In this document: one piece after another, positions 1 to 64,000 of the stretch
How positions within the stretch are numbered: the first letter of the stretch is position 1
How the letters are laid out: every line of letters begins with the position of its first letter
Notes under the pieces: model-generated
Seen by the model: only the letters and a program-made list of their open reading frames with translations
Databases searched by the model: none
Told to the model about the DNA's origin: nothing
Program-made: the position numbers and the translations under genes
DNA from: Actinomyces gerencseriae DSM 6844
Lineage (GTDB): Bacteria > Actinomycetota > Actinomycetes > Actinomycetales > Actinomycetaceae
Length of the DNA: 64,000 bases
Direction of reading: 5' to 3'
NCBI RefSeq assembly: GCF_000429265.1
Contig: NZ_AUBN01000003.1
Coordinates: 248,001-312,000 of the forward strand

Positions 1-36
1 CTCCTGCGCGGTACTGCGGGCGCTCCCGGCACCGAG

Positions 37-1311
37 TTGCGCTTGACCGACGACAGCGCCGTGCTGCGCCGTTCGATTCTGCCCGGTGGTGTGCGCGTCA
101 TCACCGAGTCCGTGCCGGGTCTGCGCTCGGCGTCGATCGGCATGTGGTTCGGCGTCGGGTCCCGTGATGAGGCCGCGGGCCAGGAGGGCTCCACCCACTT
201 CCTGGAGCACCTGCTGTTCAAGGGCACCGCCACGCGCGACGCCCACGACATCGCCGAGGCCTTCGACATGATCGGCGGCGAGTCCAACGCCGCCACCTCC
301 AAGGAGCACACCTCCTACTACGCCCGCGTGCTCGCCCCCGACGCCATGGAGGCACTCGATGTACTCGCCGACATGGTGACCTCCTCCCTCCTGGAACCGA
401 CCGACGTTGAGACCGAGCGCGGCGTCATCGTCTCCGAGCTCGCCGACGCCGCCGACGACCCGGCCGACGTCGCCCAGGAGGCATTCGCCCGTGCCGCCTT
501 CGGCGAGGACACGCCGCTGGGCCGGCCCATCGGCGGCACCAACGAGACTGTCATCGCCGTGCCGCGCGACGCCGTGTGGGAGCACTACAGGCGCACCTAC
601 GCCTCCGACTCCCTCGTGGTGGCGGCTGCCGGCGCCGTGGACCACGACGAGGTCTGCGAGCGGGTGGCCGCCGATCTGGCCGCCGCCGGGTGGGATGCCT
701 CGGCCGACGCCGCCCCCCGGGAGCGCCGTTTCGAGGTCGAGCCCTTCACGCCGCTGGACGTCCACGACATCACCGTCTCCCGTGAGGGCGAGCAGACCCA
801 CCTGTACCTGACCTGCCAGGGCATCGCCGTGCTCGACGAGAGGCGCTGGGCGATGAGCGTGCTCACCACCATCCTGGGCGGAGGCATGTCCTCTCGTCTG
901 TTCCAGGAGGTGCGCGAGAAGCGCGGCCTGGCCTACACCACCTACGCCTTCGACGTCTCCCACGCCGGTGCCGGGGCCTTCGGGCTCTACGCCGGCTGCG
1001 CCCCGAGCAACGTGGACGAGGTGTGCGCTGTCATGGTCGGGGAGTTCGAGAGGCTCGCGGCCGACGGCGTGAGTGAGCGCGAGTTGCGGCGCGCCCGCGG
1101 CCAGCTGCGCGGCGCCATGGTGCTCGGGGGAGAGGACTCCCTTGCGCGCATGGGGCGCCTGGGCCGCGGCGAGGTCGTCACCGGCCGCCTGCGCTCCATG
1201 GAGGAGAACCTGCGGCGCCTGAGCGCCGTCACTGCCGAGGAGGTGCGTGAGATGGCCGCCTGGCTGGCGGGACACGCCCGCGCCCGCGTCCTCGTCGGCC
1301 CCAGGGCCTAA
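37..1311 (+). CDS. M16 family zinc metallopeptidase
   Basis: Predicted pitrilysin/processing-peptidase-type zinc protease of 424 residues that would cleave peptides. The inverted zinc motif HFLEH is at residues 54-58 (His54, Glu57, His58), and the expected third ligand Glu134 lies in a V-S-E-L context 76 residues later. The C-terminal half has the second M16 domain (GGGMSSRLFQEVREKRGLAY region). The start shown is TTG at 37, but the frame is open back to base 1, so the true start may lie upstream of the window. In actinobacteria this gene usually sits between pnp and dapB; here about 7 kb of accessory DNA separates it from dapB. Family assignment is firm, substrate unknown. Confidence 0.9.
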   Translation: MRLTDDSAVLRRSILPGGVRVITESVPGLRSASIGMWFGVGSRDEAAGQEGSTHFLEHLLFKGTATRDAHDIAEAFDMIGGESNAATSKEHTSYYARVLAPDAMEALDVLADMVTSSLLEPTDVETERGVIVSELADAADDPADVAQEAFARAAFGEDTPLGRPIGGTNETVIAVPRDAVWEHYRRTYASDSLVVAAAGAVDHDEVCERVAADLAAAGWDASADAAPRERRFEVEPFTPLDVHDITVSREGEQTHLYLTCQGIAVLDERRWAMSVLTTILGGGMSSRLFQEVREKRGLAYTTYAFDVSHAGAGAFGLYAGCAPSNVDEVCAVMVGEFERLAADGVSERELRRARGQLRGAMVLGGEDSLARMGRLGRGEVVTGRLRSMEENLRRLSAVTAEEVREMAAWLAGHARARVLVGPRA

Positions 1312-1498
1312 TCGGGTGGGAGTATGTGTCACGCTGCGGCAGCCGTCGCCGTAGGGGTGCCGACGTCGTCGCGAGAGAACTGCGTCGGCGGAGGCATCCA
1401 CATCCTTGTCGTGCAGGCTTTCAGACAGGCTGATGGACGAGTGACGTGGAGCCCGTGGGCCGGGGGCGCGCCCGAGGCTGGTTAAGAAGCGGCCTCGA

Positions 1499-1510
1499 CA
1501 GTCCGTGCGG
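1499..1510 (+). repeat. 12-bp direct repeat flanking the IS256 remnant (second copy 2915-2926)
   Basis: CAGTCCGTGCGG occurs at 1499-1510 and again at 2915-2926, one copy on each side of the transposase remnant and the adjacent HTH scrap. It may mark the ends of an inserted block or an ancient duplication. Twelve bases is longer than the usual 8-9 bp IS256 target duplication, so the origin is uncertain. Confidence 0.4.
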
Positions 1511-1529
1511 AGCGAGGCGCGGTCAAGTC

Positions 1530-2660
1530 TTTTGGTGTGGTGTAGTTGTGGTTAGGGGTTGAGGATGATGGTGCTGTGGTCGGTTAGGGCGTGCTGGTCG
1601 TGGGAGAGTGTGTGGGTGAGGTTTCTGAGGGAGGCTTCGGACAGGTAGCGGCGTTCGCCGTACTGCCACTCTTCGTGCTGCTCGAGCAGGACGGCGCCGA
1701 TCAGGCGGGTGACGGACTGCCGGTCGGGGAAGACCTGCACGACGTCGGCGCGGCGCTTGACCTCGCGGTTGAGGCGCTCGATGGGGTTGTTGGACCAGAT
1801 CTTGGGCCAGTGCTGTTTGGGGAGGGCCGCAAACGCGGTGCAGCGCTGCCAGGCGGCGCCGGGCAGGATCGCCTTGACCGCGGAGCGGATACCGGCGTGG
1901 GCGTCGCTGGTGACCAGCACGACCCCCTCGGGGGCCTGGTCGGTGGTGACCCTCAGTCCCCGCTGGCGCAGGGACCGCAGGAAGGGCGTCCAAAAGTCGG
2001 TGGTCTCGGCGTCGCCGAGAGCCATGCCCAGGATCTCGCGACGTCCTTGGGCTGAAACCCCGGTGGCGACCACCAGGGCCTGGCAGACCACCCGGTGGCC
2101 CAGGCGTACGTCGAGGTAGGTGGCGTCCACGAACAGGTAGGGGAACCAGGTGTGGTCCAGTGGCCGGGGCAGAAACTCCGCGACTCCCTCGCCGATGTCC
2201 TTGCAGATCCTTGAGACGGTGGATCTGGAGGTACCGGACTCGTTGCCCAGGGCCTTGACCAGGTCATCGACCTTGCGGGTCGAGACCCCCCTCCCTCGAT
2301 CCAGGCTGAGCAGATCACGGCGTACAGGGCCTTGTCGACCCGTTTGCGCGGTGACAGCAGGGACGGGAAGAACGATCCCTGCCGCAGCTTGGGGATGGCC
2401 AGGTCCACCTCCCCGGCCGTGGTGGCCAGCCTCTTGGGACGCCTCCCGTTGCGCCGTGTGCGCCGGTCCTGGGTGCGCTCGTAGCGGCCGGCGCCGATCA
2501 CCGCGGTGGCCTCGGCGTCCACAAGGTCCTGCAGCCCGGCCTGAAGCAGACGACGCAAGGACGTCGTCATGGGCCAGGTCGGGGTCGGCCAGGACTTCCT
2601 GAATCAGCGCGGGGCACGGCAGACTTGTTCTCGGGCATCGTGGGTACTCCTTGGTGAATC
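1530..2660 (-). mobile_element. IS256-family insertion sequence remnant
   Basis: The only recognisable content is a degraded IS256/mutator-type transposase on the minus strand. Clear terminal inverted repeats could not be fixed by eye. A short GGTGTAG similarity is present near 1539 and, inverted, near 2705, but it is too weak to define ends, so the boundaries given are approximate. Reading-frame damage indicates an inactive copy. Confidence 0.6.
1552..2638 (-). pseudogene. IS256-family transposase, multiply frameshifted and internally deleted
   Basis: Translation starts well: ATG at 2638 preceded by AAGGAG, encoding MPENKSAVP. The homologous protein then moves through three frames. ALIQEVLADPDLAHDDVLAS is in a second frame, SLRRLLQAGLQDLVDAEA through the IPKLRQGSFFP motif in a third, and from GVSTRKVDDLVKALG (near 2290) it returns to the second frame to the stop at 1552. 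Between WQRC and LPKQHWPKIWS about 80 residues usual in this family are missing, which removes the stretch between the second catalytic Asp and the final Glu region (NNPIERLNREVKRR is still present). At least three indels plus a deletion make it non-functional. Confidence 0.85.
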
Positions 2661-2666
2661 CTGGTC

Positions 2667-2855
2667 GTGAACACACGGGCTCCCACGATGCCCCCTCGTG
2701 CGCCTACACCGCCTCAGGGACCAGCGCGGGAATTGCCACCACATAAGGGACTCACCCGCGCTATGCGAACAGCCCGCGCGCAAGGGAACGGCGTGACCGC
2801 GCTGGCACGTCAGTTTGGGGTTCACCGGGGCACGGTGTGGGCGAAGACGCGGTGA
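2667..2855 (+). pseudogene. Possible helix-turn-helix tail of a recombinase (remnant)
   Basis: A 62-codon open frame ends in GVTALARQFGVHRGTVWAKTR, which reads like the C-terminal helix-turn-helix of a resolvase/invertase-type recombinase. The first 40 codons match nothing I recognise and no ribosome-binding site is visible. I read it as a scrap of a second mobile element next to the IS256 remnant; it could also be a chance frame. Confidence 0.3.
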
Positions 2856-2945
2856 CAGCACCTGAGGACCGGCGTGGAAGATGAACTCTTGCCCCCGGCC
2901 GAACAGGCGAGTGGCAGTCCGTGCGGCAACGGCTCCAGCGCCCGC

Positions 2946-2965
2946 ATGACCAGCGTGCTGGTCAT
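2946..2965. promoter_or_regulatory. Perfect 20-bp palindrome, probable operator 1
   Basis: ATGACCAGC and GCTGGTCAT are perfect 9-bp arms around a GT centre. It lies 51 bp upstream of the membrane-protein start at 3017 and next to a second palindrome. Both share an AGCGTGCT-like core, suggesting two sites for one DNA-binding protein, perhaps the HTH protein encoded at 3419. Confidence 0.5.
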
Positions 2966-2971
2966 AGTGAT

Positions 2972-3002
2972 AAGCACGCTTGTCTCATAGACAAGCGTGC
3001 TT
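2972..3002. promoter_or_regulatory. Perfect 14-bp-arm inverted repeat, probable operator 2
   Basis: Arms AAGCACGCTTGTCT (2972-2985) and AGACAAGCGTGCTT (2989-3002) are perfectly complementary around CAT. It ends 14 bp before the ATG at 3017, so it must overlap the promoter; TTGACA at 3001-3006 and TTGTCT at 2980-2985 are candidate -35 boxes. The position fits an autoregulatory operator for the downstream HTH gene. There is no T-tract, so a terminator is less likely. Confidence 0.6.
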
Positions 3003-3016
3003 GACACTTTGGAGCC

Positions 3017-3422
3017 ATGTTCAAGTTCAGTGTTCGGGAATGGTTCGCAGTAGTCGGGGGATCGGTCGTGTTCTTCGCAGGCGCGGTCATCGGCGGTGTG
3101 CTCTACGCACTCGACGTTTTGCCCGCATGGGCGGGATGCGGGATGGGGTCTCGCCGTAGCCTCGATCCTTGGGTTGCTTCTCTTCATAGGCACAACAGTG
3201 CGTGGCCTGCTGCGCACTGACACCGAGGGGGTGGAGCGCCAGGACGCGGCGCGGGCGTCCATGATCGCGGTCCTCGTGATCGTCATGGCCGGGTTCGCCT
3301 ACGCGCTCCTCGAAGCGTTCGCGGGCCTGCCGAGGATGATCGCCGCGGCGCCCGCAGCCGCGACCGCCCTCGTCCGGATGATCGCGTTCGCATGGCGGCT
3401 CCGCGGCGGTGAGGAAGGATGA
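3017..3422 (+). pseudogene. Small integral membrane protein, frameshifted
   Basis: ATG at 3017 opens MFKFSVREWFAVVGGSV, then a hydrophobic helix to ALDVLPAW. Near 3130 the homologous frame changes and continues as GRDAGWGLAVASILGLLLF (second helix), a TDTEGVERQDAAR linker and two more hydrophobic segments, ending with GGEEG and TGA at 3420-3422. One indel therefore splits a predicted four-helix protein of about 135 residues. The stop overlaps the HTH start as ATGA, the layout of small membrane protein/XRE-regulator pairs. A sequencing error is possible, but the partner gene is also shifted, which favours real decay. Confidence 0.7.
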
Positions 3423-3644
3423 TCGCCAATCGTCTCCCCGTGCTGTGTGCCGAGCGCCGCTGGAGCCAAGCCGACCTCGCCGAACGTATCAACGTGTCAC
3501 GGCAGACGATCGTCTCACTAGAGAACGGTCGATACGAGCCGACGCTGATAGATCGCCATGCGGTTGTCGGCAGTGTTCGATGCACCGATCGAGGAGATCT
3601 TCAGCCCAGACCCCGACGACCTCAGCCTCGTTCGCACAGACTGA
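3419..3644 (+). pseudogene. XRE/Cro-type HTH regulator, frameshifted
   Basis: ATG at 3419 begins MIANRLPVLCAERRWSQADLAERINVSRQTIVSLENGRYEPTL, a compact HTH of the short (about 70-residue) XRE type. Near 3550 the expected continuation moves to another frame, reading AMRLSAVFDAPIEEIFSPD and ending DLSLVRTD with TGA at 3642-3644. The conserved AxxFxxxIEEIF tail is intact apart from the shift. It overlaps the preceding membrane gene by ATGA, so the two formed an operon. In the present state only a truncated, altered product could be made. Confidence 0.75.
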
Positions 3645-3731
3645 CCACACGCGCCCTCTCCCCACAAGACGCCGAACGCCTCGATTCATCTGGATGGACG
3701 CCCATACAGCGAGGCCACTACGAGCACATCG

Positions 3732-4115
3732 TTACCCTCCGCCCAGGGCGATGACGAGCGTTGCTGCTGCCAGCAGGAGGCTGGCCGGTGTCATCGTCCA
3801 GCGTTCGGCGGGGCTGCGCGAGATCGCGTTGAGCGCCACGCTCGCGGCGAAGAACGCGAACATCACCCAGGTCAAGACGATCACCGCTGCACTGTCTCCG
3901 GCCGGGAGAACGCCCGCACGGCTGAGCAGCAGGGCCGCCAACCCCGCGTACACCAGCACCGACGCCGCACTGGCGACGCGGAGCCCGCGCGGCAGAACGC
4001 GGTGCTGGCCGCCCCACCCGAAATGACCTAAGGGGAGGCCCGACGCGGCGAGGATCTGCATGACGGCGAGCGCCGCCAGCAGCGCGAGCGCGACGACAAG
4101 AGCGATGGCGGTCAT
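3732..4115 (-). CDS. Four-helix hypothetical membrane protein
   Basis: 127 residues with four predicted membrane segments (about 2-24, 46-66, 76-98 and 108-124). A small Gly/His loop (HFGWGGQHRVLPRGLR) after helix 1 is the only distinctive feature. A GAGAGGAAA Shine-Dalgarno sequence stands just before ATG 4115. The gene follows, in the same direction, the broken PadR/ABC remnants, and PadR genes are often co-transcribed with small membrane proteins or transporters. Function not recognised. Confidence 0.65.
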   Translation of the reverse strand: MTAIALVVALALLAALAVMQILAASGLPLGHFGWGGQHRVLPRGLRVASAASVLVYAGLAALLLSRAGVLPAGDSAAVIVLTWVMFAFFAASVALNAISRSPAERWTMTPASLLLAAATLVIALGGG

Positions 4116-4188
4116 GCGGTTTCCTCTCATCGAGCCACTGCATTGCGAGCACATGCGCGAGGATGCCGTGGTCCAGGGTCGCCCGCCG

Positions 4189-4636
4189 TTAGTGGTAGAC
4201 CTGCTGGACGTCGTCCGAGACCTCTGTAGCATCGAGTTCCGCTGCCAACGAGGCGAGCCGATCGGCATCCGCCGCGATCCTCCCGCGCAGCACCGCGACG
4301 CACGCACGCGCGCCGGTCGGCTGCGGGAAGCCGTCCGAGCAAGCAGACCTTCGCGAGCATCGTCGGCCCGGCATCGGAGGCGGTGACCGGCGCGTGCATC
4401 CACTCGCGCCACGCCTGCTGGCCGGCATCGTTGACGACGTAGACCTTCTTGCGCCGACGAGAGTCGTCGGCGTCGAGGATCGTCACCCACCCATGCGACT
4501 CCAGTTGCCCGAGCGCGCGCTGGATACTCCCGGAACTGGCGGTGTAGAACAGCGAGATGCCCGCAGCGAACTGTTTGCGCATGTCGTAGAGCGAGAGCGG
4601 CCCATCCAGCAGGATGCCGAGGATCAAGAACCGCAT
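4189..4636 (-). pseudogene. PadR-family transcriptional regulator, broken
   Basis: From Met at 4636 the frame reads [23 protein letters not shown], a PadR winged-helix N-terminus, then [39 protein letters not shown] and MLAKVCLLG. Around 4335-4345 the homologous frame changes by one base and continues as [21 protein letters not shown] to DDVQQVYH, ending at TAA 4191-4189. Beyond that stop the same frame still reads [23 protein letters not shown], resembling a normal PadR C-terminus, so the TAA looks premature. One frameshift plus one nonsense codon. The unshifted frame stays open to 4127. Confidence 0.75.
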
Positions 4637-4864
4637 GAGGTCGCTGAACGGATTCAGCCCCAAGACCCGGACGCTGCCCTGGGTGGGCCGGCGGAGACCT
4701 GCCAGCATCTCCACGGTCGTGGTCTTACCGGCACCGTTCGTGCCCAGCAGACCGAAGGTCTCCCCCGCGCGGAGCTGCAGGTCGATGCCGTCAACCGCCG
4801 TCTTGTACCGCTTGACCAGGTGCCGGGCATCGACAGCCAGAGGCGGAGTCGCGGTATCCATCAT
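4637..4864 (-). pseudogene. ABC transporter ATP-binding protein, N-terminal stub
   Basis: Starts at ATG 4864 (GAGGAGCGA just upstream; a second ATG follows at 4861). It encodes about 76 residues of an ABC ATPase: [21 protein letters not shown], then the Walker A loop [10 protein letters not shown] and the segment to [11 protein letters not shown]. The Q-loop, signature and Walker B are absent. Directly after SDL the frame runs into the PadR Met at 4636, so a deletion has joined the two genes in frame. It lies 65 bp downstream of an intact PadR gene, matching a regulator/ABC exporter operon that lost its transporter. Confidence 0.8.
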
Positions 4865-4929
4865 TCGCTCCTCAGATCGTGGGCCGTGCTCGGCCGGGTA
4901 CGTGCTGGTAGGGCTCTTCCTGGTCACGG

Positions 4930-5472
4930 TCACTCCTGAGAGTTCTCGGTCGGCTCGGCGAGTCCGAGCAGCTGGCGCGTCTCGCGCAGCCACTCCCGTT
5001 CGGCCTCGGCGTGGACCAGGCCATTGCGCAGGGTCGCCGTCTGCAACAGCCCCATCAGGTCATCGGACCTGATCGTGATCGAGGACAACGTGGTCAACGC
5101 CTCGTTCATCTGACGCTCCCGCTCATCAAGCATCCTCTCCACCCCTTCCCGGCCGATCAGGGCGGCAAAGAACAGCCGGGCGAGGAACGGCTCCTTGGGA
5201 AGGTCCTCCTCTACCGGAGACGACAGCCAGTCCATCAGCTCCGCGCGCCCGGCGTCGGTCAGGGAGTGCACCTTGCGGTCGGGCTTGCCGTCCTGTCGCA
5301 CCACCGCTGTCGTGATCGCCCCCGCCCCGCTCAGCCGGTCCAGCGTCCGATAGATCTGCGACCGGTCGGCGTGCCAGAAGTGCGCCACCGAACCTGCGAA
5401 CGCACGTGCCAGGTCGTAACCACTCGCGGAACGGATCGACAGCAGCCCGAGGATCGCGTGCTTCAACTCCAT
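4930..5472 (-). CDS. PadR-family transcriptional regulator
   Basis: Intact 180-residue regulator. The winged-helix N-terminus [25 protein letters not shown] contains the PadR signature, followed by the recognition segment [16 protein letters not shown] and a dimerisation C-terminus with long helices ([17 protein letters not shown]). PadR proteins commonly repress neighbouring transporters; here the downstream gene is the ABC stub at 4864. I chose ATG 5472 because the homology begins there and a -10-like TAGAGT lies 7 nt upstream; an in-frame ATG at 5493 would add seven residues. Ligand unknown. Confidence 0.85.
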
Positions 5473-5479
5473 GCCATAT

Positions 5480-5514
5480 ACTCTACTGCACACCTAGATG
5501 ACTATGCACCTATG
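5480..5514 (-). promoter_or_regulatory. PadR promoter with TAGGTG direct repeats, probably leaderless
   Basis: On the minus strand TAGAGT (5485-5480) is followed by 7 nt and the start codon. Upstream, TAGGTG occurs twice about 16 bp apart (near 5512 and 5496), covering the -35 region, and may be the site for autoregulation. No Shine-Dalgarno sequence is visible. Confidence 0.45.
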
Positions 5515-5547
5515 GGTTCGGAATCTACGAGCACGCTGGTGCTGCGG

Positions 5548-5856
5548 TCACCTGTCCAGGGACGGCCCGCCATAGCGTGGGCCGCGGTCTTGAGTCAGGG
5601 CGTGCGAGGATTGGAGTTGGCGGTGACGTTCCTCGACAGCACGGTCGGTGGCATCGCGCTGCGTCTGCTCGATGGCACGGGACTGCTTGATGCGTCGAAG
5701 TGCCTCGGTGGGGGTGAGTGCGCGTAATGCCTCGATTTCGGCGTGGGCTCGGTTTGCTGTGCGGGTCGCGTCCTCAACGTTCCGATGCGGGCGGGCGTTG
5801 AGGTAGGCGGCCTGGTTCTTCGCCACCGCATCCGTGCCGAAGATGCGGGCACACAT
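5548..5856 (-). pseudogene. Possible C-terminal fragment of a conjugative relaxase or mobilisation protein
   Basis: The frame reads RIFGTDAVAKNQAAYLNARP, then HRNVEDATRTANRAHAEIEA, LRALTPTEALRRIKQSRAIE and an end GPRYGGPSLDR. The helical, Arg/Ala-rich composition with a GPSL tail resembles the extreme C-terminus of actinobacterial MobF/TraA-type relaxases. The frame has no convincing start and flanks an IS remnant, so I treat it as the leftover 3' end of a lost gene. Identification is tentative. Confidence 0.3.
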
Positions 5857-6107
5857 GCGCAGGCGCGGCAGGTCGTCGGGTTCCAGCGACTTGCTGCTTG
5901 GCGTCGGCCTCGTGGCACTGGCCTCGATCTTTCATGGGGTGGTTGGGTGGGGCTGGGGTGGCGTCGTTGCCGGTGTGGTGGGTCTGATTGTGGCACGTGG
6001 GTGTGACGGCCTGCCGCGTGTCGGGCCGCGGTGGTCGGGCCTGTCCTGGGGACCGGAGGGGTTCTTCCTTCAGTGTTGTGGGGCGGGTATGGGACGGGGC
6101 CGCGTGC

Positions 6108-6390
6108 CTATGGGGCTGATAGGGCCCGCAGGTGCCTGAGCCCGGTGACAAGGAGGCTGGTGAAGGGGGTGGTGGGCCTTGTAGCGCAGCACGGTGCGTC
6201 GGGCGTGGCGGGCGATGACGGCGGGGATGCTCAGCAGGCGCAGGGCCCTGGGCTCCCACTTTCGGGCCGGGGTGCGGGCAAGCGCCAGTGTCTGGCAGAA
6301 GGCGAGGATGTCGCAGGTCAGGGCCACGATCAGGCACCAGGCGCGGGTGGCCAGGTCCTTGAGCACCTGGGAGTGATCCGGACATGACAA
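6108..6390 (-). pseudogene. IS1380-family transposase, C-terminal remnant
   Basis: The frame contains LATRAWCLIVALTCDILAF, RKWEPRALRLLSIPAVIA and RHARRTVLRYKAHHP, the typical C-terminal block of IS1380-type transposases. After HHP a one-base shift restores FTSLLVTGLRHLRALSAP and a TAG at 6110-6108. The N-terminal three quarters, including the catalytic core, are missing. It marks a second, independent insertion sequence in this island. Confidence 0.7.
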
Positions 6391-6535
6391 GCACGAGCAG
6401 TTATAGCGCGGATGGCATCCGAAGGGCTCCCTCGGCTTCCGGGCAGTGTGACAACCACCTGGCTACCAGGAGCCTTCACCCTCTCAACGACCAACACACC
6501 CCAGTTCCCAAACGGCCTCTCAGTCAGGTCCTGAG
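6391..6535. other. Non-coding gap between IS1380 remnant and SDR gene
   Basis: An open minus-strand frame (TERPFGNWGVLVVERVKAPG and onward) crosses this gap but overlaps the SDR gene out of frame and matches nothing I recognise. No promoter or terminator is evident. It is probably the edge of the degraded island. Confidence 0.4.
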
Positions 6536-7432
6536 TCAGCGCAGGAAGCCGAAGGCGGCGCCGATGAGCTGGTCGAAGGCGCGGTCGGGCAGGACCCGGC
6601 GCGCGGCGATGAGCGGCTTGGCCATGAAGCCCACCGCGTAGCGGGTACGGGGGTGGCGGGCAGTGACGATCTTTCCGATGGTGCGGGCGATGACCGCGGG
6701 CGGGGAGTAGCGCCGCTGGTACGACTCGCTGCGCATGGCTCCGGCCACCGCCCTGATCTGGTCGGCGTAGGCGCTGCCCTCGGCCGTGGCCTCCAGATGG
6801 TCGGCGGCGATCGGCCACCATGCGGTGCGGATCGCGCCGGGCTCGACCACGACGACGTCGATGCCGAAGGGACGCAGCTCCATGCGCAGCGCGTCGCTCA
6901 GGGCCTCGACGGCGTACTTGGTGGCGTGGTACCAGCCGCCCAGCGGTGTGGTCAGTCTCCCGCCCATGGAGGAGATATTGATGATGGTGCCCGAGCCCTG
7001 GGCGCGCATGTGCGGGGTCACCAGCTGGGTGAGGCGGCCCAGACCGAAGACGTTGACCTCGAACTGGCGGCGGGCCTCGTCGATCGGGACGTCCTCGATG
7101 GCCCCGTAGGAGCCGTAGCCGGCGTTGTTGACCAGGATGTCGATGCGGCCGGTCTCCTCCAGGATGCGGTTCGCACCGGCGGTCATGGAGGCGTCGTCGG
7201 TGACGTCCATGGACAGCGGGCGGATGCCGTCGGCGGCCAGGGCCTGGAGACGGTCGGTGCGGCGGGCCGCGCCGTAGACGATGCAGCCCAGCGCCTGGAG
7301 CCTGCGGGCGGTGTCCTCGCCGATGCCGGAGGAGGCTCCGGTGACGAGCGCGGTACGGGTCGCGCCGTGGTCCGCCGAGCTCGTGGGAGAGCTCTTGGCG
7401 GTGGTGGCTTGGTTAGGCGTGGTGGTGGTCAT
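6536..7432 (-). CDS. Short-chain dehydrogenase/reductase (classical SDR)
   Basis: 298 residues, NAD(P)-dependent oxidoreductase of the classical SDR fold. Cofactor motif TGASSGIG is at 31-38, NNAG at 102-105, and the catalytic residues are Ser155, Tyr168 and Lys172 (YHATK). A C-terminal extension (about residues 240-298) with a hydrophobic patch follows the core. An AGAGGA Shine-Dalgarno lies upstream of ATG 7432. It is divergent from a TetR gene and shares two operator-like sites with it, so it is probably the regulator's target. Substrate unknown. It is the first intact gene after the degraded island. Confidence 0.9.
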   Translation of the reverse strand: MTTTTPNQATTAKSSPTSSADHGATRTALVTGASSGIGEDTARRLQALGCIVYGAARRTDRLQALAADGIRPLSMDVTDDASMTAGANRILEETGRIDILVNNAGYGSYGAIEDVPIDEARRQFEVNVFGLGRLTQLVTPHMRAQGSGTIINISSMGGRLTTPLGGWYHATKYAVEALSDALRMELRPFGIDVVVVEPGAIRTAWWPIAADHLEATAEGSAYADQIRAVAGAMRSESYQRRYSPPAVIARTIGKIVTARHPRTRYAVGFMAKPLIAARRVLPDRAFDQLIGAAFGFLR

Positions 7433-7457
7433 CGTCTGAGGTGTCCTCTCACTAACA

Positions 7458-7495
7458 TGAATCGATGTTCAGGCACTATCGTGAACCTAGATTCA
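7458..7495. promoter_or_regulatory. Two TGAA-N6-TTCA operators between SDR and TetR genes
   Basis: Site 1 is TGAATCGATGTTCA (7458-7471) and site 2 is TGAACCTAGATTCA (7482-7495). Both are 14-bp imperfect palindromes with identical TGAA/TTCA ends, 24 bp apart centre to centre. They sit in the only AT-richer part of the divergent spacer. The duplicated site and the neighbouring TetR gene make this its likely autoregulatory operator. Confidence 0.65.
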
Positions 7496-7554
7496 CATTC
7501 GTGCAACTGAGATGCTCGGCACGGTGCGGAGCAGGACGGGGGAGGCGCACAGGC

Positions 7555-8217
7555 ATGACTCGGGCAACGGACGACGCGGCCGGGCGGGGTCGCTGTGGCG
7601 AGGTCGGGCGGGTCGCGACCGCTGCGACGGAGGCGGCGGCGACCGGGACGTCGCCGGGGACGTCGCCGAGGCGCGCCGACGCGGTGCGCAACCGGACCTC
7701 CATCCTGGAGGCCGCCAGGCAGCTGGTCACCGAGCAGGGGACTGAGGTCGCCATGGGGGAGATCGCTCGGGCGGCCGGCGTCGCTGTGGGCACGCTCTAC
7801 CGGCACTTCCCCAACAAGGCGGACCTGCTCGCGGCGGTCGTCAACGAGTACGTCGAGGCCCTGGCCGATGACGCTCAGGACGCCTGGGCGCGCGTCGAGG
7901 CCGGACGGGCCGACGCCGCCCAGGAGCTCCTGGAGTTCCTGGAGCGGGCCCTGGAGATGATCTCCAGGAGCCATGCCGCCAAGGCCGTCGCTCAGGCGCT
8001 GGGCGCGCAGGTGGAGTACTCCGAGCCGGAGACCCGCGCCATCGAGGCGCTGGAGCGCCTCATCGAGGCGGGGCGGGCGAGCGGGCGGCTGCGCTCCGAC
8101 CTCACCGTCTCCGACCTCTACATCCTCATGGTCTTCTACCCCGGTGACGGTTCTGTTGAGGTCCGTCGGCGCTGGCTGGAGCTCATCCGCCCAGGCCTGC
8201 TGGGGCACGGCGGGTAA
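7555..8217 (+). CDS. TetR-family transcriptional regulator
   Basis: 220 residues from ATG 7555, preceded by GGGGGAGG. After an Ala/Thr-rich N-terminal stretch of about 45 residues, the TetR DNA-binding domain reads RTSILEAARQLVTEQG and MGEIARAAGVAVGTLYRHFPNKADLL. The ligand-binding half is helical and unassigned. It is transcribed away from the SDR gene with two TGAA-N6-TTCA palindromes between them, consistent with self-repression and control of the SDR. An in-frame ATG at 7465 would lie within the operator region and lacks a ribosome-binding site. Confidence 0.88.
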   Translation: MTRATDDAAGRGRCGEVGRVATAATEAAATGTSPGTSPRRADAVRNRTSILEAARQLVTEQGTEVAMGEIARAAGVAVGTLYRHFPNKADLLAAVVNEYVEALADDAQDAWARVEAGRADAAQELLEFLERALEMISRSHAAKAVAQALGAQVEYSEPETRAIEALERLIEAGRASGRLRSDLTVSDLYILMVFYPGDGSVEVRRRWLELIRPGLLGHGG

Positions 8218-8247
8218 GACGGCCCCTGCGGTGGACGGGCGAGTCGC

Positions 8248-8253
8248 TAGGGT
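8248..8253 (+). promoter_or_regulatory. -10 element of dapB, leaderless configuration
   Basis: TAGGGT is followed by six bases (GGGGCC) and then the ATG of dapB. No Shine-Dalgarno lies upstream, so transcription should begin at or beside the start codon. Confidence 0.5.
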
Positions 8254-8259
8254 GGGGCC

Positions 8260-9012
8260 ATGACGATTCGCGTAGCTGTTGTGGGCGCCGCCGGGCGCAT
8301 GGGATCGACCGTCTGCCAGGCGGTCCAGGAGGCCGAGGACCTCGAGCTCGTGGCCCGCCTGGACGTGGGGGGCGCCCTCGACGTCGAGCACCTGAACGGG
8401 GCAGACGTCGCCGTGGACTTCACCGTCCCCAGCGTCACCGAGGCCAATGTCCACGCCCTCCTCGACGCCGGGGTGGACGTCGTCGTGGGCACCACCGGCT
8501 GGAACGAGGAGTCCTACGGGCGCGTCCGCGAGCACCTGGCCCGGCCCGAGGCCGCAGGCCGCAGTGTCCTCATCGCCCCGAACTTCGCCCTGTCCGCCGT
8601 GCTGGCCATGAGCTTTGCCGCGAAGGCGGCCCCCTACTTCGAGTCCGCCGAGGTCATCGAGCTCCACCACCCGAACAAGGTCGACGCCCCCTCGGGCACT
8701 GCGGTCGCCACCGCCCAGGGCATCGCCGCCGCCCGTGCCGGGGCGGGCCTGGGCGCCGTGCCGGACGCCACCCAGACCGACCCCGACGGTGCCCGCGGGG
8801 CCGTCGTCGACGGCGTCCACGTCCACGCCGTGCGCCTGCGGGGGCTCACCGCCCACGAGGAGGTCGTGCTCGGCAACCCCGGCGAGCAGCTGACCATCCG
8901 CACCGACTCCTTCGACCGCGCCAGCTTCATGCCCGGCGTCCTCCTCGCCGTTCGTCGGGTCGGCGGGCGCCCGGGACTCACGGTGGGCCTGGACCGGCTC
9001 CTCGGCGTCTGA
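8260..9012 (+). CDS. dapB: 4-hydroxy-tetrahydrodipicolinate reductase
   Basis: Catalyses NAD(P)H-dependent reduction of 4-hydroxy-tetrahydrodipicolinate in the diaminopimelate/lysine pathway. 250 residues, normal for the family. The N-terminal Rossmann motif GAAGRMG is at 9-15. The family signature ELHHPNKVDAPSGTA is at 134-148, with the catalytic His pair and Lys140. The substrate dapA product is made 2 kb downstream. It probably has a leaderless mRNA (TAGGGT six bases before ATG). Confidence 0.97.
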   Translation: MTIRVAVVGAAGRMGSTVCQAVQEAEDLELVARLDVGGALDVEHLNGADVAVDFTVPSVTEANVHALLDAGVDVVVGTTGWNEESYGRVREHLARPEAAGRSVLIAPNFALSAVLAMSFAAKAAPYFESAEVIELHHPNKVDAPSGTAVATAQGIAAARAGAGLGAVPDATQTDPDGARGAVVDGVHVHAVRLRGLTAHEEVVLGNPGEQLTIRTDSFDRASFMPGVLLAVRRVGGRPGLTVGLDRLLGV

Positions 9013-9066
9013 ACCTCCGAAGCGCCGGTCCGCCCGGGTCGCGGCGCGCCGCCCGGCCGGCCGTTC

Positions 9067-9104
9067 CGCCTCGCCCCTGCCGAGGGCGGGCGGGGCGCGA
9101 GGCG
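9067..9104. terminator. GC-rich hairpin between convergent dapB and GNAT genes
   Basis: CGCCTCGCCCC (9067-9077) can pair with GGGGCGCGAGGCG (9092-9104) allowing a two-base bulge. It has no T-tract. Its place between two 3' ends suggests a bidirectional terminator. Confidence 0.4.
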
Positions 9105-9135
9105 CCGCCGGATCGCTGATGGGCCGTCGGAGCCG

Positions 9136-9882
9136 TCAGAGACGTGCCGCCCAGCAGTCCTCGGTCACGCCGCCTCCGACCGGCAGCGCGCGGTGGGAGC
9201 CGGTCGGCTCCAAGCCCGCCCCGGTGAGCAGCCGCGCCAGCGACTCGTCGCCACGCACGACCCACATCGTGAGCACCGTGGCGCCGTCCCGCCTGGCGAG
9301 GTCCGCGGCCGCTGCGAGCAGCCGGGAGCCGTGACCGCGGCGCTGATGGGCGGGGGCGACGCCGAGGGCCGTGATCTCGGCCGCCGGCTCGGACGCCCGG
9401 AGGCGCTCGGCCTCGGTGGCACCGATGTCGTCGACGGTGCCGGAGACGTCGACGGCCGTTGTGAGCTCGGTGGGAGCGACCCCCGCCAGCCCGACGACGG
9501 CGCCGTCCCGGGCCGCGACGAGGACGTGGTGGGCCCGACTGGGAGGGGCGGTGATCGCGGGCTCCCACCCGGCGGCGACCACCGGGGCTGAGACCATGGC
9601 GCGCACGTCCTCGGGAAGCGGTCCCTCGTGCCCGGTGGCCAGGGAGGCGAGCATGGTCGCCGCGTGGACCTCGCCCATGGCGGGCAGGTCGGTCTCCACG
9701 GCCGCGCGCACGATGCCGCTCTCCTCCATCGGGTGCGAGCGGGGCCCGGATGCGTTCCGGTCGTCGGGAGCGCTCTCGTCGCCCGGGCCGGAGGGGGCGC
9801 ACGACCCGCCTCGCTCCTCCCGCGCGCGGGCCGGCAGGCCGGAGGAGGGGTCGGCGTCGAAGACGGAGGCGGAGGGCGTCAT
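9136..9882 (-). CDS. GNAT-family N-acetyltransferase
   Basis: Predicted acetyl-CoA-dependent acetyltransferase. The C-terminal GNAT core shows EITALGVAPAHQRRGHGSRLL, where QRRGHG is the CoA-binding Q/RxxGxG/A loop, followed by DGATVLTMWVVRGDESLARL. From ATG 9882 the product is 248 residues with a low-complexity first 50; from ATG 9729 (MEESGIVRAAVETD) it would be 197 residues and begin at the domain. I prefer 9882 because TAGGCT lies 7 nt upstream, as at other leaderless genes here. It is divergent from the dehydrogenase gene at 9946. Confidence 0.82.
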   Translation of the reverse strand: MTPSASVFDADPSSGLPARAREERGGSCAPSGPGDESAPDDRNASGPRSHPMEESGIVRAAVETDLPAMGEVHAATMLASLATGHEGPLPEDVRAMVSAPVVAAGWEPAITAPPSRAHHVLVAARDGAVVGLAGVAPTELTTAVDVSGTVDDIGATEAERLRASEPAAEITALGVAPAHQRRGHGSRLLAAAADLARRDGATVLTMWVVRGDESLARLLTGAGLEPTGSHRALPVGGGVTEDCWAARL

Positions 9883-9929
9883 GCCCGCGAGCCTATCGGT
9901 GGCCGGAAGGGCTCGATAGGCTCGCGGGC
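9883..9929. promoter_or_regulatory. Perfect 16-bp inverted repeat forming a mirrored divergent promoter
   Basis: GCCCGCGAGCCTATCG (9883-9898) is the exact reverse complement of CGATAGGCTCGCGGGC (9914-9929), with 15 bases between. Each arm presents TAGGCT as a -10-like box pointing outward. One fires into the GNAT gene with 7 nt before its ATG, the other into the dehydrogenase gene. The same protein could occupy both arms. Confidence 0.6.
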
Positions 9930-9945
9930 GGAAAGGGGCATCAGG

Positions 9946-10812
9946 ATGATTCGCACGATCGCATGCATCGGCGTGGGCCGCATGGGCGGCGGCATCGCCA
10001 GGAACCTGGCGCGCAGCGGCAGGTTCGAGGTGCGGGTGGGCAACCGGAGCCGGGGCGCCCTCGCCGCCTGCGTCGAGGCGGGGGCGGTGGCGCCGACCGG
10101 GATGGAGGACCTGCTGGCCGGGGCGGATCTGGTCATCACCTGTCTGCCGCTGCCGGAGACGGTCCTCGACGTGCATGAGGCCAGGAGGGGACTCTCGCCC
10201 GCCGGCTCCATCTGGATGGACACCTCCACGGTCGATCCGGCGACCGCCAGACGACTGGCCGACGGCGCGGCGTCCCAGGGGCGGCGCTTCGTGGCCTGCC
10301 CGCTGGGCAAGGGGCCGGCCCAGGCGGAGGCCGGGACCCTGCCGCTCTTCGTGGGCGGGGACGAGGAGGCCGTCGCCGCCCTGGGTGAGGTCTTCGACTG
10401 CATCGGCGAGTCCGTCCACCACCTGGGCACGGTCGAGGCCGCCGCCTCGTTCAAGATCGTCTCCAACCTCATCGGGATGACCAATCTGGCGGTTCTCGCC
10501 GAGGGGTACGAGCTGTGCCGCTCCTGCGGCGTCGACGACGAGGCCTTCGAGGCCTCCCTGCGGGACACGGGCGGCTGGTCGTACCAGGCCGAGGTGCGGC
10601 TGCCGTGGATGACGGCCGGTGACTTCGAGAACCGCTTCGGGATCGACCTCGCCCTCAAGGACCTCCGGCTGGCCGTCGACATGGCCGCCCGCCGCGGGAT
10701 CCCCGCGCCGGTGGGCGCCGCCGGGCTCATGCAGCTGGCGAGCGCGCACGCGCTCGGCCACGGCGGCGAGGACGCGAGCGCCGTCTACAGGGCGGTGGCG
10801 CCGGAGGCGTGA
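9946..10812 (+). CDS. NAD(P)-binding beta-hydroxyacid dehydrogenase-like protein
   Basis: 288 residues of the 3-hydroxyisobutyrate/6-phosphogluconate dehydrogenase superfamily. The cofactor loop CIGVGRMGGG is at 7-16 and the substrate-binding DTSTVDPATAR at 92-102. The catalytic-site helix contains Lys170 and Asn174 (FKIVSNLIG). The usual GG(V)xGA segment is replaced by CPLGKGPAQAEAGTL, as in a distinct subgroup, so the substrate is not predictable. ATG 9946 is preceded by AAAGGGG. It shares a mirrored promoter with the GNAT gene. Confidence 0.88.
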   Translation: MIRTIACIGVGRMGGGIARNLARSGRFEVRVGNRSRGALAACVEAGAVAPTGMEDLLAGADLVITCLPLPETVLDVHEARRGLSPAGSIWMDTSTVDPATARRLADGAASQGRRFVACPLGKGPAQAEAGTLPLFVGGDEEAVAALGEVFDCIGESVHHLGTVEAAASFKIVSNLIGMTNLAVLAEGYELCRSCGVDDEAFEASLRDTGGWSYQAEVRLPWMTAGDFENRFGIDLALKDLRLAVDMAARRGIPAPVGAAGLMQLASAHALGHGGEDASAVYRAVAPEA

Positions 10813-10960
10813 CGCCCTCCGGGCTCCGGGGTCGTCCGGGATCGCCGGAGGGGCGGTCGGGGCGCCCCGTTCCCCGTCCGGCCGCGCTCCGGCGTGCTCC
10901 GCTTCCGAACATCTTCCGAATACCATGGCGAGACGACCGGTGCCAGGATCGCGGCCCCGT

Positions 10961-10966
10961 TACACT
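10961..10966 (+). promoter_or_regulatory. -10 element of dapA, leaderless configuration
   Basis: TACACT is followed by six bases (GCCGGT) and the dapA ATG. No Shine-Dalgarno is visible in the preceding 25 bases. Confidence 0.5.
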
Positions 10967-10972
10967 GCCGGT

Positions 10973-11869
10973 ATGAGCGCTCTTCCGACTCGTCCCTTCG
11001 GCTCCGTCGGCGTCGCCATGGTCACGCCCTTCACTCCTCGGGGGGAGATCGACGTCGAGGCCGCCCAGAGCCTCGCCGTCACCCTCGTCGAGGACGGCGC
11101 GGACATGATCCTGCTTGCCGGCACCACGGGTGAGGCCCCCACCACTCACCTGCCCGAGAAGCAGACGCTGCTGCGCGAGGTGGGGGACGCGCTCGCGGGC
11201 CGCGCCATGCTGGTGGCCGGCGCGGGCTCGAACGACACCGCCCATGCGGTGCGCATCGGCGTGGGCAGCCAGGAGGCCGGCGCCCAGGGGCTGCTCATCA
11301 ACGCCCCCTACTACAACCGCCCCAGTGCGGAGGGCGTCTACCGTCACATCATGGCGATCGTCGAGGCCACCGACCTGCCCGTCATGATCTACGACATCCC
11401 CGGACGCACGGGCGTGAGGATCACCGATGAGACCCTGGCCCGGCTGGCCGAGCACGAGCGGGTCCTGGCGGTCAAGGACGCCACCGGCGACGTCGAGCAG
11501 GGCTTCCGGCGCATGGAGGCCACCGGCCTGGCCCACTACTCGGGCGACGACGGCCTCAACTTCGCCTGGCTGGCCCACGGCGCCTCGGGCGTGGTCTCGG
11601 TCGTCGCGCACGCCGACGCCCACTCCTGGCGCGAGATGATCACGGAGGTCGACGCCGGGGACCTCGCCGGGGCGCGAGCGGTCGCCCGGCGCATCCGTCC
11701 TCTGGTGCAGGCGATCATGGGCGGGGGTCAGGGCGCGGTCATGGCCAAGGAGGCCCTGCTGCTCCAGGATCGCATCCCCAGCGCCGCCGTGCGCCTGCCG
11801 CTGGTGCGCGCCGAGGCCGACGACGTCGCCGCGCTGCGGAGCGTGCTGGACGACTGCGGTCTTCTCTGA
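10973..11869 (+). CDS. dapA: 4-hydroxy-tetrahydrodipicolinate synthase
   Basis: Condenses pyruvate with aspartate semialdehyde, the first committed step of diaminopimelate/lysine synthesis. 298 residues, standard TIM-barrel length. Active-site elements are visible: AGTTGE at 49-54, the PYYNRP segment near Tyr114, Tyr140 (MIYDIPGRTG) and the Schiff-base Lys168 (VLAVKDATGD). It lies 160 bp after the dehydrogenase gene with its own apparent promoter, so it is probably a separate unit. Product consumed by DapB. Confidence 0.97.
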   Translation: MSALPTRPFGSVGVAMVTPFTPRGEIDVEAAQSLAVTLVEDGADMILLAGTTGEAPTTHLPEKQTLLREVGDALAGRAMLVAGAGSNDTAHAVRIGVGSQEAGAQGLLINAPYYNRPSAEGVYRHIMAIVEATDLPVMIYDIPGRTGVRITDETLARLAEHERVLAVKDATGDVEQGFRRMEATGLAHYSGDDGLNFAWLAHGASGVVSVVAHADAHSWREMITEVDAGDLAGARAVARRIRPLVQAIMGGGQGAVMAKEALLLQDRIPSAAVRLPLVRAEADDVAALRSVLDDCGLL

Positions 11870-11989
11870 GGCCGCTGCGACTGCTCGACGCCAACGTCCT
11901 CGCCGCGCCGTCCCCGCCCACTCATCCTCGTCCCGCGCTCACCACGAGGTGATGACCTGGATGCCCCTCGGCGCGTACGGGGCGGCGGC

Positions 11990-13789
11990 TCAGCGCCCTG
12001 CCAGCTGCTCGCGCACGACGCGCCGCAGCACCTTGCCGATCGCGCTGCGCGGCATCTCGTCGAGGACCTCCAGGCGGCGGGGCAGCGCGTAGTGGGGGAG
12101 GACCCGCTCGGCGTGGGCGCGCACCGACTCCAGTGTGACGGCGTCCGCCGGCGCGTCGGCGTCCAGGACGACGGCGGCGCACACGAGCTCGCCACTGGCC
12201 CCGTCGTCCAGCCCGACCACGGCGACGTCGGCTACCGAGTCCATGTCCCGGATGGCCTCCTCCACCTGGGAGGGGTAGACGTTGAAACCTCCGGTCAGAA
12301 TGAGCTCGCGCCTGCGATCGGCCATCCACAGGAACGAGTCCTCGCGGCGCGCCATGTCCCCGGTGCGCAGCCATCCGCCGTCGAGGAGCGCGGCCGCCGT
12401 GGCCTGCGGGTCGTCCCAGTACCCGGCGAAGACCTGCGGCCCGCGCACGAGGACCTCGCCCGGCTCGCCGTCGGGGACCTCCCGCCGCGGGTCCGGGTCG
12501 TCCGGGTCCACCAGGCGCACGTCCGTGGAGGGGAAGGGCAGCCCCAGCGCGCCCAGGCGCCGACTCGGCCCCATGGGCGTGCCCGCGATGATCGGGCTCG
12601 CCTCGGTCATGCCGTAGCCATCGACGATGAACCCGCCCGTGGCCTCCTCCCACTCGGCACCCACCGCGGCCGGCATGGGGGCGCCACCGCACACGCCGTA
12701 GCGCATCGACCTCAGGGAGGCGCCTCTCTCGCGCGCACCACGCAGGAGCCGCTCGAACATGACCGGGACCCCCACGAAGAAGGTGAGAGGACGTCGCCGA
12801 TGGGCGTCGAGCACCTGGCCGACGGAGAACCGCGGCAGGACCACCTGCGTCGCCGCCTTCTGCACCGCGCAGAACAGGTTGAGGGTCAGCCCGAAGGCGT
12901 GGAAGAAGGGCAGCAGCGCCAGGAAGGTCTCCGCGCCCTCGTGGAGCAGATGCATCCAGGCGATGGCCTGGTTGGCGTTGGCCCGCAGGTTCGTGTGCGT
13001 GAGCATGGCGGCCTTGGGCGCGCCGGTGGTGCCGCCGGTGTGCAGCAGCACGGCGAGATCGTCCCCGCCCGGGCGGGGCCACGACGCGGGCAGTCGAGGG
13101 GCGCCCGCGACCTCCCTGTCCCAGGAGCGCACCCCGGCGGGGAGGCGACGGGCCTTCATCGACGAGCGCGTTCGGCGGGCGCGGGCCACCGGCAGGCGCA
13201 GGGCGGCGCGCAGTCGGGCGGGCATCGCCGCGGACAGGTCCACCGAGAACACCGTGCGCCCGGCCAGTGGGTCCACCGCGGAATCCGGTCCGCCGGCGGC
13301 CGTCGAGGCCGGGTCCAGGACCAGCTCGACGCCCTTCTCCCAGGCGATGACCACGCGCGCTCCATGGCGGTCGAGCTGGTCGCGCACCTCGTGCGCGGGC
13401 GCCAGCGGGTTGTGCTCGGCGACGACCGCTCCGAGCCGCAGCGCCCCGTAGACGGCGATCACGTGCTGCGGGCAGTTGGGCATGAGCATGGACACCCTGT
13501 CGCCCGCCACGACCCCCGCCTCCCGCAGCAGCTGGGCGGCGCGCTCGGAGGCCTCGAGCAGCTCGGCGTAGGTCAGCGTCGCCCCGAAGAAGTCCAGGGC
13601 GCAGCGCTCGCCGTAGAACCGCGCGGTGGTCTCCAGCAACTCGCTCAGCGGTGCGTCGGGCGCATCGATGACGGCGGGCACCCCGGGGGCGTAGTGCGGA
13701 CGCCGGTAGAGGGCCGCGTCCCCGGCGTCCCCGGCCCCGTTCGCGCGAGCGTTATCCTCCGGCCTCGAGTCGCCGCTGCGAGGGGTCAT
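11990..13789 (-). CDS. AMP-binding acyl-CoA ligase (second of pair)
   Basis: 599 residues, ANL superfamily. It activates a carboxylate, most likely a long-chain fatty acid, through an acyl-adenylate. P-loop HTGGTTGAPK, VDGYGMTEASP, GWLRTGD and the C-terminal catalytic lysine context SAIGKVLRR are all present. ATG 13789 overlaps the stop of the upstream ligase gene as ATGA, so translation is coupled. The two proteins share architecture and many segments (RPHYAPGVP, NCPQHV, EHNPLAP), indicating tandem duplication. This copy ends right after the domain (REQLAGR). Confidence 0.9.
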   Translation of the reverse strand: MTPRSGDSRPEDNARANGAGDAGDAALYRRPHYAPGVPAVIDAPDAPLSELLETTARFYGERCALDFFGATLTYAELLEASERAAQLLREAGVVAGDRVSMLMPNCPQHVIAVYGALRLGAVVAEHNPLAPAHEVRDQLDRHGARVVIAWEKGVELVLDPASTAAGGPDSAVDPLAGRTVFSVDLSAAMPARLRAALRLPVARARRTRSSMKARRLPAGVRSWDREVAGAPRLPASWPRPGGDDLAVLLHTGGTTGAPKAAMLTHTNLRANANQAIAWMHLLHEGAETFLALLPFFHAFGLTLNLFCAVQKAATQVVLPRFSVGQVLDAHRRRPLTFFVGVPVMFERLLRGARERGASLRSMRYGVCGGAPMPAAVGAEWEEATGGFIVDGYGMTEASPIIAGTPMGPSRRLGALGLPFPSTDVRLVDPDDPDPRREVPDGEPGEVLVRGPQVFAGYWDDPQATAAALLDGGWLRTGDMARREDSFLWMADRRRELILTGGFNVYPSQVEEAIRDMDSVADVAVVGLDDGASGELVCAAVVLDADAPADAVTLESVRAHAERVLPHYALPRRLEVLDEMPRSAIGKVLRRVVREQLAGR

Positions 13790-15774
13790 CCGTCGTCGCC
13801 GGTCCTCCCGGACCCCTCGCGGTCCCCGGACGACTCCGGGGACGGCATCGCGGGGGAGGCGGGCGCCGATGGGGACTCCGACTGGTCGCCGCGTCTCGTG
13901 CCCGCGCGGGCGCCCGCCTCCCCGAGGCGCTCGGCGATGGCGCCGGCCGCGCTGACCGCGCTGGCCGATGCGGAGGCGGCTGCACTGGCCGCCCCCGAGG
14001 CGACCTCGCGGGCCGCCAGGAGCTCTTCGCGCACCACTCTGCGCAGCACCTTGCCGATCTGGGAGCGCGGCATCTCGGTCAGGATGGCGATCTGCCGGGG
14101 CAGGGCGTAGTGCGACAGGGTCTTCTCCGCCCACTCGCGCACCTGCTCCAGGGTGACGGTCTGTCCCTCCTTGGGCAGGATGGCGGCCACCACCGACTCG
14201 TTCCCGCTCTCGGCGGGCAGTCCGACGACGGCGACGTCCTCGACCTGCGGCATGGAGCGCACGGCCGCCTCGACCTCGGTGGGGTAGATGTTGAACCCGC
14301 CGGAGATGATGAGCTCCTTGCGACGATCGGCGATGACGTAGAAACCGTCCTCCTCCTGACGCACCAGGTCTCCGGTGCGCAGCCACCCGCCGGGCAGCAT
14401 GACGGCCTCGGTCTCCTCGGGGTTCTCCCAGTAGCCGACGAAGACCTGAGGGCCGCGGACGACGAGCTCGCCGACCTGACCGGGGGCGATCTCCTGCTCG
14501 GGATCCTCGGGATCGATGACGCGCACGTCGGTCGATGGGTAGGGCACCCCCAGGGAGCCGGCGCGGCGCTCGGGGGAGATGGGGTTGCCCAGGATGATGG
14601 GGGAGGTCTCCGTCATGCCGTAGCCCTCGATGATGATCCCGCCCGTGGCCCGCTCCCAGGCCTCGGCGACCGCTCTGGGGTTGGGGGCGGCGCCGCACAC
14701 GGCGATCTTGCAGCTCGACAGGTCGGCCCCCGTCGCTCCGGCGCGCGCGACGATGCGGTCGAACATGACGGGCACGCCCGGGAAGAACGTCGCAGGGCGC
14801 CTCTTCCAGGCGGTCAGGACCATGTCCGCGCTGAACTTGGGCAGCACCACCTGGGTGGCCGCCAGGCCCACGGCGCACAGGAGCGACAGGCTCAGCCCGA
14901 AGGCGTGGAAGAAGGGCAGGACGGCGTAGAAGGTCTCCTCGCCGGCCTCGCAGGTCTGAGAGGCCCACGCCAGTGACATCTCGGCGTTCGATCGGGCATT
15001 TGCGTGCGTGAGCGCCACGGCCTTGGGCGTGCCGGTGGTGCCGCCGGTGTAGAGCAGAACGGCGACCGCGTCGACGTCCGGCAGCGGGTGGCCGTCGGGC
15101 AGCGGCGCCGTGACCGCCGCCAGGTCGTCCCAGGACGCCACCCCGGCCGGGACCCTGCCTCGCAGCTCGCTGCGCTGGGACCTGGCCGCGGCCACGGGCA
15201 GCCTCAGGGCCAGCCGGCTGGTCCACGGCAGCCCGCGAGACAGATCGACCGCCAGGACCCTCCGCCCGGCCATGCCGGCCTCCTCGAGCGAGCCGGCGGC
15301 CTGGACCAGACGGGTCAGCGACTTCTCCCAGGCGATGACGACGCGCCCGCGGTGGAGCTCGATCTGCTCGCGGATCTGCGCGGCCGGCGCCAGCGGGTTG
15401 TGCTCGGCGACGATGGCGCCTATGCGCCAGGCGGCGTAGGCGATGACGACGTGCTGCGGGCAGTTGGGCAGGATGACGCCGATCACGTCTCCGCGACCCA
15501 CGCCCAGGCGCCTGAGGGTCCCGGCGGCGCGGGCCACCTGATCGCTGAGTCGACGGTAGGTGGTGGCCCGCCCGAGGAAGTCCAGCGCGACCCGGTCCGG
15601 GAAACGACGGGCGGCGTCGTCGAGCATGCGGGAGAGCGGCTCGTCGACCGGGGCGATGACACCGGGCACGCCGGGGGCGTAGTGGGGGCGCAGATAGTGC
15701 GCTGAGGCGTCAACGGCGTCGGCGGCACCGGCGGACCGGGGCTCGGGCGCGGAAACTGCGGCGGACCTGCTCAC
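13786..15774 (-). CDS. AMP-binding long-chain acyl-CoA ligase (first of pair)
   Basis: 662 residues from GTG 15774, preceded by AGGAAGGGG. ANL adenylating enzyme with P-loop YTGGTTGTPK at 242-251, IEGYGMTETSP, GWLRTGD and the catalytic Lys in SQIGKVLRR. Unlike its partner it carries about 75 extra C-terminal residues, first Ala/Ser-rich (ASGAASAAASASASAVSAAG), then Pro/Ser/Glu-rich. A strong palindrome lies 57 bp upstream of the start. Likely role: fatty acid activation for lipid synthesis or degradation; the exact substrate cannot be read from sequence. Confidence 0.9.
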   Translation of the reverse strand: MSRSAAVSAPEPRSAGAADAVDASAHYLRPHYAPGVPGVIAPVDEPLSRMLDDAARRFPDRVALDFLGRATTYRRLSDQVARAAGTLRRLGVGRGDVIGVILPNCPQHVVIAYAAWRIGAIVAEHNPLAPAAQIREQIELHRGRVVIAWEKSLTRLVQAAGSLEEAGMAGRRVLAVDLSRGLPWTSRLALRLPVAAARSQRSELRGRVPAGVASWDDLAAVTAPLPDGHPLPDVDAVAVLLYTGGTTGTPKAVALTHANARSNAEMSLAWASQTCEAGEETFYAVLPFFHAFGLSLSLLCAVGLAATQVVLPKFSADMVLTAWKRRPATFFPGVPVMFDRIVARAGATGADLSSCKIAVCGAAPNPRAVAEAWERATGGIIIEGYGMTETSPIILGNPISPERRAGSLGVPYPSTDVRVIDPEDPEQEIAPGQVGELVVRGPQVFVGYWENPEETEAVMLPGGWLRTGDLVRQEEDGFYVIADRRKELIISGGFNIYPTEVEAAVRSMPQVEDVAVVGLPAESGNESVVAAILPKEGQTVTLEQVREWAEKTLSHYALPRQIAILTEMPRSQIGKVLRRVVREELLAAREVASGAASAAASASASAVSAAGAIAERLGEAGARAGTRRGDQSESPSAPASPAMPSPESSGDREGSGRTGDDG

Positions 15775-15830
15775 GGTGTCCCCTTCCTCGAGGATGCTCC
15801 GGCTGCGGCCGGGGCTCGATGGTGCGACCG

Positions 15831-15857
15831 TACGCAACCGTAACCTACGGTTGCGTA
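15831..15857. promoter_or_regulatory. 27-bp palindromic operator upstream of the acyl-CoA ligase pair
   Basis: Perfect 12-bp arms TACGCAACCGTA (15831-15842) and TACGGTTGCGTA (15846-15857) around ACC. It lies in the 149-bp gap between the ligase start and the convergent-side helD stop. It looks like a TetR/FadR-type operator controlling the ligase operon; no regulator gene for it is in the immediate vicinity. Confidence 0.65.
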
Positions 15858-15923
15858 GGTCCGCAGGCGAGTGCGGCGGCGGCGCCTGTGGCATCCCGCT
15901 CACGTCGGGGGTTCTCGGGGCGC

Positions 15924-18431
15924 TCAAGGACGCCGCAGTCCCTCGGGCAGGGGCGCGCGGGACACCACCCGCAGCCGGCGAGTGGGACGCGTCATGGACA
16001 CGTACAGATCCCCGGCACTGATCTCGCCCACGACGGCGGGATCCACCAGCACGACGACGTCGAACTCCAGCCCCTTGCTCAGCCGCGGCGCCATCACCGC
16101 CAGGCGGCTGCGCAGCACGTCTCCGCCGGGGGCCTCCAGCGCCTGCGCCAGCACCGGGTCGTCCCGCAGGATCTCGACGTCCCGACCCGGATGCGGGGTG
16201 ATGACGGCGATCCGCCCTCCGTCGGCGCCGACGCTCCGGTCCAGGGCGGCGGATTCCTCGTGCACCGCTGCGCGCAGCGCGCGCGCCCAGGCCTCCTCAG
16301 CGCTCTCGGCGGCCTCAGCGTCCTCGGTGCCCCTGTCCCGCGCGCTCGCGGCCCCGAGGGGGCCGACCGGACCGGAGGAACCCGGCAGGACGTCGATCAC
16401 CAGGCAGTCCTCCAGGTCGCGCACCGAGCTGACCGGGAAGACCAGCGGCTGCCCCAGGGCCGTCGCCACGTCCTCCGCCGCGGCCATGATGGTGGCCGGG
16501 GTGCGATAGCACACCGTCAGCGCCTCCTGACGCAGGGGCGTCGAGGCGGTCCTCCCGCGGCCCCGGCCGCCCTCCCGTGCTCGCGTCCCCAGGGCGGCCA
16601 GCACGTCCTCCCATGAGCGCGGGGCGCTCGGCCCCGAGTACTGCGCCAGGTCGCCGACCACCGTGAAGGACCGCACCGGGCACCGCCTCGCCAGGGCGCG
16701 CCATGCCATGGCGCCGAGCTCCTGGGCCTCATCGACCACGACGTGCCCGTAGGTCCACGTCCGGTCTGCTCGCGCGCGCTCCGCCAGGGTCAGTGAGGGG
16801 CCGGCGTCCTCCACGCGATCCGCCAGCATCTCGGCATCGACCATGCCCGAGCCCAGGTCCTGGGCCTCGATCGCCCGCGCCGCGTAGGAGACGAGCTCCT
16901 CGCGGCGCCGCGCCTCCAGGCGCGCTCGGCGGGCCTGGGCGTCCTGGCTGGGCCCCAGCAGCTCGGCCAGCTCGTCGATCAGCGGGACATCGGCCGGCGT
17001 CGGCTCGGCGCCCGCGGCGCGCTCGACCAGCGCCCGGTCCGCGGCGTCGAGCTCGGGCGCCAGACGCTCCAGCAGCGCCGGGCGCGCCCACAGCCGCTCC
17101 AGGAGCCCGACGGGCGTCGTGGGCATCCAGCACAGGTTGATCTCCCGACGGGCGTCGCGGGAGGTGCGGATGTCCTCGCGGATCCAGGCCCGCGTGTCGG
17201 CGTCCGAGGCGTCCTGGTGGGTGGCCGAGGCGAACTGGTCGGTCAGGCGCTCCAGCAGCCATAGCACGAATGTCTCGCGCGCGAGGTTGTGGGGCCTGTC
17301 CGACCGTCGGGCCCGACTGATCGCCTCGCGCACGTCCGCGGGGCGCAGCTCCAGGCGCGTCCCCTCCACCGTGATCGGGCGCGGCGAGTCGGGCGCGCGC
17401 TGGAGGTCGCGCACCGCCCGGCGCAGGATCGTGGCCCACACCGGTCGGGACTTCACCTCGGCCGTCTCGGCCGACTCCGCACCGCGGGCGCGCACACCGG
17501 GCACCAGGTCCGCCAGCGTGGTGGAGACCACGCCGGTCTCGCCCAGCGAGGGCAGCACCTGCTCCACATAGCGGAGGAAGGTGCGCGAGGGCCCCACCAG
17601 GAGCACGCCCGAGCGCTCCAGGCGCGCGCGCTCGGAGTAGAAGAGGTAGGCGACCCGGTGCAGCGCCACAGCCGTCTTGCCCGTGCCGGGCCCGCCCTGG
17701 ACGACGAGCACTCCCGTGCCGTCGGAGGTGACGATCCGATCCTGCTCGGCCTGGATCGTCGCCACGATGTCGTTCATGCGCCCGTCGCGGGCCGCGCTCA
17801 TGGCCGCGATGAGAGCGCCCTCGCCCTGCAGGCCCGCGGCTGCCGGGCGCCCGCCCTCCTCCGGTGCCCCCGGCGCCGCCTCCAGGTCGTCGAGGCCGCC
17901 GACGTCGACGAGCTCGTCCTCGACGCCGAGGACCATGCGCCCGCGGGTCTCGATGTGCCGCCGGCGCACGAGGCCCATCGGATCCGAGGCGGTCGCCTGG
18001 TAGAAGGCCCGAGCCAACGGGGCCCGCCAGTCCAGGACCACCTCGCGGTGCTGGGCGTCCTGCAGCCCGGTGCGCCCCACGTAGTGCCGCCGGCCGGCGT
18101 CGGTGACCGGTCCGCCCGGGGCCCGGCCCTGCGCCGCGACCGCCCGAGGGCTCAGGTCCATCCGGCCGAACACGAGCCGGTCCTCGACCCCCTCCAGGGA
18201 GGAGATCAGGCCCGTGTAGTGCACGGCATAGGCGTCCCTCTCCCCGCGGGACTGGTGGGTGCCGGCCGCGCCGCGGGCCTCCGTGGCCGCCAGGGACCGC
18301 CTCGCCTCGGCCAGCTGGCGGTCGAGCTCGGAGTAGGCCAGATCGACGATCACCTGCTCGGAGGCGATCTCGCGCTCGCGAGGGGCCTCGGCGGCGGTGG
18401 AGGAGGGGCGCGTGCTGTGGGACTGAGTCAC
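15924..18431 (-). CDS. HelD-type UvrD-like ATPase (RNA polymerase recycling factor)
   Basis: 835 residues from GTG 18431, with GAGG upstream. The N-terminal coiled-coil (about 23-60, alternating charged and Leu/Ala) is the arm that HelD proteins push into the RNA polymerase channel. The Walker A loop GGPGTGKT is at 246-253 and VVVDEAQEL at 564-572 is the DEAQ-type Walker B. The C-terminal 2A-like domain ends with SKGLEFDVVVLVDP and LYVSMTRPTRRLRVV. HelD proteins free stalled RNA polymerase, and some actinobacterial members (HelR) confer rifamycin tolerance. Whether this one does is inference. Confidence 0.9.
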   Translation of the reverse strand: MTQSHSTRPSSTAAEAPREREIASEQVIVDLAYSELDRQLAEARRSLAATEARGAAGTHQSRGERDAYAVHYTGLISSLEGVEDRLVFGRMDLSPRAVAAQGRAPGGPVTDAGRRHYVGRTGLQDAQHREVVLDWRAPLARAFYQATASDPMGLVRRRHIETRGRMVLGVEDELVDVGGLDDLEAAPGAPEEGGRPAAAGLQGEGALIAAMSAARDGRMNDIVATIQAEQDRIVTSDGTGVLVVQGGPGTGKTAVALHRVAYLFYSERARLERSGVLLVGPSRTFLRYVEQVLPSLGETGVVSTTLADLVPGVRARGAESAETAEVKSRPVWATILRRAVRDLQRAPDSPRPITVEGTRLELRPADVREAISRARRSDRPHNLARETFVLWLLERLTDQFASATHQDASDADTRAWIREDIRTSRDARREINLCWMPTTPVGLLERLWARPALLERLAPELDAADRALVERAAGAEPTPADVPLIDELAELLGPSQDAQARRARLEARRREELVSYAARAIEAQDLGSGMVDAEMLADRVEDAGPSLTLAERARADRTWTYGHVVVDEAQELGAMAWRALARRCPVRSFTVVGDLAQYSGPSAPRSWEDVLAALGTRAREGGRGRGRTASTPLRQEALTVCYRTPATIMAAAEDVATALGQPLVFPVSSVRDLEDCLVIDVLPGSSGPVGPLGAASARDRGTEDAEAAESAEEAWARALRAAVHEESAALDRSVGADGGRIAVITPHPGRDVEILRDDPVLAQALEAPGGDVLRSRLAVMAPRLSKGLEFDVVVLVDPAVVGEISAGDLYVSMTRPTRRLRVVSRAPLPEGLRRP

Positions 18432-18747
18432 ATGACCTCACTGGAAGCGGTGGGTGGATGCGGATGCGCTCGAGGCCGCCGAGCCGTCGGGCGCACCGTG
18501 TTTCGCAGGGGCTCCATTATTCTCCCGACCGATCGTGTTCGACGACGGTCGACGACGGAGACCTCCAGGATGTGACACGATCGCCGTGTCGGATGTGGCG
18601 CAGGCCCCCGGAGCCGAGGGAACAGGCCGTCGGGACTCGGCGTTGCACCCGCTGACGGCGCGATCGCCCTCGGCGCGCACGCCGTGCGGCCGTCGCCCCG
18701 GATGGGACGAGACACGAGCAGCGCCTCGGGCGCGGGAGGAGGATGCA
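18432..18747. other. Divergent promoter region between helD-like and PAC2 genes
   Basis: 316 bases without a gene. An AT-rich patch on the minus strand (AATAAT near 18515) is a candidate -10 for the helicase. CGACGACGG is repeated in tandem around 18540-18558. GACACG (18574-18579) and CGTGTC (18585-18590) form a small inverted repeat. I saw no convincing long inverted repeat of the kind described upstream of rifamycin-induced genes. Confidence 0.4.
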
Positions 18748-19671
18748 GTGGGACCGCTGTACACCGTTGAGCATCCGGCTGAGGACCCCGTGACCCCGCG
18801 TGTGCTCCTGCACCACTTCGACGGGGCCATGGACGCCGGGCACGCGGGCGCGCTCGCCATCGAGCAGCTTCTCATGACCCTGCCCCACGAGCGCCTGGCC
18901 ACCTTCGACGTCGACACCCTCATCGACTACCGGGCGCGCCGCCCCGTCGTGACCTACGCCACTCACACCTATGAGAGCGTGATCATGCCCGAGCTCGTCC
19001 TGGACCTCCTCCAGGACGACGAGGGCGAGGATCTGCTCGTGCTCCACGGGGCCGAGCCCGATTTCCGCTGGAACGAGTTCGTCGGCGCGGTCACGCACCT
19101 GGCGGTCTCCATGGGCGTGTCCCGGGCCGTGGGCATGACCGGGCTGCCCCTGGCGACTCCGCACACCCGTCCCACCTATGTCCACCACCACGGCAACCGG
19201 CCCGAGCTGCTGCCCGAGCAGCCCGACTTCTTCGGCCGGGTGGAGGTCCCGGGCTCCATGAGCGCGTTCCTCGAGCTCCGACTCGGGCAGGCCGGACTCG
19301 ACTCGCGCGGCCTGTCGGCCGGAATCCCCCACTACGTCGCCCGCGACGACTACCCGGCGGGGGCGGCGGCCCTGCTGGCCGCCGTCTCGGAGAGCACGGG
19401 TCTGGCCCTGCCGGTCGGTGACCTCGAGGCGGCCGCCAACATCAATCGCGCGGAGATCGACGCCGAGGCCGCCGGGCAGCCCGAGGTCGCCGCCGTCGTC
19501 AGCGCCCTGGAGGCCCAGTACGACGCAGTCGCCCCGGTGAGCAGCGCCGATCTCGCGCGGATCGTGGACGTCCCCTCGGCGGACGAGATCGGCGCCCGGC
19601 TCGAGGCCTTCCTCCAGGCCGCCGAGGCGGATCCGGGCGCATGGCACCTCGACGACCGCCGAGAGGACTGA
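18748..19671 (+). CDS. PAC2-family protein
   Basis: 307 residues. The N-terminal part (RVLLHHFDGAMDAGHAGALAIEQLL, then DTLIDYRARRPVV and YESVIMPELVLDLLQDDEGEDLLVLHGAEPDFRWNEF as separate blocks) matches the actinobacterial PAC2 (proteasome assembly chaperone 2-like) family. The role in bacteria is not settled, and no proteasome gene is in the window. GTG 18748 was chosen for the GGGAGGAGG six bases upstream; the frame stays open far upstream without another good start. It is divergent from the HelD gene. Confidence 0.82.
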   Translation: MGPLYTVEHPAEDPVTPRVLLHHFDGAMDAGHAGALAIEQLLMTLPHERLATFDVDTLIDYRARRPVVTYATHTYESVIMPELVLDLLQDDEGEDLLVLHGAEPDFRWNEFVGAVTHLAVSMGVSRAVGMTGLPLATPHTRPTYVHHHGNRPELLPEQPDFFGRVEVPGSMSAFLELRLGQAGLDSRGLSAGIPHYVARDDYPAGAAALLAAVSESTGLALPVGDLEAAANINRAEIDAEAAGQPEVAAVVSALEAQYDAVAPVSSADLARIVDVPSADEIGARLEAFLQAAEADPGAWHLDDRRED

Positions 19672-19752
19672 GCCACGTCCTTCACCGCGTCGTTCGCCGA
19701 CCGCGGCCGGGAACCGGGTGCTGAGTCGCATGCGCGCCGGGACGGCCGCGCC

Positions 19753-21069
19753 GTGAGCGCGCCCCGCCCACCGCGCCGGTCCTCTCCTCCCGCGCGCGGG
19801 AGGAGAGGCTCCGCGCCGTCTCTGGGCGGCGCCCGGGCCTGGCTCGTCCTCCTGGCGGCTGCCCTCGTCTACGTCATGGCGGTCGCCGCGCGCACCAGCT
19901 TCGCCGTGGCGGTTCCGCAGGCCGGGGAGCGCTTCGCCGGCCGGTCGGGCGTGCTCGCCGTCTTCGTCGTGCTCCAGCTCGCCGTCTACGCGGTGGCGCA
20001 GGTGCCCGTGGGACTCCTGCTGGATCGTTTCGGCCCGCGGCGGGTGCTGGTGGCCGGAGCCCTTCTCGTGGCGATCGGCCAGGGGCTGCTGGCCCTGGCG
20101 GGCTCCCTGCCCTGGGCCATCGGGGCGCGCGTCCTCGTGGGAGCCGGGGACGCCACCGCCTTCATCGGCGCCCTGCGACTGATACCGGCGTGGTTCCCCC
20201 TGGGGCGGGTGCCGATGATGAGCCAGATCGTCTCCGTGTTCGGCCAGTGCGGGCAGGTGGTCTCGGCCGTGCCCTTCGTCGCGGTGCTGCGCGCCGGCGG
20301 GTGGGAGAGGGCCTTCGCCGCGATGAGCGGCCTGGGCCTGGCCGTCGCCCTGATCGCCCTGGCCGTCATCCGCGACCCGACCCCCGGCGCCGTCGGCGGC
20401 TCGCGCCCGGGCGGCCGCGAGCCCGTCGGGGCGACGCTGGGGCGCGTCGCCCGCCAGCCGGGCACGTGGCTGGGCTTCTTCACCCATTGGATGGGTATGT
20501 TCCCGACGGCCGTGATCGTCCTCATGTGGGGCATGTCGTGGATGACCCAGGGCCTGAGGCTGCCGATTCCGGTGGCCTCGGCGCTCCTGACCGCCAGCAC
20601 GGCGGCCGGCGTCGTCGGCTCACTGGTGGCCGGGGCGCTGTCCGGGCGGCTGCCCGCGCACCGCTCCGCCATCGCCGGTGCGACGGGCGTCGTGGCGCTG
20701 GCCGCGTGGTGCGCCGGACTGACCCTGCCGGCGGCCCTGCCGGCCGCGGCGACGGCCACGATCCTGCTGGGCTTCACGGCCCCCTTCAGCGGAATCGGCT
20801 TCGACTCGGCCCGATCCTTCAACGAGCCCGCCCGGTGGGGCACGTGCACGGGCGTGGTCAACATGGGCGGCTTCACGGCGACGATCCTGTCCGTGGAGCT
20901 GGTCGGCCTGGTGCTGGACGCCGTTGGCGGGGACCGCAGTGCCGCGGATTTCCGGCTGGCCTTCGCCGCGACGCTCGCGGTGTGGCTGGCCGGGATGACC
21001 GGCCTCGCCCTGGCGGGCGCCGCAGTGCGGCGCCGTCTGCGCGCGGGCGCGCTCACCGCTCGTTTCTGA
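19753..21069 (+). CDS. MFS transporter
   Basis: 438 residues with 12 predicted membrane helices starting near residue 29. The loop between helices 2 and 3 carries the MFS signature GLLLDRFGPRRVLVAGALL. A basic, Pro/Ser-rich N-terminal tail precedes helix 1. Start GTG 19753 has only weak upstream signal (GGGACGG). The substrate cannot be deduced; the overall pattern resembles drug/nitrate-type MFS proteins. It is convergent with the spermidine-synthase-like gene, with a strong hairpin between them. Confidence 0.85.
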   Translation: MSAPRPPRRSSPPARGRRGSAPSLGGARAWLVLLAAALVYVMAVAARTSFAVAVPQAGERFAGRSGVLAVFVVLQLAVYAVAQVPVGLLLDRFGPRRVLVAGALLVAIGQGLLALAGSLPWAIGARVLVGAGDATAFIGALRLIPAWFPLGRVPMMSQIVSVFGQCGQVVSAVPFVAVLRAGGWERAFAAMSGLGLAVALIALAVIRDPTPGAVGGSRPGGREPVGATLGRVARQPGTWLGFFTHWMGMFPTAVIVLMWGMSWMTQGLRLPIPVASALLTASTAAGVVGSLVAGALSGRLPAHRSAIAGATGVVALAAWCAGLTLPAALPAAATATILLGFTAPFSGIGFDSARSFNEPARWGTCTGVVNMGGFTATILSVELVGLVLDAVGGDRSAADFRLAFAATLAVWLAGMTGLALAGAAVRRRLRAGALTARF

Positions 21070-21070
21070 G

Positions 21071-21106
21071 CCGATCGCCCCGCCCGGGGCCGGACGGGGC
21101 GATCGG
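21071..21106. terminator. Bidirectional hairpin terminator
   Basis: CCGATCGCCCCG (21071-21082) and CGGGGCGATCGG (21095-21106) form a perfect 12-bp stem with a 12-base loop, directly after the MFS stop and between convergent genes. No T-tract. Confidence 0.65.
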
Positions 21107-21140
21107 CCGTCGGCCCGCCGCGGCCGCGCTCCGAGGGCCG

Positions 21141-22031
21141 TCAGGGCAGAGCCGGATCGCCGGCCCGCCAGGTGCGCACGGGCAGCGGCAGGCGGCGCAC
21201 GGCTCGTTCGACGGCCTCGGCCTCCGAGGCCGTGAAGGGGGCGTCACGGGCGACGACCACGAGGTTGCCCCGCCGCCGGCCCCGGGCGACTGCGGCGTCG
21301 GCGACCACCATCACCGCATCGAACGCCTCCCGTGCGACGGCGAGCTCGTCCGCGGCCGCCCGGCGCGACCCGGCCGCCGGGCCATTCCCGCCGCCTGCGC
21401 CCGCCGGACGGGCCGAGTCGGCTGGGCCGGGCACATTGGCCAGGTAGAGTCCGCCCGGGGCCAGAGCGCGTCGGCAGGCGGTGACGAACTCGGGCGTGCG
21501 GCACGCGGCGGGCACCTCGCCGCCGTGGAACACGTCGCGCACGACGACGTCCCACTCGCCCGCGCGCAGGCCCGGCACCACCCGGGCCGCGTCCCCCACG
21601 CGAATGCGCAGCCGCGGTGCGCGCGGCAGATCGAACCACTCCCGCACCCGTTGAGCCAGGACGACGTCGGCCTCCACCGCGAGCTGGACCGAGCCGGGCC
21701 GCGCGACGTCCCAGGCCCGTGCCAGTGCGCACCCCGCCCCGCCCAGATGGACGGCCCGCACCGGCTCGTCCCCGCCGCGCAGCGCCGTGAGCGCCGCATC
21801 CATCTGCTGGAGGTACTCGAAGTCCAGGTGCGCGGGGTCGTGCGGATCGATCCACGACGACTCCGCGCCGTCCAGCAGGAGCAGGATCCCGCGGTCGCGC
21901 ACCTGAAGCTCGGCGGTCGCCAGGGATGTGCGCACCGGTCCCGACGGCAGCCCTCGCAGGGAGGCGGTCCGCCCGCCCGCGCGGGCGCCTCTGCGCCCGG
22001 CGGATCCTCGGGCCCCCCGCGGTGGTGTCAC
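21141..22031 (-). CDS. Spermidine-synthase-like (spermine/spermidine synthase domain) protein
   Basis: 296 residues from GTG 22031. A Rossmann-like methyltransferase/aminopropyltransferase fold is visible. DPHDPAHLDFEYLQQMD is the substrate-entrance segment, followed by a glycine motif VHLGGAGCALARAW, an acidic AVEADVVLAQRV, then VGDAARVVPGL and EWDVVVRDVF. The usual polyamine-site Asp pattern is only partly kept, so the enzyme may not make spermidine; many actinobacterial members are orphans. TACCGT lies six bases before GTG (leaderless arrangement). Confidence 0.78.
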   Translation of the reverse strand: MTPPRGARGSAGRRGARAGGRTASLRGLPSGPVRTSLATAELQVRDRGILLLLDGAESSWIDPHDPAHLDFEYLQQMDAALTALRGGDEPVRAVHLGGAGCALARAWDVARPGSVQLAVEADVVLAQRVREWFDLPRAPRLRIRVGDAARVVPGLRAGEWDVVVRDVFHGGEVPAACRTPEFVTACRRALAPGGLYLANVPGPADSARPAGAGGGNGPAAGSRRAAADELAVAREAFDAVMVVADAAVARGRRRGNLVVVARDAPFTASEAEAVERAVRRLPLPVRTWRAGDPALP

Positions 22032-22037
22032 AGGTCC

Positions 22038-22043
22038 ACGGTA
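22038..22043 (-). promoter_or_regulatory. -10 element of the spermidine-synthase-like gene
   Basis: On the minus strand TACCGT is followed by six bases (GGACCT) and GTG 22031, with no Shine-Dalgarno. Confidence 0.4.
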
Positions 22044-22189
22044 TCGTGAACGCGTGTCCGTCCGACCGGATGGATTCGGCCGGGACGGCCCGGAGCCGGA
22101 CCAGGGTCGGGCTGGAGCCGGACTGAGCCGACGACGGGCCGAACGCGTCACGAGCCGAGCGGACGGATGAGTGGACAGGGCAGGAGGCG

Positions 22190-23464
22190 ATGATGAGTCG
22201 GTCACCTCGCGCAAGCGCCGCGCGCCGCTCCTGGGGCGACGACGACTCGGGCGCACCGATCCTCCACGTGGACATGGACGCCTTCTTCGCCTCGGTCGAG
22301 CTCCTCGAGCACCCCGAGCTCGTCGGGCGGCCCGTCATCGTGGGAGGCGCCTCGGGGCGCGGCGTCGTCTCAGCCGCCTCCTACGAGGCCCGCATCTACG
22401 GGGTGACCTCGGCCATGTCCATGGCCGAGGCGCACCGGCGCTGTCCCCAGGCGGTCGTCCTGCCGGTGCGCCATGGCCTGTACTCCCGGGTCTCGCGCCG
22501 GGTGATGGAGATCCTCGGGCGGGTCACACCGATGATGGAGAAGGTCAGCGTCGACGAGGCCTTCCTCGACGTCTCAGGAGCGCGCCGGCGCATGGGCCCC
22601 CCGGTCGCCATCGCCAGGTGGATCCGCGCCGAGGTCCGCGAACGCATCGGCGTGCCCGCCTCGGTGGGCGTCGCCGCCACCAAGTTCGTGGCCAAGCTCG
22701 CCTCCTCCCACGCCAAGCCCGACGGACTGCTCCTCGTGCCGGCCGACGCCACCCGGGATTTCCTCGACGTCCTTCCGGTGGGAGCGCTGTGGGGCGTGGG
22801 CGACAAGAGCGCCCGGGTCCTCCAGCGGTGGGGGATCCGCGACGTGCGAACCCTGGCCGCCACCGACGTGCGGCGCCTGGAGAAGATCCTCGGGACCGCC
22901 GCCGGCCGTCACCTGCACGACCTCTCCCACGGCATCGACCCCCGGCCCGTGACCCCGGAGCACGAGGAGAAGTCCGTAGGCACGGAGTCGACCTTCTTCG
23001 AGACCATCACCGACCGCGCGCACGCCCGGCGCGTCCTGCTCGATCAGACCCACCAGTGCGCCGCCCGCCTGCGCGCGGGAGACCTGCGCGGGCGCGTCGT
23101 CGTCCTCAAGGCGCGCGGCGCCGATTTCGTCACCGTCACCCGCTCGCGCACCCTGACCGCGCCGACCGACCTGGCGCGCGACCTGTTCGCGGTCGTCGAG
23201 AGGCTCTTCGACGCACTGCCCACGCCCGGGGGCGGATTCCGACTGCTGGGCGTGAGGGTCGAGGGCCTGGCCCGCGCCGACGACGGCGTCCAGCTCCTGC
23301 TCGACGACGATCCCCGGCGCGGGGCGCCCGAGCGCGCCGCGGACGCCGTGCGCCGCCGCTGGGGCGCCGGCGTCCTGGCCCCCGCCAGTCTCCTGGAGGC
23401 GCCCGGGGGCGCCTCGGCCCGGGCCTCCGAGTCGTCGCGCACGGGTCGGACCGGGCGCGCGTGA
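22190..23464 (+). CDS. dinB: DNA polymerase IV (Y-family translesion polymerase)
   Basis: 424 residues. Catalytic carboxylates are in HVDMDAFFASVE (Asp28, Asp30) and VSVDEAFLDVSG (Asp122, Glu123). The steric-gate region and YSRVSRRVMEIL fingers follow. A helix-hairpin-helix GVGDKSARVLQRWGI and the little-finger domain EHEEKSVGTESTFFETITD complete the polymerase. GCAGGAGGCG precedes the ATGATG start. The C-terminus lacks an obvious beta-clamp pentapeptide (ends SSRTGRTGRA), though one could be cryptic. Performs error-prone lesion bypass. Confidence 0.95.
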   Translation: MMSRSPRASAARRSWGDDDSGAPILHVDMDAFFASVELLEHPELVGRPVIVGGASGRGVVSAASYEARIYGVTSAMSMAEAHRRCPQAVVLPVRHGLYSRVSRRVMEILGRVTPMMEKVSVDEAFLDVSGARRRMGPPVAIARWIRAEVRERIGVPASVGVAATKFVAKLASSHAKPDGLLLVPADATRDFLDVLPVGALWGVGDKSARVLQRWGIRDVRTLAATDVRRLEKILGTAAGRHLHDLSHGIDPRPVTPEHEEKSVGTESTFFETITDRAHARRVLLDQTHQCAARLRAGDLRGRVVVLKARGADFVTVTRSRTLTAPTDLARDLFAVVERLFDALPTPGGGFRLLGVRVEGLARADDGVQLLLDDDPRRGAPERAADAVRRRWGAGVLAPASLLEAPGGASARASESSRTGRTGRA

Positions 23465-23666
23465 GACCATCCGGGAACCGGAGTGATCGGGGTGCGGCGG
23501 AGGGGACCGCTCGCGGAGCCCCGGACCCCGGGACTCATGGGCGGTACCGGTTTCCCAGATATGACGCTCACCGCCTATCCTGGCACCGTCCGGAACCGCG
23601 CCGGTGCGGGCCGATCGCCGCGGCACCCGTCACCGGAGCACGAGACTCGGGAAAGCGAGGTGCGCT

Positions 23667-24035
23667 GTGGCGTTGTCGGAGCGTGAGCAACAGGTGCTGC
23701 GCGATCTGGAGGAGCAGCTACACGTCGAGGACCCGTCGTTGGCTCATAGCATGGGCCGTGCGGAGGCGTCCCGGCGACGGGCCTCGCCGCGGCACGTGGG
23801 CGCGGGAGTCGCTCTGGTGCTCGTGGGGCTGGCCTTCGTGATTGGAGGCGTCGCGGTGGGCCACTCGCTGGTCTCCATCCTCCTGGGAGTGGCGGGCTTC
23901 GGAGTGGCGGTGTGGGGGGTGACCCTCATGCTCACCCGGGCCGAGTCCGTCGGCTCCCGCGGGACGTCCGCGGGCCCGTCCTTCATGGACCGCCAGTCCG
24001 AGCGCTGGGATCGGCGCCGCAGCAGTGAGAACTGA
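23667..24035 (+). CDS. DUF3040 small membrane protein
   Basis: 122 residues from GTG 23667, with GCGAGG upstream. It begins ALSEREQQVLRDLEEQLHVEDPSLA, the DUF3040 signature, followed by a basic linker and two membrane helices (about 46-66 and 70-90). DUF3040 proteins sit just before mraZ in many actinobacteria, suggesting a link with wall or division, but their biochemical role is unknown. It is separated from mraZ by a strong terminator. Confidence 0.88.
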   Translation: MALSEREQQVLRDLEEQLHVEDPSLAHSMGRAEASRRRASPRHVGAGVALVLVGLAFVIGGVAVGHSLVSILLGVAGFGVAVWGVTLMLTRAESVGSRGTSAGPSFMDRQSERWDRRRSSEN

Positions 24036-24050
24036 CTGAGGACCGACCTC

Positions 24051-24066
24051 CTCCACTTCCCTCCAC
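24051..24066 (-). promoter_or_regulatory. Inverted pair of MraZ-type boxes (array A)
   Basis: CTCCAC at 24051-24056 and 24061-24066 reads as two GTGGAG boxes exactly 10 bp apart on the minus strand, just after the DUF3040 stop and upstream of its terminator. Same motif and spacing as the boxes near mraZ. Confidence 0.45.
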
Positions 24067-24080
24067 CCGAGCCGTTCGAG

Positions 24081-24111
24081 CCCCGTCGCCACCCCGGTGA
24101 CGGGGTTTTTT
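24081..24111 (+). terminator. Rho-independent terminator of the DUF3040 gene
   Basis: CCCCGTC (24081-24087) pairs with GACGGGG (24099-24105) and is followed by TTTTTT. It cleanly separates the DUF3040 gene from the mraZ promoter region. Confidence 0.85.
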
Positions 24112-24208
24112 CGTGCCGTTTCATGTTCTTCCGCACTCTCCGCCGCGCTCGTTACGACGGCTTTCGCGGCGGAGCGCCACGCCGGGGCGCGACCGCCGAC
24201 TCGCTCTC

Positions 24209-24224
24209 CTCCACTTCTCTCCAC
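24209..24224 (-). promoter_or_regulatory. Inverted pair of MraZ-type boxes (array B)
   Basis: CTCCAC at 24209-24214 and 24219-24224 is again two GTGGAG boxes at 10-bp spacing on the minus strand, about 140 bp before the mraZ ATG. Confidence 0.45.
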
Positions 24225-24286
24225 CGCGGAAAACGGCGAGTTCATGCCCTTGGAGGTGGGAACGTGACGCGTATGCGACGCCTGGT

Positions 24287-24322
24287 GTGGGAGAAAAAGG
24301 AGGGAAGTGGAGTACTGTGGGG
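24287..24322 (+). promoter_or_regulatory. MraZ operator: four 10-bp-phased GTGGRG-like boxes (array C)
   Basis: GTGGGA (24287), AAGGAG (24297), GTGGAG (24307) and GTGGGG (24317) follow one another at exactly 10-bp intervals, ending about 40 bp before the mraZ ATG. MraZ of other bacteria binds several such direct repeats in its own promoter and represses the dcw operon, so this is its probable autoregulatory site. Confidence 0.75.
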
Positions 24323-24360
24323 CGCACTGGACCGTCGAGGAGGGGAAGGAGGGACGCCCG

Positions 24361-24792
24361 ATGTTCCTGGGCACCCACGCCCCCCGTCTCGACCAGAAGG
24401 GACGGCTGATCCTCCCGGCGAAGTTCCGGGATGAGCTGGCCGGGGGAGTGGTCCTCACCCGGGGGCAGGAGCACTGCCTCTACGCCTTCACCGCCGCGGA
24501 GTTCGAGCGCATGTACGCCCAGCTGCGCGAGGCTCCTCTCGCCCAGAAGCAGGCGCGCGACTACGTGCGCGTCATGCTGTCGGGCGCGGACTCCCAGATC
24601 CCGGACAAGCAGGGACGAATCACCCTGCCGGCGCCCCTGCGCGCCTACGCCGGACTGAGCCGGGACCTGGCCGTCATCGGCGCCGGTGCCCGCGTCGAGA
24701 TCTGGGACGCCGAGGCCTGGCAGACCTATCTGGCCGCGCAGGAGCAGGTCTTCGCCGACACGGCCGAGGAGATCATCCCCGGCTTCTTCTGA
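24361..24792 (+). CDS. mraZ: Transcriptional regulator MraZ
   Basis: 143 residues, first gene of the dcw cluster. Two AbrB/SpoVT-like half-domains are evident: [23 protein letters not shown] at the start, and [18 protein letters not shown] in the middle. MraZ binds phased repeats upstream of itself and modulates division and wall genes. ATG 24361 was chosen over an in-frame ATG at 24307 because the family begins at MFLG and a GAAGGAGGG Shine-Dalgarno stands eight bases upstream. Four phased boxes lie just before the gene. Confidence 0.96.
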
Positions 24793-25034
24793 GTCGGCGT
24801 CCCACGGCCGCGCGGACAACCGCATATCGCTCATATCGCTGCCGAGCCCCACGGCTCCATCGCCATGCGGCCCCGTCCCGTGAGGTCTCCGCCCGCCGCA
24901 GCGTCCGACGTCACTTCCCCGGCGCCGGAACGCGCGGGAGGAGTCCTGGCGGGACGGAGCCGGGCCGGCTCGGCCGCCCGCATCCGCCCGCGCGCCATCC
25001 AGACCCCGCACGATCGACCAGGAAGGAGGGGACG

Positions 25035-26195
25035 GTGAACAAGACCCGGACGACCGCCGACGGCGACTCCGCCGGTCGCGCCCGCGGCGCCGCACCGCCG
25101 GCTCGGCCCGTCACCGCGCTCGACGCGGCGCAGATCGCCGATCTTCACGCACCCGTCCTCCTTCGGCGCTGTCTCGACCTGCTCGCCCCGGCCCTGACCG
25201 GGCCCGGCGCCCCCGTCCGCCCGCTCCTGATCGACTGCACGCTCGGCATGGGCGGGCACAGCGAGGCGGCGCTGGAGCGCTTCGAGAGCCTCATGGTCGT
25301 CGGGATCGACCGGGACCCCGAGGCGGTCTCGCTGGCGAGATCCCGTCTCAGCCGCTTCGGCGGGCGCTTCCGGGCGGAGCGCGCCACCTACGATCGCGTC
25401 GATGCCGTCGCGCGCCGGGCCGCCGAGGCGGCCGGACGGCGGGACGGGACCGTCGACGCCGTGCTCATGGACCTCGGCGTTTCCTCCCTCCAGCTCGATC
25501 GCGTCGAGCGGGGCTTCTCGTACTCGCGCAGCGCGCCCCTCGACATGCGCATGGACCAGTCCGGCGGGTGCACCGCGCAGGACATCCTCGACGGCGCCGA
25601 CGAGGACGAGCTCGCTCGCATCCTGCGGACGTACGGCGAGGAGCGCTTCGCCCCGCGCATCGCCGCGGCCATCGTGCGCCGGCGCGAGGCGGGCGATCCG
25701 GTCGAGTCCACCGACGCCCTGGCGGATCTGGTGCGCGCCTGCGTGCCGGCGGCCGCCCGCCGCACCGGCGGGCACCCGGCCAAACGGACCTTCCAGGCCC
25801 TGCGCGTGGCCGTCAACGGCGAGCTCGAGCTCCTCGAGCTCGCCGTGCCCCGGGCGCTGAACTCCGTGCGCGTCGGCGGCCGCGTCGTCATCGAGTCCTA
25901 CCAGAGCCTGGAGGACCGCGTCGTCAAGCGGGCGCTCGCCGCGGGGGCCCGCCCATCGGTCCCCCGGGAGCTCCCCTTCGTGCCCCGGGAGGCCCTGCCC
26001 TACCTCGAGCACGCCACCCGCGGGGCGGTCAGGGCCGACGGCGACGAGCTCGCCGACAACCCCCGCAGCGCATCCGTGCGGCTGCGGGCCGCCACCCGCA
26101 TCCGTCCCGCCCGCGAGGCCCCCGCACCGGAGCCCGCCCCCGGACCCCGCACCCATCCCGCCAGAACGCCCGCACAAGGAAGGAGAGGCAGATGA
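25035..26195 (+). CDS. rsmH: 16S rRNA (cytosine(1402)-N(4))-methyltransferase
   Basis: 386 residues from GTG 25035, behind GGAAGGAGGGG. SAM-dependent methyltransferase acting on C1402 of 16S rRNA in the decoding centre. SAM motif LLIDCTLGMGGHSEA is near 64-78. Other hallmarks are VVGIDRDPEA, MDLGVSSLQLD, LDMRMDQ and TFQALRVAVNGELELL. N-terminal 30 residues and a Pro/Ala-rich C-terminal tail extend the core. Its TGA overlaps the ftsL-like ATG (ATGA). Confidence 0.96.
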   Translation: MNKTRTTADGDSAGRARGAAPPARPVTALDAAQIADLHAPVLLRRCLDLLAPALTGPGAPVRPLLIDCTLGMGGHSEAALERFESLMVVGIDRDPEAVSLARSRLSRFGGRFRAERATYDRVDAVARRAAEAAGRRDGTVDAVLMDLGVSSLQLDRVERGFSYSRSAPLDMRMDQSGGCTAQDILDGADEDELARILRTYGEERFAPRIAAAIVRRREAGDPVESTDALADLVRACVPAAARRTGGHPAKRTFQALRVAVNGELELLELAVPRALNSVRVGGRVVIESYQSLEDRVVKRALAAGARPSVPRELPFVPREALPYLEHATRGAVRADGDELADNPRSASVRLRAATRIRPAREAPAPEPAPGPRTHPARTPAQGRRGR

Positions 26196-26638
26196 GTACA
26201 GCAGCGGCTCGAGTCCGCCGTCCACGTACCGACGACATCGCCCCATCCGGTCGGCGCTCCACGGCGCGCGACCAGGTCAGACAGTCCAGGGAGCGGCCCA
26301 GGCTCCACGTCGTCCGGGGCGTCGCCCCGGCCCGGGCCACCATGCCGTTCCTGCTGGTGGTCGTCGCGATCCTGGTGGGAGCGCTGGCGGCGTCGATGCT
26401 CCTGAACGCCAAGATGGCGGACACGGCCTACAAGATGAAGGCCGCGCAGGTCGAGCTCAACGTCCTGAACGACCACATCGAGACGGTCCGCTCGGACGTC
26501 CAGGAGGCGTCCTCCCCCGACTCGCTCACGTCGCGGGCCTCCGAGCTGGGCATGGTCCCGGCCGCGGCTCCAGGCGTCGTCGACCTGTCCGACTCGACCC
26601 TGTCCGGCGGAGCCGCCGCCACGGACGACTCCAAGTAG
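26192..26638 (+). CDS. ftsL: FtsL-like septum protein
   Basis: 148 residues: a basic cytoplasmic N-terminus of about 50, one membrane helix (MPFLLVVVAILVGALAASMLL, 51-71) and an extracytoplasmic heptad-rich segment (AYKMKAAQVELNVLNDHIETV), ending with an acidic/Ser tail. This is the FtsL bitopic coiled-coil design, and the gene sits in the FtsL position between rsmH and ftsI. It starts inside the rsmH stop (ATGA), with GGAAGGAGAGG upstream. FtsL, FtsQ and FtsB hold FtsW/FtsI at the septum. Assignment is by architecture and position, since FtsL sequences diverge. Confidence 0.85.
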   Translation: MSTAAARVRRPRTDDIAPSGRRSTARDQVRQSRERPRLHVVRGVAPARATMPFLLVVVAILVGALAASMLLNAKMADTAYKMKAAQVELNVLNDHIETVRSDVQEASSPDSLTSRASELGMVPAAAPGVVDLSDSTLSGGAAATDDSK

Positions 26639-26645
26639 GGACTCC

Positions 26646-28460
26646 GTGAATCCCAGTCGCCGACAGGCCCTTCAGCTCATGGGCCTCGCCGGGTTCACCT
26701 CCCTGGCCGGCCGCACCGCCTGGCTCCAGATGGTCTCCGGTCCGGAGCTGGCCGCCAGGGCCAAGGCCGAGCGCACCGTCACCTGGGTCAACCGCGCCCC
26801 GCGCGGTGACATCCTCGGGCGCGACGGCACGATTCTCGCGTCCTCGGCCGTCTCGTACGACATCGGCGTCAACCAGCTCAAGATAGCCCAGTACGAGCGG
26901 ACCGAGGACCGCACGGACCCCGCCACCGGGGAGGAGACGAAGGTCGTCATCGGCCACGGCGCGGCCGCCGCCGCCAAGCAGATGGCCGAGGTCCTGGGCG
27001 TGAACGCCCAGGACCTCGGGGCCTCGATGGTGGGGGACTCCCCCTACGTCGTCGTCGCCGAGGCCGTGTCCCCGGACACCTGGCGGCAGATCAAGGCGCT
27101 CGGCATCCCGGGCGTCGAGCCCGACCAGCGCACCCGTCGCACCTATCCCGCGGGGACGGTGGCGGGCAACGTGCTGGGGTACACCTACGAGGGCGACGGT
27201 CGCCTCCTCATCGGCTCCGCGGGCCTCGAGCTGACCCAGAACGAGCAGCTCATGGGCGTCGACGGCGAGGGCAGCGTCGAGATCGGCAAGACCGGGGCCA
27301 TCATCCCCACCGGCGAGCAGGAGGAGATCGACGCGGTCCCGGGGACGACGGTGCGCACCACCATCAGCCCGGATCTGCAGGCCATCGCCCAGGAGTCGAT
27401 AGACGAGGTCGTCACGGCCCAGGGCGCCGACTGGGGGTGCGTGGTCGTCATGGAGCCCGCCACCGGCAAGCTGCTCGTTCTGGCCGACTCCAACGCGGTC
27501 GACCCGGCCGACGTCGAGGCCACTCCCGAGGCGGATCGCACCGCCCGCAGCGTTCAGGCGATCTTCGAGCCCGGCAGCGTCGGCAAGGTCATGACCTTCG
27601 CCGCCGCGCTGGAGGAGGGTGCGATGAGGCCCGAGGACTCGTGGACCGTCCCCTACACGTGGACCTCCTCCACCGGGCAGACCTTCCGCGACTCCCATGA
27701 GCACGGGGTCCAGCGCCTCACCAGCGCCCAGGTGCTGGCCGAGTCCTCCAACGTGGGCACCGTGCAGATCGGCGAGAGGCTGTCGAGCGAGGTGCGTCAC
27801 TCCTATATCGAGCGATTCGGCTTCGGCAGCCTGACCGGCATCGAGATGCCCGCCGAGTCGGCCGGCATGCTCGGCGCCGCCGCCGATTGGGACGATCGGA
27901 CCGACTACACCACCATGTTCGGCCAGGGCTTCGCGGGGACCGCGCTCCAGGCCGTCCAGGTGCTCGCGACCGTGGCCAACAAGGGAGTGCGCGTGGCCCC
28001 GCGCGTCATCGACGCGTGGATCGACCCGGCGGGCGGGCGGACCCCTCAGTCGCAGTCGGAGGGGGACCGCGTCATCTCCGAGAGCGCCGCCGCGGCACTC
28101 ACGGAGATGCTCATCGGCGTGACCCAGGAGGGGGGCACCGCGGAGGCGGCCTCGATCGACGGCTACCTGGTGGCGGGCAAGACCGGCACCACCGAGATCC
28201 TCACCGAGGACGGCACGGTCGCCTCCTTCGTCGGCTTCACGCCGGCGCGCGACCCCGCCATCGCCGTGGCCGTCATCGTCTACCGGCCCCGGGACACGTA
28301 CGGCGGCACGGTCTCGGCCCCGGTGTTCCGCAAGATCGCGCTCGCCACGATGCACTCCCTGGGGATCGCGCCCGACCCCTCGGTCGTGGCGACCCGGGCG
28401 GCCGCGCAGGCCGATGCCGAGGCCGCTCACGCCGCCGAGGCCGCCGGGGGCCACGGCTAG
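26646..28460 (+). CDS. ftsI: Septal peptidoglycan transpeptidase (penicillin-binding protein 3)
   Basis: 604 residues, class B PBP. A membrane anchor lies at about 7-29. The N-terminal pedestal begins APRGDILGRDGTILA, and the transpeptidase domain carries SxxK at Ser311-Lys314 (EPGSVGK), SxN at Ser367-Asn369 (ESSN) and KTG at 512-514. Val-Gly replaces the common Thr-Phe between Ser and Lys. GTG 26646 follows ftsL by seven bases, so they are one operon. It cross-links wall at the septum with FtsW. A 170-bp gap separates it from murE. Confidence 0.95.
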   Translation: MNPSRRQALQLMGLAGFTSLAGRTAWLQMVSGPELAARAKAERTVTWVNRAPRGDILGRDGTILASSAVSYDIGVNQLKIAQYERTEDRTDPATGEETKVVIGHGAAAAAKQMAEVLGVNAQDLGASMVGDSPYVVVAEAVSPDTWRQIKALGIPGVEPDQRTRRTYPAGTVAGNVLGYTYEGDGRLLIGSAGLELTQNEQLMGVDGEGSVEIGKTGAIIPTGEQEEIDAVPGTTVRTTISPDLQAIAQESIDEVVTAQGADWGCVVVMEPATGKLLVLADSNAVDPADVEATPEADRTARSVQAIFEPGSVGKVMTFAAALEEGAMRPEDSWTVPYTWTSSTGQTFRDSHEHGVQRLTSAQVLAESSNVGTVQIGERLSSEVRHSYIERFGFGSLTGIEMPAESAGMLGAAADWDDRTDYTTMFGQGFAGTALQAVQVLATVANKGVRVAPRVIDAWIDPAGGRTPQSQSEGDRVISESAAAALTEMLIGVTQEGGTAEAASIDGYLVAGKTGTTEILTEDGTVASFVGFTPARDPAIAVAVIVYRPRDTYGGTVSAPVFRKIALATMHSLGIAPDPSVVATRAAAQADAEAAHAAEAAGGHG

Positions 28461-28630
28461 CCGTGCGTCGCGGCGTGACGCGCCACACGCGAGCCCCTCC
28501 CGGTGTGGGAGAGCGCACCCCGTGGCGGTCACGTGGATCGTGACCAGGGCGTAGCCTTCGACCTGCGCGGTCCCCTGCACGTTCCGACGGCGGAAGCCGT
28601 CACTTTCCGGCCACGATAGATTGAGGAACC

Positions 28631-30241
28631 ATGAGCAACCACGCGTACGAGTCGGCTGCCGCGCTGCGCCCCCACCACAGCGCTCCGGTCACTGCGAGGG
28701 ACCTCGCTACGCGCTTCGCGCTCCGCGCCGCCGGGGCCGATGCGCCCGACGGGCTCGCCGTGGGCGGAGCGAGCGTCGATTCCTCGGACGTCCGCCGCGG
28801 CGAGCTGTTCATCGCTCTGCCCGGCTTCGCCCATCACGGCGCCGAGTTCGCCCCCGAGGCGGTCGCGGCCGGCGCCGCCGCGGTCCTCACCGACGACGCC
28901 GGTGCGGCCATGGTCCGCGACTCCTGCCCGCAGGTGCCCGTGCTGATCACGGACGACCCGCGCGCCGTGGCCGGTCCGCTGTCGGCCGAGGTCTACCACC
29001 ACCCCGCCGAGCGGCTGACGACCACCGCGGTCACGGGCACCAACGGGAAGACCACGACCTCCTACTTCAACGACGCGATCCTGACGGCCCACCTGGGCGC
29101 GTGCATGGTCGCGGGGACGGTGGAGCTGCGCGTGGGCGGGCTGTCGATCGAGTCGCCCCGCACCACCGTGGAGGCGCCGGTCCTGACGCGGATGATGGCC
29201 CTGGCCGTGGAGGAGGGCGTGGGGGCGGCCAGCCTGGAGGCGTCCAGCCACGCGATCGTCCTGCACCGCCTCGACGGCACCGTGGTGGATGTCGCCGGCT
29301 TCACCAACCTGCAGCGCGACCACCTCGACTTCCACAAGACCATGCAGGGCTATCTCGACGCCAAGGCCCGGCTCTTCGCCCCCGAGCACGCCCGTCGCGG
29401 CGTCATCTGCGTCGATGACCAGTGGGGGGCCCGGCTCGCCGACCGCGTCGAGCGGGCCGGTCTCATCCCCGTGGATCGCGTGCGGGCCTACCCCGGCGGC
29501 GGGGACGGGGACGCCCCCGCCGACTGGTGGGTCGGCGACGCCGCCGTGTCGATGACCGACTCCGCCACCACCTTCGTCCTCCACGGCCCCGACTCCGAGC
29601 GCATCGAGGCCTCCTGCCCGCTGCCCGGACTGGTCAACGTCCAGAACGCCGCCCTCGCGCTGGTGATGACCATGCGCGCGGGCGTCCCCGCCGAGACCGC
29701 CGTGGCCGCCCTCGCCTCCGCCCACAACATCCCCGGGCGCATGCAGCGCATCACCCGGCGCGACGGGGTGCGCGGCACCTGCATCGTGGACTTCGCCCAC
29801 ACGCCCGACGCCATGGAGCTGGCCCTCAAGGCCATCCGCCAGATCACCCCCGGCCGCCTCATCGTCGTCTTCGGCTCCGACGGCGACCGGGACCGCGGCA
29901 AACGACCCATGCTCGGCGAGGTCGCGGCCCGTCTGGCGGACGTCCTGATCGTCACCGATGAGAACCCGCGCAGTGAGGACCCGCGGACGATCCGCGACGC
30001 CATCCTGTCCGGGGTGCGCTCGGTGCGCCCCGACCTGGCCGACGTCGAGGAGATCACCACGTGGCGCGGCGACGCCGTGCGCCGCGGCGTCGAGATCTGC
30101 GGGCCGCAGGACACCGTCGTCGTCACCGGCAAGGGCCATGAGCCCTTCCAGGAGGTCGCGGGGGACTTCATCCGCTACAACGACGCGCCCGTCATGCGTC
30201 AGGCCGCCGAGGCCAAGTGGGGGCCGGTGACACCCGCATGA
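28631..30241 (+). CDS. murE: UDP-N-acetylmuramyl-tripeptide ligase
   Basis: 536 residues. Adds the third amino acid to UDP-MurNAc-L-Ala-D-Glu. ATP loop GTNGKTT is at 136-142 and the carbamylated lysine context YLDAKARLF at 241-249. The residue-selecting motif reads TDENPRSEDP (442-451). Meso-diaminopimelate enzymes usually have DNPR, so Glu444 replaces Asp; the incorporated diamine (DAP, Lys or Orn) is uncertain. TAGATT ends eight bases before ATG, suggesting a promoter in the gap after ftsI. Its stop overlaps murF (ATGA). Confidence 0.95.
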   Translation: MSNHAYESAAALRPHHSAPVTARDLATRFALRAAGADAPDGLAVGGASVDSSDVRRGELFIALPGFAHHGAEFAPEAVAAGAAAVLTDDAGAAMVRDSCPQVPVLITDDPRAVAGPLSAEVYHHPAERLTTTAVTGTNGKTTTSYFNDAILTAHLGACMVAGTVELRVGGLSIESPRTTVEAPVLTRMMALAVEEGVGAASLEASSHAIVLHRLDGTVVDVAGFTNLQRDHLDFHKTMQGYLDAKARLFAPEHARRGVICVDDQWGARLADRVERAGLIPVDRVRAYPGGGDGDAPADWWVGDAAVSMTDSATTFVLHGPDSERIEASCPLPGLVNVQNAALALVMTMRAGVPAETAVAALASAHNIPGRMQRITRRDGVRGTCIVDFAHTPDAMELALKAIRQITPGRLIVVFGSDGDRDRGKRPMLGEVAARLADVLIVTDENPRSEDPRTIRDAILSGVRSVRPDLADVEEITTWRGDAVRRGVEICGPQDTVVVTGKGHEPFQEVAGDFIRYNDAPVMRQAAEAKWGPVTPA

Positions 30242-31728
30242 TTCCCCGCTCCCTGCCCCGGATCTCCTCCCTCAGCGGCGGCGCACTCGTCGGCGGCGCC
30301 GACGGGCCCGCCGATCCCCGGGCCGTCACCCGTGTCGTCACGGACTCCCGCAAGGCCGGTCCCGGCGCCCTGTTCGTCGCCATCGCCGGCGAGCGCACCG
30401 ATGGCCACGCCCACGTCGGTCAGGTCGCCTCCGCCGGGGGCGCGGCCGCCCTGGTGAGCGATCCCGACACCGCCCGCTCCTCCCTGGCCGCAGCGGGGCA
30501 CGACCCGGACGCGTTCCCGCTCCTGGTCGTCCCCGACACCGTCGAGGCGCTCGGCGAGCTCGCCCGCGGCCACCTGGCCGAGCTGCGCGGGCGCGCCGCC
30601 GCCCGCGGCGATGCGCTCGCGGTCGTGGCCATGACCGGGTCGGTGGGCAAGACCACCACCAAGGACCTCACCCGCCAGCTCCTGGCCGCGCAAGGACCCA
30701 CCGTCGCGCCCATCGCCTCGTTCAACAACGAGGTCGGGTTGCCCCTGACCGTGCTGGAGACCGACGAATCGACCCGCTACCTCGTCCTGGAGATGGGTGC
30801 CTCCGGCCCCGGGCACATCGACTACCTCACCAGGATCGCGCCGCTGGACGCCGCCGCCGTCCTCATGATCGGTCACGCCCACCTGGAGGGATTCGGATCG
30901 GTCGACGGCGTCGCGGCGGCCAAGAGCGAGATCGTCTCCGGACTGGTCCCCACCGGGACCGCGGTGCTCAACGCCGATGACGAGCGGGCCGCGGCCATGG
31001 CCCGGCTCGCCCCCGCCGGCGTCCTGACCTTCTCGGCGTCCGGCGGGCCCGCCGACCTGCGCGCCACCGACGTGCGACTGTCGGGCGACGCCCGGGCCGG
31101 ATTCGACCTGCACGCCCCCGGCCTGGCCGAGCCCCGACGCGTGCGCCTGGCTCCGCCCGGCGCCCATAACGTCGCCAACGCCCTGGCCGCCGCGGGTCTC
31201 GCGATCGCCGCCGGGGCCCCCGCGGAGGACGTCGCCCGGGCGCTGGGGGGCGCCCGGATCGAGAGCCCGCACCGCATGGACGTGAGCGACGTCCCGTTCG
31301 GCGACGGCAGCGTCCTGCTGATCGACGACTCCTACAACGCCAATATCGACTCCATGACCGCCTCGCTGGCCGCTCTGCCCGCCCTGGCGGACGACCGGCG
31401 CCGCGTCGTGGTGATCTCCGAGATGCTCGAGCTGGGGGCCTCCTCCGCGGCCGATCATGCCCGCACCGGCGAGCTCGCGGCCCGGGCGGGGACGGCCCTT
31501 CTGATCACCATCGGTCCCGGCGCCCTGCCGGCTGCGCGCGCCGCCGCGGAGGCCGGCGTCGCAACCATCGAGCTCGCCGATGCCGGCGCGGCGCTCGCCC
31601 TGCTCGACTCGCCGGACTGCCCGCTGCGCGACGCGGACGTCGTCCTGGTCAAGGGGTCCCACGACTCCGGCGCCTGGCGCGTCGCCGACCGTCTCAAGGA
31701 AGGCCTCAAGGAGATGGACGCCCGATGA
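30238..31728 (+). CDS. murF: UDP-N-acetylmuramoyl-tripeptide--D-alanyl-D-alanine ligase
   Basis: 496 residues. Adds D-Ala-D-Ala to the UDP-muramyl tripeptide. P-loop MTGSVGKTTTKD is at 132-143; the Mur ligase signature LIDDSYNANIDSM is present with Ile where Pro is usual. The start ATG overlaps the murE stop (ATGA) and its own stop overlaps mraY (ATGA). An in-frame ATG 21 bases earlier lies inside murE and is less likely. Confidence 0.96.
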   Translation: MIPRSLPRISSLSGGALVGGADGPADPRAVTRVVTDSRKAGPGALFVAIAGERTDGHAHVGQVASAGGAAALVSDPDTARSSLAAAGHDPDAFPLLVVPDTVEALGELARGHLAELRGRAAARGDALAVVAMTGSVGKTTTKDLTRQLLAAQGPTVAPIASFNNEVGLPLTVLETDESTRYLVLEMGASGPGHIDYLTRIAPLDAAAVLMIGHAHLEGFGSVDGVAAAKSEIVSGLVPTGTAVLNADDERAAAMARLAPAGVLTFSASGGPADLRATDVRLSGDARAGFDLHAPGLAEPRRVRLAPPGAHNVANALAAAGLAIAAGAPAEDVARALGGARIESPHRMDVSDVPFGDGSVLLIDDSYNANIDSMTASLAALPALADDRRRVVVISEMLELGASSAADHARTGELAARAGTALLITIGPGALPAARAAAEAGVATIELADAGAALALLDSPDCPLRDADVVLVKGSHDSGAWRVADRLKEGLKEMDAR

Positions 31729-32813
31729 CCGCGATCTTCGTCGCCGCCGCCGTCGGCATGCTCGTCACACTGCTCGGCACGCCGCTGCTGATCCGATTCC
31801 TCCATCGGCGCGAGTACGGTCAGTTCATCCGCGAGGACGGGCCGCAGGGCCACTTCACCAAGCGCGGCACCCCCACGATGGGCGGCCTGGTCATCATCCT
31901 GGCGGCCGTGCTCGGCTACGCGATCGCCAACCTGATCGAGCTGCGCCTGCCCCGTGCCAGCGGGGTCCTGCTGATCTTCCTCATCGTGGGACTGGGGCTG
32001 ATCGGATTCCTCGACGACTTCGAGAAGATCTCCAAGGAGCGCTCGCTGGGGCTGCGCGCCTGGCAGAAGATGCTGGGGCAGGCGTTCATCGGCATCACCT
32101 TCGCCGTGGTGGCCCTGCGGTTCTCCGACCGCTACGGCCTGACCCCGGCCTCCACCCGCGTGTCCTTCGCGCGCGACACGAACCTCGATCTGGCCTTCGC
32201 CGGAGCGGGCCTGGGCCTGGTCCTGTTCATCCTGTGGGCGAACTTCCTCATCACCGCCTGGTCGAATGCCGTCAACCTCACCGATGGGCTCGACGGGCTG
32301 GCGGCCGGGTCCTCGGCCATGGTCTTCGCCGCCTACACGCTCATCGGCGTGTGGCAGTCGAACCAGTCGTGCTTCTACAGCCACCACGCCATCGTGGCCA
32401 CGCTGTGCTATCAGACCCGGGACCCGCGCGACCTGGCCATGATCGCCGCCGCCCTCATGGGCGCTTGCTTCGGCTTCCTGTGGTGGAACGCGTCCCCGGC
32501 CAAGATCTTCATGGGCGACACCGGCTCCCTGGCCCTGGGCGGGGCGCTGGCGGGCCTGTCCATCCTGAGCCGCACGGAGTTCCTCGCCGTCATCCTCGGC
32601 GGGCTATTCCTGGCCGAGGTGCTCAGCGACGTCATCCAGGTGGCGTCCTTCAAGTCCACGGGCAGGCGCGTCTTCCGCATGGCGCCGCTCCACCACCACT
32701 TCGAGCTCGGCGGGTGGACCGAGGTCAACGTCGTCATCCGCTTCTGGATCGTCGCGGGGGTCTGCGTCGTGGTGGGGCTCGGCCTGTTCTACACCGAGTA
32801 CCTCGTATCCTGA
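31725..32813 (+). CDS. mraY: Phospho-N-acetylmuramoyl-pentapeptide transferase
   Basis: 362 residues, about ten membrane helices. Transfers phospho-MurNAc-pentapeptide to undecaprenyl phosphate, giving lipid I. Signature loops: FTKRGTPTMGG (44-54), FLDDFEKI with catalytic Asp97/Asp98, NAVNLTDGLDGLA (181-193), MGDTGSLALGG and APLHHHFEL. It starts inside the murF stop (ATGA). An 81-bp gap follows before murD. Confidence 0.97.
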   Translation: MTAIFVAAAVGMLVTLLGTPLLIRFLHRREYGQFIREDGPQGHFTKRGTPTMGGLVIILAAVLGYAIANLIELRLPRASGVLLIFLIVGLGLIGFLDDFEKISKERSLGLRAWQKMLGQAFIGITFAVVALRFSDRYGLTPASTRVSFARDTNLDLAFAGAGLGLVLFILWANFLITAWSNAVNLTDGLDGLAAGSSAMVFAAYTLIGVWQSNQSCFYSHHAIVATLCYQTRDPRDLAMIAAALMGACFGFLWWNASPAKIFMGDTGSLALGGALAGLSILSRTEFLAVILGGLFLAEVLSDVIQVASFKSTGRRVFRMAPLHHHFELGGWTEVNVVIRFWIVAGVCVVVGLGLFYTEYLVS

Positions 32814-32894
32814 TCCGCCGGGGGCCCACGGGCGCACCGCCTCGTCATCGCACTCCTCACCGCAACTCACCGCAACCTAGGACCGAGATCACCA

Positions 32895-34385
32895 GTGACT
32901 ACCGCCGACGCCATCTCCCTCGAGGACCTCGCCGGGGCCCGTGTCGGCGTCGTCGGCGCCGGCCGCACCGGGCTCGCCGTCATCGAGGCGCTGTCCGACC
33001 TCGGCGCGCGCATCCACCTGCTCGACACCCGCTCGGACGCGGCCGATGCCGTGACGGCGCCGCTCGAGCGGGTCACCGTCGGCGACGACGCCGCCCTGGC
33101 CGACGCGCTGGCGCAGTGCCGTCCAGATCTGCTCATCGTCTCCCCGGGGGTGCCGGCCACGGGGCCGGTCCTGACCGGCGCCCGGCGGGACGGCACCCGG
33201 GTGTGGAGCGAGATCGAGCTCGCCTGGCGCCTGCAGCGATCCACCCGCCCCGAGGTGCCCTGGATCGTCGTGACGGGGACCGACGGCAAGACCACCACGG
33301 TCGGCATGCTCTCCGCCGTTCTCACGGCGGCGGGGCTCAACGCCCCGGCCGTGGGCAACATCGGGGCCCCTGCCGTCACCACAGTCCTGGAGGGCCGGGC
33401 CGATGCCATGGCCGTCGAGCTGTCCAGCTTCCAGCTCCACACCACCCGCACGCTCAGTCCGCTGGCCGCGGCCTGCCTCAACCTCGCTCCCGATCACCTG
33501 GACTGGCACGGGGGACTGGCCGCCTACGGCGCGGACAAGGCCCGCGTCTACGCGCGGACCCGGCGCGCGGCCGTCTACAACACCGCCGATGCCTCGACCA
33601 GGGCCATGGTCGAGCGGGCCGACGTCGCCGAGGGCTGCCTCGCCGTCGGCTTCACCCTGGCCGTCCCCGCCCTGGGGCAGGTGGGCGTGGTCGAGGATCT
33701 CCTGGTCGACCGCGCCCTGCACGCCGGGCGACGCGGCGCCGGTCTGCCGCTCGCCTCTCTGGCCGACCTCGCCCACCTGGCGCCCGGCGGCGAGGCCGGG
33801 CGGCTGCCCGACCACGTGGTCGCCGACGCCCTGGCCGCGGCCGCCCTGGCCCTGGCCCATGACGCCGTCGCCGCCGATCCCGGCGCGATCGCCGAGGGCC
33901 TGCGCGCCTTCGCCCCCGGTGCCCACCGCATCGTCACCGTGGCCCGGGGCGGCGGCGTCACCTGGGTCGATGACTCCAAGGCCACCAACCCGCACTCGGC
34001 CCAGGCCGCTCTGACGTCCCTGCCCGCGGGCACCGGCGTGTGGATCCTGGGGGGCGACACCAAGGGCGCCTCCTTCGACGAGCTCGTGCGCGCGGTGCGC
34101 CCCGCCCTGCGCGGTGCGGTCGTGATAGGCAGGGACCAGACCGACGTGCTGGCCGCCCTTCGCTCTCAGGCGCCGGAGCTGGCGGTGACCCGTGTCCCCG
34201 ATGGCGACGGGGCCTCGGTCATGAGCGGCGCCGTCGCGGCGGCGGCCGCCATGGCGCGGCCCGGCGATACCGTCATGCTCGCCCCGGCCTGCGCCTCGTG
34301 GGACCAGTTCAGCTCCTACGTCCAGAGGGGCGATCTGTTCGCCGACTCGGCTCGCGCCCGCGTCCGGGGCCGGGGGACGCCATGA
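32895..34385 (+). CDS. murD: UDP-N-acetylmuramoylalanine--D-glutamate ligase
   Basis: 496 residues from GTG 32895. Adds D-Glu to UDP-MurNAc-L-Ala. N-terminal Rossmann segment VGVVGAGRTGLAVIEAL, P-loop VVTGTDGKTTTVG (126-138), VELSSFQLH and the C-terminal VDDSKATNPHSAQAAL typical of MurD. Stop overlaps ftsW (ATGA). The start lacks a strong Shine-Dalgarno (CAACCTAGGACC region), but the protein N-terminus aligns with the expected fold. Confidence 0.96.
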   Translation: MTTADAISLEDLAGARVGVVGAGRTGLAVIEALSDLGARIHLLDTRSDAADAVTAPLERVTVGDDAALADALAQCRPDLLIVSPGVPATGPVLTGARRDGTRVWSEIELAWRLQRSTRPEVPWIVVTGTDGKTTTVGMLSAVLTAAGLNAPAVGNIGAPAVTTVLEGRADAMAVELSSFQLHTTRTLSPLAAACLNLAPDHLDWHGGLAAYGADKARVYARTRRAAVYNTADASTRAMVERADVAEGCLAVGFTLAVPALGQVGVVEDLLVDRALHAGRRGAGLPLASLADLAHLAPGGEAGRLPDHVVADALAAAALALAHDAVAADPGAIAEGLRAFAPGAHRIVTVARGGGVTWVDDSKATNPHSAQAALTSLPAGTGVWILGGDTKGASFDELVRAVRPALRGAVVIGRDQTDVLAALRSQAPELAVTRVPDGDGASVMSGAVAAAAAMARPGDTVMLAPACASWDQFSSYVQRGDLFADSARARVRGRGTP

Positions 34386-35905
34386 CGGCGCGTTCACGAC
34401 GCCGCTCGGCGCGCGGGGGCGGGACGGGACGCAACGGCCGTCCGCGTCCCGAGCGCGCCCGGGGGAGGGCGAAGGCTCCGACGACCGATCCGACGGCCGC
34501 GTCGAGGCCCGCTTCGAAGACGGAGGGCTCCGCGGGGGCGGTCCCGGGCACGGCTCCCGAGCGCGCTCGGGGGGCGGACGCCGCGAAGAGCCCCGCGGCC
34601 CCGGAGAGCCCCGCGGCACCGGCGAGTCCGGCGGCCCCCGCCTCCCGCGGAGCGCGGACGCGCTGGAACCGGGTGCTGGGCGGTGACGGGCCCCGACCGG
34701 GCGAGCCCGCCACGCTGACCTACTACGCCCTGCTCCTGTCCACGCTCTTCCTGCTCCTGTTCGGGCTGGTCATGGTCTTCTCGGTCCAGTCGGTGACCGT
34801 GGCGGCCCAGGGCCAGGACGCCTTCACCGAGTTCGCGAAGTACCTCGTCTTCGCGGTCGTCGGCCTGGCGGGCATGGCCGCCATCGCCCGCGCCCCGATG
34901 CGCGTTCTCAAACGGATGGCGGTGCCCGCTCTGGTGGTCGCCAGCCTCGGGCAGCTCCTCGTCTACGCCCCGGGCGTGGGCAGCTGCGTGGGCGGCAACT
35001 GCAACTGGGTGCGCGTCCCCGGCATCGGCACCATTCAGCCCTCGGAGTTCATCAAGCTCGCCCTGTGCCTCTACCTGGGGGTCATGATCACCACCCGGCA
35101 GGACATCGTCCGGCCGGGAGTCGATACGTGGCGCAAGTTCGCACGCCTGGCCGGGTGGGTCTTCGCACCGGTGCTGCTGGCCATCGTCCTCGTCCTGGGC
35201 GGTGGGGACCTGGGCACCGTGGTCGTTCTGGCGCTGCTCGTGGCCGGGGCGCTGTGGATGGGCGGGCTGGGGTGGCGCTGGTTCGCGGCCCTCGGCGCCC
35301 TCGGGCTGGGCGGCTTCGCGCTGCTGTCGGCGCTGTCGGCCAATCGACGCGCCCGCATCATCGCCTGGTGGCACCCGGACGGCGCGGATCCGCTCGACGT
35401 CGGGTACCAGCCCAAGCACGGGCGCTGGGCCCTGGGCACCGGGAGCTGGTGGGGCGTGGGGCCGGGCTCGTCCCGCCAGAAGTGGGGCTACCTCACCCAG
35501 GCCGACTCCGACTACATCTTCGCCGTTCTGGGCGAGGAGTTCGGCCTGATAGGCACGCTCATCGTCATCGCCCTGTTCGCCGTCATCGGATGGTGCTGCG
35601 TGCGAATCATCCGGCGCTCCCACTCCTTGTACGTCTCGGTGGTCACCGGCGGTCTCATGGCCTGGATCGTCGGGCAGGCGCTGATCAACATGAGCGTCGT
35701 GGTCGGTCTGCTGCCCGTGCTCGGCGTGCCCCTGCCGCTGATCTCCAAGGGCGGTTCTGCCCTGGTCTCGGTGCTCCTGGCCGTCGGCGTGCTGCTCGCC
35801 CTGGCCCGTCACGAACCCGGCGCGCCCGAGGCCCTGCGCGCCAGCGGTGCGGCCGTGCGCCGTACTCTTGCCGTCATCGCCCCCCGCAGGAGGAACCGTG
35901 CCTGA
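34382..35905 (+). CDS. ftsW: Septal SEDS peptidoglycan glycosyltransferase
   Basis: 507 residues. SEDS polymerase that builds septal glycan from lipid II with FtsI. The first 98 residues are a basic, then Ala/Pro-rich cytoplasmic tail (ESPAAPASPAAPAS repeats). Membrane helices begin near TYYALLLSTLFLLLFGLVMVFS. SEDS motifs IGTIQPSEFIKLAL, the catalytic-loop QADSDYIFAVLGEEFG and GVPLPLISKGGSA are all present. Starts in the murD stop (ATGA) and ends eight bases inside murG. The long N-tail exceeds typical FtsW. Confidence 0.95.
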   Translation: MTARSRRRSARGGGTGRNGRPRPERARGRAKAPTTDPTAASRPASKTEGSAGAVPGTAPERARGADAAKSPAAPESPAAPASPAAPASRGARTRWNRVLGGDGPRPGEPATLTYYALLLSTLFLLLFGLVMVFSVQSVTVAAQGQDAFTEFAKYLVFAVVGLAGMAAIARAPMRVLKRMAVPALVVASLGQLLVYAPGVGSCVGGNCNWVRVPGIGTIQPSEFIKLALCLYLGVMITTRQDIVRPGVDTWRKFARLAGWVFAPVLLAIVLVLGGGDLGTVVVLALLVAGALWMGGLGWRWFAALGALGLGGFALLSALSANRRARIIAWWHPDGADPLDVGYQPKHGRWALGTGSWWGVGPGSSRQKWGYLTQADSDYIFAVLGEEFGLIGTLIVIALFAVIGWCCVRIIRRSHSLYVSVVTGGLMAWIVGQALINMSVVVGLLPVLGVPLPLISKGGSALVSVLLAVGVLLALARHEPGAPEALRASGAAVRRTLAVIAPRRRNRA

Positions 35906-37202
35906 TACTCATCCCACCGGTGCGTCCGGGAGCGCCCCCGCCCCGTCGACGCGCCGTCCGCTGCGCGTGCTGCTGGCTGGAGGCGGCACCGCCGGACACG
36001 TCAACCCGCTCCTGGCCACGGCCGCCGCGTTGCGCGACCCGTCGACGGGCGGGGACGAGCGCGCCGAGATCCTCGTGCTGGGCACCCGGGAGGGACTGGA
36101 GGAACGTCTCGTGCCCGAGGCCGGCTACGAGCTCGCCCACGTCCCCAGGGTGCCGATGCCGCGCCGCCCCACGGGCGACCTGTTCATGCTGCCGCGTCGG
36201 CTGCAGAGGGCCGTGGCCGCCGCCGGGGAGGCCATTGCCCGCGTCGATGCGCAGGTCGTCGTCGGCTTCGGAGGCTTCGTGTCGACCCCCGCCTACCTGG
36301 CCGCCCGGCAGGCGGGGGTGCCCGTCGTCATCCACGAGCAGAACGCCCGGCCAGGCCTGGCCAACAGGCTGGGCGCGGGCTGGGCCGCGGCGGTCGCCCT
36401 GACCTTCGCCTCCACACGCCTGAAGGCCTCCAGGGGACGCACCGAGGTCACCGGTTTGCCCCTGCGCCCCGCCATCGGCGCCCTCGTGGCGGAGCGGGCC
36501 GACGCCGACGGCGCCGCCCGCGCTCGCAGCGCGGGCGCGGCGGCCCTGGGCCTGGACCCCCGGCTCCCGACCCTCCTGATCACCGGCGGCTCCCTGGGAG
36601 CGCAGCACCTGAACGAGGTCATCGCCTCGTCGTTGCCGCGCCTGCCCGCCGAGCTCCAGGTCCTCCACCTCACCGGCCGCGACAAGGACGAGCCCGTGCG
36701 CGCCGCCCTGGAGCGGGCCGTCGCCGAGGGCGCCTGCGCCCCCGACCTGATGGACCGCTACCACGTGCTGGACTACCTGTCCGCCATGGAGCGGGCCTAC
36801 GCCTGCGCCGACGGCGTCATCTGCCGCTCCGGCGCGGGCACGGTGGCCGAGCTGACCGCCCTCGGGCTGCCGGCCCTCTACGTGCCGCTGCCCATCGGCA
36901 ACGGCGAGCAGAGGCTCAACGCAACCGACTGCGTCGCCGCCGGCGGAGGCCGTCTCGTCCTCGACGGCGACCTCACCGCGGATGACATCGTGTCCTTCAC
37001 CGATCTGCTGGCCGACGCCGAGGCGCGCACCCGGGCGGCCGAGGCGGCGGCCTCGACCGGCGTGCGCGACGCCGCCGCCCGTCTGGCGGCGCTGATCCGC
37101 TCCACGGCCGCGGGGCCCGGGCCGGACGCGGGCCCCGAGCCCGTGCACGACATCGATTCCAACGATTCCGCGGGGAGCCCCGCGGACCAGGAGGCCGAGT
37201 GA
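35898..37202 (+). CDS. murG: Lipid I GlcNAc transferase
   Basis: 434 residues from GTG 35898, with AGGAGG upstream. Adds GlcNAc to lipid I to form lipid II at the inner membrane face. GT-B signature LLAGGGTAGHVNPLLA is at 25-40. VVIHEQNARPGLANR, the second domain LLITGGSLGAQHLNE, CRSGAGTVAELTALGLPALYVPLP and GEQRLNA follow. A Pro/Asp-rich C-terminal tail of about 25 residues is extra. Overlaps ftsW by eight bases and murC by one. Confidence 0.96.
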   Translation: MPDTHPTGASGSAPAPSTRRPLRVLLAGGGTAGHVNPLLATAAALRDPSTGGDERAEILVLGTREGLEERLVPEAGYELAHVPRVPMPRRPTGDLFMLPRRLQRAVAAAGEAIARVDAQVVVGFGGFVSTPAYLAARQAGVPVVIHEQNARPGLANRLGAGWAAAVALTFASTRLKASRGRTEVTGLPLRPAIGALVAERADADGAARARSAGAAALGLDPRLPTLLITGGSLGAQHLNEVIASSLPRLPAELQVLHLTGRDKDEPVRAALERAVAEGACAPDLMDRYHVLDYLSAMERAYACADGVICRSGAGTVAELTALGLPALYVPLPIGNGEQRLNATDCVAAGGGRLVLDGDLTADDIVSFTDLLADAEARTRAAEAAASTGVRDAAARLAALIRSTAAGPGPDAGPEPVHDIDSNDSAGSPADQEAE

Positions 37203-38695
37203 TGAGCGCGCCCGAGTCGATCGACATGAACGGGAGGGCCTTCCACCTCATCGGCGTCGGCGGCGCCGGGATGAGCGTGCTCGCCCAGCTCCTGGCCGAA
37301 CGCGGTGCCGCGGTCACCGGCTCGGACGCCGTCGGCGGCGACGCCTTCGACCACCTGCGCGATCTGGGCCTGGCGGTCGCCCGGGGCCATGACGCCGACA
37401 ACGTGCCCGCCAACGCCACCGTTGTGGTATCGACCGCCATCAAGGAGACCAATCCCGAGCTCGTCGTCGCTCGCGAGCGCGGGCAGGAGATCGTGCACCG
37501 CTCCCAGGCCCTCGCGCTCGCGGCCCGGGGGCGCGCCTTCGTGGCGGTGGCCGGGGCTCACGGGAAGACGACCACCTCGGGCATGCTCGCCCAGGCGCTG
37601 TCGGTCGCGGGGGAGGACCCGTCCTTCGCCATCGGCGGCGTCGTGCGCGACCTGGGCACGGGTGCCCATCTCGGGGCTGGTCGCGCCTTCGTGGCGGAGG
37701 CCGACGAGTCCGATCGTTCCTTCCTCAACTACGACCCCTACCTGGCGATCGTCACCAATGTCGAGCCCGATCACCTCGACAACTACGGGACTCCCGAGGC
37801 GTTCGAGAGGGCCTTCCTCGACTTCGCGTGCAATGTCCGGTCCGGTGGCGGCCTCATCGTCTGCACGGACGACGCCGGGGGCGAGCGCCTGGCGCGAGCC
37901 GCGGCCGCGCGGGGCGTCCCGGTCACGACCTACGGCACCGCCGCCGGCCCGGGCCCCGAGGGACGGCTCGGCGCCGCCCACGGGGCCCACGTGCGCGTGG
38001 AGATCACCGGGCGCCGCGCCGACGGGACCAGTGCGCTGCTGACACTGCGGAGCGACCGGTCGGAGCGTCCCGGCGATCGCGCCGTCACCGGTCCGATCGC
38101 CCTGGAGCTCGCCGTGCCCGGTGATCATGTCGCCCTGGACGCCGCCGCCGCCTGGGCCGCCGGACTCGAGCTGGGCGTGGCCCCCGAGGCCATGGCCCGT
38201 GCTCTGGGCGCCTTCGGCGGAACCGGACGCCGTTTCGAGGAGCGCGGTGAGGTCGCCGGAGTGCGGGTCATCGACGACTACGCCCACCATCCCACCGAGA
38301 TCGAGGCGTTGCTGGCCACCGCCAGGGAGGTCGCCGATGCCCGAGGGGGTCGCGTCCTGGCACTGTTCCAGCCGCACCTGTTCTCCCGTACCCGCGCCTT
38401 CGCCGATCGTTTCGGCGCCGCCCTGGGACGCGCCGACCTCGTTGTCGTGACGTCCATCTACCCCGCGCGCGAGACTCAGGAGGACTTCCCGGACATCACC
38501 GGTGCCACGGTCGCCGACCGCGTCGAGGGGGTCGGCGCCCGGTACGTGGCGGACCACGTCGAGGCCGCCCGTGCCCTGGCCGACGCCGCCCGGCCCGGTG
38601 ACGTCCTGCTGACCATCGGCGCCGGGGACGTGACCCGGCTCGGCGCCGTGATCCTCGAGCGGCTCGGCACCCGGCGGGACCGCTCCCCGCGGTGA
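37202..38695 (+). CDS. murC: UDP-N-acetylmuramate--L-alanine ligase
   Basis: 497 residues. Adds L-Ala to UDP-MurNAc, the first peptide step. GVGGAGMSVLAQL (18-30) and P-loop GAHGKTTT (118-125) are clear; VEPDHLDNYG and DDYAHHPTEIEALL confirm MurC. The ATG overlaps the murG stop as TGATG, with GGAGG eight bases upstream. GTG 37199 directly before it is an alternative adding one residue. Stop overlaps ftsQ. Confidence 0.96.
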   Translation: MSAPESIDMNGRAFHLIGVGGAGMSVLAQLLAERGAAVTGSDAVGGDAFDHLRDLGLAVARGHDADNVPANATVVVSTAIKETNPELVVARERGQEIVHRSQALALAARGRAFVAVAGAHGKTTTSGMLAQALSVAGEDPSFAIGGVVRDLGTGAHLGAGRAFVAEADESDRSFLNYDPYLAIVTNVEPDHLDNYGTPEAFERAFLDFACNVRSGGGLIVCTDDAGGERLARAAAARGVPVTTYGTAAGPGPEGRLGAAHGAHVRVEITGRRADGTSALLTLRSDRSERPGDRAVTGPIALELAVPGDHVALDAAAAWAAGLELGVAPEAMARALGAFGGTGRRFEERGEVAGVRVIDDYAHHPTEIEALLATAREVADARGGRVLALFQPHLFSRTRAFADRFGAALGRADLVVVTSIYPARETQEDFPDITGATVADRVEGVGARYVADHVEAARALADAARPGDVLLTIGAGDVTRLGAVILERLGTRRDRSPR

Positions 38696-39642
38696 TGATG
38701 AGGAAGCCGAGAGCGCCGCGACCCGGGACCACCGGCGAGTCGCAGAATGCGCCCGATGATCCCGGAGCGGGAGGGGGACGGGCGAGCTCGGGTCGCGACC
38801 TGGTCCCTCGTCCCCGCCCCGAGGGGCGGGCGGGAGGATCCCTGACCGTCTTCGGCCGCCGCGCCCCGACGCCGGCTCGCGCCGACCGGCGCGACCCCCG
38901 CGATCCCGTCGTGTCGACCGGGCTGACCGATCGGCTCGCCGAGCGCCGCCGCGCCGGTCGCGTCCTGCTCCTGCGGCGTCTGGCGGCGCTGCTGGCCCTG
39001 GGGGCCGGTGCGGCCGTCCTGGTGTGGGCGCTCGTCTTCTCGCCTCTGCTCGCCCTGCGCACCGCCGACATCGTGGTCTCCGGCTCCGACGGGAGCGTCG
39101 ATGCCGGAGCCGTGCAGGAGGCGCTGTCCGATCATGCGGGAACGTCCCTGGTGCGCCTGGACGCGACCGCGCTCGGCGACGAGGTCGCGGACGACCTGGT
39201 TCGCGTGAAGTCCGCCACCGTGACGCGGTCGTGGCCCCACGGGCTCGCCGTCGCGCTGACCATGCGGGTGCCCGTCGCGCAGCACCGGACCGACGCCGGC
39301 TACGAGCTCCTCGACGGCGAGGCCGTCGTGCTGGAGACCACCGACCAGCCTCGGCCGGACCTGGCCGAGATCACGGCCGATGACGACTCGACCCTGACGC
39401 AGGAGCAGGTCGGCGCCGTCGCTCAGGCCGTGGGGAGCCTGGATGAGGCGACTCGCGCGCAGGTGGCCTCGGGCAGTGCGACGACGACCGGGCAGGTCAC
39501 CCTCATGCTGAGCGGCGGCGCTCGTGTGGTGTGGGGCGACGGCACCGATGCGGCCCTCAAGGCGGCGGTTCTCGCGGTGCTGCTGGGGCAGCCGGCCTCC
39601 ACCTACGACGTCTCGAGCCCGCACAGCCCGACGACGTCCTGA
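38692..39642 (+). CDS. ftsQ: Cell division protein FtsQ
   Basis: 316 residues. About 100 cytoplasmic residues (basic, Gly/Pro-rich) precede one membrane helix (LLRRLAALLALGAGAAVLVWALVF split across 92-115). An extracytoplasmic POTRA domain (LRTADIVVSGSDGSVDAGAVQEAL) and beta domain (VKSATVTRSWPHGLAVALTMRVPVA) follow. FtsQ bridges early and late division proteins. GTG-ATG-ATG in tandem leaves the exact start open (38692, 38695 or 38698); the first overlaps the murC stop. Confidence 0.92.
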   Translation: MMMRKPRAPRPGTTGESQNAPDDPGAGGGRASSGRDLVPRPRPEGRAGGSLTVFGRRAPTPARADRRDPRDPVVSTGLTDRLAERRRAGRVLLLRRLAALLALGAGAAVLVWALVFSPLLALRTADIVVSGSDGSVDAGAVQEALSDHAGTSLVRLDATALGDEVADDLVRVKSATVTRSWPHGLAVALTMRVPVAQHRTDAGYELLDGEAVVLETTDQPRPDLAEITADDDSTLTQEQVGAVAQAVGSLDEATRAQVASGSATTTGQVTLMLSGGARVVWGDGTDAALKAAVLAVLLGQPASTYDVSSPHSPTTS

Positions 39643-39790
39643 GGCGGTTCGCGGATGCCGGGGGCAAGCCCCTCGGGCGGGCGTTCCGCGAGCGTGCGGC
39701 GGCGAGCCCGGGGGCGTCCGAGGAGTGTCGCGCCCGTGGGAGAACACGCCGAGGCCAAATACGACGACGGCGCCCGCACGCCCCATAGCG

Positions 39791-39865
39791 TTGCCCATGT
39801 CATCGGCAGAATGACATAAGTATAAACCTTAACTTGAGGTTGAGGGTTGAGGGGAGTCCCACGGG
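39791..39865 (+). promoter_or_regulatory. ftsZ promoter region
   Basis: The 251-bp ftsQ-ftsZ gap contains the only AT-rich patch of this stretch: TTGCCC (39791-39796), CATAAG (39815-39820) and TATAAA (39821-39826) are candidate -35/-10 boxes. AACCT and AGGTT form a small inverted repeat just after. FtsZ therefore probably has its own promoter apart from the upstream operon. Confidence 0.5.
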
Positions 39866-39893
39866 GCTCGGCACGAACTCGCGGAGGCAGACA

Positions 39894-41177
39894 GTGGCGG
39901 AATCGCAGCACTACCAGGCAGTCATTAAGGTGGTGGGCGTTGGCGGTGGCGGCGTCAACGCCGTCAACCGCATGATCGAAGCCGGACTGCGCGGCGTCGA
40001 GTTCATCGCCGTCAACACCGACGCCCAGGCCCTGCTCATGTCGGACGCCGACACCAAGCTCGATATCGGCCGCGACCTGACCCGGGGACTCGGAGCCGGG
40101 GCCGATCCCTCCATCGGCCGCAAGGCGGCCGAGGATCACGAGGACGACATCCGCGAGGCGCTCGAGGGCGCCGACATGGTGTTCGTCACCGCCGGCGAGG
40201 GGGGCGGCACGGGGACCGGTGCGGCGCCCGTCGTCGCCAGGGTCGCCCGCGAGCTGGGGGCCCTGACCATCGGTGTGGTCACCCGCCCCTTCATCTTCGA
40301 GGGTCGGCGTCGTGCGGCCCAGGCCGAGGACGGTGTCGCCAATCTGCGTGCCGAGGTCGACACCCTCATCGTCATCCCCAACGACCGCCTCCTCCAGATC
40401 GCCGACAGGAACATCAGCGTCGTCGACGCCTTCAAGCAGGCCGACCAGGTTCTCCTGCAAGGTGTCCAGGGCATCACCGAGCTCATCACCACCCCGGGGC
40501 TCATCAACGTCGACTTCAACGACGTCAAGTCGGTCATGCAGGACGCGGGAAGCGCGCTCATGGGCATCGGCTCCGCGACCGGGGAGGGGCGCGCCCTGTC
40601 CGCCACCGAGCAGGCCATCGCCTCGCCCCTGCTCGAGTCGTCCATCGAGGGCGCCCACGGGGTCCTGCTGTTCTTCCAGGGCGGCTCCGATCTCGGCCTG
40701 TTCGAGATCTCCGAGGCCGCCAACCTCGTGCGCGAGGCGGTCCACCCCGAGGCCAACATCATCTTCGGCAACGTGGTCGACGGGGCCCTGGGCGACGAGG
40801 TGCGCGTGACCGTCATCGCCGCCGGCTTCGACGAGGAGCCCCTGCCCAGCGCCCGGACCGAGCCGGTCCCGAACCTGGCGAAGGCCGCGGCGTCCGCCAC
40901 TCCGTCCACCCCGCCGTCGGCGGGCCCCGCATCCGTCTTCGCCCCGCGAGGGGGGGCGCACGCCGCCGAGAACCCCGTCGTGCGACCCGTCGTCCGCCCC
41001 TCGCCGCCGGTCGGCAGCAGGCCCGCGCCCGCCCCGTCCTCGCCACCGACCGCCGGCGAGGTCCCCGCCTACGTCGACGACTCGCTCCCGGAGGCCGGGC
41101 CGGAGCTCGATGTCCCGCGCGTCATCGGCGTGGACGCCGAGAAGGACGAGATCGACCTGCCCGACTTCCTGCGCTAG
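39894..41177 (+). CDS. ftsZ: Cell division tubulin FtsZ
   Basis: 427 residues from GTG 39894, with GCGGAGG upstream. GTPase that polymerises into the division ring. GTP-binding [10 protein letters not shown] is at 103-112 and the T7 synergy loop NVDFND at 205-210. A Pro/Ala-rich linker leads to the C-terminal peptide [10 protein letters not shown], which contacts SepF. An upstream in-frame ATG at 39834 would add 20 residues that are not family-like. Confidence 0.97.
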
Positions 41178-41181
41178 CGCC

Positions 41182-41958
41182 GTGAGCCCCATCGGCCTGC
41201 TGGAGGTCGTACTGGGTCCGTGCGCGCGCGGGTGCTTCACCACCCGCGGCGCAGGGGAGGCGCGCGCGCCTCGGGATGATCCGTACGCGGGCCTCAATCT
41301 CGCCGCCCACGTCGGGGACGATCCCGATCGGGTGGCGCGCAACCGCCACCGTCTCGCCGGCGCGCTGGGGCTGGACGATGACGACATCGCCTGGATGAAC
41401 CAGGTCCACTCCGCCACCGCGGTCGTGGCGCGGCGCGGTTGCCTCCCCACGGCGGACGCCCTCGTCCTGGTGCGTCGGGACCCGAGGGCCCCGCGGGCCG
41501 CAGGGGTGCTCGTCGCCGATTGCGTCCCGCTGCTGCTCGCCACGAGCGACGGCGCCCTCCTGGCCGCTGTCCACGCGGGCAGGAAGGGCATGCTCGGCGG
41601 TGTCGTCTCCGAGGCGCTGGCGGTGTTCGCCGCCCGCGGAGCGCGGCCGGCGGACATATGGGCCGCGATCGGCCCGACGGTGTGCGGCGCCTGCTACGAG
41701 GTGCCCGAGGAGATGCACTCGGCCGCGGCCGCCATCGAGCCCGAGTGCGCGACGACGACGCGCTGGGGAACGCCCGGGCTCGACGTCGCCGCGGGAGTGC
41801 GCGCCCAGTTGAGACGAGAGGGTATCGGCCATGTCACTGGCGGCCCGTGGTGCACGATGGAGGATCGGCGGTTCTACTCCTATCGGCGCGACGGCGTCAC
41901 CGGTCGTATCGCCGGAGTCGTGATCGCGGCGCCCCCTCGGGCCGTCATCGAAGAGTGA
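41182..41958 (+). CDS. pgeF: Peptidoglycan editing factor / purine nucleoside phosphorylase (laccase-domain, YfiH family)
   Basis: 258 residues from GTG 41182, four bases after the ftsZ stop. YfiH/YlmD family. Metal-site residues are visible in MNQVHSATAVV, VLVADCVPLLL and AAVHAGRKGMLGG, with GPTVCGACYEVPEE downstream. Family members remove wrongly placed L-Ser in wall precursors (PgeF) or act on purine nucleosides; the position in a wall cluster favours the former. The usual neighbouring yggS-type PLP gene is absent. Confidence 0.9.
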   Translation: MSPIGLLEVVLGPCARGCFTTRGAGEARAPRDDPYAGLNLAAHVGDDPDRVARNRHRLAGALGLDDDDIAWMNQVHSATAVVARRGCLPTADALVLVRRDPRAPRAAGVLVADCVPLLLATSDGALLAAVHAGRKGMLGGVVSEALAVFAARGARPADIWAAIGPTVCGACYEVPEEMHSAAAAIEPECATTTRWGTPGLDVAAGVRAQLRREGIGHVTGGPWCTMEDRRFYSYRRDGVTGRIAGVVIAAPPRAVIEE

Positions 41959-42075
41959 CTCGCTCGGGATCGCCGGGCCGGGACACGCCGCGACGAATCA
42001 TCAGCCCCTCTCCCAAACGCCGATACCGTCGGCATGTCCGGACTGCTCAGGGTCCGGACGGAGAAGGAGCACACC

Positions 42076-42555
42076 ATGAGCGCGCTGCGCAAGATGACGA
42101 ACTTCCTCGGTTACTCCGAGCCCGCTGAGGACGCTTATGAGGGTGGTTACCAGGCCGAGGCCCCTTACGACGACGAGTACGCGCCCGCCGAGGAGACGTA
42201 CGACGAGCCCTACGATCGCGCCTACGACCATGCCTACGAGGAGTCCGACTCCCCCGAACCGGTGGCGGCCCCGGATCTGCGTCGCATCGTCACGGTCCAT
42301 CCCTCCACCTACAACGAGGCGCGGGTCATCGGCGAGTCCTTCCGCGATGGTGTGCCGGTGATCGTCAACCTGACGAATATGAACGAGTCCGATGCCCGTC
42401 GCATGGTCGACTTCTCCGCGGGACTGGTCTTCGGTCTGCACGGGGCCATCGAGCGGGTCACGCCGCGCGTCTTCCTGCTGACGCCCGCCTCGGTCGACAT
42501 CGACGGCGGCGCCATCGCCGCCGAGGCGAACGGCCGTTTCTTCAACCAGAGCTGA
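42076..42555 (+). CDS. sepF: Cell division protein SepF
   Basis: 159 residues. The N-terminal amphipathic membrane hook [16 protein letters not shown], a Tyr/Asp/Glu-rich linker and the SepF core [34 protein letters not shown] through [13 protein letters not shown] are evident. Anchors FtsZ to the membrane. ATG 42076 is chosen for its GAGAAGGAG Shine-Dalgarno and because the hook begins there; the in-frame ATG at 42034 lacks one. TACCGT near 42024 may be its -10. Confidence 0.94.
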
Positions 42556-42570
42556 GGGGGGAGCGGGACG

Positions 42571-42861
42571 GTGATCTCCGCCATCGCCTCGATCGTCTCG
42601 AGCCTGCTCTACCTCTACCTCCTGATTCTCCTCGTGCGCGTCGTGATCGACTGGGTGCAGATGCTCGCTCGGGGCTGGCGCCCCACCGGAGCGCTGCTCG
42701 TGCTGGCGAACCTGGTCTACGGACTCACCGATCCGCCCCTGCGGTGGCTTCGGCGCGTGGTCCCGGCGCTGCGCCTGGGGGGCGTGGGCATTGACCTGAG
42801 TTTCCTGGTCCTCTTCATCGGCATCTCCATCGTCCAGCGTCTCCTGGCAGCCCTGGGTTGA
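42571..42861 (+). CDS. YggT-family membrane protein
   Basis: 96 residues from GTG 42571, with GGGGGGAG upstream, 15 bases after sepF. Two hydrophobic regions (SIVSSLLYLYLLILLVRVVIDW and IDLSFLVLFIGISIVQRLLAAL) surround the conserved LTDPPLRWLRRVVP motif of YggT (Ycf19-like) proteins. The family sits between sepF and divIVA in Gram-positives and is linked to division and osmotic response. Molecular function unsettled. Confidence 0.9.
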   Translation: MISAIASIVSSLLYLYLLILLVRVVIDWVQMLARGWRPTGALLVLANLVYGLTDPPLRWLRRVVPALRLGGVGIDLSFLVLFIGISIVQRLLAALG

Positions 42862-43009
42862 GGCGCTTCGCTACCCGCTGATCAGTCGTGACACGCTCCT
42901 CGTCCGGCTTATTCCAACAGCGGAGTAATGGGCTGCAAGTCGCATGATTAGGCGCATTGAGCGAGCTATCGATATCGCACCGTGACGTGAGGTGGCGCAT
43001 CCAAAGTGG

Positions 43010-43028
43010 CCTGAACCTCGAGTTCAGG
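43010..43028. promoter_or_regulatory. Palindrome 1 upstream of wag31
   Basis: CCTGAAC (43010-43016) and GTTCAGG (43022-43028) are perfect arms around CTCGA. It abuts a -10-like TACTCT (43029-43034), so a protein bound here would block the promoter. Confidence 0.5.
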
Positions 43029-43047
43029 TACTCTATCCGTATGAGTG

Positions 43048-43062
43048 ACCGGTTGAACCGGT
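43048..43062. promoter_or_regulatory. Palindrome 2 upstream of wag31
   Basis: ACCGGTTGAACCGGT is a perfect palindrome (7-bp arms around G), 20 bp downstream of palindrome 1 and 39 bp before the wag31 ATG, probably within the 5' leader. It could be an operator or an mRNA hairpin. Confidence 0.45.
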
Positions 43063-43101
43063 GACCGTGACATCTTCCGTAACGACACCGAGGTGACGAC
43101 C

Positions 43102-43737
43102 ATGACGCTGCTGACGGCAGACGACGTCCTCAACAAGAAGTTCCAGGCGACCAAGTTCCGCGAGGGCTACGAGCAGGACGAGGTCGACGAGTTCCTCGAC
43201 GAGGTTGTTGAGGCGATGCGCCAGCTGGAGGCCGAGAATGCCGATCTCAAGGCCAAGCTCGATGCCGCCAACAGGCGTGTGGCCGAGCTCGGCGACACGG
43301 CTGCGCGCGGAATCTCCGAGACCACCGTCGTGGAGCCGGTCGTCCAGCAGCAGGAGCCCCCGGTCGCACCGGTCGCCCCGGTGATGACGCCTCCCGTGTT
43401 CCAGCAGGGCGCTGCTGGAGGAGAGGAGCCCACCGCCGCTTCCGGCATGCTCGAGCTGGCTCAGCGCCTGCACGACGAGCACGTTGCGAACGGCCGTGCC
43501 GAGGGCGAGCGCATCATCGGCGAGGCCCGTGCCACCGGCGAGCAGATCGTCCGCGAGGCCGAGGACCAGCGCAATCGCACCCTGGCCCAGCTCGAGAAGG
43601 AGCGCTCCGGTCTTGAGCACAAGATCGATGAGCTGCGCCGCTTCGAGTCCGACTACCGCACTCGGCTCAAGAGCTACCTGCAGGGCCTCCTGTCCAACGT
43701 CGAGGACGGCGAGGAGGCGACCGCCGCGGGCCTGTGA
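43102..43737 (+). CDS. wag31: Polar growth protein DivIVA/Wag31
   Basis: 211 residues. The DivIVA N-terminal membrane-sensing domain LLTADDVLNKKFQATKFREGYEQDEVDEFLDEVV is complete and followed by coiled-coil (about 30-65). A Val/Pro/Gln-rich linker and a second long coiled-coil (LAQRLHDEHV to YRTRLKSYLQGLL) complete the protein. It marks poles and directs apical wall synthesis in actinobacteria. ATG 43102 is preceded by GAGGTG; GTG 43093 is a less likely start. A 240-bp regulatory gap with two palindromes precedes it, so expression is probably independent of yggT. Confidence 0.95.
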   Translation: MTLLTADDVLNKKFQATKFREGYEQDEVDEFLDEVVEAMRQLEAENADLKAKLDAANRRVAELGDTAARGISETTVVEPVVQQQEPPVAPVAPVMTPPVFQQGAAGGEEPTAASGMLELAQRLHDEHVANGRAEGERIIGEARATGEQIVREAEDQRNRTLAQLEKERSGLEHKIDELRRFESDYRTRLKSYLQGLLSNVEDGEEATAAGL

Positions 43738-43888
43738 GGCCGGCTGCCCTGGACGAGCACGCCCCGGCGGCGCGTGTTCGCGGGCGTGATCGATCACCAT
43801 CGTTCGAGGGTGGCGACCCTTCGCGGGTCGTCGCTCTCGGTCGTTTCGCCCAGTCGCCCGCATTGATGCCCGTTGACATCAAGGAACC

Positions 43889-44653
43889 ATGAGTCAGATG
43901 CCCGAGCCCGCATCCACTGGCGCTCCCGAGCCGAGCGCGTTCGCCGTCGGCGACCGCGCCGGCCGACGGCGCACTCCGGGACCGGCGCGGGTGCGCCCGC
44001 CGAGGCCCAGTCGCTGGATCATCGTGCTGTGGTGCCTCGCGCTGAGCGTCGTCGTCGTCGATCAGCTGACGAAGGCCTGGGCGGTGAGCGCCCTGACGGG
44101 CTCCCGCCGCATTGATGTGCTGGGGCACTGGCTGGGGCTCGTGCTGGTCCGCAATCCCGGTGCCGCATTCTCTTTCGCCACGGGCCAGACCTGGGTCTTC
44201 ACCGCCGTGGCCGTGGTCGTGACCGTGATTGTGCTCCGGGTGTCGCGACGGCTGGGATCCATGTGGTGGGCGGCCACTCTCGGTCTTGTGCTGGGGGGCG
44301 CTGTTGGTAACCTCATTGACAGGCTCGCCCGGGATCCGGGGATCTTTCGCGGGCACGTCGTCGACTTCATCGACTATGGTGGCCTGTTCGTCGGGAATGT
44401 CGCTGATATCGCCATTGTCGGTGCAGCCGCGGCCATTATGGCCCTATCGGCCGCCGGGTTCGAGATCGACGGCACGCGGGCCGGGGAACCGGGCGAGGAG
44501 CGGGCTTCCGCGGATCGCGGGCCCGTCGACGGCGGTCGGCGCCTGGGCGCCCGTCCGGTTTCCGGTGTCGCCGAGGGCGGCGCTCCGGGGGCGCCGTCGG
44601 GGACGAGCGCCGACGGAGCGGAGGACGAGGAGCTCGGAGGCGGGCGGCCGTGA
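43889..44653 (+). CDS. lspA: Lipoprotein signal peptidase
   Basis: 254 residues. Aspartyl membrane protease that cleaves prolipoprotein signal peptides. Four helices start at WIIVLWCLALSVVVVDQLTK (43-62). NLIDR is at 141-145 and the catalytic aspartates are likely Asp159 (VVDF) and Asp173 (GNVAD). Compared with the usual 160-170 residues, it has a 40-residue basic N-tail and an acidic, Gly/Ala-rich C-tail of about 65. Its TGA overlaps the rluD GTG (GTGA). Confidence 0.94.
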   Translation: MSQMPEPASTGAPEPSAFAVGDRAGRRRTPGPARVRPPRPSRWIIVLWCLALSVVVVDQLTKAWAVSALTGSRRIDVLGHWLGLVLVRNPGAAFSFATGQTWVFTAVAVVVTVIVLRVSRRLGSMWWAATLGLVLGGAVGNLIDRLARDPGIFRGHVVDFIDYGGLFVGNVADIAIVGAAAAIMALSAAGFEIDGTRAGEPGEERASADRGPVDGGRRLGARPVSGVAEGGAPGAPSGTSADGAEDEELGGGRP

Positions 44654-45567
44654 GCCCGAGGCTGCTTCCGGTGCCCGATGGCCTGGTGGGGGAGCGGATC
44701 GATGTCGCCCTGTCCCGGATGACCGGACTGTCGCGCTCGAAGGTCGGCGAGCTGTGCTCGGCGGGCGCGGTCCGCCTCGACGGGGCGCCGGCCGGCAAGT
44801 CCGAGCGGGTGACGGCGAGCGCCGTGATCGAGGCGGAGCTGCCCGATCCCCGTCCCGTCGAGCCCGCGGCGACGCCGGTGGCGGGCATGGGGCTGCTCTA
44901 CGAGGACGAGGACATCGTCGTCGTCGATAAGCCTGCCGGCGTGGCCGCCCACCCGTCGATGGGCTGGGACGGTCCCGACGTGCTGGGCGCGCTCAGGGCG
45001 ATGCGAGTGCGGGTGGCCACCTCCGGGGCGGCCGAGCGCCGTGGCATCGTGTCCCGGCTCGACGTGGGCACATCCGGCGTCATGATCGTGGCCAAGGGGG
45101 AACGGGCCTACTCCGTCCTCAAGCGCGCCTTCCGGGAGCACGCGGTCGATAAGACCTATCACGCGGTCGTTCAGGGCCATCTCGATCCTCCCAGAGGCAC
45201 CATCGACGCCCCCATCGGCCGTCACCCGGGTCGCGAGTGGAGGATGGCGATCATCGACGGCGGACGCGAGTCGGTCACGCACTACGACGTCATCGAGGTC
45301 ATGCCCCGGGCGTGCCTGGCGCAGGCGCGTCCCGAGACCGGTCGCACCCATCAGATCCGCGTCCACATGGCGGCCGTCGGCCACCCGTGCGCGGGGGACG
45401 CCACCTACGGCGCCGATCCCGTCATGACCGCTCGAACCGGCCTCGGCCGTCAGTGGCTGCACGCCCGCGAGCTCGGCATCGCCCACCCGATCACCGGGGA
45501 GCGGATGACCTTCCGCTCCGACTACCCGGACGATCTCGTCCGCGCCCTCGACGTGCTGCGATCATGA
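44650..45567 (+). CDS. rluD: RluA/RluD-family pseudouridine synthase
   Basis: 305 residues from GTG 44650, coupled to lspA. N-terminal S4 RNA-binding domain (ERIDVALSRMTGLSRSKVGELCSAGAVRLDG), then the synthase core VVDKPAGVAAHPS, VSRLDVGTSGVMIVAK with catalytic Asp138, and ARPETGRTHQIRVHMAAVGHP. In most family members a His stands where Ser135 is. The family modifies uridines of 23S rRNA; the exact sites are not provable from sequence. Confidence 0.92.
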   Translation: MSPRLLPVPDGLVGERIDVALSRMTGLSRSKVGELCSAGAVRLDGAPAGKSERVTASAVIEAELPDPRPVEPAATPVAGMGLLYEDEDIVVVDKPAGVAAHPSMGWDGPDVLGALRAMRVRVATSGAAERRGIVSRLDVGTSGVMIVAKGERAYSVLKRAFREHAVDKTYHAVVQGHLDPPRGTIDAPIGRHPGREWRMAIIDGGRESVTHYDVIEVMPRACLAQARPETGRTHQIRVHMAAVGHPCAGDATYGADPVMTARTGLGRQWLHARELGIAHPITGERMTFRSDYPDDLVRALDVLRS

Positions 45568-45604
45568 CGTCCACCACCCGTCCCGGGACCGAGAGGAGCC
45601 GGCA

Positions 45605-46264
45605 GTGCCGCTGTCCGCAACGCACCCCGGATTCCCGGAGCTTCTGATCGCGCCCGTGGGGGCCGTCGTCGAGCCGTGCCGCTTCGAGGCCTGCGCGGGC
45701 GACGCGACGGGCCCGGCCGCGGACGCCGTCCGCGCCGGTGCGGCCGGCGTCCGCCTGGAGGTCTTCGTCGGGGAGCAGGACGTGCCCTTCGCCCTGGAGA
45801 TCGATGCCCGTGATGATCTGGCCACCACGATCCACATGCTCGCCCGAGGAGCGGATGGGGCGCCGCTGGCCGCCGGCCGCATCCTGCTGGACCCCGGGCA
45901 TCCGGGCGTGGTGCACCTGGGACGGCTGGCCGTGCGTCGCGCCTGCCGCGGTACGGGGCTGGGAGCCCGGATGGTCGCCGCGATCGAGGCCGCCGCGTGC
46001 CGTCGGGCGGCGGTGCCCCGGGAGGGCGCCCGCCCGGCCGTCACCGTGATCCTGTCCGCCCAGGAGCAGGCGATGGGCTTCTACGCCCGCTGCGGCTACA
46101 CCGTCCTGACCGGCGAGTCCTACCTGGACGCGGGCATCCCCCATCAGGACATGGCCCATACGGTCGTCCTCCCCTCCGACGACCCCGACGGCGCATCCCG
46201 GGAGCGCGGGAACGACGTCCTGCGAACGGCTCGGCGGGGCGGGGCTCCGCCGTCGGGCCCCTAG
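45605..46264 (+). CDS. GNAT-family N-acetyltransferase (ElaA-like)
   Basis: 219 residues from GTG 45605, with GAGAGGAGCC upstream. RLEVFVGEQDVPFALEIDARDD, AAGRILLDPGHPGVVHLGRLAV and the acetyl-CoA loop RRACRGTGLGARMV define a GNAT domain of the ElaA/YjcF type, followed by ILSAQEQAMGFYARCGYTVL. It lies between rluD and dnaE, as in related genomes. Acceptor substrate unknown. Confidence 0.88.
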   Translation: MPLSATHPGFPELLIAPVGAVVEPCRFEACAGDATGPAADAVRAGAAGVRLEVFVGEQDVPFALEIDARDDLATTIHMLARGADGAPLAAGRILLDPGHPGVVHLGRLAVRRACRGTGLGARMVAAIEAAACRRAAVPREGARPAVTVILSAQEQAMGFYARCGYTVLTGESYLDAGIPHQDMAHTVVLPSDDPDGASRERGNDVLRTARRGGAPPSGP

Positions 46265-46267
46265 GAT
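46262..46267 (+). promoter_or_regulatory. -10 element of dnaE, leaderless configuration
   Basis: TAGGAT is followed by seven bases (GGGTCCC) and ATG 46275. The -10 overlaps the end of the upstream GNAT gene. No Shine-Dalgarno is present. Confidence 0.5.
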
Positions 46268-46274
46268 GGGTCCC

Positions 46275-49200
46275 ATGACGGAGACGAGCAGCACGGGCAA
46301 CCGGGAAGCACCCAGGGACGACTTCGTCCACCTCCACGTCCACACCGACTACTCCATGCTCGACGGCGCGGGCAAGATCAAGGACTACGTCGCCGAGGCC
46401 GAGCGGCTGGGGCAGCCCGCCCTGGCGATCACCGACCACGGCTACATGTTCGGCGCCTACGAGTTCTACTCGGCCGCCAAGGCGGCGGGCATCAAGCCGA
46501 TCATCGGCGTCGAGGCCTACATGACGCCGGGCACCTCCCGCTTCGACAGGACGCGCGTGTTCTGGGGCGATGAGTCGCAGCGGAGCGACGACGTCTCCGC
46601 CCGCGGCTCCTACACGCACATGACCCTGCTCTCGCGCACCGACGAGGGCCTGCACAACCTCATGCGGATGGACTCCTACGCCTCCCTGGAGGGCCAGTGG
46701 GGCAAGGCGCCCCGTATTGACCGCGAGCTGCTCTCCCGCTACTCGGCCGGCCTCATCGGCTCCACCGGCTGCCCCTCCTCGGAGGTTCAGACGCGTCTGC
46801 GCCTGGGCCAGTGGGACGAGGCGCTGCGCGCCGCCGGCGAGCTGCAGGACATCTTCGGCAGGGAGTTCTTCTACGTCGAGCTCATGGATCACGGCCTGGA
46901 GATCGAGCAGCGCGTCACCAAGGATCTGCTGCGCCTGGCCGAGAAGCTCGGCGCACCGCTCCTGGCGACCAACGACTCCCACTACGTGCGTCCCGAGGAC
47001 CGCACCGTTCAGGACGCGATGCTGTGCATCAACTCCGGATCGGTGCTCACCGATCCGGATCGCTTCAAGTTCGATGGGGACACCTACTACCTGCGACCCG
47101 GTCGCGAGATGCGGGAGCTCTTCCGGGAGGTGCCGCAGGCCTGCGACAACACCCTGCTGGTGGCCGAGCAGTGCAACGTCCACTTCGCCACCGTCGATGA
47201 GGGCGCCTCCTTCATGCCGGCCTTCCCCGTCCCCGAGGGGGAGACGATGGAATCCTGGTTCGTGAGCGAGTGCTGGAAGGGCATGGACAGCCGTTTCCAC
47301 GGCGACATCCCCGAGGACTGCCGCGCGCAGGCCGAGTACGAGATCGGCGTCATCACCCAGATGGGATTCCCCGGGTACTTCCTGGTCGTGGCCGACTACA
47401 TCAACTGGGCCAAGAGCAACGGCATTCGCGTGGGGCCGGGGCGCGGCTCCGGCGCCGGGTCCATGGTCGCCTACGCCATGGGCATCACCGAGCTCAACCC
47501 TCTCAAGCACGGGCTCATCTTCGAGCGCTTCCTCAACCCCGAGCGCATTTCCATGCCCGATATCGACGTCGATTTCGACGAGCGCAGGCGCGACGAGGTC
47601 ATCGAGTACGTCAAGCACAAGTACGGCTCGGACAAGATCAGCCAGGTCGTCACCTACGGCGTCATCAAGGCCAAGCAGTCCCTGAAGGACTCCAGCCGCG
47701 TCATGGGCTACCCCTACGCGGTGGGCGATCGGCTGACCAAGGCCATGCCGCCGACCATCATGGGCAAGGACATCTCCATCAAGGGGATGTTCAACCCCGA
47801 TGACGAGCGCTACGGGGAGGCGCAGCAGTTCCGCGAGCTGCACGCCGAGGACCCCGACGCGCAGAAGATCGTCGAGCTGGCCCGGGGGCTGGAGGGCATG
47901 ACCCGCCAGTGGGGCGTTCACGCCTGCGCCGTCATCATGTCATCGGCGACGCTGACCGACATCATCCCCATGATGCAGCGCCTCCAGGACGGCGCCTACA
48001 TCACCCAGTTCGACTACCCCACCTGCGAGCACCTGGGCCTGCTCAAGATGGACTTCCTGGGGCTGCGCAACCTCACGGTCATCTCCGACGCCCTGGAGGG
48101 CATCGTCGCCAACGGCAAGGAGCCGCTGGACATCGACCACGTCGAGCTCGACGACCGGGCCACCTACGAGCTGCTCTCGCGCGGGGAGACCCTGGGCGTC
48201 TTCCAGCTCGACGGCGGCGGGATGCGCACCCTGCTGCGCCTGATGAAGCCCGACAACTTCGAGGACATCTCCGCCGTCGGCGCCCTCTACCGGCCCGGTC
48301 CCATGGGGGCGGAGTCCCACACCAACTACGCGCTGCGCAAGAACGGCCTGCAGGAGGTCGTCCCGATCCACCCCGAGCTCAAGGACGCCCTCGAACCGAT
48401 CCTGGGAACCACGCACGGCCTCATCGTCTACCAGGAGCAGGTCATGAAGATCGCCACCGACCTGGCGGGCTTCTCCATGGGCAAGGCCGATGCGCTGCGC
48501 AAGGCCATGGGGAAGAAGAAGATGGACATCCTGGCCACGATGTTCGTCGAGTTCGAGGCCGGCATGGTTGAGGCCGGCTTCTCCAAGGAGAGCGTCAAGA
48601 CCCTGTGGGACGTCGTGGTGCCCTTCGCCAAGTACGCCTTCAACAAGGCCCACTCGGCGGCCTACGGGGTCGTGTCCTACTGGACGGCCTACCTCAAGGC
48701 GCACTATCCCACCGAGTACATGGCGGCGCTGCTGACCAGTCAGAAGGACAACAAGGACAAGCTGGCCGTCTACCTGGGGGAGTGCCGCCACATGGGCATC
48801 ACGGTCCTGCCCCCGGATGTCAACGCCTCCCGCGCCCAGTTCTCCGCCGACGGCGAGGACATCCGCTTCGGCCTGGCCGCCGTCCGCAACGTCGGCCTCA
48901 ACGTCGTCGATGCGATCGTGACGGCGCGAGAGTCCAAGGGCGAGTTCGCCTCCTTCGAGGACTTCCTCGACAAGGTCCCGGCCGTGGTCTGCAACAAGCG
49001 CACCATCGACTCCCTCATCAAGGCCGGCGCCTTCGACACCCTGGGGCGGTCCCGGCGCTCCCTGCAGGCCTGTCATGAGGAGTTCGTCGACGAGATCATC
49101 GGCGTCAAGCGCAACGAGGCCGCCGGCCAGTTCGATCTGTTCGCCTCCATGATGGGCGACGGCGGCGGCCCGGGCGGGACCGACGACCCCTTCGGGTCCG

Positions 49201-49877
49201 GTCCGGTCTTCTCCTCGGAGGTGCCCGATCTGCCCGAGTGGGACAAGAAGGACAAGCTCGCCTACGAGCGCGACATGCTCGGCCTGTACGTCTCCGACCA
49301 CCCGTTGCTGGGGCTGGAGGGCGTGCTGGGCAAGCTCGCCGACACGGAGATCGCCGACCTGGTCGAGGACGAGGAGCGCCCCGACGGCGCCATGGTCACG
49401 ATCGCCGGGCTCATCACGGGGCTGACCCGCAAGACCACCAAGCAGGGCAACCTGTGGGCCATCGCCCAGATCGAGGATCTCGGTGGGAGCATCGAGGCGC
49501 TCTTCTTCCCGAGCACGTATCAGACCGTGTCGACGATGCTGGCGCCGGACACGGTGGTCACCGTGCGGGGGCGCCTCAACCGGCGCGACGGGCAGGTGGC
49601 CCTGTACGCCCAGGAGATGACTCTCCCGGACGTCTCCAGCGCGACTCACGAGGCGGTCACCATCACGCTGCCGACGAACCGGTGCACCGCTCCACTGGTC
49701 GAGAGGTTCAAGGCGGTGCTCGAGAACCACCCGGGCATGTCGACCGTGCGTCTCAACCTGACCAGTCCCGGCCGGGAGGTGCGCACGCAGCTGGACTCCT
49801 CGTTGCGGGTCGAGGCGAGCGCGGCCTTCTACTCGGACATCAAGGCGCTGCTCGGGCCCGGATGCCTGAGATCCTGA
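46275..49877 (+). CDS. dnaE: DNA polymerase III alpha subunit
   Basis: 1200 residues, the replicative polymerase. N-terminal PHP domain HLHVHTDYSMLDG at 19-31. The palm has PDIDVDFDERRRDEVIEY with catalytic Asp429 and Asp431; GPGRGSGAGSMVAYAMGIT precedes it. FQLDGGGMRTLLR, GLIVYQEQVMKIA and KAHSAAYGVVSYWTAYLK mark the fingers. A helix-hairpin-helix region and an OB fold (TIAGLITGLTRKTTKQGNLWA) complete the DnaE1 type. ATG 46275 is chosen over ATG 46266 because the -10 box ends seven bases before it. Confidence 0.97.
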   Translation: MTETSSTGNREAPRDDFVHLHVHTDYSMLDGAGKIKDYVAEAERLGQPALAITDHGYMFGAYEFYSAAKAAGIKPIIGVEAYMTPGTSRFDRTRVFWGDESQRSDDVSARGSYTHMTLLSRTDEGLHNLMRMDSYASLEGQWGKAPRIDRELLSRYSAGLIGSTGCPSSEVQTRLRLGQWDEALRAAGELQDIFGREFFYVELMDHGLEIEQRVTKDLLRLAEKLGAPLLATNDSHYVRPEDRTVQDAMLCINSGSVLTDPDRFKFDGDTYYLRPGREMRELFREVPQACDNTLLVAEQCNVHFATVDEGASFMPAFPVPEGETMESWFVSECWKGMDSRFHGDIPEDCRAQAEYEIGVITQMGFPGYFLVVADYINWAKSNGIRVGPGRGSGAGSMVAYAMGITELNPLKHGLIFERFLNPERISMPDIDVDFDERRRDEVIEYVKHKYGSDKISQVVTYGVIKAKQSLKDSSRVMGYPYAVGDRLTKAMPPTIMGKDISIKGMFNPDDERYGEAQQFRELHAEDPDAQKIVELARGLEGMTRQWGVHACAVIMSSATLTDIIPMMQRLQDGAYITQFDYPTCEHLGLLKMDFLGLRNLTVISDALEGIVANGKEPLDIDHVELDDRATYELLSRGETLGVFQLDGGGMRTLLRLMKPDNFEDISAVGALYRPGPMGAESHTNYALRKNGLQEVVPIHPELKDALEPILGTTHGLIVYQEQVMKIATDLAGFSMGKADALRKAMGKKKMDILATMFVEFEAGMVEAGFSKESVKTLWDVVVPFAKYAFNKAHSAAYGVVSYWTAYLKAHYPTEYMAALLTSQKDNKDKLAVYLGECRHMGITVLPPDVNASRAQFSADGEDIRFGLAAVRNVGLNVVDAIVTARESKGEFASFEDFLDKVPAVVCNKRTIDSLIKAGAFDTLGRSRRSLQACHEEFVDEIIGVKRNEAAGQFDLFASMMGDGGGPGGTDDPFGSGPVFSSEVPDLPEWDKKDKLAYERDMLGLYVSDHPLLGLEGVLGKLADTEIADLVEDEERPDGAMVTIAGLITGLTRKTTKQGNLWAIAQIEDLGGSIEALFFPSTYQTVSTMLAPDTVVTVRGRLNRRDGQVALYAQEMTLPDVSSATHEAVTITLPTNRCTAPLVERFKAVLENHPGMSTVRLNLTSPGREVRTQLDSSLRVEASAAFYSDIKALLGPGCLRS

Positions 49878-49920
49878 CGGCATTACGACGTCGAGCGGTT
49901 TTCGCCCCGAGCGATGCCGG

Positions 49921-50232
49921 TCAGGGGCGCTGCGTCGGGTCCCGCTCGGATCGGACCTGCTCGACGACGGCGCCCGCGGCGCCGGTCGGCAGGCTCACCA
50001 CGACGACGTCGCCGTCCGCCAGAGCGTGTCCGCGGCGGGTATCGACCTCGCCGTTGACGGAGACATCGCCGGACTGAACGGCTGCGCGCGCCCCGGCGCC
50101 GTCCTCCACGAGGCCCGCCAACTTGAGGAATTGGCCGAGTCCGATCCGGCCGTGGACGGGCACGGACGGGTGGAGGCCCCCGCGCTCCTCGTATCCTCCA
50201 CCGCTCTTCGTCCCATCGCCCCGAGAAGTCAT
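49921..50232 (-). CDS. S4-domain RNA-binding protein
   Basis: 103 residues. Core segment IGLGQFLKLAGLVEDGAGARAAVQSGDVSVNGEVDTRRGHALADGDVVVV is a stand-alone S4 (YaaA/YbcJ-type) RNA-binding fold. Such small proteins bind rRNA or stalled-ribosome RNA, but the target here is unknown. ATG 50232 follows GAGGAT by six bases, possibly another leaderless start; an in-frame upstream ATG at 50337 gives a Pro/Gly-rich extension without family similarity. It converges on dnaE. Confidence 0.85.
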   Translation of the reverse strand: MTSRGDGTKSGGGYEERGGLHPSVPVHGRIGLGQFLKLAGLVEDGAGARAAVQSGDVSVNGEVDTRRGHALADGDVVVVSLPTGAAGAVVEQVRSERDPTQRP

Positions 50233-50406
50233 GGACCCATCCTCCCAGACCCCGGTCCCGGGCGGTCCGGCGGGGCGGGGCGAGCCGCGCACCTGCCGTG
50301 CGTCCGTGGACGCACGAACCCACTGTGTGAGATGCACGGTCGCGCTCGCCGGACGATAACGGTACGGTGAACACGGTTTTAAGCAGCCTGGAGGAGGAGG
50401 ACCCGC

Positions 50407-52731
50407 GTGCGTCGCAGTGCAGCCAGGACAACCGGGGTGACCGGTACAGCCATCGTTGTCGCCGTACTAGCTTTCATTGCGCTCCCACTGACATCCCCGG
50501 CCGTCGCGGCCGAGTCCGGTGACGGCGTGATCCACGTATCGGCCTCGGCCGCCCAGGGCGGCGACGGATCGGCGGACAAGCCGTACGCCAGCATCGGGGA
50601 GGCCGTTGCGAGCGCCGGGGACGGAGCCACGATCGAGGTCGGGGACGGCACCTATCGCGAGGGTGAGATCTCGACCGACAAGAGCGTGACCATCCGCGCG
50701 GCGCAGGGCGCCGCCCCCGTGCTCTCGGGCGCCGAGGTCCCCACCTCCTGGTCCGCGTCCGGCAGCACCTGGTCGACGTCCGCGGACATGGTCCGCTTCT
50801 GCACGGTGTGCACCACCAACGCGGACCCGTCCGCCGAGGGCATGGCGGCGCATCCCGAGCAGGTCTTCGTCGATGGCGCCCCGTTGACGCAGGTCGCCAC
50901 GCGCGAGGAGGTGACGGCCTCGACCTTCTACGTCGATGACAGTGATCCGATCACCATGAAGCAGCCGGGGAACAACCGGGCCGGGTTCAACACCAAGGAG
51001 CACCGGGGCGCCGCCTACGTCATCGGAGTGGATCCTTCCCAGCACACGGTCGAGGTCGCCCAGCACTCGCGGGCCCTGTCCTTGTCCGGCGCCAACTCGA
51101 GCCTGCAGGGCCTGACCGTGGAGAAGTACTCCCCGGTCCAGGAGTGGAGCTACGTCGACCCCGATATCGGCGGGAGCACGGGAGGCGTCATGATCTTCGC
51201 CTCAGGCAGCGGTCTGAAGATCACCGGCAACACCTTCAGGTACTCGGGGGGCGGCGCGGCTCTGGGCCTGACCAACGTGAAGGACGCGACGGTGTCCGAC
51301 AACCGCCTGGTCGACAACGGGGGCGTGGGGATGGGCATCAACCGCTCGTCCAACGTCACCGTTGAGAACAACCTCTGGTCGGGCAACAACAGCAAGGGCT
51401 TCATCACCGTGGGCTGCGGGGCCTACTGCACCATGTCGGACATGAAGGTGACGCACGCGGAGGGCATTCGCTACGCCTACAACACCGTCGATTACTCCCA
51501 GTCGGGCACCGACCACTCGGAGTCGTCCTCGTGGGCGAGCAACCGGCAGTCCGCCATCTGGTTCGACGAGGGCGTGATCAACTCCAGCGTCCTGGCCTCG
51601 CACTTCGTCAATGTGCCGACCGCGATCTTCGTCGAGGTCTCGAAGAGCAACACCATCGCCTCCAACCTCATCGAAGGAGCCGGCCTCGGCATCCAGGTCG
51701 CGGGCTCGGAGAGCACTCAGGTGTGGAACAACACGGTGACGCACGCGCTGACGAGCATCTCGGTGTACGAGGACACCCGTTCCGACGGCTGCAACGCGCG
51801 CGCCGGCGATGGCTCCTGCACCATGCCCGAGAGCTGGTCGACGCAGCACGGACTGAAGTGGGACACCCTGGACACGACCATCTACAACAACATCCTGTCC
51901 TCCGAGCAGATGGCCTCCGAGGGCGATGTGTGGCGGTTCTCCGCCATGGTGCAGGTCACGGGCGACAAGGACGCCGATGGCTCGAGCGCGTTGTACGCGA
52001 ACGACATGATCAAGGGCATCGACTACAACGTCTACTACCGTCAGCCCACCACACAGCCCTCGACCACCGTCCTGTGGCAGTACGGTGCGGACCGCAAGAC
52101 CGACAGCATCAACGCGGCCTCCCTGTCCGACTTCTCCAGCAGCCCGAACGTGACGACGGAGGGCAAGGAGTCCCACGGGGTCGACCTGCAGGGCGCGCGG
52201 GACGCCAACCCCGTCCTGGTGAGCGAGTCGGCCGATCCCACCGCCTGGAAGACCTCCGACCTGCACGCCAAGCCGGGCGGGCCCGCCGCGGGCACCGGCA
52301 CGCCGCTGCCGCAGGACATCGCCGACGCACTCGGACTCAGCGCGGGTGCCGCTGTTGATCGCGGGGCCCTGGTCAATGCCGCCTGGAAGGAGGGCGCTCC
52401 GACGTCGGGGGCGCCCGCCGCCGGAGGGGACCAGCAGGCCGCGGCGCCGGCGGACTCCTCGGCGCAGAGCGAGGCGCCCTCCGACTCCCAGAACGGGACC
52501 GACGCGACTCAGGCGGCCTCCACCGAGCAGGCCTCGCAGGGCGTTCTCGCCGCCTCCCCGGCCGATGGGGTCGGCGCGGCCGCCCAGGGCGGGGAGATGA
52601 CGGCGAGGCAGCCCGCTGCCGAGGGATCCGCGGGTCTTCAGAAGACCGTGGGTCGTGCCGCCGCGGGTCTGGGCGCCGTCGCAACGGCACTGGGCGCAGT
52701 CGTCTATGTCTTCCGGGCGCGGCTGTTCTGA
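50407..52731 (+). CDS. Surface-anchored right-handed parallel beta-helix protein
   Basis: 774 residues from GTG 50407, behind GGAGGAGGAGG. A signal peptide (1-35, AVAA cleavage region) is followed by a DUF1565-like entry (ASAAQGGDGSADKPYASIGEAVASA) and repeated beta-helix rungs (GLTVEKYSPV, LKITGNTFRYSGG, ATVSDNRLVDNGG, VTVENNLWSGN, NTIASNLIEGAG, TQVWNNTVTHA). An Ala/Gly/Gln-rich stalk and a C-terminal membrane helix (VGRAAAGLGAVATALGAVVYVF) follow, with no LPXTG. This fold usually binds or cleaves polysaccharide, and the gene abuts the exopolysaccharide locus. Enzymatic activity is unproven. Confidence 0.82.
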   Translation: MRRSAARTTGVTGTAIVVAVLAFIALPLTSPAVAAESGDGVIHVSASAAQGGDGSADKPYASIGEAVASAGDGATIEVGDGTYREGEISTDKSVTIRAAQGAAPVLSGAEVPTSWSASGSTWSTSADMVRFCTVCTTNADPSAEGMAAHPEQVFVDGAPLTQVATREEVTASTFYVDDSDPITMKQPGNNRAGFNTKEHRGAAYVIGVDPSQHTVEVAQHSRALSLSGANSSLQGLTVEKYSPVQEWSYVDPDIGGSTGGVMIFASGSGLKITGNTFRYSGGGAALGLTNVKDATVSDNRLVDNGGVGMGINRSSNVTVENNLWSGNNSKGFITVGCGAYCTMSDMKVTHAEGIRYAYNTVDYSQSGTDHSESSSWASNRQSAIWFDEGVINSSVLASHFVNVPTAIFVEVSKSNTIASNLIEGAGLGIQVAGSESTQVWNNTVTHALTSISVYEDTRSDGCNARAGDGSCTMPESWSTQHGLKWDTLDTTIYNNILSSEQMASEGDVWRFSAMVQVTGDKDADGSSALYANDMIKGIDYNVYYRQPTTQPSTTVLWQYGADRKTDSINAASLSDFSSSPNVTTEGKESHGVDLQGARDANPVLVSESADPTAWKTSDLHAKPGGPAAGTGTPLPQDIADALGLSAGAAVDRGALVNAAWKEGAPTSGAPAAGGDQQAAAPADSSAQSEAPSDSQNGTDATQAASTEQASQGVLAASPADGVGAAAQGGEMTARQPAAEGSAGLQKTVGRAAAGLGAVATALGAVVYVFRARLF

Positions 52732-52756
52732 GGAGCAACGGCGATCCCAGCGGAAA

Positions 52757-52789
52757 CCCCGGCTCCCCGCACGCGGCGGGGAGCCGGGG
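52757..52789 (+). terminator. Strong hairpin after the beta-helix gene
   Basis: CCCCGGCTCCCCGC (52757-52770) and GCGGGGAGCCGGGG (52776-52789) form a perfect 14-bp stem around ACGCG, 25 bp after the stop. No T-tract, as is common in this genome. Confidence 0.7.
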
Positions 52790-52834
52790 GCTCTCGCTCT
52801 GGACGTCGGCGGACGATACCCGGTGGGCGAGCGG

Positions 52835-53137
52835 ATGCTCACACTCACGCCCCGCCTCGCGGAGGCCGTCGTGCGGGCCCGGGAGGTGCTGCTCGACGTG
52901 GCGGCCCACCACGAGGTCATCACGTACGGGGAGCTCGGCGAGGCGATCGGCGGTCTCGTCCTACCGCGGCACATGGGGCCGCTGCTCCACATGCTCGGTC
53001 ATGACTGCCGTGCGCGCGACGAGCCGTCTCTTCCCTCGCTCGTCGTCAGCGCCCTCACCGGCGAGGTCGGTACCGCCGATGACTCGTGGGCCCCTCCCGC
53101 TCGTCGGGCCTGCTGGCTCCGGTGGGGGCAGGGGTAG
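52835..53137 (+). CDS. Small hypothetical protein, possibly winged-helix
   Basis: 100 residues from ATG 52835 (GTG 52823 is an alternative). LTPRLAEAVVRAREVLLDVA is helical, and HHEVITYGELGEAIGGLVLP resembles the TYGELAxxxG winged-helix element of alkyltransferase-like proteins, but the PCHR catalytic motif of that family is absent. The rest (HMGPLLHMLGHDC and PSLPSLVVSALTG) is not recognised. It stands alone between the beta-helix gene and the polysaccharide operon promoter. Coding status is likely but function unknown. Confidence 0.55.
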   Translation: MLTLTPRLAEAVVRAREVLLDVAAHHEVITYGELGEAIGGLVLPRHMGPLLHMLGHDCRARDEPSLPSLVVSALTGEVGTADDSWAPPARRACWLRWGQG

Positions 53138-53192
53138 AGTGGGGCTCCGGTGCCGCCACGCCCTAACGAGTGGGAAACGAGCTGGTATGGGC

Positions 53193-53230
53193 CGTGGTAT
53201 TCTTCCCCGTGTCGTGGTATCGTCCCCGAG
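53193..53230 (+). repeat. 20-bp tandem direct repeat in the polysaccharide-operon promoter region
   Basis: CGTGGTAT begins at 53193 and again at 53213. The following bases also match (TTCTTCCCCG and CGTCCCCG), giving two imperfect copies 20 bp apart, or about two helical turns. A third GGTAT occurs at 53184. It lies 75-110 bp upstream of the Wzz/BY-kinase gene and may bind an activator. Confidence 0.5.
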
Positions 53231-53304
53231 GCTATCTCTATCCACCTATCCCTGTAGGAGATACGCGACATGCTCAGTTGTGAATCTCGGTCGGTGATGG
53301 CGGT

Positions 53305-54771
53305 ATGACATTCGAGGAACTTCTCAAGCTCACTCGCCGACAGGTTGTCGCCATCGCCATCGGTTTATTCACCGGTCTTTTCCTGTCCCTCGTGGTGGTC
53401 TGGCTGACTCCCGTCTCGTATAAGGCGTCCGCGGACGCCTATGTTCGCGTCACGGTGTCCCAGGACGGGGAGGCGCCGCAGCAGACGGACTCGTACTACG
53501 CGGCGTCCCAGCTCGCGACGCAGAAGGTCAAGGCCTTCGTGCCCGTGTTCACCTCCGACGCCGTTGCGCAGGGAGTCATCGACTCCCTGGGCCTCGACAT
53601 GACATCGGCCGAGTTGTCCCGCTCCCTGTCCGCGACCAACAAGAACAACACCCTGACGATCACGGTCACCGCGACGGCCTCCTCGGCCTCCGAGGCCCGG
53701 AGCATCGCGGACGAGGTCGTGCGGCAGTCGGCCGAGCAGGTCAAGCAGCTGGAGGGGGAGGACTCGCCGGTCACGGTCGTGCTCATGTCCCCGTCGAGTC
53801 TGTCGGCCACAACCCGATCGCCGTCGGTGCCCACCTACCTCGGCGGCGGTATCCTGGGCGGGGTGCTGCTCGGTTACGCCCTGGCCCTGGGGCGCGAGGT
53901 GTGGGACAAGCGGGTCCGGTCCGCATCGGACATCGCCGCCGTCATCGACCGGCCGGTTCTCGGCGTCATCCCCGCGTCGAACGCCATCGCGCACGGCCAG
54001 GTGAATGCGGATGGCGGTCCCGGGGCGGAGGAGGCCTTCCGGAAGCTGCGCACCAACCTGCGCTACGCCAACGTCGATGAGGGCGTTCGCTCATTCGTCG
54101 TGACCTCGGGCGTGCAGGGCGACGGCAAGTCGACCGTCGCCTGCAACCTTGCTCGTGTCATGGCGCTGGCCGGCCGGCCGGTCGTCCTCATCGACGGCGA
54201 TCTGCGCCGCCGAAGGCCCCAGGACGAGGGGAAGGCCGGCCGTCGTCATCCCGGGCTGACGCAGCTTCTCGTCGGCGCGACCTCCCTGGACGGGGTGCTC
54301 GTCCAGTCCGCGGTGCCCGGATTGCGGATCATCCCCGCTGGAGATCCTCCCCCGAATCCGTCGGAGCTCCTCGGCTCCGAACGCATGTCGGACCTGGTCA
54401 CCTACCTGTCCTCGAAGCATGTCGTCATCATCGACGCTCCCGCCGCGCTCCCGGTCACCGATGCGGCTGCGCTCGGTGCGCACACGGACGGGGTCCTTCT
54501 CGTGGCGCGCACGGGCCGGACGACGGATGATCAGCTGGAGCAGACGATCGCAGCCATTCGTCAGGGAGGGGGCACCATCCTCGGTGTCGTCCTCAACCAG
54601 GTGCCGTCGTCCGGCCGCCGTCGTCTCGGAATCGGGGACGAGGTGACGGCGGCCGCTACTCGCGGGCAGGCGCTCTCCCGTCAAGAGGCGCCGACGGCGG
54701 GACGGCGCACGGTCGGAGTGCCGGGTGGCGCCGCCGCACCCGGGCCCACGCTGCCGGCGAGGGCCAGGTGA
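53305..54771 (+). CDS. Polysaccharide co-polymerase/BY-kinase-like ATPase (Wzz-CpsD fusion)
   Basis: 488 residues. Wzz domain with helices at 13-35 and 177-196 flanking an external segment, then a cytoplasmic BY-kinase-type domain. It has Walker A TSGVQGDGKST (267-277), Walker A' VVLIDGDLRRRR (293-304) and Walker B VVIIDAPA (373-380), preceded by EEAFRKLRTNLRYA. Such proteins set polymer length and autophosphorylate a C-terminal tyrosine cluster. Here the last tyrosine is Tyr367 and the 120-residue C-terminus has none, so regulation must differ or kinase activity is absent. Confidence 0.9.
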   Translation: MTFEELLKLTRRQVVAIAIGLFTGLFLSLVVVWLTPVSYKASADAYVRVTVSQDGEAPQQTDSYYAASQLATQKVKAFVPVFTSDAVAQGVIDSLGLDMTSAELSRSLSATNKNNTLTITVTATASSASEARSIADEVVRQSAEQVKQLEGEDSPVTVVLMSPSSLSATTRSPSVPTYLGGGILGGVLLGYALALGREVWDKRVRSASDIAAVIDRPVLGVIPASNAIAHGQVNADGGPGAEEAFRKLRTNLRYANVDEGVRSFVVTSGVQGDGKSTVACNLARVMALAGRPVVLIDGDLRRRRPQDEGKAGRRHPGLTQLLVGATSLDGVLVQSAVPGLRIIPAGDPPPNPSELLGSERMSDLVTYLSSKHVVIIDAPAALPVTDAAALGAHTDGVLLVARTGRTTDDQLEQTIAAIRQGGGTILGVVLNQVPSSGRRRLGIGDEVTAAATRGQALSRQEAPTAGRRTVGVPGGAAAPGPTLPARAR

Positions 54772-55103
54772 GTGCACGGTTCCGACGTCGCACGAATGCT
54801 CTTGCCGCACGCACAGCAGGCTTCGCCGGGCCCGCATGCTCCTCGCCGCAGGCGCTGGTTCGGTCGTCGCGGGTTCCGGCCGGCCGCCGACCACTGCCGC
54901 ATCCGGCCCGGCCCCGAATCGGGCTCCCGGCCGAACGGCCACTCCGGTCGTTCCGGTCCCGCCCGCGGGTCCCTGGGACGACCCGATCACTCGGCCACTG
55001 ACCCCGGGGCCCGTGCTACCCGGAGTCGCCGTCCTGGTTCCGCAGCTTTCCCTGAGGTTGCCATCTCGCGCCGCCTCGACACTTTCTCGACCCTGGAGAG
55101 ACC
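54772..55103. other. 332-bp spacer, possible small coupled frame
   Basis: Between the Wzz/BY-kinase stop and the sugar transferase start. A GTG at 54768 overlaps the stop as GTGA and opens 77 codons (SARFRRRTNALAARTAGFAG, then Arg/Pro-rich), ending at 55001. A different frame across the same bases reads RARMLLAAGAGSVVAGSG and a Pro/Thr-rich stretch, so a frameshifted short secreted protein is conceivable. I find no firm gene and no terminator. Confidence 0.25.
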
Positions 55104-56576
55104 ATGTCCCGCACGCACATCGCCCCCTACGACACATCGAATAGTCCTGGTGCCCACGTGACAGCGGGATTCCAGTACCTGCTCCGGGTCGGTGACCTGG
55201 TCGTCATCCTACTCGCCATCATCGTCAACCACCTCGTGGGACTCGATGGCGGGGGATTCCTCGTCGCCTCGAGAGCCGGTCGCATCCTGCCCAACGATGT
55301 GCTGCTGGATATCGGCTTCGGCCTCAGCTGGTGGTTCCTCCTGGCAGCCATGAGCTCGTATCGGGAGCGTCTTCTCGGTTACGGTCCCGAGGAGTACCAC
55401 CGCGTGCTTCAGGCCTCCGCGATCGAGTTCGGGAGCCTCGCCCTCCTGTCCTACCTGAGCGGCGCCCAGCTGCCCCGCGCCTACTTCCTGGTGGCCCTGC
55501 CCGTCGGCGTCGCGCTGCTCATCACCTGGCGCTGGGGGGCTCGCCAGTTCTTCATCAGGGCGAGGAGAAGGGGGGCCTTCACGCATCCGGCGTTCGTCGT
55601 CGGCTCACGCGAGTCGGCATCCTCGGTCATCGCGGCCATCAGCCGGCGCCCCGAGCTCGGCCTGAGGCCCTGCGGCGCCTTCCTCTCCGATGCCGATTCG
55701 TTCCGCTACGACGCCCAGCGGCTTCCGGTGCCGGTCATCGGGGGCGTTGAGGACCTGGATCGTGTCGTCGATGGGGCCGGCGAGATCACCCTGCTGATCA
55801 CTCCGGCCTCCGGGCTCACCCCGCCGGCCGTGCGCAGAATCGGCCGTTCCATGGGGACGACGAGTCGTCTCCTCATGGTCCACTCCTTCCTCGACGTCTC
55901 CGGCCTGCGGCGTTACCTGCGCCCGGTCGGCTCCATATCCCTGAGCGAGATGCGGCTCGGATCCTTCGGCAGGACGAAGCTTCTCGTCAAGAGGCTGTTC
56001 GATGTCGTCGCGTCATGCGTCCTGATCCTCGCTCTCGTCCCGATGTGGATCGTGGTGCCGCTGCTCATCTGGCGGGATGATCGGGGACCGGCGTTCTTCC
56101 GGCAGACCAGGGTCGGCAGGGACGGCCGGGAGTTCAGGATCTGGAAGTTCCGCACGATGCGCGTGAACGCCGACTCCGAGCTCAGGACCCTGCTCAACAG
56201 GCAGGGGAGGGCCGACAAGCCCCTGTTCAAGGTGGACGGCGATCCACGGATCACACGGATCGGACGCCTGCTGCGACGCACATCCTTGGATGAGTTCCCC
56301 CAGCTGTTCAACGTTCTCGAGGGGTCGATGAGCCTGGTGGGGCCGAGGCCCCAGGTTCCCAAGGAGGTCGAGCTCTACGACGAGACGGCCGCGCGTCGGT
56401 TGTTGGTCAAGCCCGGGATGACGGGGCTGTGGCAGGTCAACGGGCGGTCCTCGCTGAGCTGGGAGGAGGCGCTTCGCCTCGATCTCTTCTACGTGGAGAA
56501 CTGGACCTTCTCGATGGACCTGGGAATTCTAATCAAGACCATCAAGGTCGTCCTCGCTCAGGAGGGATCCGCCTGA
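55104..56576 (+). CDS. Polyprenyl-phosphate sugar-1-phosphate transferase (initiating glycosyltransferase)
   Basis: 490 residues of the WbaP/CpsE type, which loads the first sugar phosphate on undecaprenyl phosphate. Membrane helices fill the first 150 residues. A CoA-binding-like central domain (FVVGSRESASSVIAAI) follows, then the C-terminal bacterial sugar transferase domain from KRLFDVVASCVLILALVP. Its hallmarks are FFRQTRVGRDGREFRIWKFRTM, RTSLDEFPQLFNVL, SLVGPRP and KPGMTGLWQVNGRS. CTGGAGAGACC precedes ATG. It converges on, and overlaps by 19 bases, the GT2 gene. Confidence 0.94.
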   Translation: MSRTHIAPYDTSNSPGAHVTAGFQYLLRVGDLVVILLAIIVNHLVGLDGGGFLVASRAGRILPNDVLLDIGFGLSWWFLLAAMSSYRERLLGYGPEEYHRVLQASAIEFGSLALLSYLSGAQLPRAYFLVALPVGVALLITWRWGARQFFIRARRRGAFTHPAFVVGSRESASSVIAAISRRPELGLRPCGAFLSDADSFRYDAQRLPVPVIGGVEDLDRVVDGAGEITLLITPASGLTPPAVRRIGRSMGTTSRLLMVHSFLDVSGLRRYLRPVGSISLSEMRLGSFGRTKLLVKRLFDVVASCVLILALVPMWIVVPLLIWRDDRGPAFFRQTRVGRDGREFRIWKFRTMRVNADSELRTLLNRQGRADKPLFKVDGDPRITRIGRLLRRTSLDEFPQLFNVLEGSMSLVGPRPQVPKEVELYDETAARRLLVKPGMTGLWQVNGRSSLSWEEALRLDLFYVENWTFSMDLGILIKTIKVVLAQEGSA

Positions 56577-57418
56577 TCGGTCGTGTCGCCCTCGCGCCCG
56601 GATGATCGGCGTCCGGCGAGACCGACACGGATCTGATGCGCCCGGGTGCTCCAGCGTCGCGGCGTCGCCAGCTGCACGACGGCTCTGAGGATCCCGTAGA
56701 CCGCCATCGGGTGGCCGTCGAAGTGCCTGAGCAGGATTCGGCAGCGGGACACCAGCTGCGTCCTGCGCCTGTTCTCGGAGATGCCCCCGTCCCCGGTGCG
56801 GCAGCGCACCAGGACCTGCGGGATGTTCGCCGCCTCCGACGTCGCGAGCATCTGCGCGAACAGCCCGTAGTCCTCCGCCGCGGGGTAGCTCATCGGATAG
56901 CCGCCTGCGTGGTCGTAGGCCTCCCTTCTGAACATCGCCGCGGGGTGGGTGATGGCGCAGTTGACGCGCATCCGCCTGCGGACCGCGGATGGTCGGGCGG
57001 GCTGCTCGAGCCGGTAGAGGAAGGATCCGTCGGGCGAGACGAAGTCCACCCAGGATCCGACCAGGGCGATGTCGCGATGCCCGAGGAGGAAGTCCCGCTG
57101 CTTGGTGAAGCGCTCCGGGTGGCAGGTGTCGCCGCAGTCGAGGCGGGCGATGAGGGCGAAGTCCGGGGGGGCGTTCGAGATCCCGGCGCGCAGTGCCGCG
57201 GTGATGCCGCTGTTGCGCGCCAGCTCGATGAGCCGTAGCGGTGTGTCTCCGACCGCCTCGGGGACGAGATCCCTCGCCGGGCATCGCCGTGACCCGTCGT
57301 CGACGACGATGATGAGGTCGGTCGGCTCCAACCGCACGCTCGCGAGGGAATCGACGAGGTCCTCCCCCGCCTCGTAGTAGGGGATCACCAGGCAGATCCG
57401 GTCGGTGGGCGGCGTCAT
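56558..57418 (-). CDS. Family 2 glycosyltransferase
   Basis: 286 residues, GT-A fold. Nucleotide-sugar motif IIVVDDGS has Asp40/Asp41; the metal-binding acidic motif is LDCGD (Asp94, Asp97). AITHPAAMFRREAYDHAGGYP and AAEDYGLFAQM (acceptor-base region) are typical. ATG 57418 overlaps the stop of the upstream GT4 gene (ATGA). Likely adds one sugar of the repeat unit of the surface polymer; the sugar cannot be named. Confidence 0.9.
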   Translation of the reverse strand: MTPPTDRICLVIPYYEAGEDLVDSLASVRLEPTDLIIVVDDGSRRCPARDLVPEAVGDTPLRLIELARNSGITAALRAGISNAPPDFALIARLDCGDTCHPERFTKQRDFLLGHRDIALVGSWVDFVSPDGSFLYRLEQPARPSAVRRRMRVNCAITHPAAMFRREAYDHAGGYPMSYPAAEDYGLFAQMLATSEAANIPQVLVRCRTGDGGISENRRRTQLVSRCRILLRHFDGHPMAVYGILRAVVQLATPRRWSTRAHQIRVGLAGRRSSGREGDTTDQADPS

Positions 57419-58491
57419 TCCTTCAGGGCCTCCGAGTACAGCACGGTCAGGGCCTCGGTGAGGCGCTGCGGGCAGTGGGCGTCGAGGAGACGAGCGCCTC
57501 GAGCCCTCGCGTCGGCGAGGGCGTCCTCCGAACGGAGCAGATCGGTGACGAGAGCGGCCGCCTGCTCGGGAGCATCCGACATGAGGAGGTCGGTGTGCTC
57601 CACGGCCGCGATCCTGCGCGCGACGATCGGGGCCCCGCACGCGGCCGCGTCGAGAAGGCTCAGAGGGAATCCCTCGTAGCGCGCCGAGTGGACGTAGACG
57701 GCGCCGTGAAGAAGGTCCCTCACCCGTGCGGGGCTCAGCCAGCCCGTCACGCGGATTCCCGCCTCGGTCAGCAGCCGCCTCAGGGCGCCCTCGCCGTCCC
57801 CGATCCAGACCGCCTCGATGGCGACTCCGGACTCGCGCAGCGCTCCGACCGCATCGGCGTAGAACCGCGGGTCCTTCTGCGGGGCGATCCGTCCCACCAT
57901 GGCCAGTCGGCTGATGCCGTCGGGCCGGGGGCTCGTCCGCTCGGGCCCGGGCGGCACCGTCGGCACATTCGGGATCTCGATCACGGGCAGGCGCCGGGAC
58001 ATCGCGCTCACGACGGCCCGCTCGTGGGGCGAGAGCACTCCGATGGCCGCTGTTCTGGTCATGAGGACGCGCTCGGCGAACCGGAACGCGCCGCTGATCG
58101 GGCGTCGGAGGTCCGGATCGTCGAACTTGAAGCAGTGAGGTTCGTAGACCACCGGTCGTCCCATGTCGACGACCCGCGTGTAGACCCCCGCCCAGCTCGA
58201 GTGCGCGTGGACGATGTCCGGGTTCACCTGGCGCGTCCTCCGGCGAGCCTCCTTGACGCGCGAGACGGCTGACCGCGGGAGCGGGACCACGGACGCCCAC
58301 TGGGATGTCGCCGGGGTCTCCTCACCGGTCCACAGGAGGTGGTGCTCCGCGCGCGGCAGCGCCTGCGCCCTCAGCCTGACGGCGCGGCCGACACCGGCAC
58401 CGAAGCACTCGGTGACGTGAAGAACTCTCAATGGCCGGGTCGTTCCGTCGGCCTCGCGAACCAGGCCGGGGGCCAGTACGTCGGCATTCAT
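57415..58491 (-). CDS. Family 4 glycosyltransferase
   Basis: 358 residues, GT-B fold. N-terminal LRVLHVTECFGAGVGRAVRL, PDIVHAHSSWAGVYTR and, in the donor domain, LAMVGRIAPQKDPRFYADAV and HSARYEGFPLSLLDAAACGAPIVA with the E-x7-E-like region. Retaining sugar transferase. It starts 53 bases after the upstream unassigned gene and is translationally coupled to the GT2 gene. Extension enzyme of the polysaccharide pathway. Confidence 0.9.
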   Translation of the reverse strand: MNADVLAPGLVREADGTTRPLRVLHVTECFGAGVGRAVRLRAQALPRAEHHLLWTGEETPATSQWASVVPLPRSAVSRVKEARRRTRQVNPDIVHAHSSWAGVYTRVVDMGRPVVYEPHCFKFDDPDLRRPISGAFRFAERVLMTRTAAIGVLSPHERAVVSAMSRRLPVIEIPNVPTVPPGPERTSPRPDGISRLAMVGRIAPQKDPRFYADAVGALRESGVAIEAVWIGDGEGALRRLLTEAGIRVTGWLSPARVRDLLHGAVYVHSARYEGFPLSLLDAAACGAPIVARRIAAVEHTDLLMSDAPEQAAALVTDLLRSEDALADARARGARLLDAHCPQRLTEALTVLYSEALKE

Positions 58492-58544
58492 CAGGGCGCG
58501 TCACCTCCGCAGTTGAGCAGCCGGCACCGGGATGCCGGGCCGCG

Positions 58545-59462
58545 CTACCCGAACCGCCGGATCCACTGATCGAAATCATAGTGGTCCAGCGCCTCCTGGC
58601 CGGCGGGCAGTGACTCGGTTCGCATGAACTCGTCGATCCTGCCGATGTCGGGTCGGTCCAGAATGAGCACCCGGCTCGGGTCGTAGAAGACCTCGGAGGA
58701 GATCGCGTCGGAGAAGCTCAGGATCTTCTTGCCCATCATGAAGGCCTCGATCGGGCGCAGGGACAGCCCGGTCTGACCCGCCTGGGGGAGCTCGACCACC
58801 GCACGGGCCTGTCCGGTCAATCGGAGGATCTCCTCGTACGGAATCGGGTCGATCGGTTCGAGGAGCGGATAGGAGGAGATCTCCGCCCTGCTGAGGCCGT
58901 TGACGCGGAACCGGAAGCTGAAGCCGTGGCGCTCGAGCTGCTCCGCCAGCCTCGATAGCTTGCTCGCGCGTCCCTTGTTCACGCCGACGAAGAGGAAATC
59001 GAAGGCATCTCCGGAGCGGAACCGGGCGATCTCGCGGAAGGAGTAGTTCGTATTGTAGTTGAGCCCGAACCTCTCGCAGTCGCGGCGGTCGAAGGACCAC
59101 GACTCGCAGACATCGGGTGGCAGCCGCGACGGGTCCGTGCCCGGACCCGACGGATTCCAGTACCAGGAGATGATGCGCTTGCCGGGCCACCGCGATCGGA
59201 TATGGAGGATGGCCGGGATGATGAGGTCGCTGGATTCGACCAGAACCGCATCGGCCTCATCGACCAGATGGTCCCAGGGCTCGAACCAGATCGACGCCCC
59301 GGGCAGACCCGTCCGGAAGTGGAGGCGCCTGGCCGCGCGCGCCAGGAGATGGGGCTGCGGCCTCAGGGAGTGCGCGACGGGCACGCCGCGCTCCATGAGG
59401 CGGCTGACGTAGTAGTTCTCTCCCGCGAAGAAGCCTGAGTTGAGGATGAGTGTCTTGTTCAT
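58545..59462 (-). CDS. Unassigned polysaccharide-locus protein (possible GT-B glycosyltransferase)
   Basis: 305 residues. Starts TLILNSGFFAGENYYVSRLMERGVPV and has KRIISWYWNPSGPGTDPSRLP, DFLFVGVNKGRASKLSRLAEQLERHGFSF and RAVVELPQAGQTGLSLRPIEAFMMGKKIL. The last segment resembles the donor-site end of GT-B enzymes (Glu in RPIEAF, then MGKKIL), and a Rossmann-like strand-turn precedes it. No E/DxD or full GT4 signature is present. ATG 59462 overlaps the flippase stop (ATGA). Function inferred only from context. Confidence 0.75.
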   Translation of the reverse strand: MNKTLILNSGFFAGENYYVSRLMERGVPVAHSLRPQPHLLARAARRLHFRTGLPGASIWFEPWDHLVDEADAVLVESSDLIIPAILHIRSRWPGKRIISWYWNPSGPGTDPSRLPPDVCESWSFDRRDCERFGLNYNTNYSFREIARFRSGDAFDFLFVGVNKGRASKLSRLAEQLERHGFSFRFRVNGLSRAEISSYPLLEPIDPIPYEEILRLTGQARAVVELPQAGQTGLSLRPIEAFMMGKKILSFSDAISSEVFYDPSRVLILDRPDIGRIDEFMRTESLPAGQEALDHYDFDQWIRRFG

Positions 59463-60730
59463 TGGTCGGGGGTGATCATCGTCTGCTGGTGCGGCCGGCG
59501 CCGGTCGGGCGGGCGGTCGGAGGGGTTCCTCCTCATCCGGGCGATGGCGAGGGCCGAGAAGGCGATCTTGGCGGCGTTGGCGGTCGATGCGGCCGCTGCT
59601 CCCGCCCACAGCGCGGGCGCGTCCCCCAGGTAGCACAGGAGGATGCAGGCCAGTGTGAGGCCCAGGGCCCATGCGACCACCAGGAACTGGTTCCGGTACG
59701 CGTTGAGCGCCAGCAGGCCCGCATTGAGCACGTACGTGCCCGGGTCGAGGATCGCCGCCGCGGTCAGCGACGCGATGAACCAGGGTGAGAAGCTGAAGTC
59801 CCGGCCGTAAACGGACGCGAGCAGGAACGGGCCGATGAAGAACGCCAGGACCGACAGCACGGCGCCGACCATCCCGATTCCGATCGTCGCCCGCCGGAGC
59901 CGACGGAGCAGGGCGTAGAACCCCCGCCGCGATGCGATGGACTGGTACTCGCCGATGAACATGGAGTTGAGCGAGGACCCGAGAAGGGACCCGAGCGTGA
60001 GGATGTATGCCGCGGCCGCGAACCGGCCGACGTCGGAGCGCTCGCCGAGGGCCGCGACGATCCAGGTCGGAATATTCGCCAGGACCACCGCCAGTATCTG
60101 GGCGAAGGCGACGGGGGCGGAGATCCTGAGCAGCCGACGGGCGGGATCGGGCGCCTCGATATCGCTGGGCTCCACCGCCCGATAGCGCCTCAGGACCGCC
60201 ATCGCGAGCGCCATCGTGGTCGTCGATCCCAGCGACGAGCCGAAGACGATCATGGACGGATCGGCGGACAGCATCGCCATCAGACCGGACATGAGGGCGG
60301 AGACGGCTCCGTTCGCGATCATGAGCAGGCCGTACGGCGCGAGCGCCTGCCGCCGCTGCAGCGGGCCGTAGAGGAGGTCGGTGACGCCGTCGGCGACCTT
60401 CATGAGCAGGACCGCCCACAGCATCGTCGGATCCGCCCGGACCCACACCCCGATCCCGAGGAGCATGATCGCCGCCGCGCTCAGAAGGAGCAGACGGATT
60501 CTCATGTAGAGGGCGAAGGGATAGCGCTGCCGCAGGGTGATGAGAGTGTTCCTGAGTCCCCAGCCCGCTGCGATGAACAGAGGAGTCGAGTACGCCAGAA
60601 GCGTGGCGAACACCCCGGACTGCGCCACGCTTCCGTAACGCGCGAGAAGCCAGAAAACGAACCACTGTGCTATCGGAGCGATGAAGGTTCCGCCCAGAAC
60701 GAGCGCTCGCGCACCCGTTTTGGAGGTCAT
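59459..60730 (-). CDS. Wzx-type polysaccharide flippase
   Basis: 423 residues, 12-14 hydrophobic helices. N-terminal GARALVLGGTFIAPIAQWFVFWLLARYGS and APYGLLMIANGAVSALMSGL, LRISAPVAFAQILAVVLANIPTWIV are in the style of MOP/PST exporters that flip lipid-linked repeat units. ATG 60730 is preceded by weak signal; an in-frame ATG at 60754 adds eight residues. Last codons overlap the next gene (ATGA). Partner of the EpsG-type polymerase upstream. Confidence 0.85.
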   Translation of the reverse strand: MTSKTGARALVLGGTFIAPIAQWFVFWLLARYGSVAQSGVFATLLAYSTPLFIAAGWGLRNTLITLRQRYPFALYMRIRLLLLSAAAIMLLGIGVWVRADPTMLWAVLLMKVADGVTDLLYGPLQRRQALAPYGLLMIANGAVSALMSGLMAMLSADPSMIVFGSSLGSTTTMALAMAVLRRYRAVEPSDIEAPDPARRLLRISAPVAFAQILAVVLANIPTWIVAALGERSDVGRFAAAAYILTLGSLLGSSLNSMFIGEYQSIASRRGFYALLRRLRRATIGIGMVGAVLSVLAFFIGPFLLASVYGRDFSFSPWFIASLTAAAILDPGTYVLNAGLLALNAYRNQFLVVAWALGLTLACILLCYLGDAPALWAGAAAASTANAAKIAFSALAIARMRRNPSDRPPDRRRPHQQTMITPDQ

Positions 60731-60971
60731 CGCGCTACCGCGTGGCGAAAGCACTCGCCGCAGTTCTTCGCAATGACAGTCATCGTGCGTCTCCTCGATG
60801 CTGACAGTGACCGGCAGTGATTGACAGGGGCGAACAGATGCTGACAGATGCCGGTGGAGGTTGGCAAATGCCGGCGGGCTCCGGCACGGGTCGAGCCGCG
60901 CCGGAGCCGGTGCGGACGATGATGGGGGATGATGGGGATCGTGGGGCCCGGACCGTCGCGACCGCTGATCG
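60731..60971. other. Spacer between the polymerase and flippase genes
   Basis: 241 bases with short repeats: TGACAG three times, ACAGATG twice and ATGCCGG twice. TGCCGG (60869-60874) and CCGGCA (60881-60886) form a small inverted repeat that could end the polymerase transcript. No open gene seen. Confidence 0.4.
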
Positions 60972-62042
60972 TCATGACGGGGACCACTCGTAGGGGAGCA
61001 GGTCTCCGTAGCGGGTGAGACTGATGAAGAAGTACGTGATGATGCCGAGCCACAGCACTGCGTGACGGGCCCTCGATCCGTGGGCGAGCAGGGGAGCGAT
61101 GAGCATCGGCAGGCACGCCGCGAAGTAGAGGGTGACCCGGTCGAGGACGGCGAGCTGGAGACCCACCACCTGCGCGCCCAGGCCGAGGGAGTAGAAGCGG
61201 GATGCGCAGTGGAGCTCGTCGGGAAGACTCGTGGACTGGAGGAACCAGACGACCATGAGCATGAGGGCGAGATGCACGAGGCGCCCGCGTCCCGACCCCA
61301 TGTCCTGACCCAGGTAGGCGCCGTACTTGTCGCCGACCAGGTCCGTCAGGAATGCCGCGAGCGCGGCGCTCACGAGCAGAAGGCCGAGGACCACCCCTCC
61401 GCACAGCAGGACGATGCGCGCGTTGAACGTCGTGCGACGGCGGTACCGGTGGGCCAGGATGAAGGCCGGCAGGGCGATCAGGGTCGACTGGTGGACGAGG
61501 GCGGCCAGGACGAGGAGCGCCCATCCACGGCGGCGGCCCCGCAGGATGACCGCCATGCCGAAGACGAATATCGATATGGCGAGCGCCTGCCTCATGCCGT
61601 TGAACTGGAAGAGGTAGAGACCGGAGAGCGAGTAGGCGCTGATCGCCGGGAGCATCCTCGGGGCGGTCATTCGGATGGCCCCGTACTGCAGGCCGTTGGT
61701 CACCAGGGCGGTGACCACCAGGAACCAGCGCGTGCTCAGCCCGAGGAGGCTCCAGATGAATTGCCACAGGGCGAATCCCGGTTCGACGATCGACTGCTCC
61801 GTGGTATTGCTCCACGAGGCGGTGTCGATCGTGGTGTCGTACATGGACACGTACATGATCGTGTCGGTTCCCACATGCCAGGCGCGGAAGCCCGGAGCCG
61901 CCGCGAGCACGAGGACGCAGACGCAATCGATGCCCCACTGCATCGCTGACGTCCTGCGCGGCCCGTCGTCGGTCGTGCCGACGGCCGCCCGCAGCAGTTG
62001 GAGAAGAATCGTGGCGACGACGGTCGCAAGATAGATGGTCAC
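60972..62042 (-). CDS. EpsG-family O-antigen/exopolysaccharide polymerase (Wzy-like)
   Basis: 356 residues from GTG 62042, with GAGGAA upstream. About ten membrane helices. The early segment FRAWHVGTDTIMYVSMYDT and the later FQFNGMRQALAISIFVFG with LAALVHQSTLIALP are typical of EpsG-family polymerases. It would join repeat units after Wzx transport. It is the first gene of the leftward half of the locus. Confidence 0.87.
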   Translation of the reverse strand: MTIYLATVVATILLQLLRAAVGTTDDGPRRTSAMQWGIDCVCVLVLAAAPGFRAWHVGTDTIMYVSMYDTTIDTASWSNTTEQSIVEPGFALWQFIWSLLGLSTRWFLVVTALVTNGLQYGAIRMTAPRMLPAISAYSLSGLYLFQFNGMRQALAISIFVFGMAVILRGRRRGWALLVLAALVHQSTLIALPAFILAHRYRRRTTFNARIVLLCGGVVLGLLLVSAALAAFLTDLVGDKYGAYLGQDMGSGRGRLVHLALMLMVVWFLQSTSLPDELHCASRFYSLGLGAQVVGLQLAVLDRVTLYFAACLPMLIAPLLAHGSRARHAVLWLGIITYFFISLTRYGDLLPYEWSPS

Positions 62043-62323
62043 TGGTTCCTCGAGGCGGTCGCAGGCCGATCAGGGACGAGGACGGGGTATGAAGACGAGA
62101 TGCGGTCCCGATGACATCAACGAGCGGAGTGCTCATCGTCTGCTGTGTCATAGACGAAGCGGCGTCGCACGATGGGGACTCATTCGACGAGTATAACGCC
62201 GGACTCGCTCGCGGCATGACAGGACCCTATATCGTGACCGCTTTTTCATCTCCCTCATTCTGGCGTTGTCGCCGGCTCCCGGATCCCCGGGGCCCAGCAG
62301 CGGGCGCGCCGGGGCCCGTGCGG
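62043..62323. other. Promoter/terminator spacer upstream of the polymerase gene
   Basis: 281 bases. The AT-rich part (GAGTATAACG near 62190 and CCTATATCG near 62227) probably holds the leftward promoter of the polysaccharide genes. The stretch near 62280-62320 has two CGGGGCCC copies just after the ADP-ribosylglycohydrolase stop. No gene supported. Confidence 0.4.
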
Positions 62324-63442
62324 CTACCCCCTCGGACGTCCGAGCCCCGACAGCGCCGTCGCGCGCGCCAGGGACCGCAGATCGGCGGCGCGCAACGGTT
62401 CGGAGCCGGGTCCGGCCGGGAGCCCGTGAACCTTCGCCTCCCACTCGGCCGGGATCGCGGAGGCGCCCAGGTAGCTGCCCGCCACGGCGCCCGCGATCGC
62501 GGCCACGGTGTCCGAGTCGTCGCTGGCGCTCACCGCGCGACTCAGGACGAGTCGCATCCACGCGCCCGCCAGCGCCGTGCGACCGGCGTCCGGGGGGAGA
62601 GCTCCCGCCGCATGATTGGCGGCGATGAAGGCCAGGCGGGCCTTGCCCAGGGCATCGACGGTGAATCCGTCGGTGGGCGGCAGTCCGGGTCGGTCCCAGT
62701 TCATGGGGTCGTAGGCGCCCCCGTCGAAGAGGTCGTGCCAGTAGCCGCGCCGCCCCTCGTCCACCGCGTCGAGGGCGGCCAGCGGGTTGGCCCCGTTGAA
62801 CGGCCTGCCCTCCCACGCGGGCGAGACGATGTTGGCGCGGATCATCTCGGCCTGGATGACGCAGGAGTCGGCCGCCAGGGGATCGGCGTGCGTCAGCGAC
62901 GCCACGGCTCGGGCGGCCGCGGCGGTGGCGCGCGGGTCGTGCAGGCGAGTCAGACCCACGACGCCGTTGCGCATGAGCGCCCCGTTCCCGGCACTGCGGC
63001 CGCCGGAGGCCTCGTGGTAGTCCAGCGCGGCCCGGCGCATCCGGTCGGAGACGCCCGGCTCGCCGCGGTGACGGGCGACGGCCGTCAGGACCGCGCGCGT
63101 CTGGACACCGACGTCGGAGGCCGTGGAGCGGTACCAGTCGATGAAACCGTTCGCGATGGCGTCCAGGGCGGGACGGCTCGTCAGATCCGCCCCGGTGGCC
63201 GCCACCCGTGCGACGACCACCGCCATCTGGGTGTCATCGCTCCACTCGCCGGGCTCGTAGGGGCCCAGCCCCCCGCCCTGCATGAAGCCGTCTCCCGGCT
63301 CGGCCCCGCAGCCGGCGTCGGCGGGGCGGTGCCCGAGCTCCCACGGCACCCCGAGCGCGTCGCCGCAGGCCTGGGCCAGCAGGACTCCTTCGATGCGGTC
63401 GAGTCGGGAGTCGGACAGCGTGGCGGGTTCGCTCATCCTCAT
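62324..63442 (-). CDS. ADP-ribosylglycohydrolase family protein
   Basis: 372 residues. Metal-binding signatures of the DraG/ARH fold: EWSDDTQMAVVVARV near the N-terminus and SASDDSDTVAAIAGAVAGSYLGASAIP near the C-terminus; GVLLAQACGDALGVPWE opens the domain. It would remove ADP-ribose from a protein or nucleic acid, or cleave a related glycoside. ATG 63442 has TAGGCT six bases upstream; ATG 63436 (MSEPAT) is an alternative. Confidence 0.92.
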   Translation of the reverse strand: MRMSEPATLSDSRLDRIEGVLLAQACGDALGVPWELGHRPADAGCGAEPGDGFMQGGGLGPYEPGEWSDDTQMAVVVARVAATGADLTSRPALDAIANGFIDWYRSTASDVGVQTRAVLTAVARHRGEPGVSDRMRRAALDYHEASGGRSAGNGALMRNGVVGLTRLHDPRATAAAARAVASLTHADPLAADSCVIQAEMIRANIVSPAWEGRPFNGANPLAALDAVDEGRRGYWHDLFDGGAYDPMNWDRPGLPPTDGFTVDALGKARLAFIAANHAAGALPPDAGRTALAGAWMRLVLSRAVSASDDSDTVAAIAGAVAGSYLGASAIPAEWEAKVHGLPAGPGSEPLRAADLRSLARATALSGLGRPRG

Positions 63443-63448
63443 GGGGGC

Positions 63449-63454
63449 AGCCTA
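63449..63454 (-). promoter_or_regulatory. -10 element of the ADP-ribosylglycohydrolase gene
   Basis: On the minus strand TAGGCT is followed by six bases (GCCCCC) and ATG 63442. Leaderless arrangement, no Shine-Dalgarno. Confidence 0.45.
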
Positions 63455-63617
63455 CGTCGTGCCGCCGTCATGCGACTCGGCCGCGGGACCCGGGCCCGCG
63501 GCCCGGGCGGACCGCCCGCCGGCAGGACCCGGCCGCGGGGCCGGCGGCAGCCGATCCGGCACGGGAGCCGGGCCCGTGATCCGGACGCCGCCCGGCCCCG
63601 TGTGAGACTGTGAGACC

Positions 63618-64000
63618 ATGGGCCGGTCCGCGTCGCCGTCGCCGAGGAGCCCCGCCGTGAGCGCAGTCCGCCCGTCGGAACCCGCCCTGACCCGTCATGA
63701 GCAGGCCGACGGCCCCGTCCTGGTCACCGCGGGGGCCCCGATCATCGCAGTCGATGGGCACCTCTTCAAGGATCTGTCCCGCACCGGCGAGCTCGTCGCC
63801 TACGAGGACTGGCGCCTGCCCGCCGCCGAGCGGGCCGCCGATCTCGCCTCGCGGCTGACCATCGAGCAGATCGCCGGCCTCATGGTGTACTCGCCCCACC
63901 AGATGGTTCCCAACCCCGGCGCCGGTCCCTTCCCCGGGACCTACGACGGCCTGCCGTTCGCACGGGCGGACGTCCCCGGCTGGACGCCGACCGACCAGCA
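63618..64000 (+). CDS. Glycoside hydrolase family 3 protein (5' part)
   Basis: 127 codons are visible and the frame runs off the window. After about 40 leader residues it reads AYEDWRLPAAERAADLASRLTIEQIAGLMVYSPHQM, the typical N-terminus of a GH3 beta-glycosidase catalytic domain. No signal peptide is visible, so it is probably cytoplasmic. ATG 63618 follows GAGACT by eight bases; GTG 63657 is another in-frame start. Divergent from the ADP-ribosylglycohydrolase gene. Substrate cannot be told from this part. Confidence 0.75.
   Translation, partial: MGRSASPSPRSPAVSAVRPSEPALTRHEQADGPVLVTAGAPIIAVDGHLFKDLSRTGELVAYEDWRLPAAERAADLASRLTIEQIAGLMVYSPHQMVPNPGAGPFPGTYDGLPFARADVPGWTPTDQ

Follow-up and report, generated by a model that had tools for sequence, protein, structure and literature searches.

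A predicted MraZ operator in Actinomyces with inverted, helically phased auxiliary sites that are probably bridged as a DNA loop

Introduction

In Escherichia coli, the MraZ operator is made of short GTG-containing direct repeats with a 10-bp period, on which the ring-shaped MraZ sits, and in the established model MraZ blocks RNA polymerase at such phased promoter boxes. Among the regulators known to loop DNA, LacI (O1/O3) and GalR combine a main operator at the promoter with auxiliary operators located about 90-115 bp away and in helical phase with it. According to the available text of the respective papers, MraZ of Burkholderia cenocepacia binds, over the start site, four repeats of 7 nt that are separated by 3 nt (PMC7761207), AAAGTG[T/G] direct repeats are found at the mraZ promoter of Mollicutes (PMC8475190) and, in Dietzia, a gel shift showed that MtrA binds the mraZ promoter region (PMC9602371).

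Here, we analyzed the mraZ locus of Actinomyces gerencseriae DSM 6844 in a 64,000-nucleotide stretch of its genome, hereafter the window. The main array of this locus is like the operators of E. coli, B. cenocepacia and Mollicutes in that direct repeats containing GTG recur every 10 bp at the mraZ promoter. Those systems, as described in the text available, have one promoter array, whereas here two more are present, both inverted and composed of two boxes, the nearer one being helically phased. The arrangement also resembles that of LacI and GalR in its main operator at the promoter, the distance of the auxiliary site and the helical phasing. However, LacI and GalR use palindromes, whereas the ring-forming MraZ binds tandem polar boxes, the auxiliary sites are inverted and looping is here a proposal. 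The Dietzia case is similar in that an actinobacterial mraZ is controlled from its promoter region, but the regulator is a different one, and the terms 'mraz box' and 'repeat' are absent from the main text of PMC9602371.

Materials and Methods

Two sets of mraZ upstream regions were assembled. The named set comprised 80 loci selected by MraZ similarity (best 80 of 121 matches). For the class-wide set, 393 genomes were examined, of which 347 had an mraZ match; 100 upstream regions were drawn from the approximately 150 best matches, and 30 genomes picked from other families were also included. The class-wide set is weighted toward closer relatives of Actinomyces. Regions with less than 300 bp upstream were excluded (L026, L053, L082, L174, L176), including one (L026) with a proximal inverted pair at 97 bp. 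The 206 regions retained consisted of 78 from the named set, the window included, and 128 from the class-wide set (82 genera, 40 families), with one genome common to both (L078 = L173). A sample from other classes contained 40 regions, taken mostly best matches first from 72 genomes of the same phylum with an mraZ match. Codes such as L158, f66 and g47 are arbitrary labels for loci, families and genera.

The main array (O1) was placed by a score favouring TA between its boxes 3 and 4, so that TA is present in all 206 regions by construction. The proximal inverted pair (B) was called at 11 or more of 12 box points, on the minus strand, 80-125 bp 5' of O1 box 3. Rayleigh R values were calculated with one vote per genus or family, relatedness being otherwise ignored.

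Results and Discussion

The mraZ gene (24361-24792, + strand) is located between a DUF3040 gene (PF11239; 23667-24035, + strand, stop codon at 24033-24035) and rsmH (from 25035). Its 143-aa product, the presumed binder of all three arrays described below, matched PF02381 with 131.8 bits (cut-off of 23). Two DXXXR signatures, which are the mark of the MraZ family, were recognized by eye in the frame starting at 24361 (LDQKGRL and PDKQGRI). The closest named relatives of this MraZ, among the best 80 of 121 matches, were those of A. massiliensis, A. israelii and Actinomyces sp. oral taxon 448 (97%). A phmmer comparison with solved structures returned matches to 1n0e, 9qlr, 9sx6 and 9qlg and, by analogy with its relatives, MraZ of this Actinomyces would be a ring-shaped oligomer.

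An earlier note on this DNA had claimed three arrays of 10-bp-phased boxes around mraZ, two of them inverted, and all three were found. The main array, O1 (24287-24322, + strand), is the predicted MraZ operator and has four boxes in 10-bp steps: GTGGGA (24287-24292), a degenerate AAGGAG (24297-24302), GTGGAG (24307-24312) and GTGGGG (24317-24322). The two others lie on the minus strand, each a perfect GTGGAG-N4-GTGGAG pair. The proximal pair, B (GTGGAGAGAAGTGGAG, 24209-24224), starts 98 bp 5' of O1 box 3, and the distal pair, A (GTGGAGGGAAGTGGAG, 24051-24066), is located 15 bp past the DUF3040 stop codon and 256 bp 5' of box 3. A sits between this stop codon and the sole intrinsic-terminator-like site of positions 23400-24450, which lies on the + strand at 24091-24112 (stem-loop at 24091-24106, then a T run), 3' of the DUF3040 gene and between A and B. 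When the window was aligned with three near relatives, the boxes of A and B and the last O1 boxes were invariant and fell in conserved blocks, the B spacer being variable.

Other features of the region are worth recording. Two more blocks conserved in the four-species alignment are found between B and O1 (24225-24243 and 24258-24269). The 7-mer CACGCCG (24178-24184) also lies in a conserved block and is kept in three of the four species; it is identical to a 7-bp mycobacterial MtrA motif given in the available text of PMC2945938, and is likely common in GC-rich DNA. An Rfam search of positions 23400-25200 (E up to 1) gave two matches, neither of them on A or B: a chance microRNA match and, between mraZ and rsmH (24876-24958), the mraW RNA motif (RF01746), with 40.8 bits (E 1.3e-6) and thus below the Rfam gathering score of 50.

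The arrays are real and specific to the mraZ region, not the product of chance. The pattern GTGGRG-N4-GTGGRG occurred three times in the window versus a shuffle mean of 0.12, and none of 100 shuffles gave three matches. Such pairs are also not common by chance genome-wide: the 3.42-Mb genome contains six, three of them at mraZ, versus two for the reversed control pattern, and the three pairs away from mraZ overlap long, mechanically called open frames. Across 37 Actinomyces genomes, 51 of the 75 GTGGAG-N4-GTGGAG sites were found within 1.5 kb 5' of mraZ, none of the 37 genomes being without one, and 39 of these 51 were on the strand opposite mraZ. The 24 pairs located elsewhere were not above the 39 reversed-control matches (control summed by hand).

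A class-wide logo with one genome per genus (82 genera) revealed a TTGAC-16-TANAGT promoter under O1, with boxes lying between its two elements and the -10 between boxes 3 and 4. The window keeps a -10-like hexamer at this place (TACTGT, 24313-24318, + strand); TTGAC is absent from the matching -35 position in the window, and a sigma-70 consensus scan of positions 23400-24450 gave no site. O1 has tandem GTG-containing boxes with a 10-bp period over the mraZ promoter, as MraZ operators do, and the comparative evidence supports the earlier suggestion that it is the expected MraZ operator, at which MraZ would, by the standard expectation, occlude RNA polymerase. A minus-strand promoter inside A or B was also considered and rejected, because in the logos the B spacer is without the TA that O1 has.

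B was found in 52 of the 128 class-wide genomes (34 of 82 genera, 15 of 40 families), and at full score in 26 of the 128. Its polarity is constant: a + strand pair 80-125 bp 5' of O1 was seen in none of the 128 class-wide genomes, and the single + strand pair within 70-160 bp lies at 147 bp (L158). Within 27 Actinomyces genomes, B was located at 80-150 bp in 22, a degenerate pair was present at 98 or 120 bp in four more, and one had none. No B reached the threshold in 76 of the 128 class-wide genomes, and in this set it is absent throughout families f27, f31, f32, f34, f36 and f40, among others. B is hence not essential for MraZ function, since these 76 genomes do without it. The upstream G+C content did not differ between regions with B (0.679) and without B (0.678). 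When other box spacings were searched in the same zone, 59 of the 63 control-spacing matches overlapped B arrays, and they therefore do not constitute a separate background.

The G-richness of the arrays raises the question of whether the boxes are DNA structures instead of protein sites, with a precedent in Staphylococcus aureus, in which, according to the available text of PMC11796246, a parallel G-quadruplex is formed by a G-rich motif located downstream of the mraZ promoter. We consider this reading extremely improbable here: conservation is confined to the GTGG cores in their 10-bp steps, the spacers being variable, and a G-quadruplex would not lead one to expect a constant 10-bp period, or arrays on opposite strands that keep phase with each other.

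The helical phasing of B to O1, which was not part of the earlier note, is the strongest evidence. The best-scoring B-O1 distances per genus fell at 85-89, 95-100, 107-110 and 118-121 bp, that is in steps of about one helical turn, and none was observed at 90-94, 101-106 or 111-117 bp; lower-scoring extra matches occurred at 92 and 122 bp. At 10.5 bp and measured from O1, R was 0.743 for 34 genera and 0.719 for 15 families, versus 0.224 and 0.101, respectively, when measured from the mraZ start codon instead. The best period was 10.7-10.9 bp over 80-125 bp (10.6-10.9 over 80-160 bp), and the p value, corrected for having scanned periods 7-16, was 0.002, the lowest that 500 permutations can give. 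Among 51 other named loci (L033-L086 minus L080; two have Actinomyces in their titles, and one genome also belongs to the class-wide set), B was present in 21, always at 86-89, 97-99 or 109 bp (R = 0.86). Single boxes in genomes without B were not phased (R = 0.18, 12 genera). Pooled control spacings seemed phased at first (R = 0.48), which is explained by their overlap with B arrays; the four matches independent of B (3 genera, R = 0.93, p of about 0.07) are too few to weigh.

This register is not one inherited length, as the spacing has changed repeatedly on the MraZ protein tree. Indeed, the spacing class required 22 parsimony changes versus 49 when shuffled, an approximate count since the tree was made from a short protein and its errors inflate the number of spacing changes. 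Within Actinomyces, the B spacing takes values of 86, 97-99, 108 and 120 bp. The exceptions lie at 136-146 bp. In the A. oris group (8 of the 27 Actinomyces), B is found at 144-145 bp, about half a turn out, in several cases as part of a three-box run; L169 has it at 146 bp and three others at 136-141 bp. Apart from these, the distance between B and O1 is held to one helical register, as with looping operators.

Phasing of this kind has a bearing on two other readings. A and B could be independent low-affinity reservoirs or decoys of MraZ that make no contact with O1, their distance being set by ancestry; they do carry the same boxes, and most class-wide genomes (76 of 128) manage without B. 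Still, a reservoir needs no fixed polarity, yet 52 inverted pairs versus 0 direct ones were counted at 80-125 bp in the class-wide set, and it needs no phasing to O1, yet the spacing changes repeatedly and mostly by whole turns, so that we find this reading improbable. Alternatively, B could be an upstream activation site at which MraZ touches the C-terminal domain of the RNA polymerase alpha subunit, with MraZ activating from B at low level and repressing from O1 at high level. Upstream activators also show helical phasing to the promoter, whose place is fixed within O1, and by our own reckoning the B centres precede the expected start site by about 97-130 bp. The usual reach of direct activators is shorter than or about these distances, which places B at or beyond it, and B is a two-box MraZ array, not an ordinary activator half-site. 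Activation from B thus seems rather unlikely.

We also considered an RNA device, in which a CUCCAC-rich A or B in DUF3040 read-through transcripts would pair with the GUGGAG-rich O1, the resulting hairpin controlling how mraZ is transcribed or translated. In the minimum-energy fold of positions 24036-24360 (z-score of -2.48), A (24051-24064) does pair with O1 (24299-24312), and B and O1, compared as whole 16-mers, are slightly more alike within genomes (12.85/16) than across them (12.52; p = 0.008). However, the spacers of B and O1 do not co-vary (identity of 1.47/4 versus 1.54 when shuffled, p = 0.74), a 10.5-bp rhythm in distance is unexpected for RNA pairing, the terminator-like site lies between A and O1, and the start expected from the -10 would put most of O1 outside the mraZ mRNA. 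As the compensatory changes expected of an attenuator were not found (p = 0.74), a stem of A or B with O1 was largely rejected, and we regard the RNA device as very improbable. A and B share their box and 10-bp period with O1 and are found where mraZ is found. In genus g47 (family f35, genomes of 6-11 Mb), no listed genome has an mraZ match, and in 18 of these genomes the 1.5 kb preceding the rsmH match contained no pair on either strand. This absence does not separate protein binding from RNA pairing because O1 is also lost there; the two are separated by the register and the missing spacer covariation.

A strict distal pair on the minus strand, at 160-310 bp, was detected in 25 of the 128 class-wide genomes, versus 0 on the + strand and 0 to 6 for five other spacings. 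Its register is weak or inconsistent over three sets (R of 0.30-0.43 to O1, and of 0.18, 0.29 and 0.59 to B). In 22 of 85 DUF3040-containing loci, A abuts the DUF3040 stop codon (offset of -1 to 19), with counts of 1 to 5 for other spacings. The earlier note had proposed co-control of the DUF3040 gene. No pair is found near the 5' end of this gene in the window, and the DUF3040 gene was not detected within the 1 kb or less examined in 19 of the 25 class-wide genomes with a strict distal pair. Co-control is thus not supported and was rejected as the main reading. The upstream genes in DUF3040-free genomes with distal pairs, as judged from open frames in 18 loci, were too noisy for identification.

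For A alone, and compatible with a loop involving B, a role as a boundary or roadblock after the DUF3040 stop codon is conceivable but unlikely: MraZ bound there would keep transcription from entering the mraZ promoter. Such a role agrees with the position of A at -1 to 19 bp past the stop codon in those 22 of 85 loci and with its varying distance to O1, but no DUF3040 gene was detected at 19 of the 25 strict distal pairs of the class-wide set, and a terminator-like site is already there. We read A as a further candidate auxiliary site, whose upstream limit may be set by the neighbouring gene. In several loci (L064, L069, L070, L073-L076) from Pontimonas and other Microbacteriaceae-type MAGs, a single GTGGAG facing CTCCAC or CCCAC is found just past the DUF3040 stop codon. 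This element replaces the inverted pair and forms a near-perfect hairpin in L069, L070 and L076.

The locus is best explained as an MraZ operator with inverted, rotationally phased auxiliary sites, which, judging from sequence comparison, are probably bridged as a DNA loop that tightens autorepression. The sites, their conservation, their polarity and their phasing are observed in the sequences; the binding of MraZ to B and A, the bridging and the sign of the effect are what we infer from them. MraZ, as an oligomeric ring, would bind the 10-bp-phased O1 boxes over the core mraZ promoter and block RNA polymerase. B would offer a second, inverted two-box site in one register, about 87, 98, 109 or 120 bp away depending on the species. 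Either one ring or two rings meeting would then bridge O1 and B, the intervening DNA forming a small repression loop. This loop would raise the occupancy of O1 and tighten the autorepression of the division and cell-wall operon, with A as a further auxiliary site without firm register. Given the polarity of MraZ boxes, inversion of the second site would be natural for two rings in face-to-face contact, or for one ring with DNA on two of its faces, a geometry that is presumptive. The looping suggested in the earlier note thereby gains comparative support from the inverted polarity, the phasing to O1 and the absence of arrays in the mraZ-less genus, while its DUF3040 component does not.

Beyond this class, 40 loci were searched with the looser GTGG-N6-GTGG pattern. 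Family f62 had inverted upstream pairs in five of five loci. In family f66, from another class, a GTGGAG pair in direct orientation was present in three of three loci (L269, L273 and L276), at 123, 123 and 134 bp upstream, distances that are one turn apart (hand-measured to the TA box). The remaining 32 loci mostly had only + strand boxes near the gene, or none. The inverted pairs of f62 and the direct pairs of f66 indicate that the two-site architecture is broader than one polarity. Two records titled Tissierella and Rubrivirga (L047 and L086) contain actinobacterial-type mraZ regions, for which mislabelling or contamination of these assemblies is the probable cause.

The MraZ box and ring are known. 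The available text of PMC8475190, PMC7761207, PMC5138195, PMC9602371 and PMC11796246 does not describe inverted phased auxiliary arrays, and a search for literature on MraZ promoters, operators, boxes and looping, which covered mostly papers outside subscription, revealed, among the listed titles and opening lines of abstracts, no mention of MraZ sites that are inverted or engage in looping. These arrays are new as far as this literature goes, a statement that does not extend to everything in print.

Conclusion

We give about an even chance to a more general proposal, that MraZ is a looping (wrapping) repressor in Actinomycetota, its ring or rings holding O1 and an array of opposite polarity in register, and that the polarity is lineage-specific, inverted in most and direct in f66. 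If true, this would amount to a class of repression loop in which tandem polar boxes take the place of palindromes. The conserved, inverted and phased site leads to a testable question, namely whether an MraZ ring bridges two DNA segments. Such a site would also mean that clones of actinobacterial mraZ promoters carrying only the promoter-proximal array miss part of the operator.
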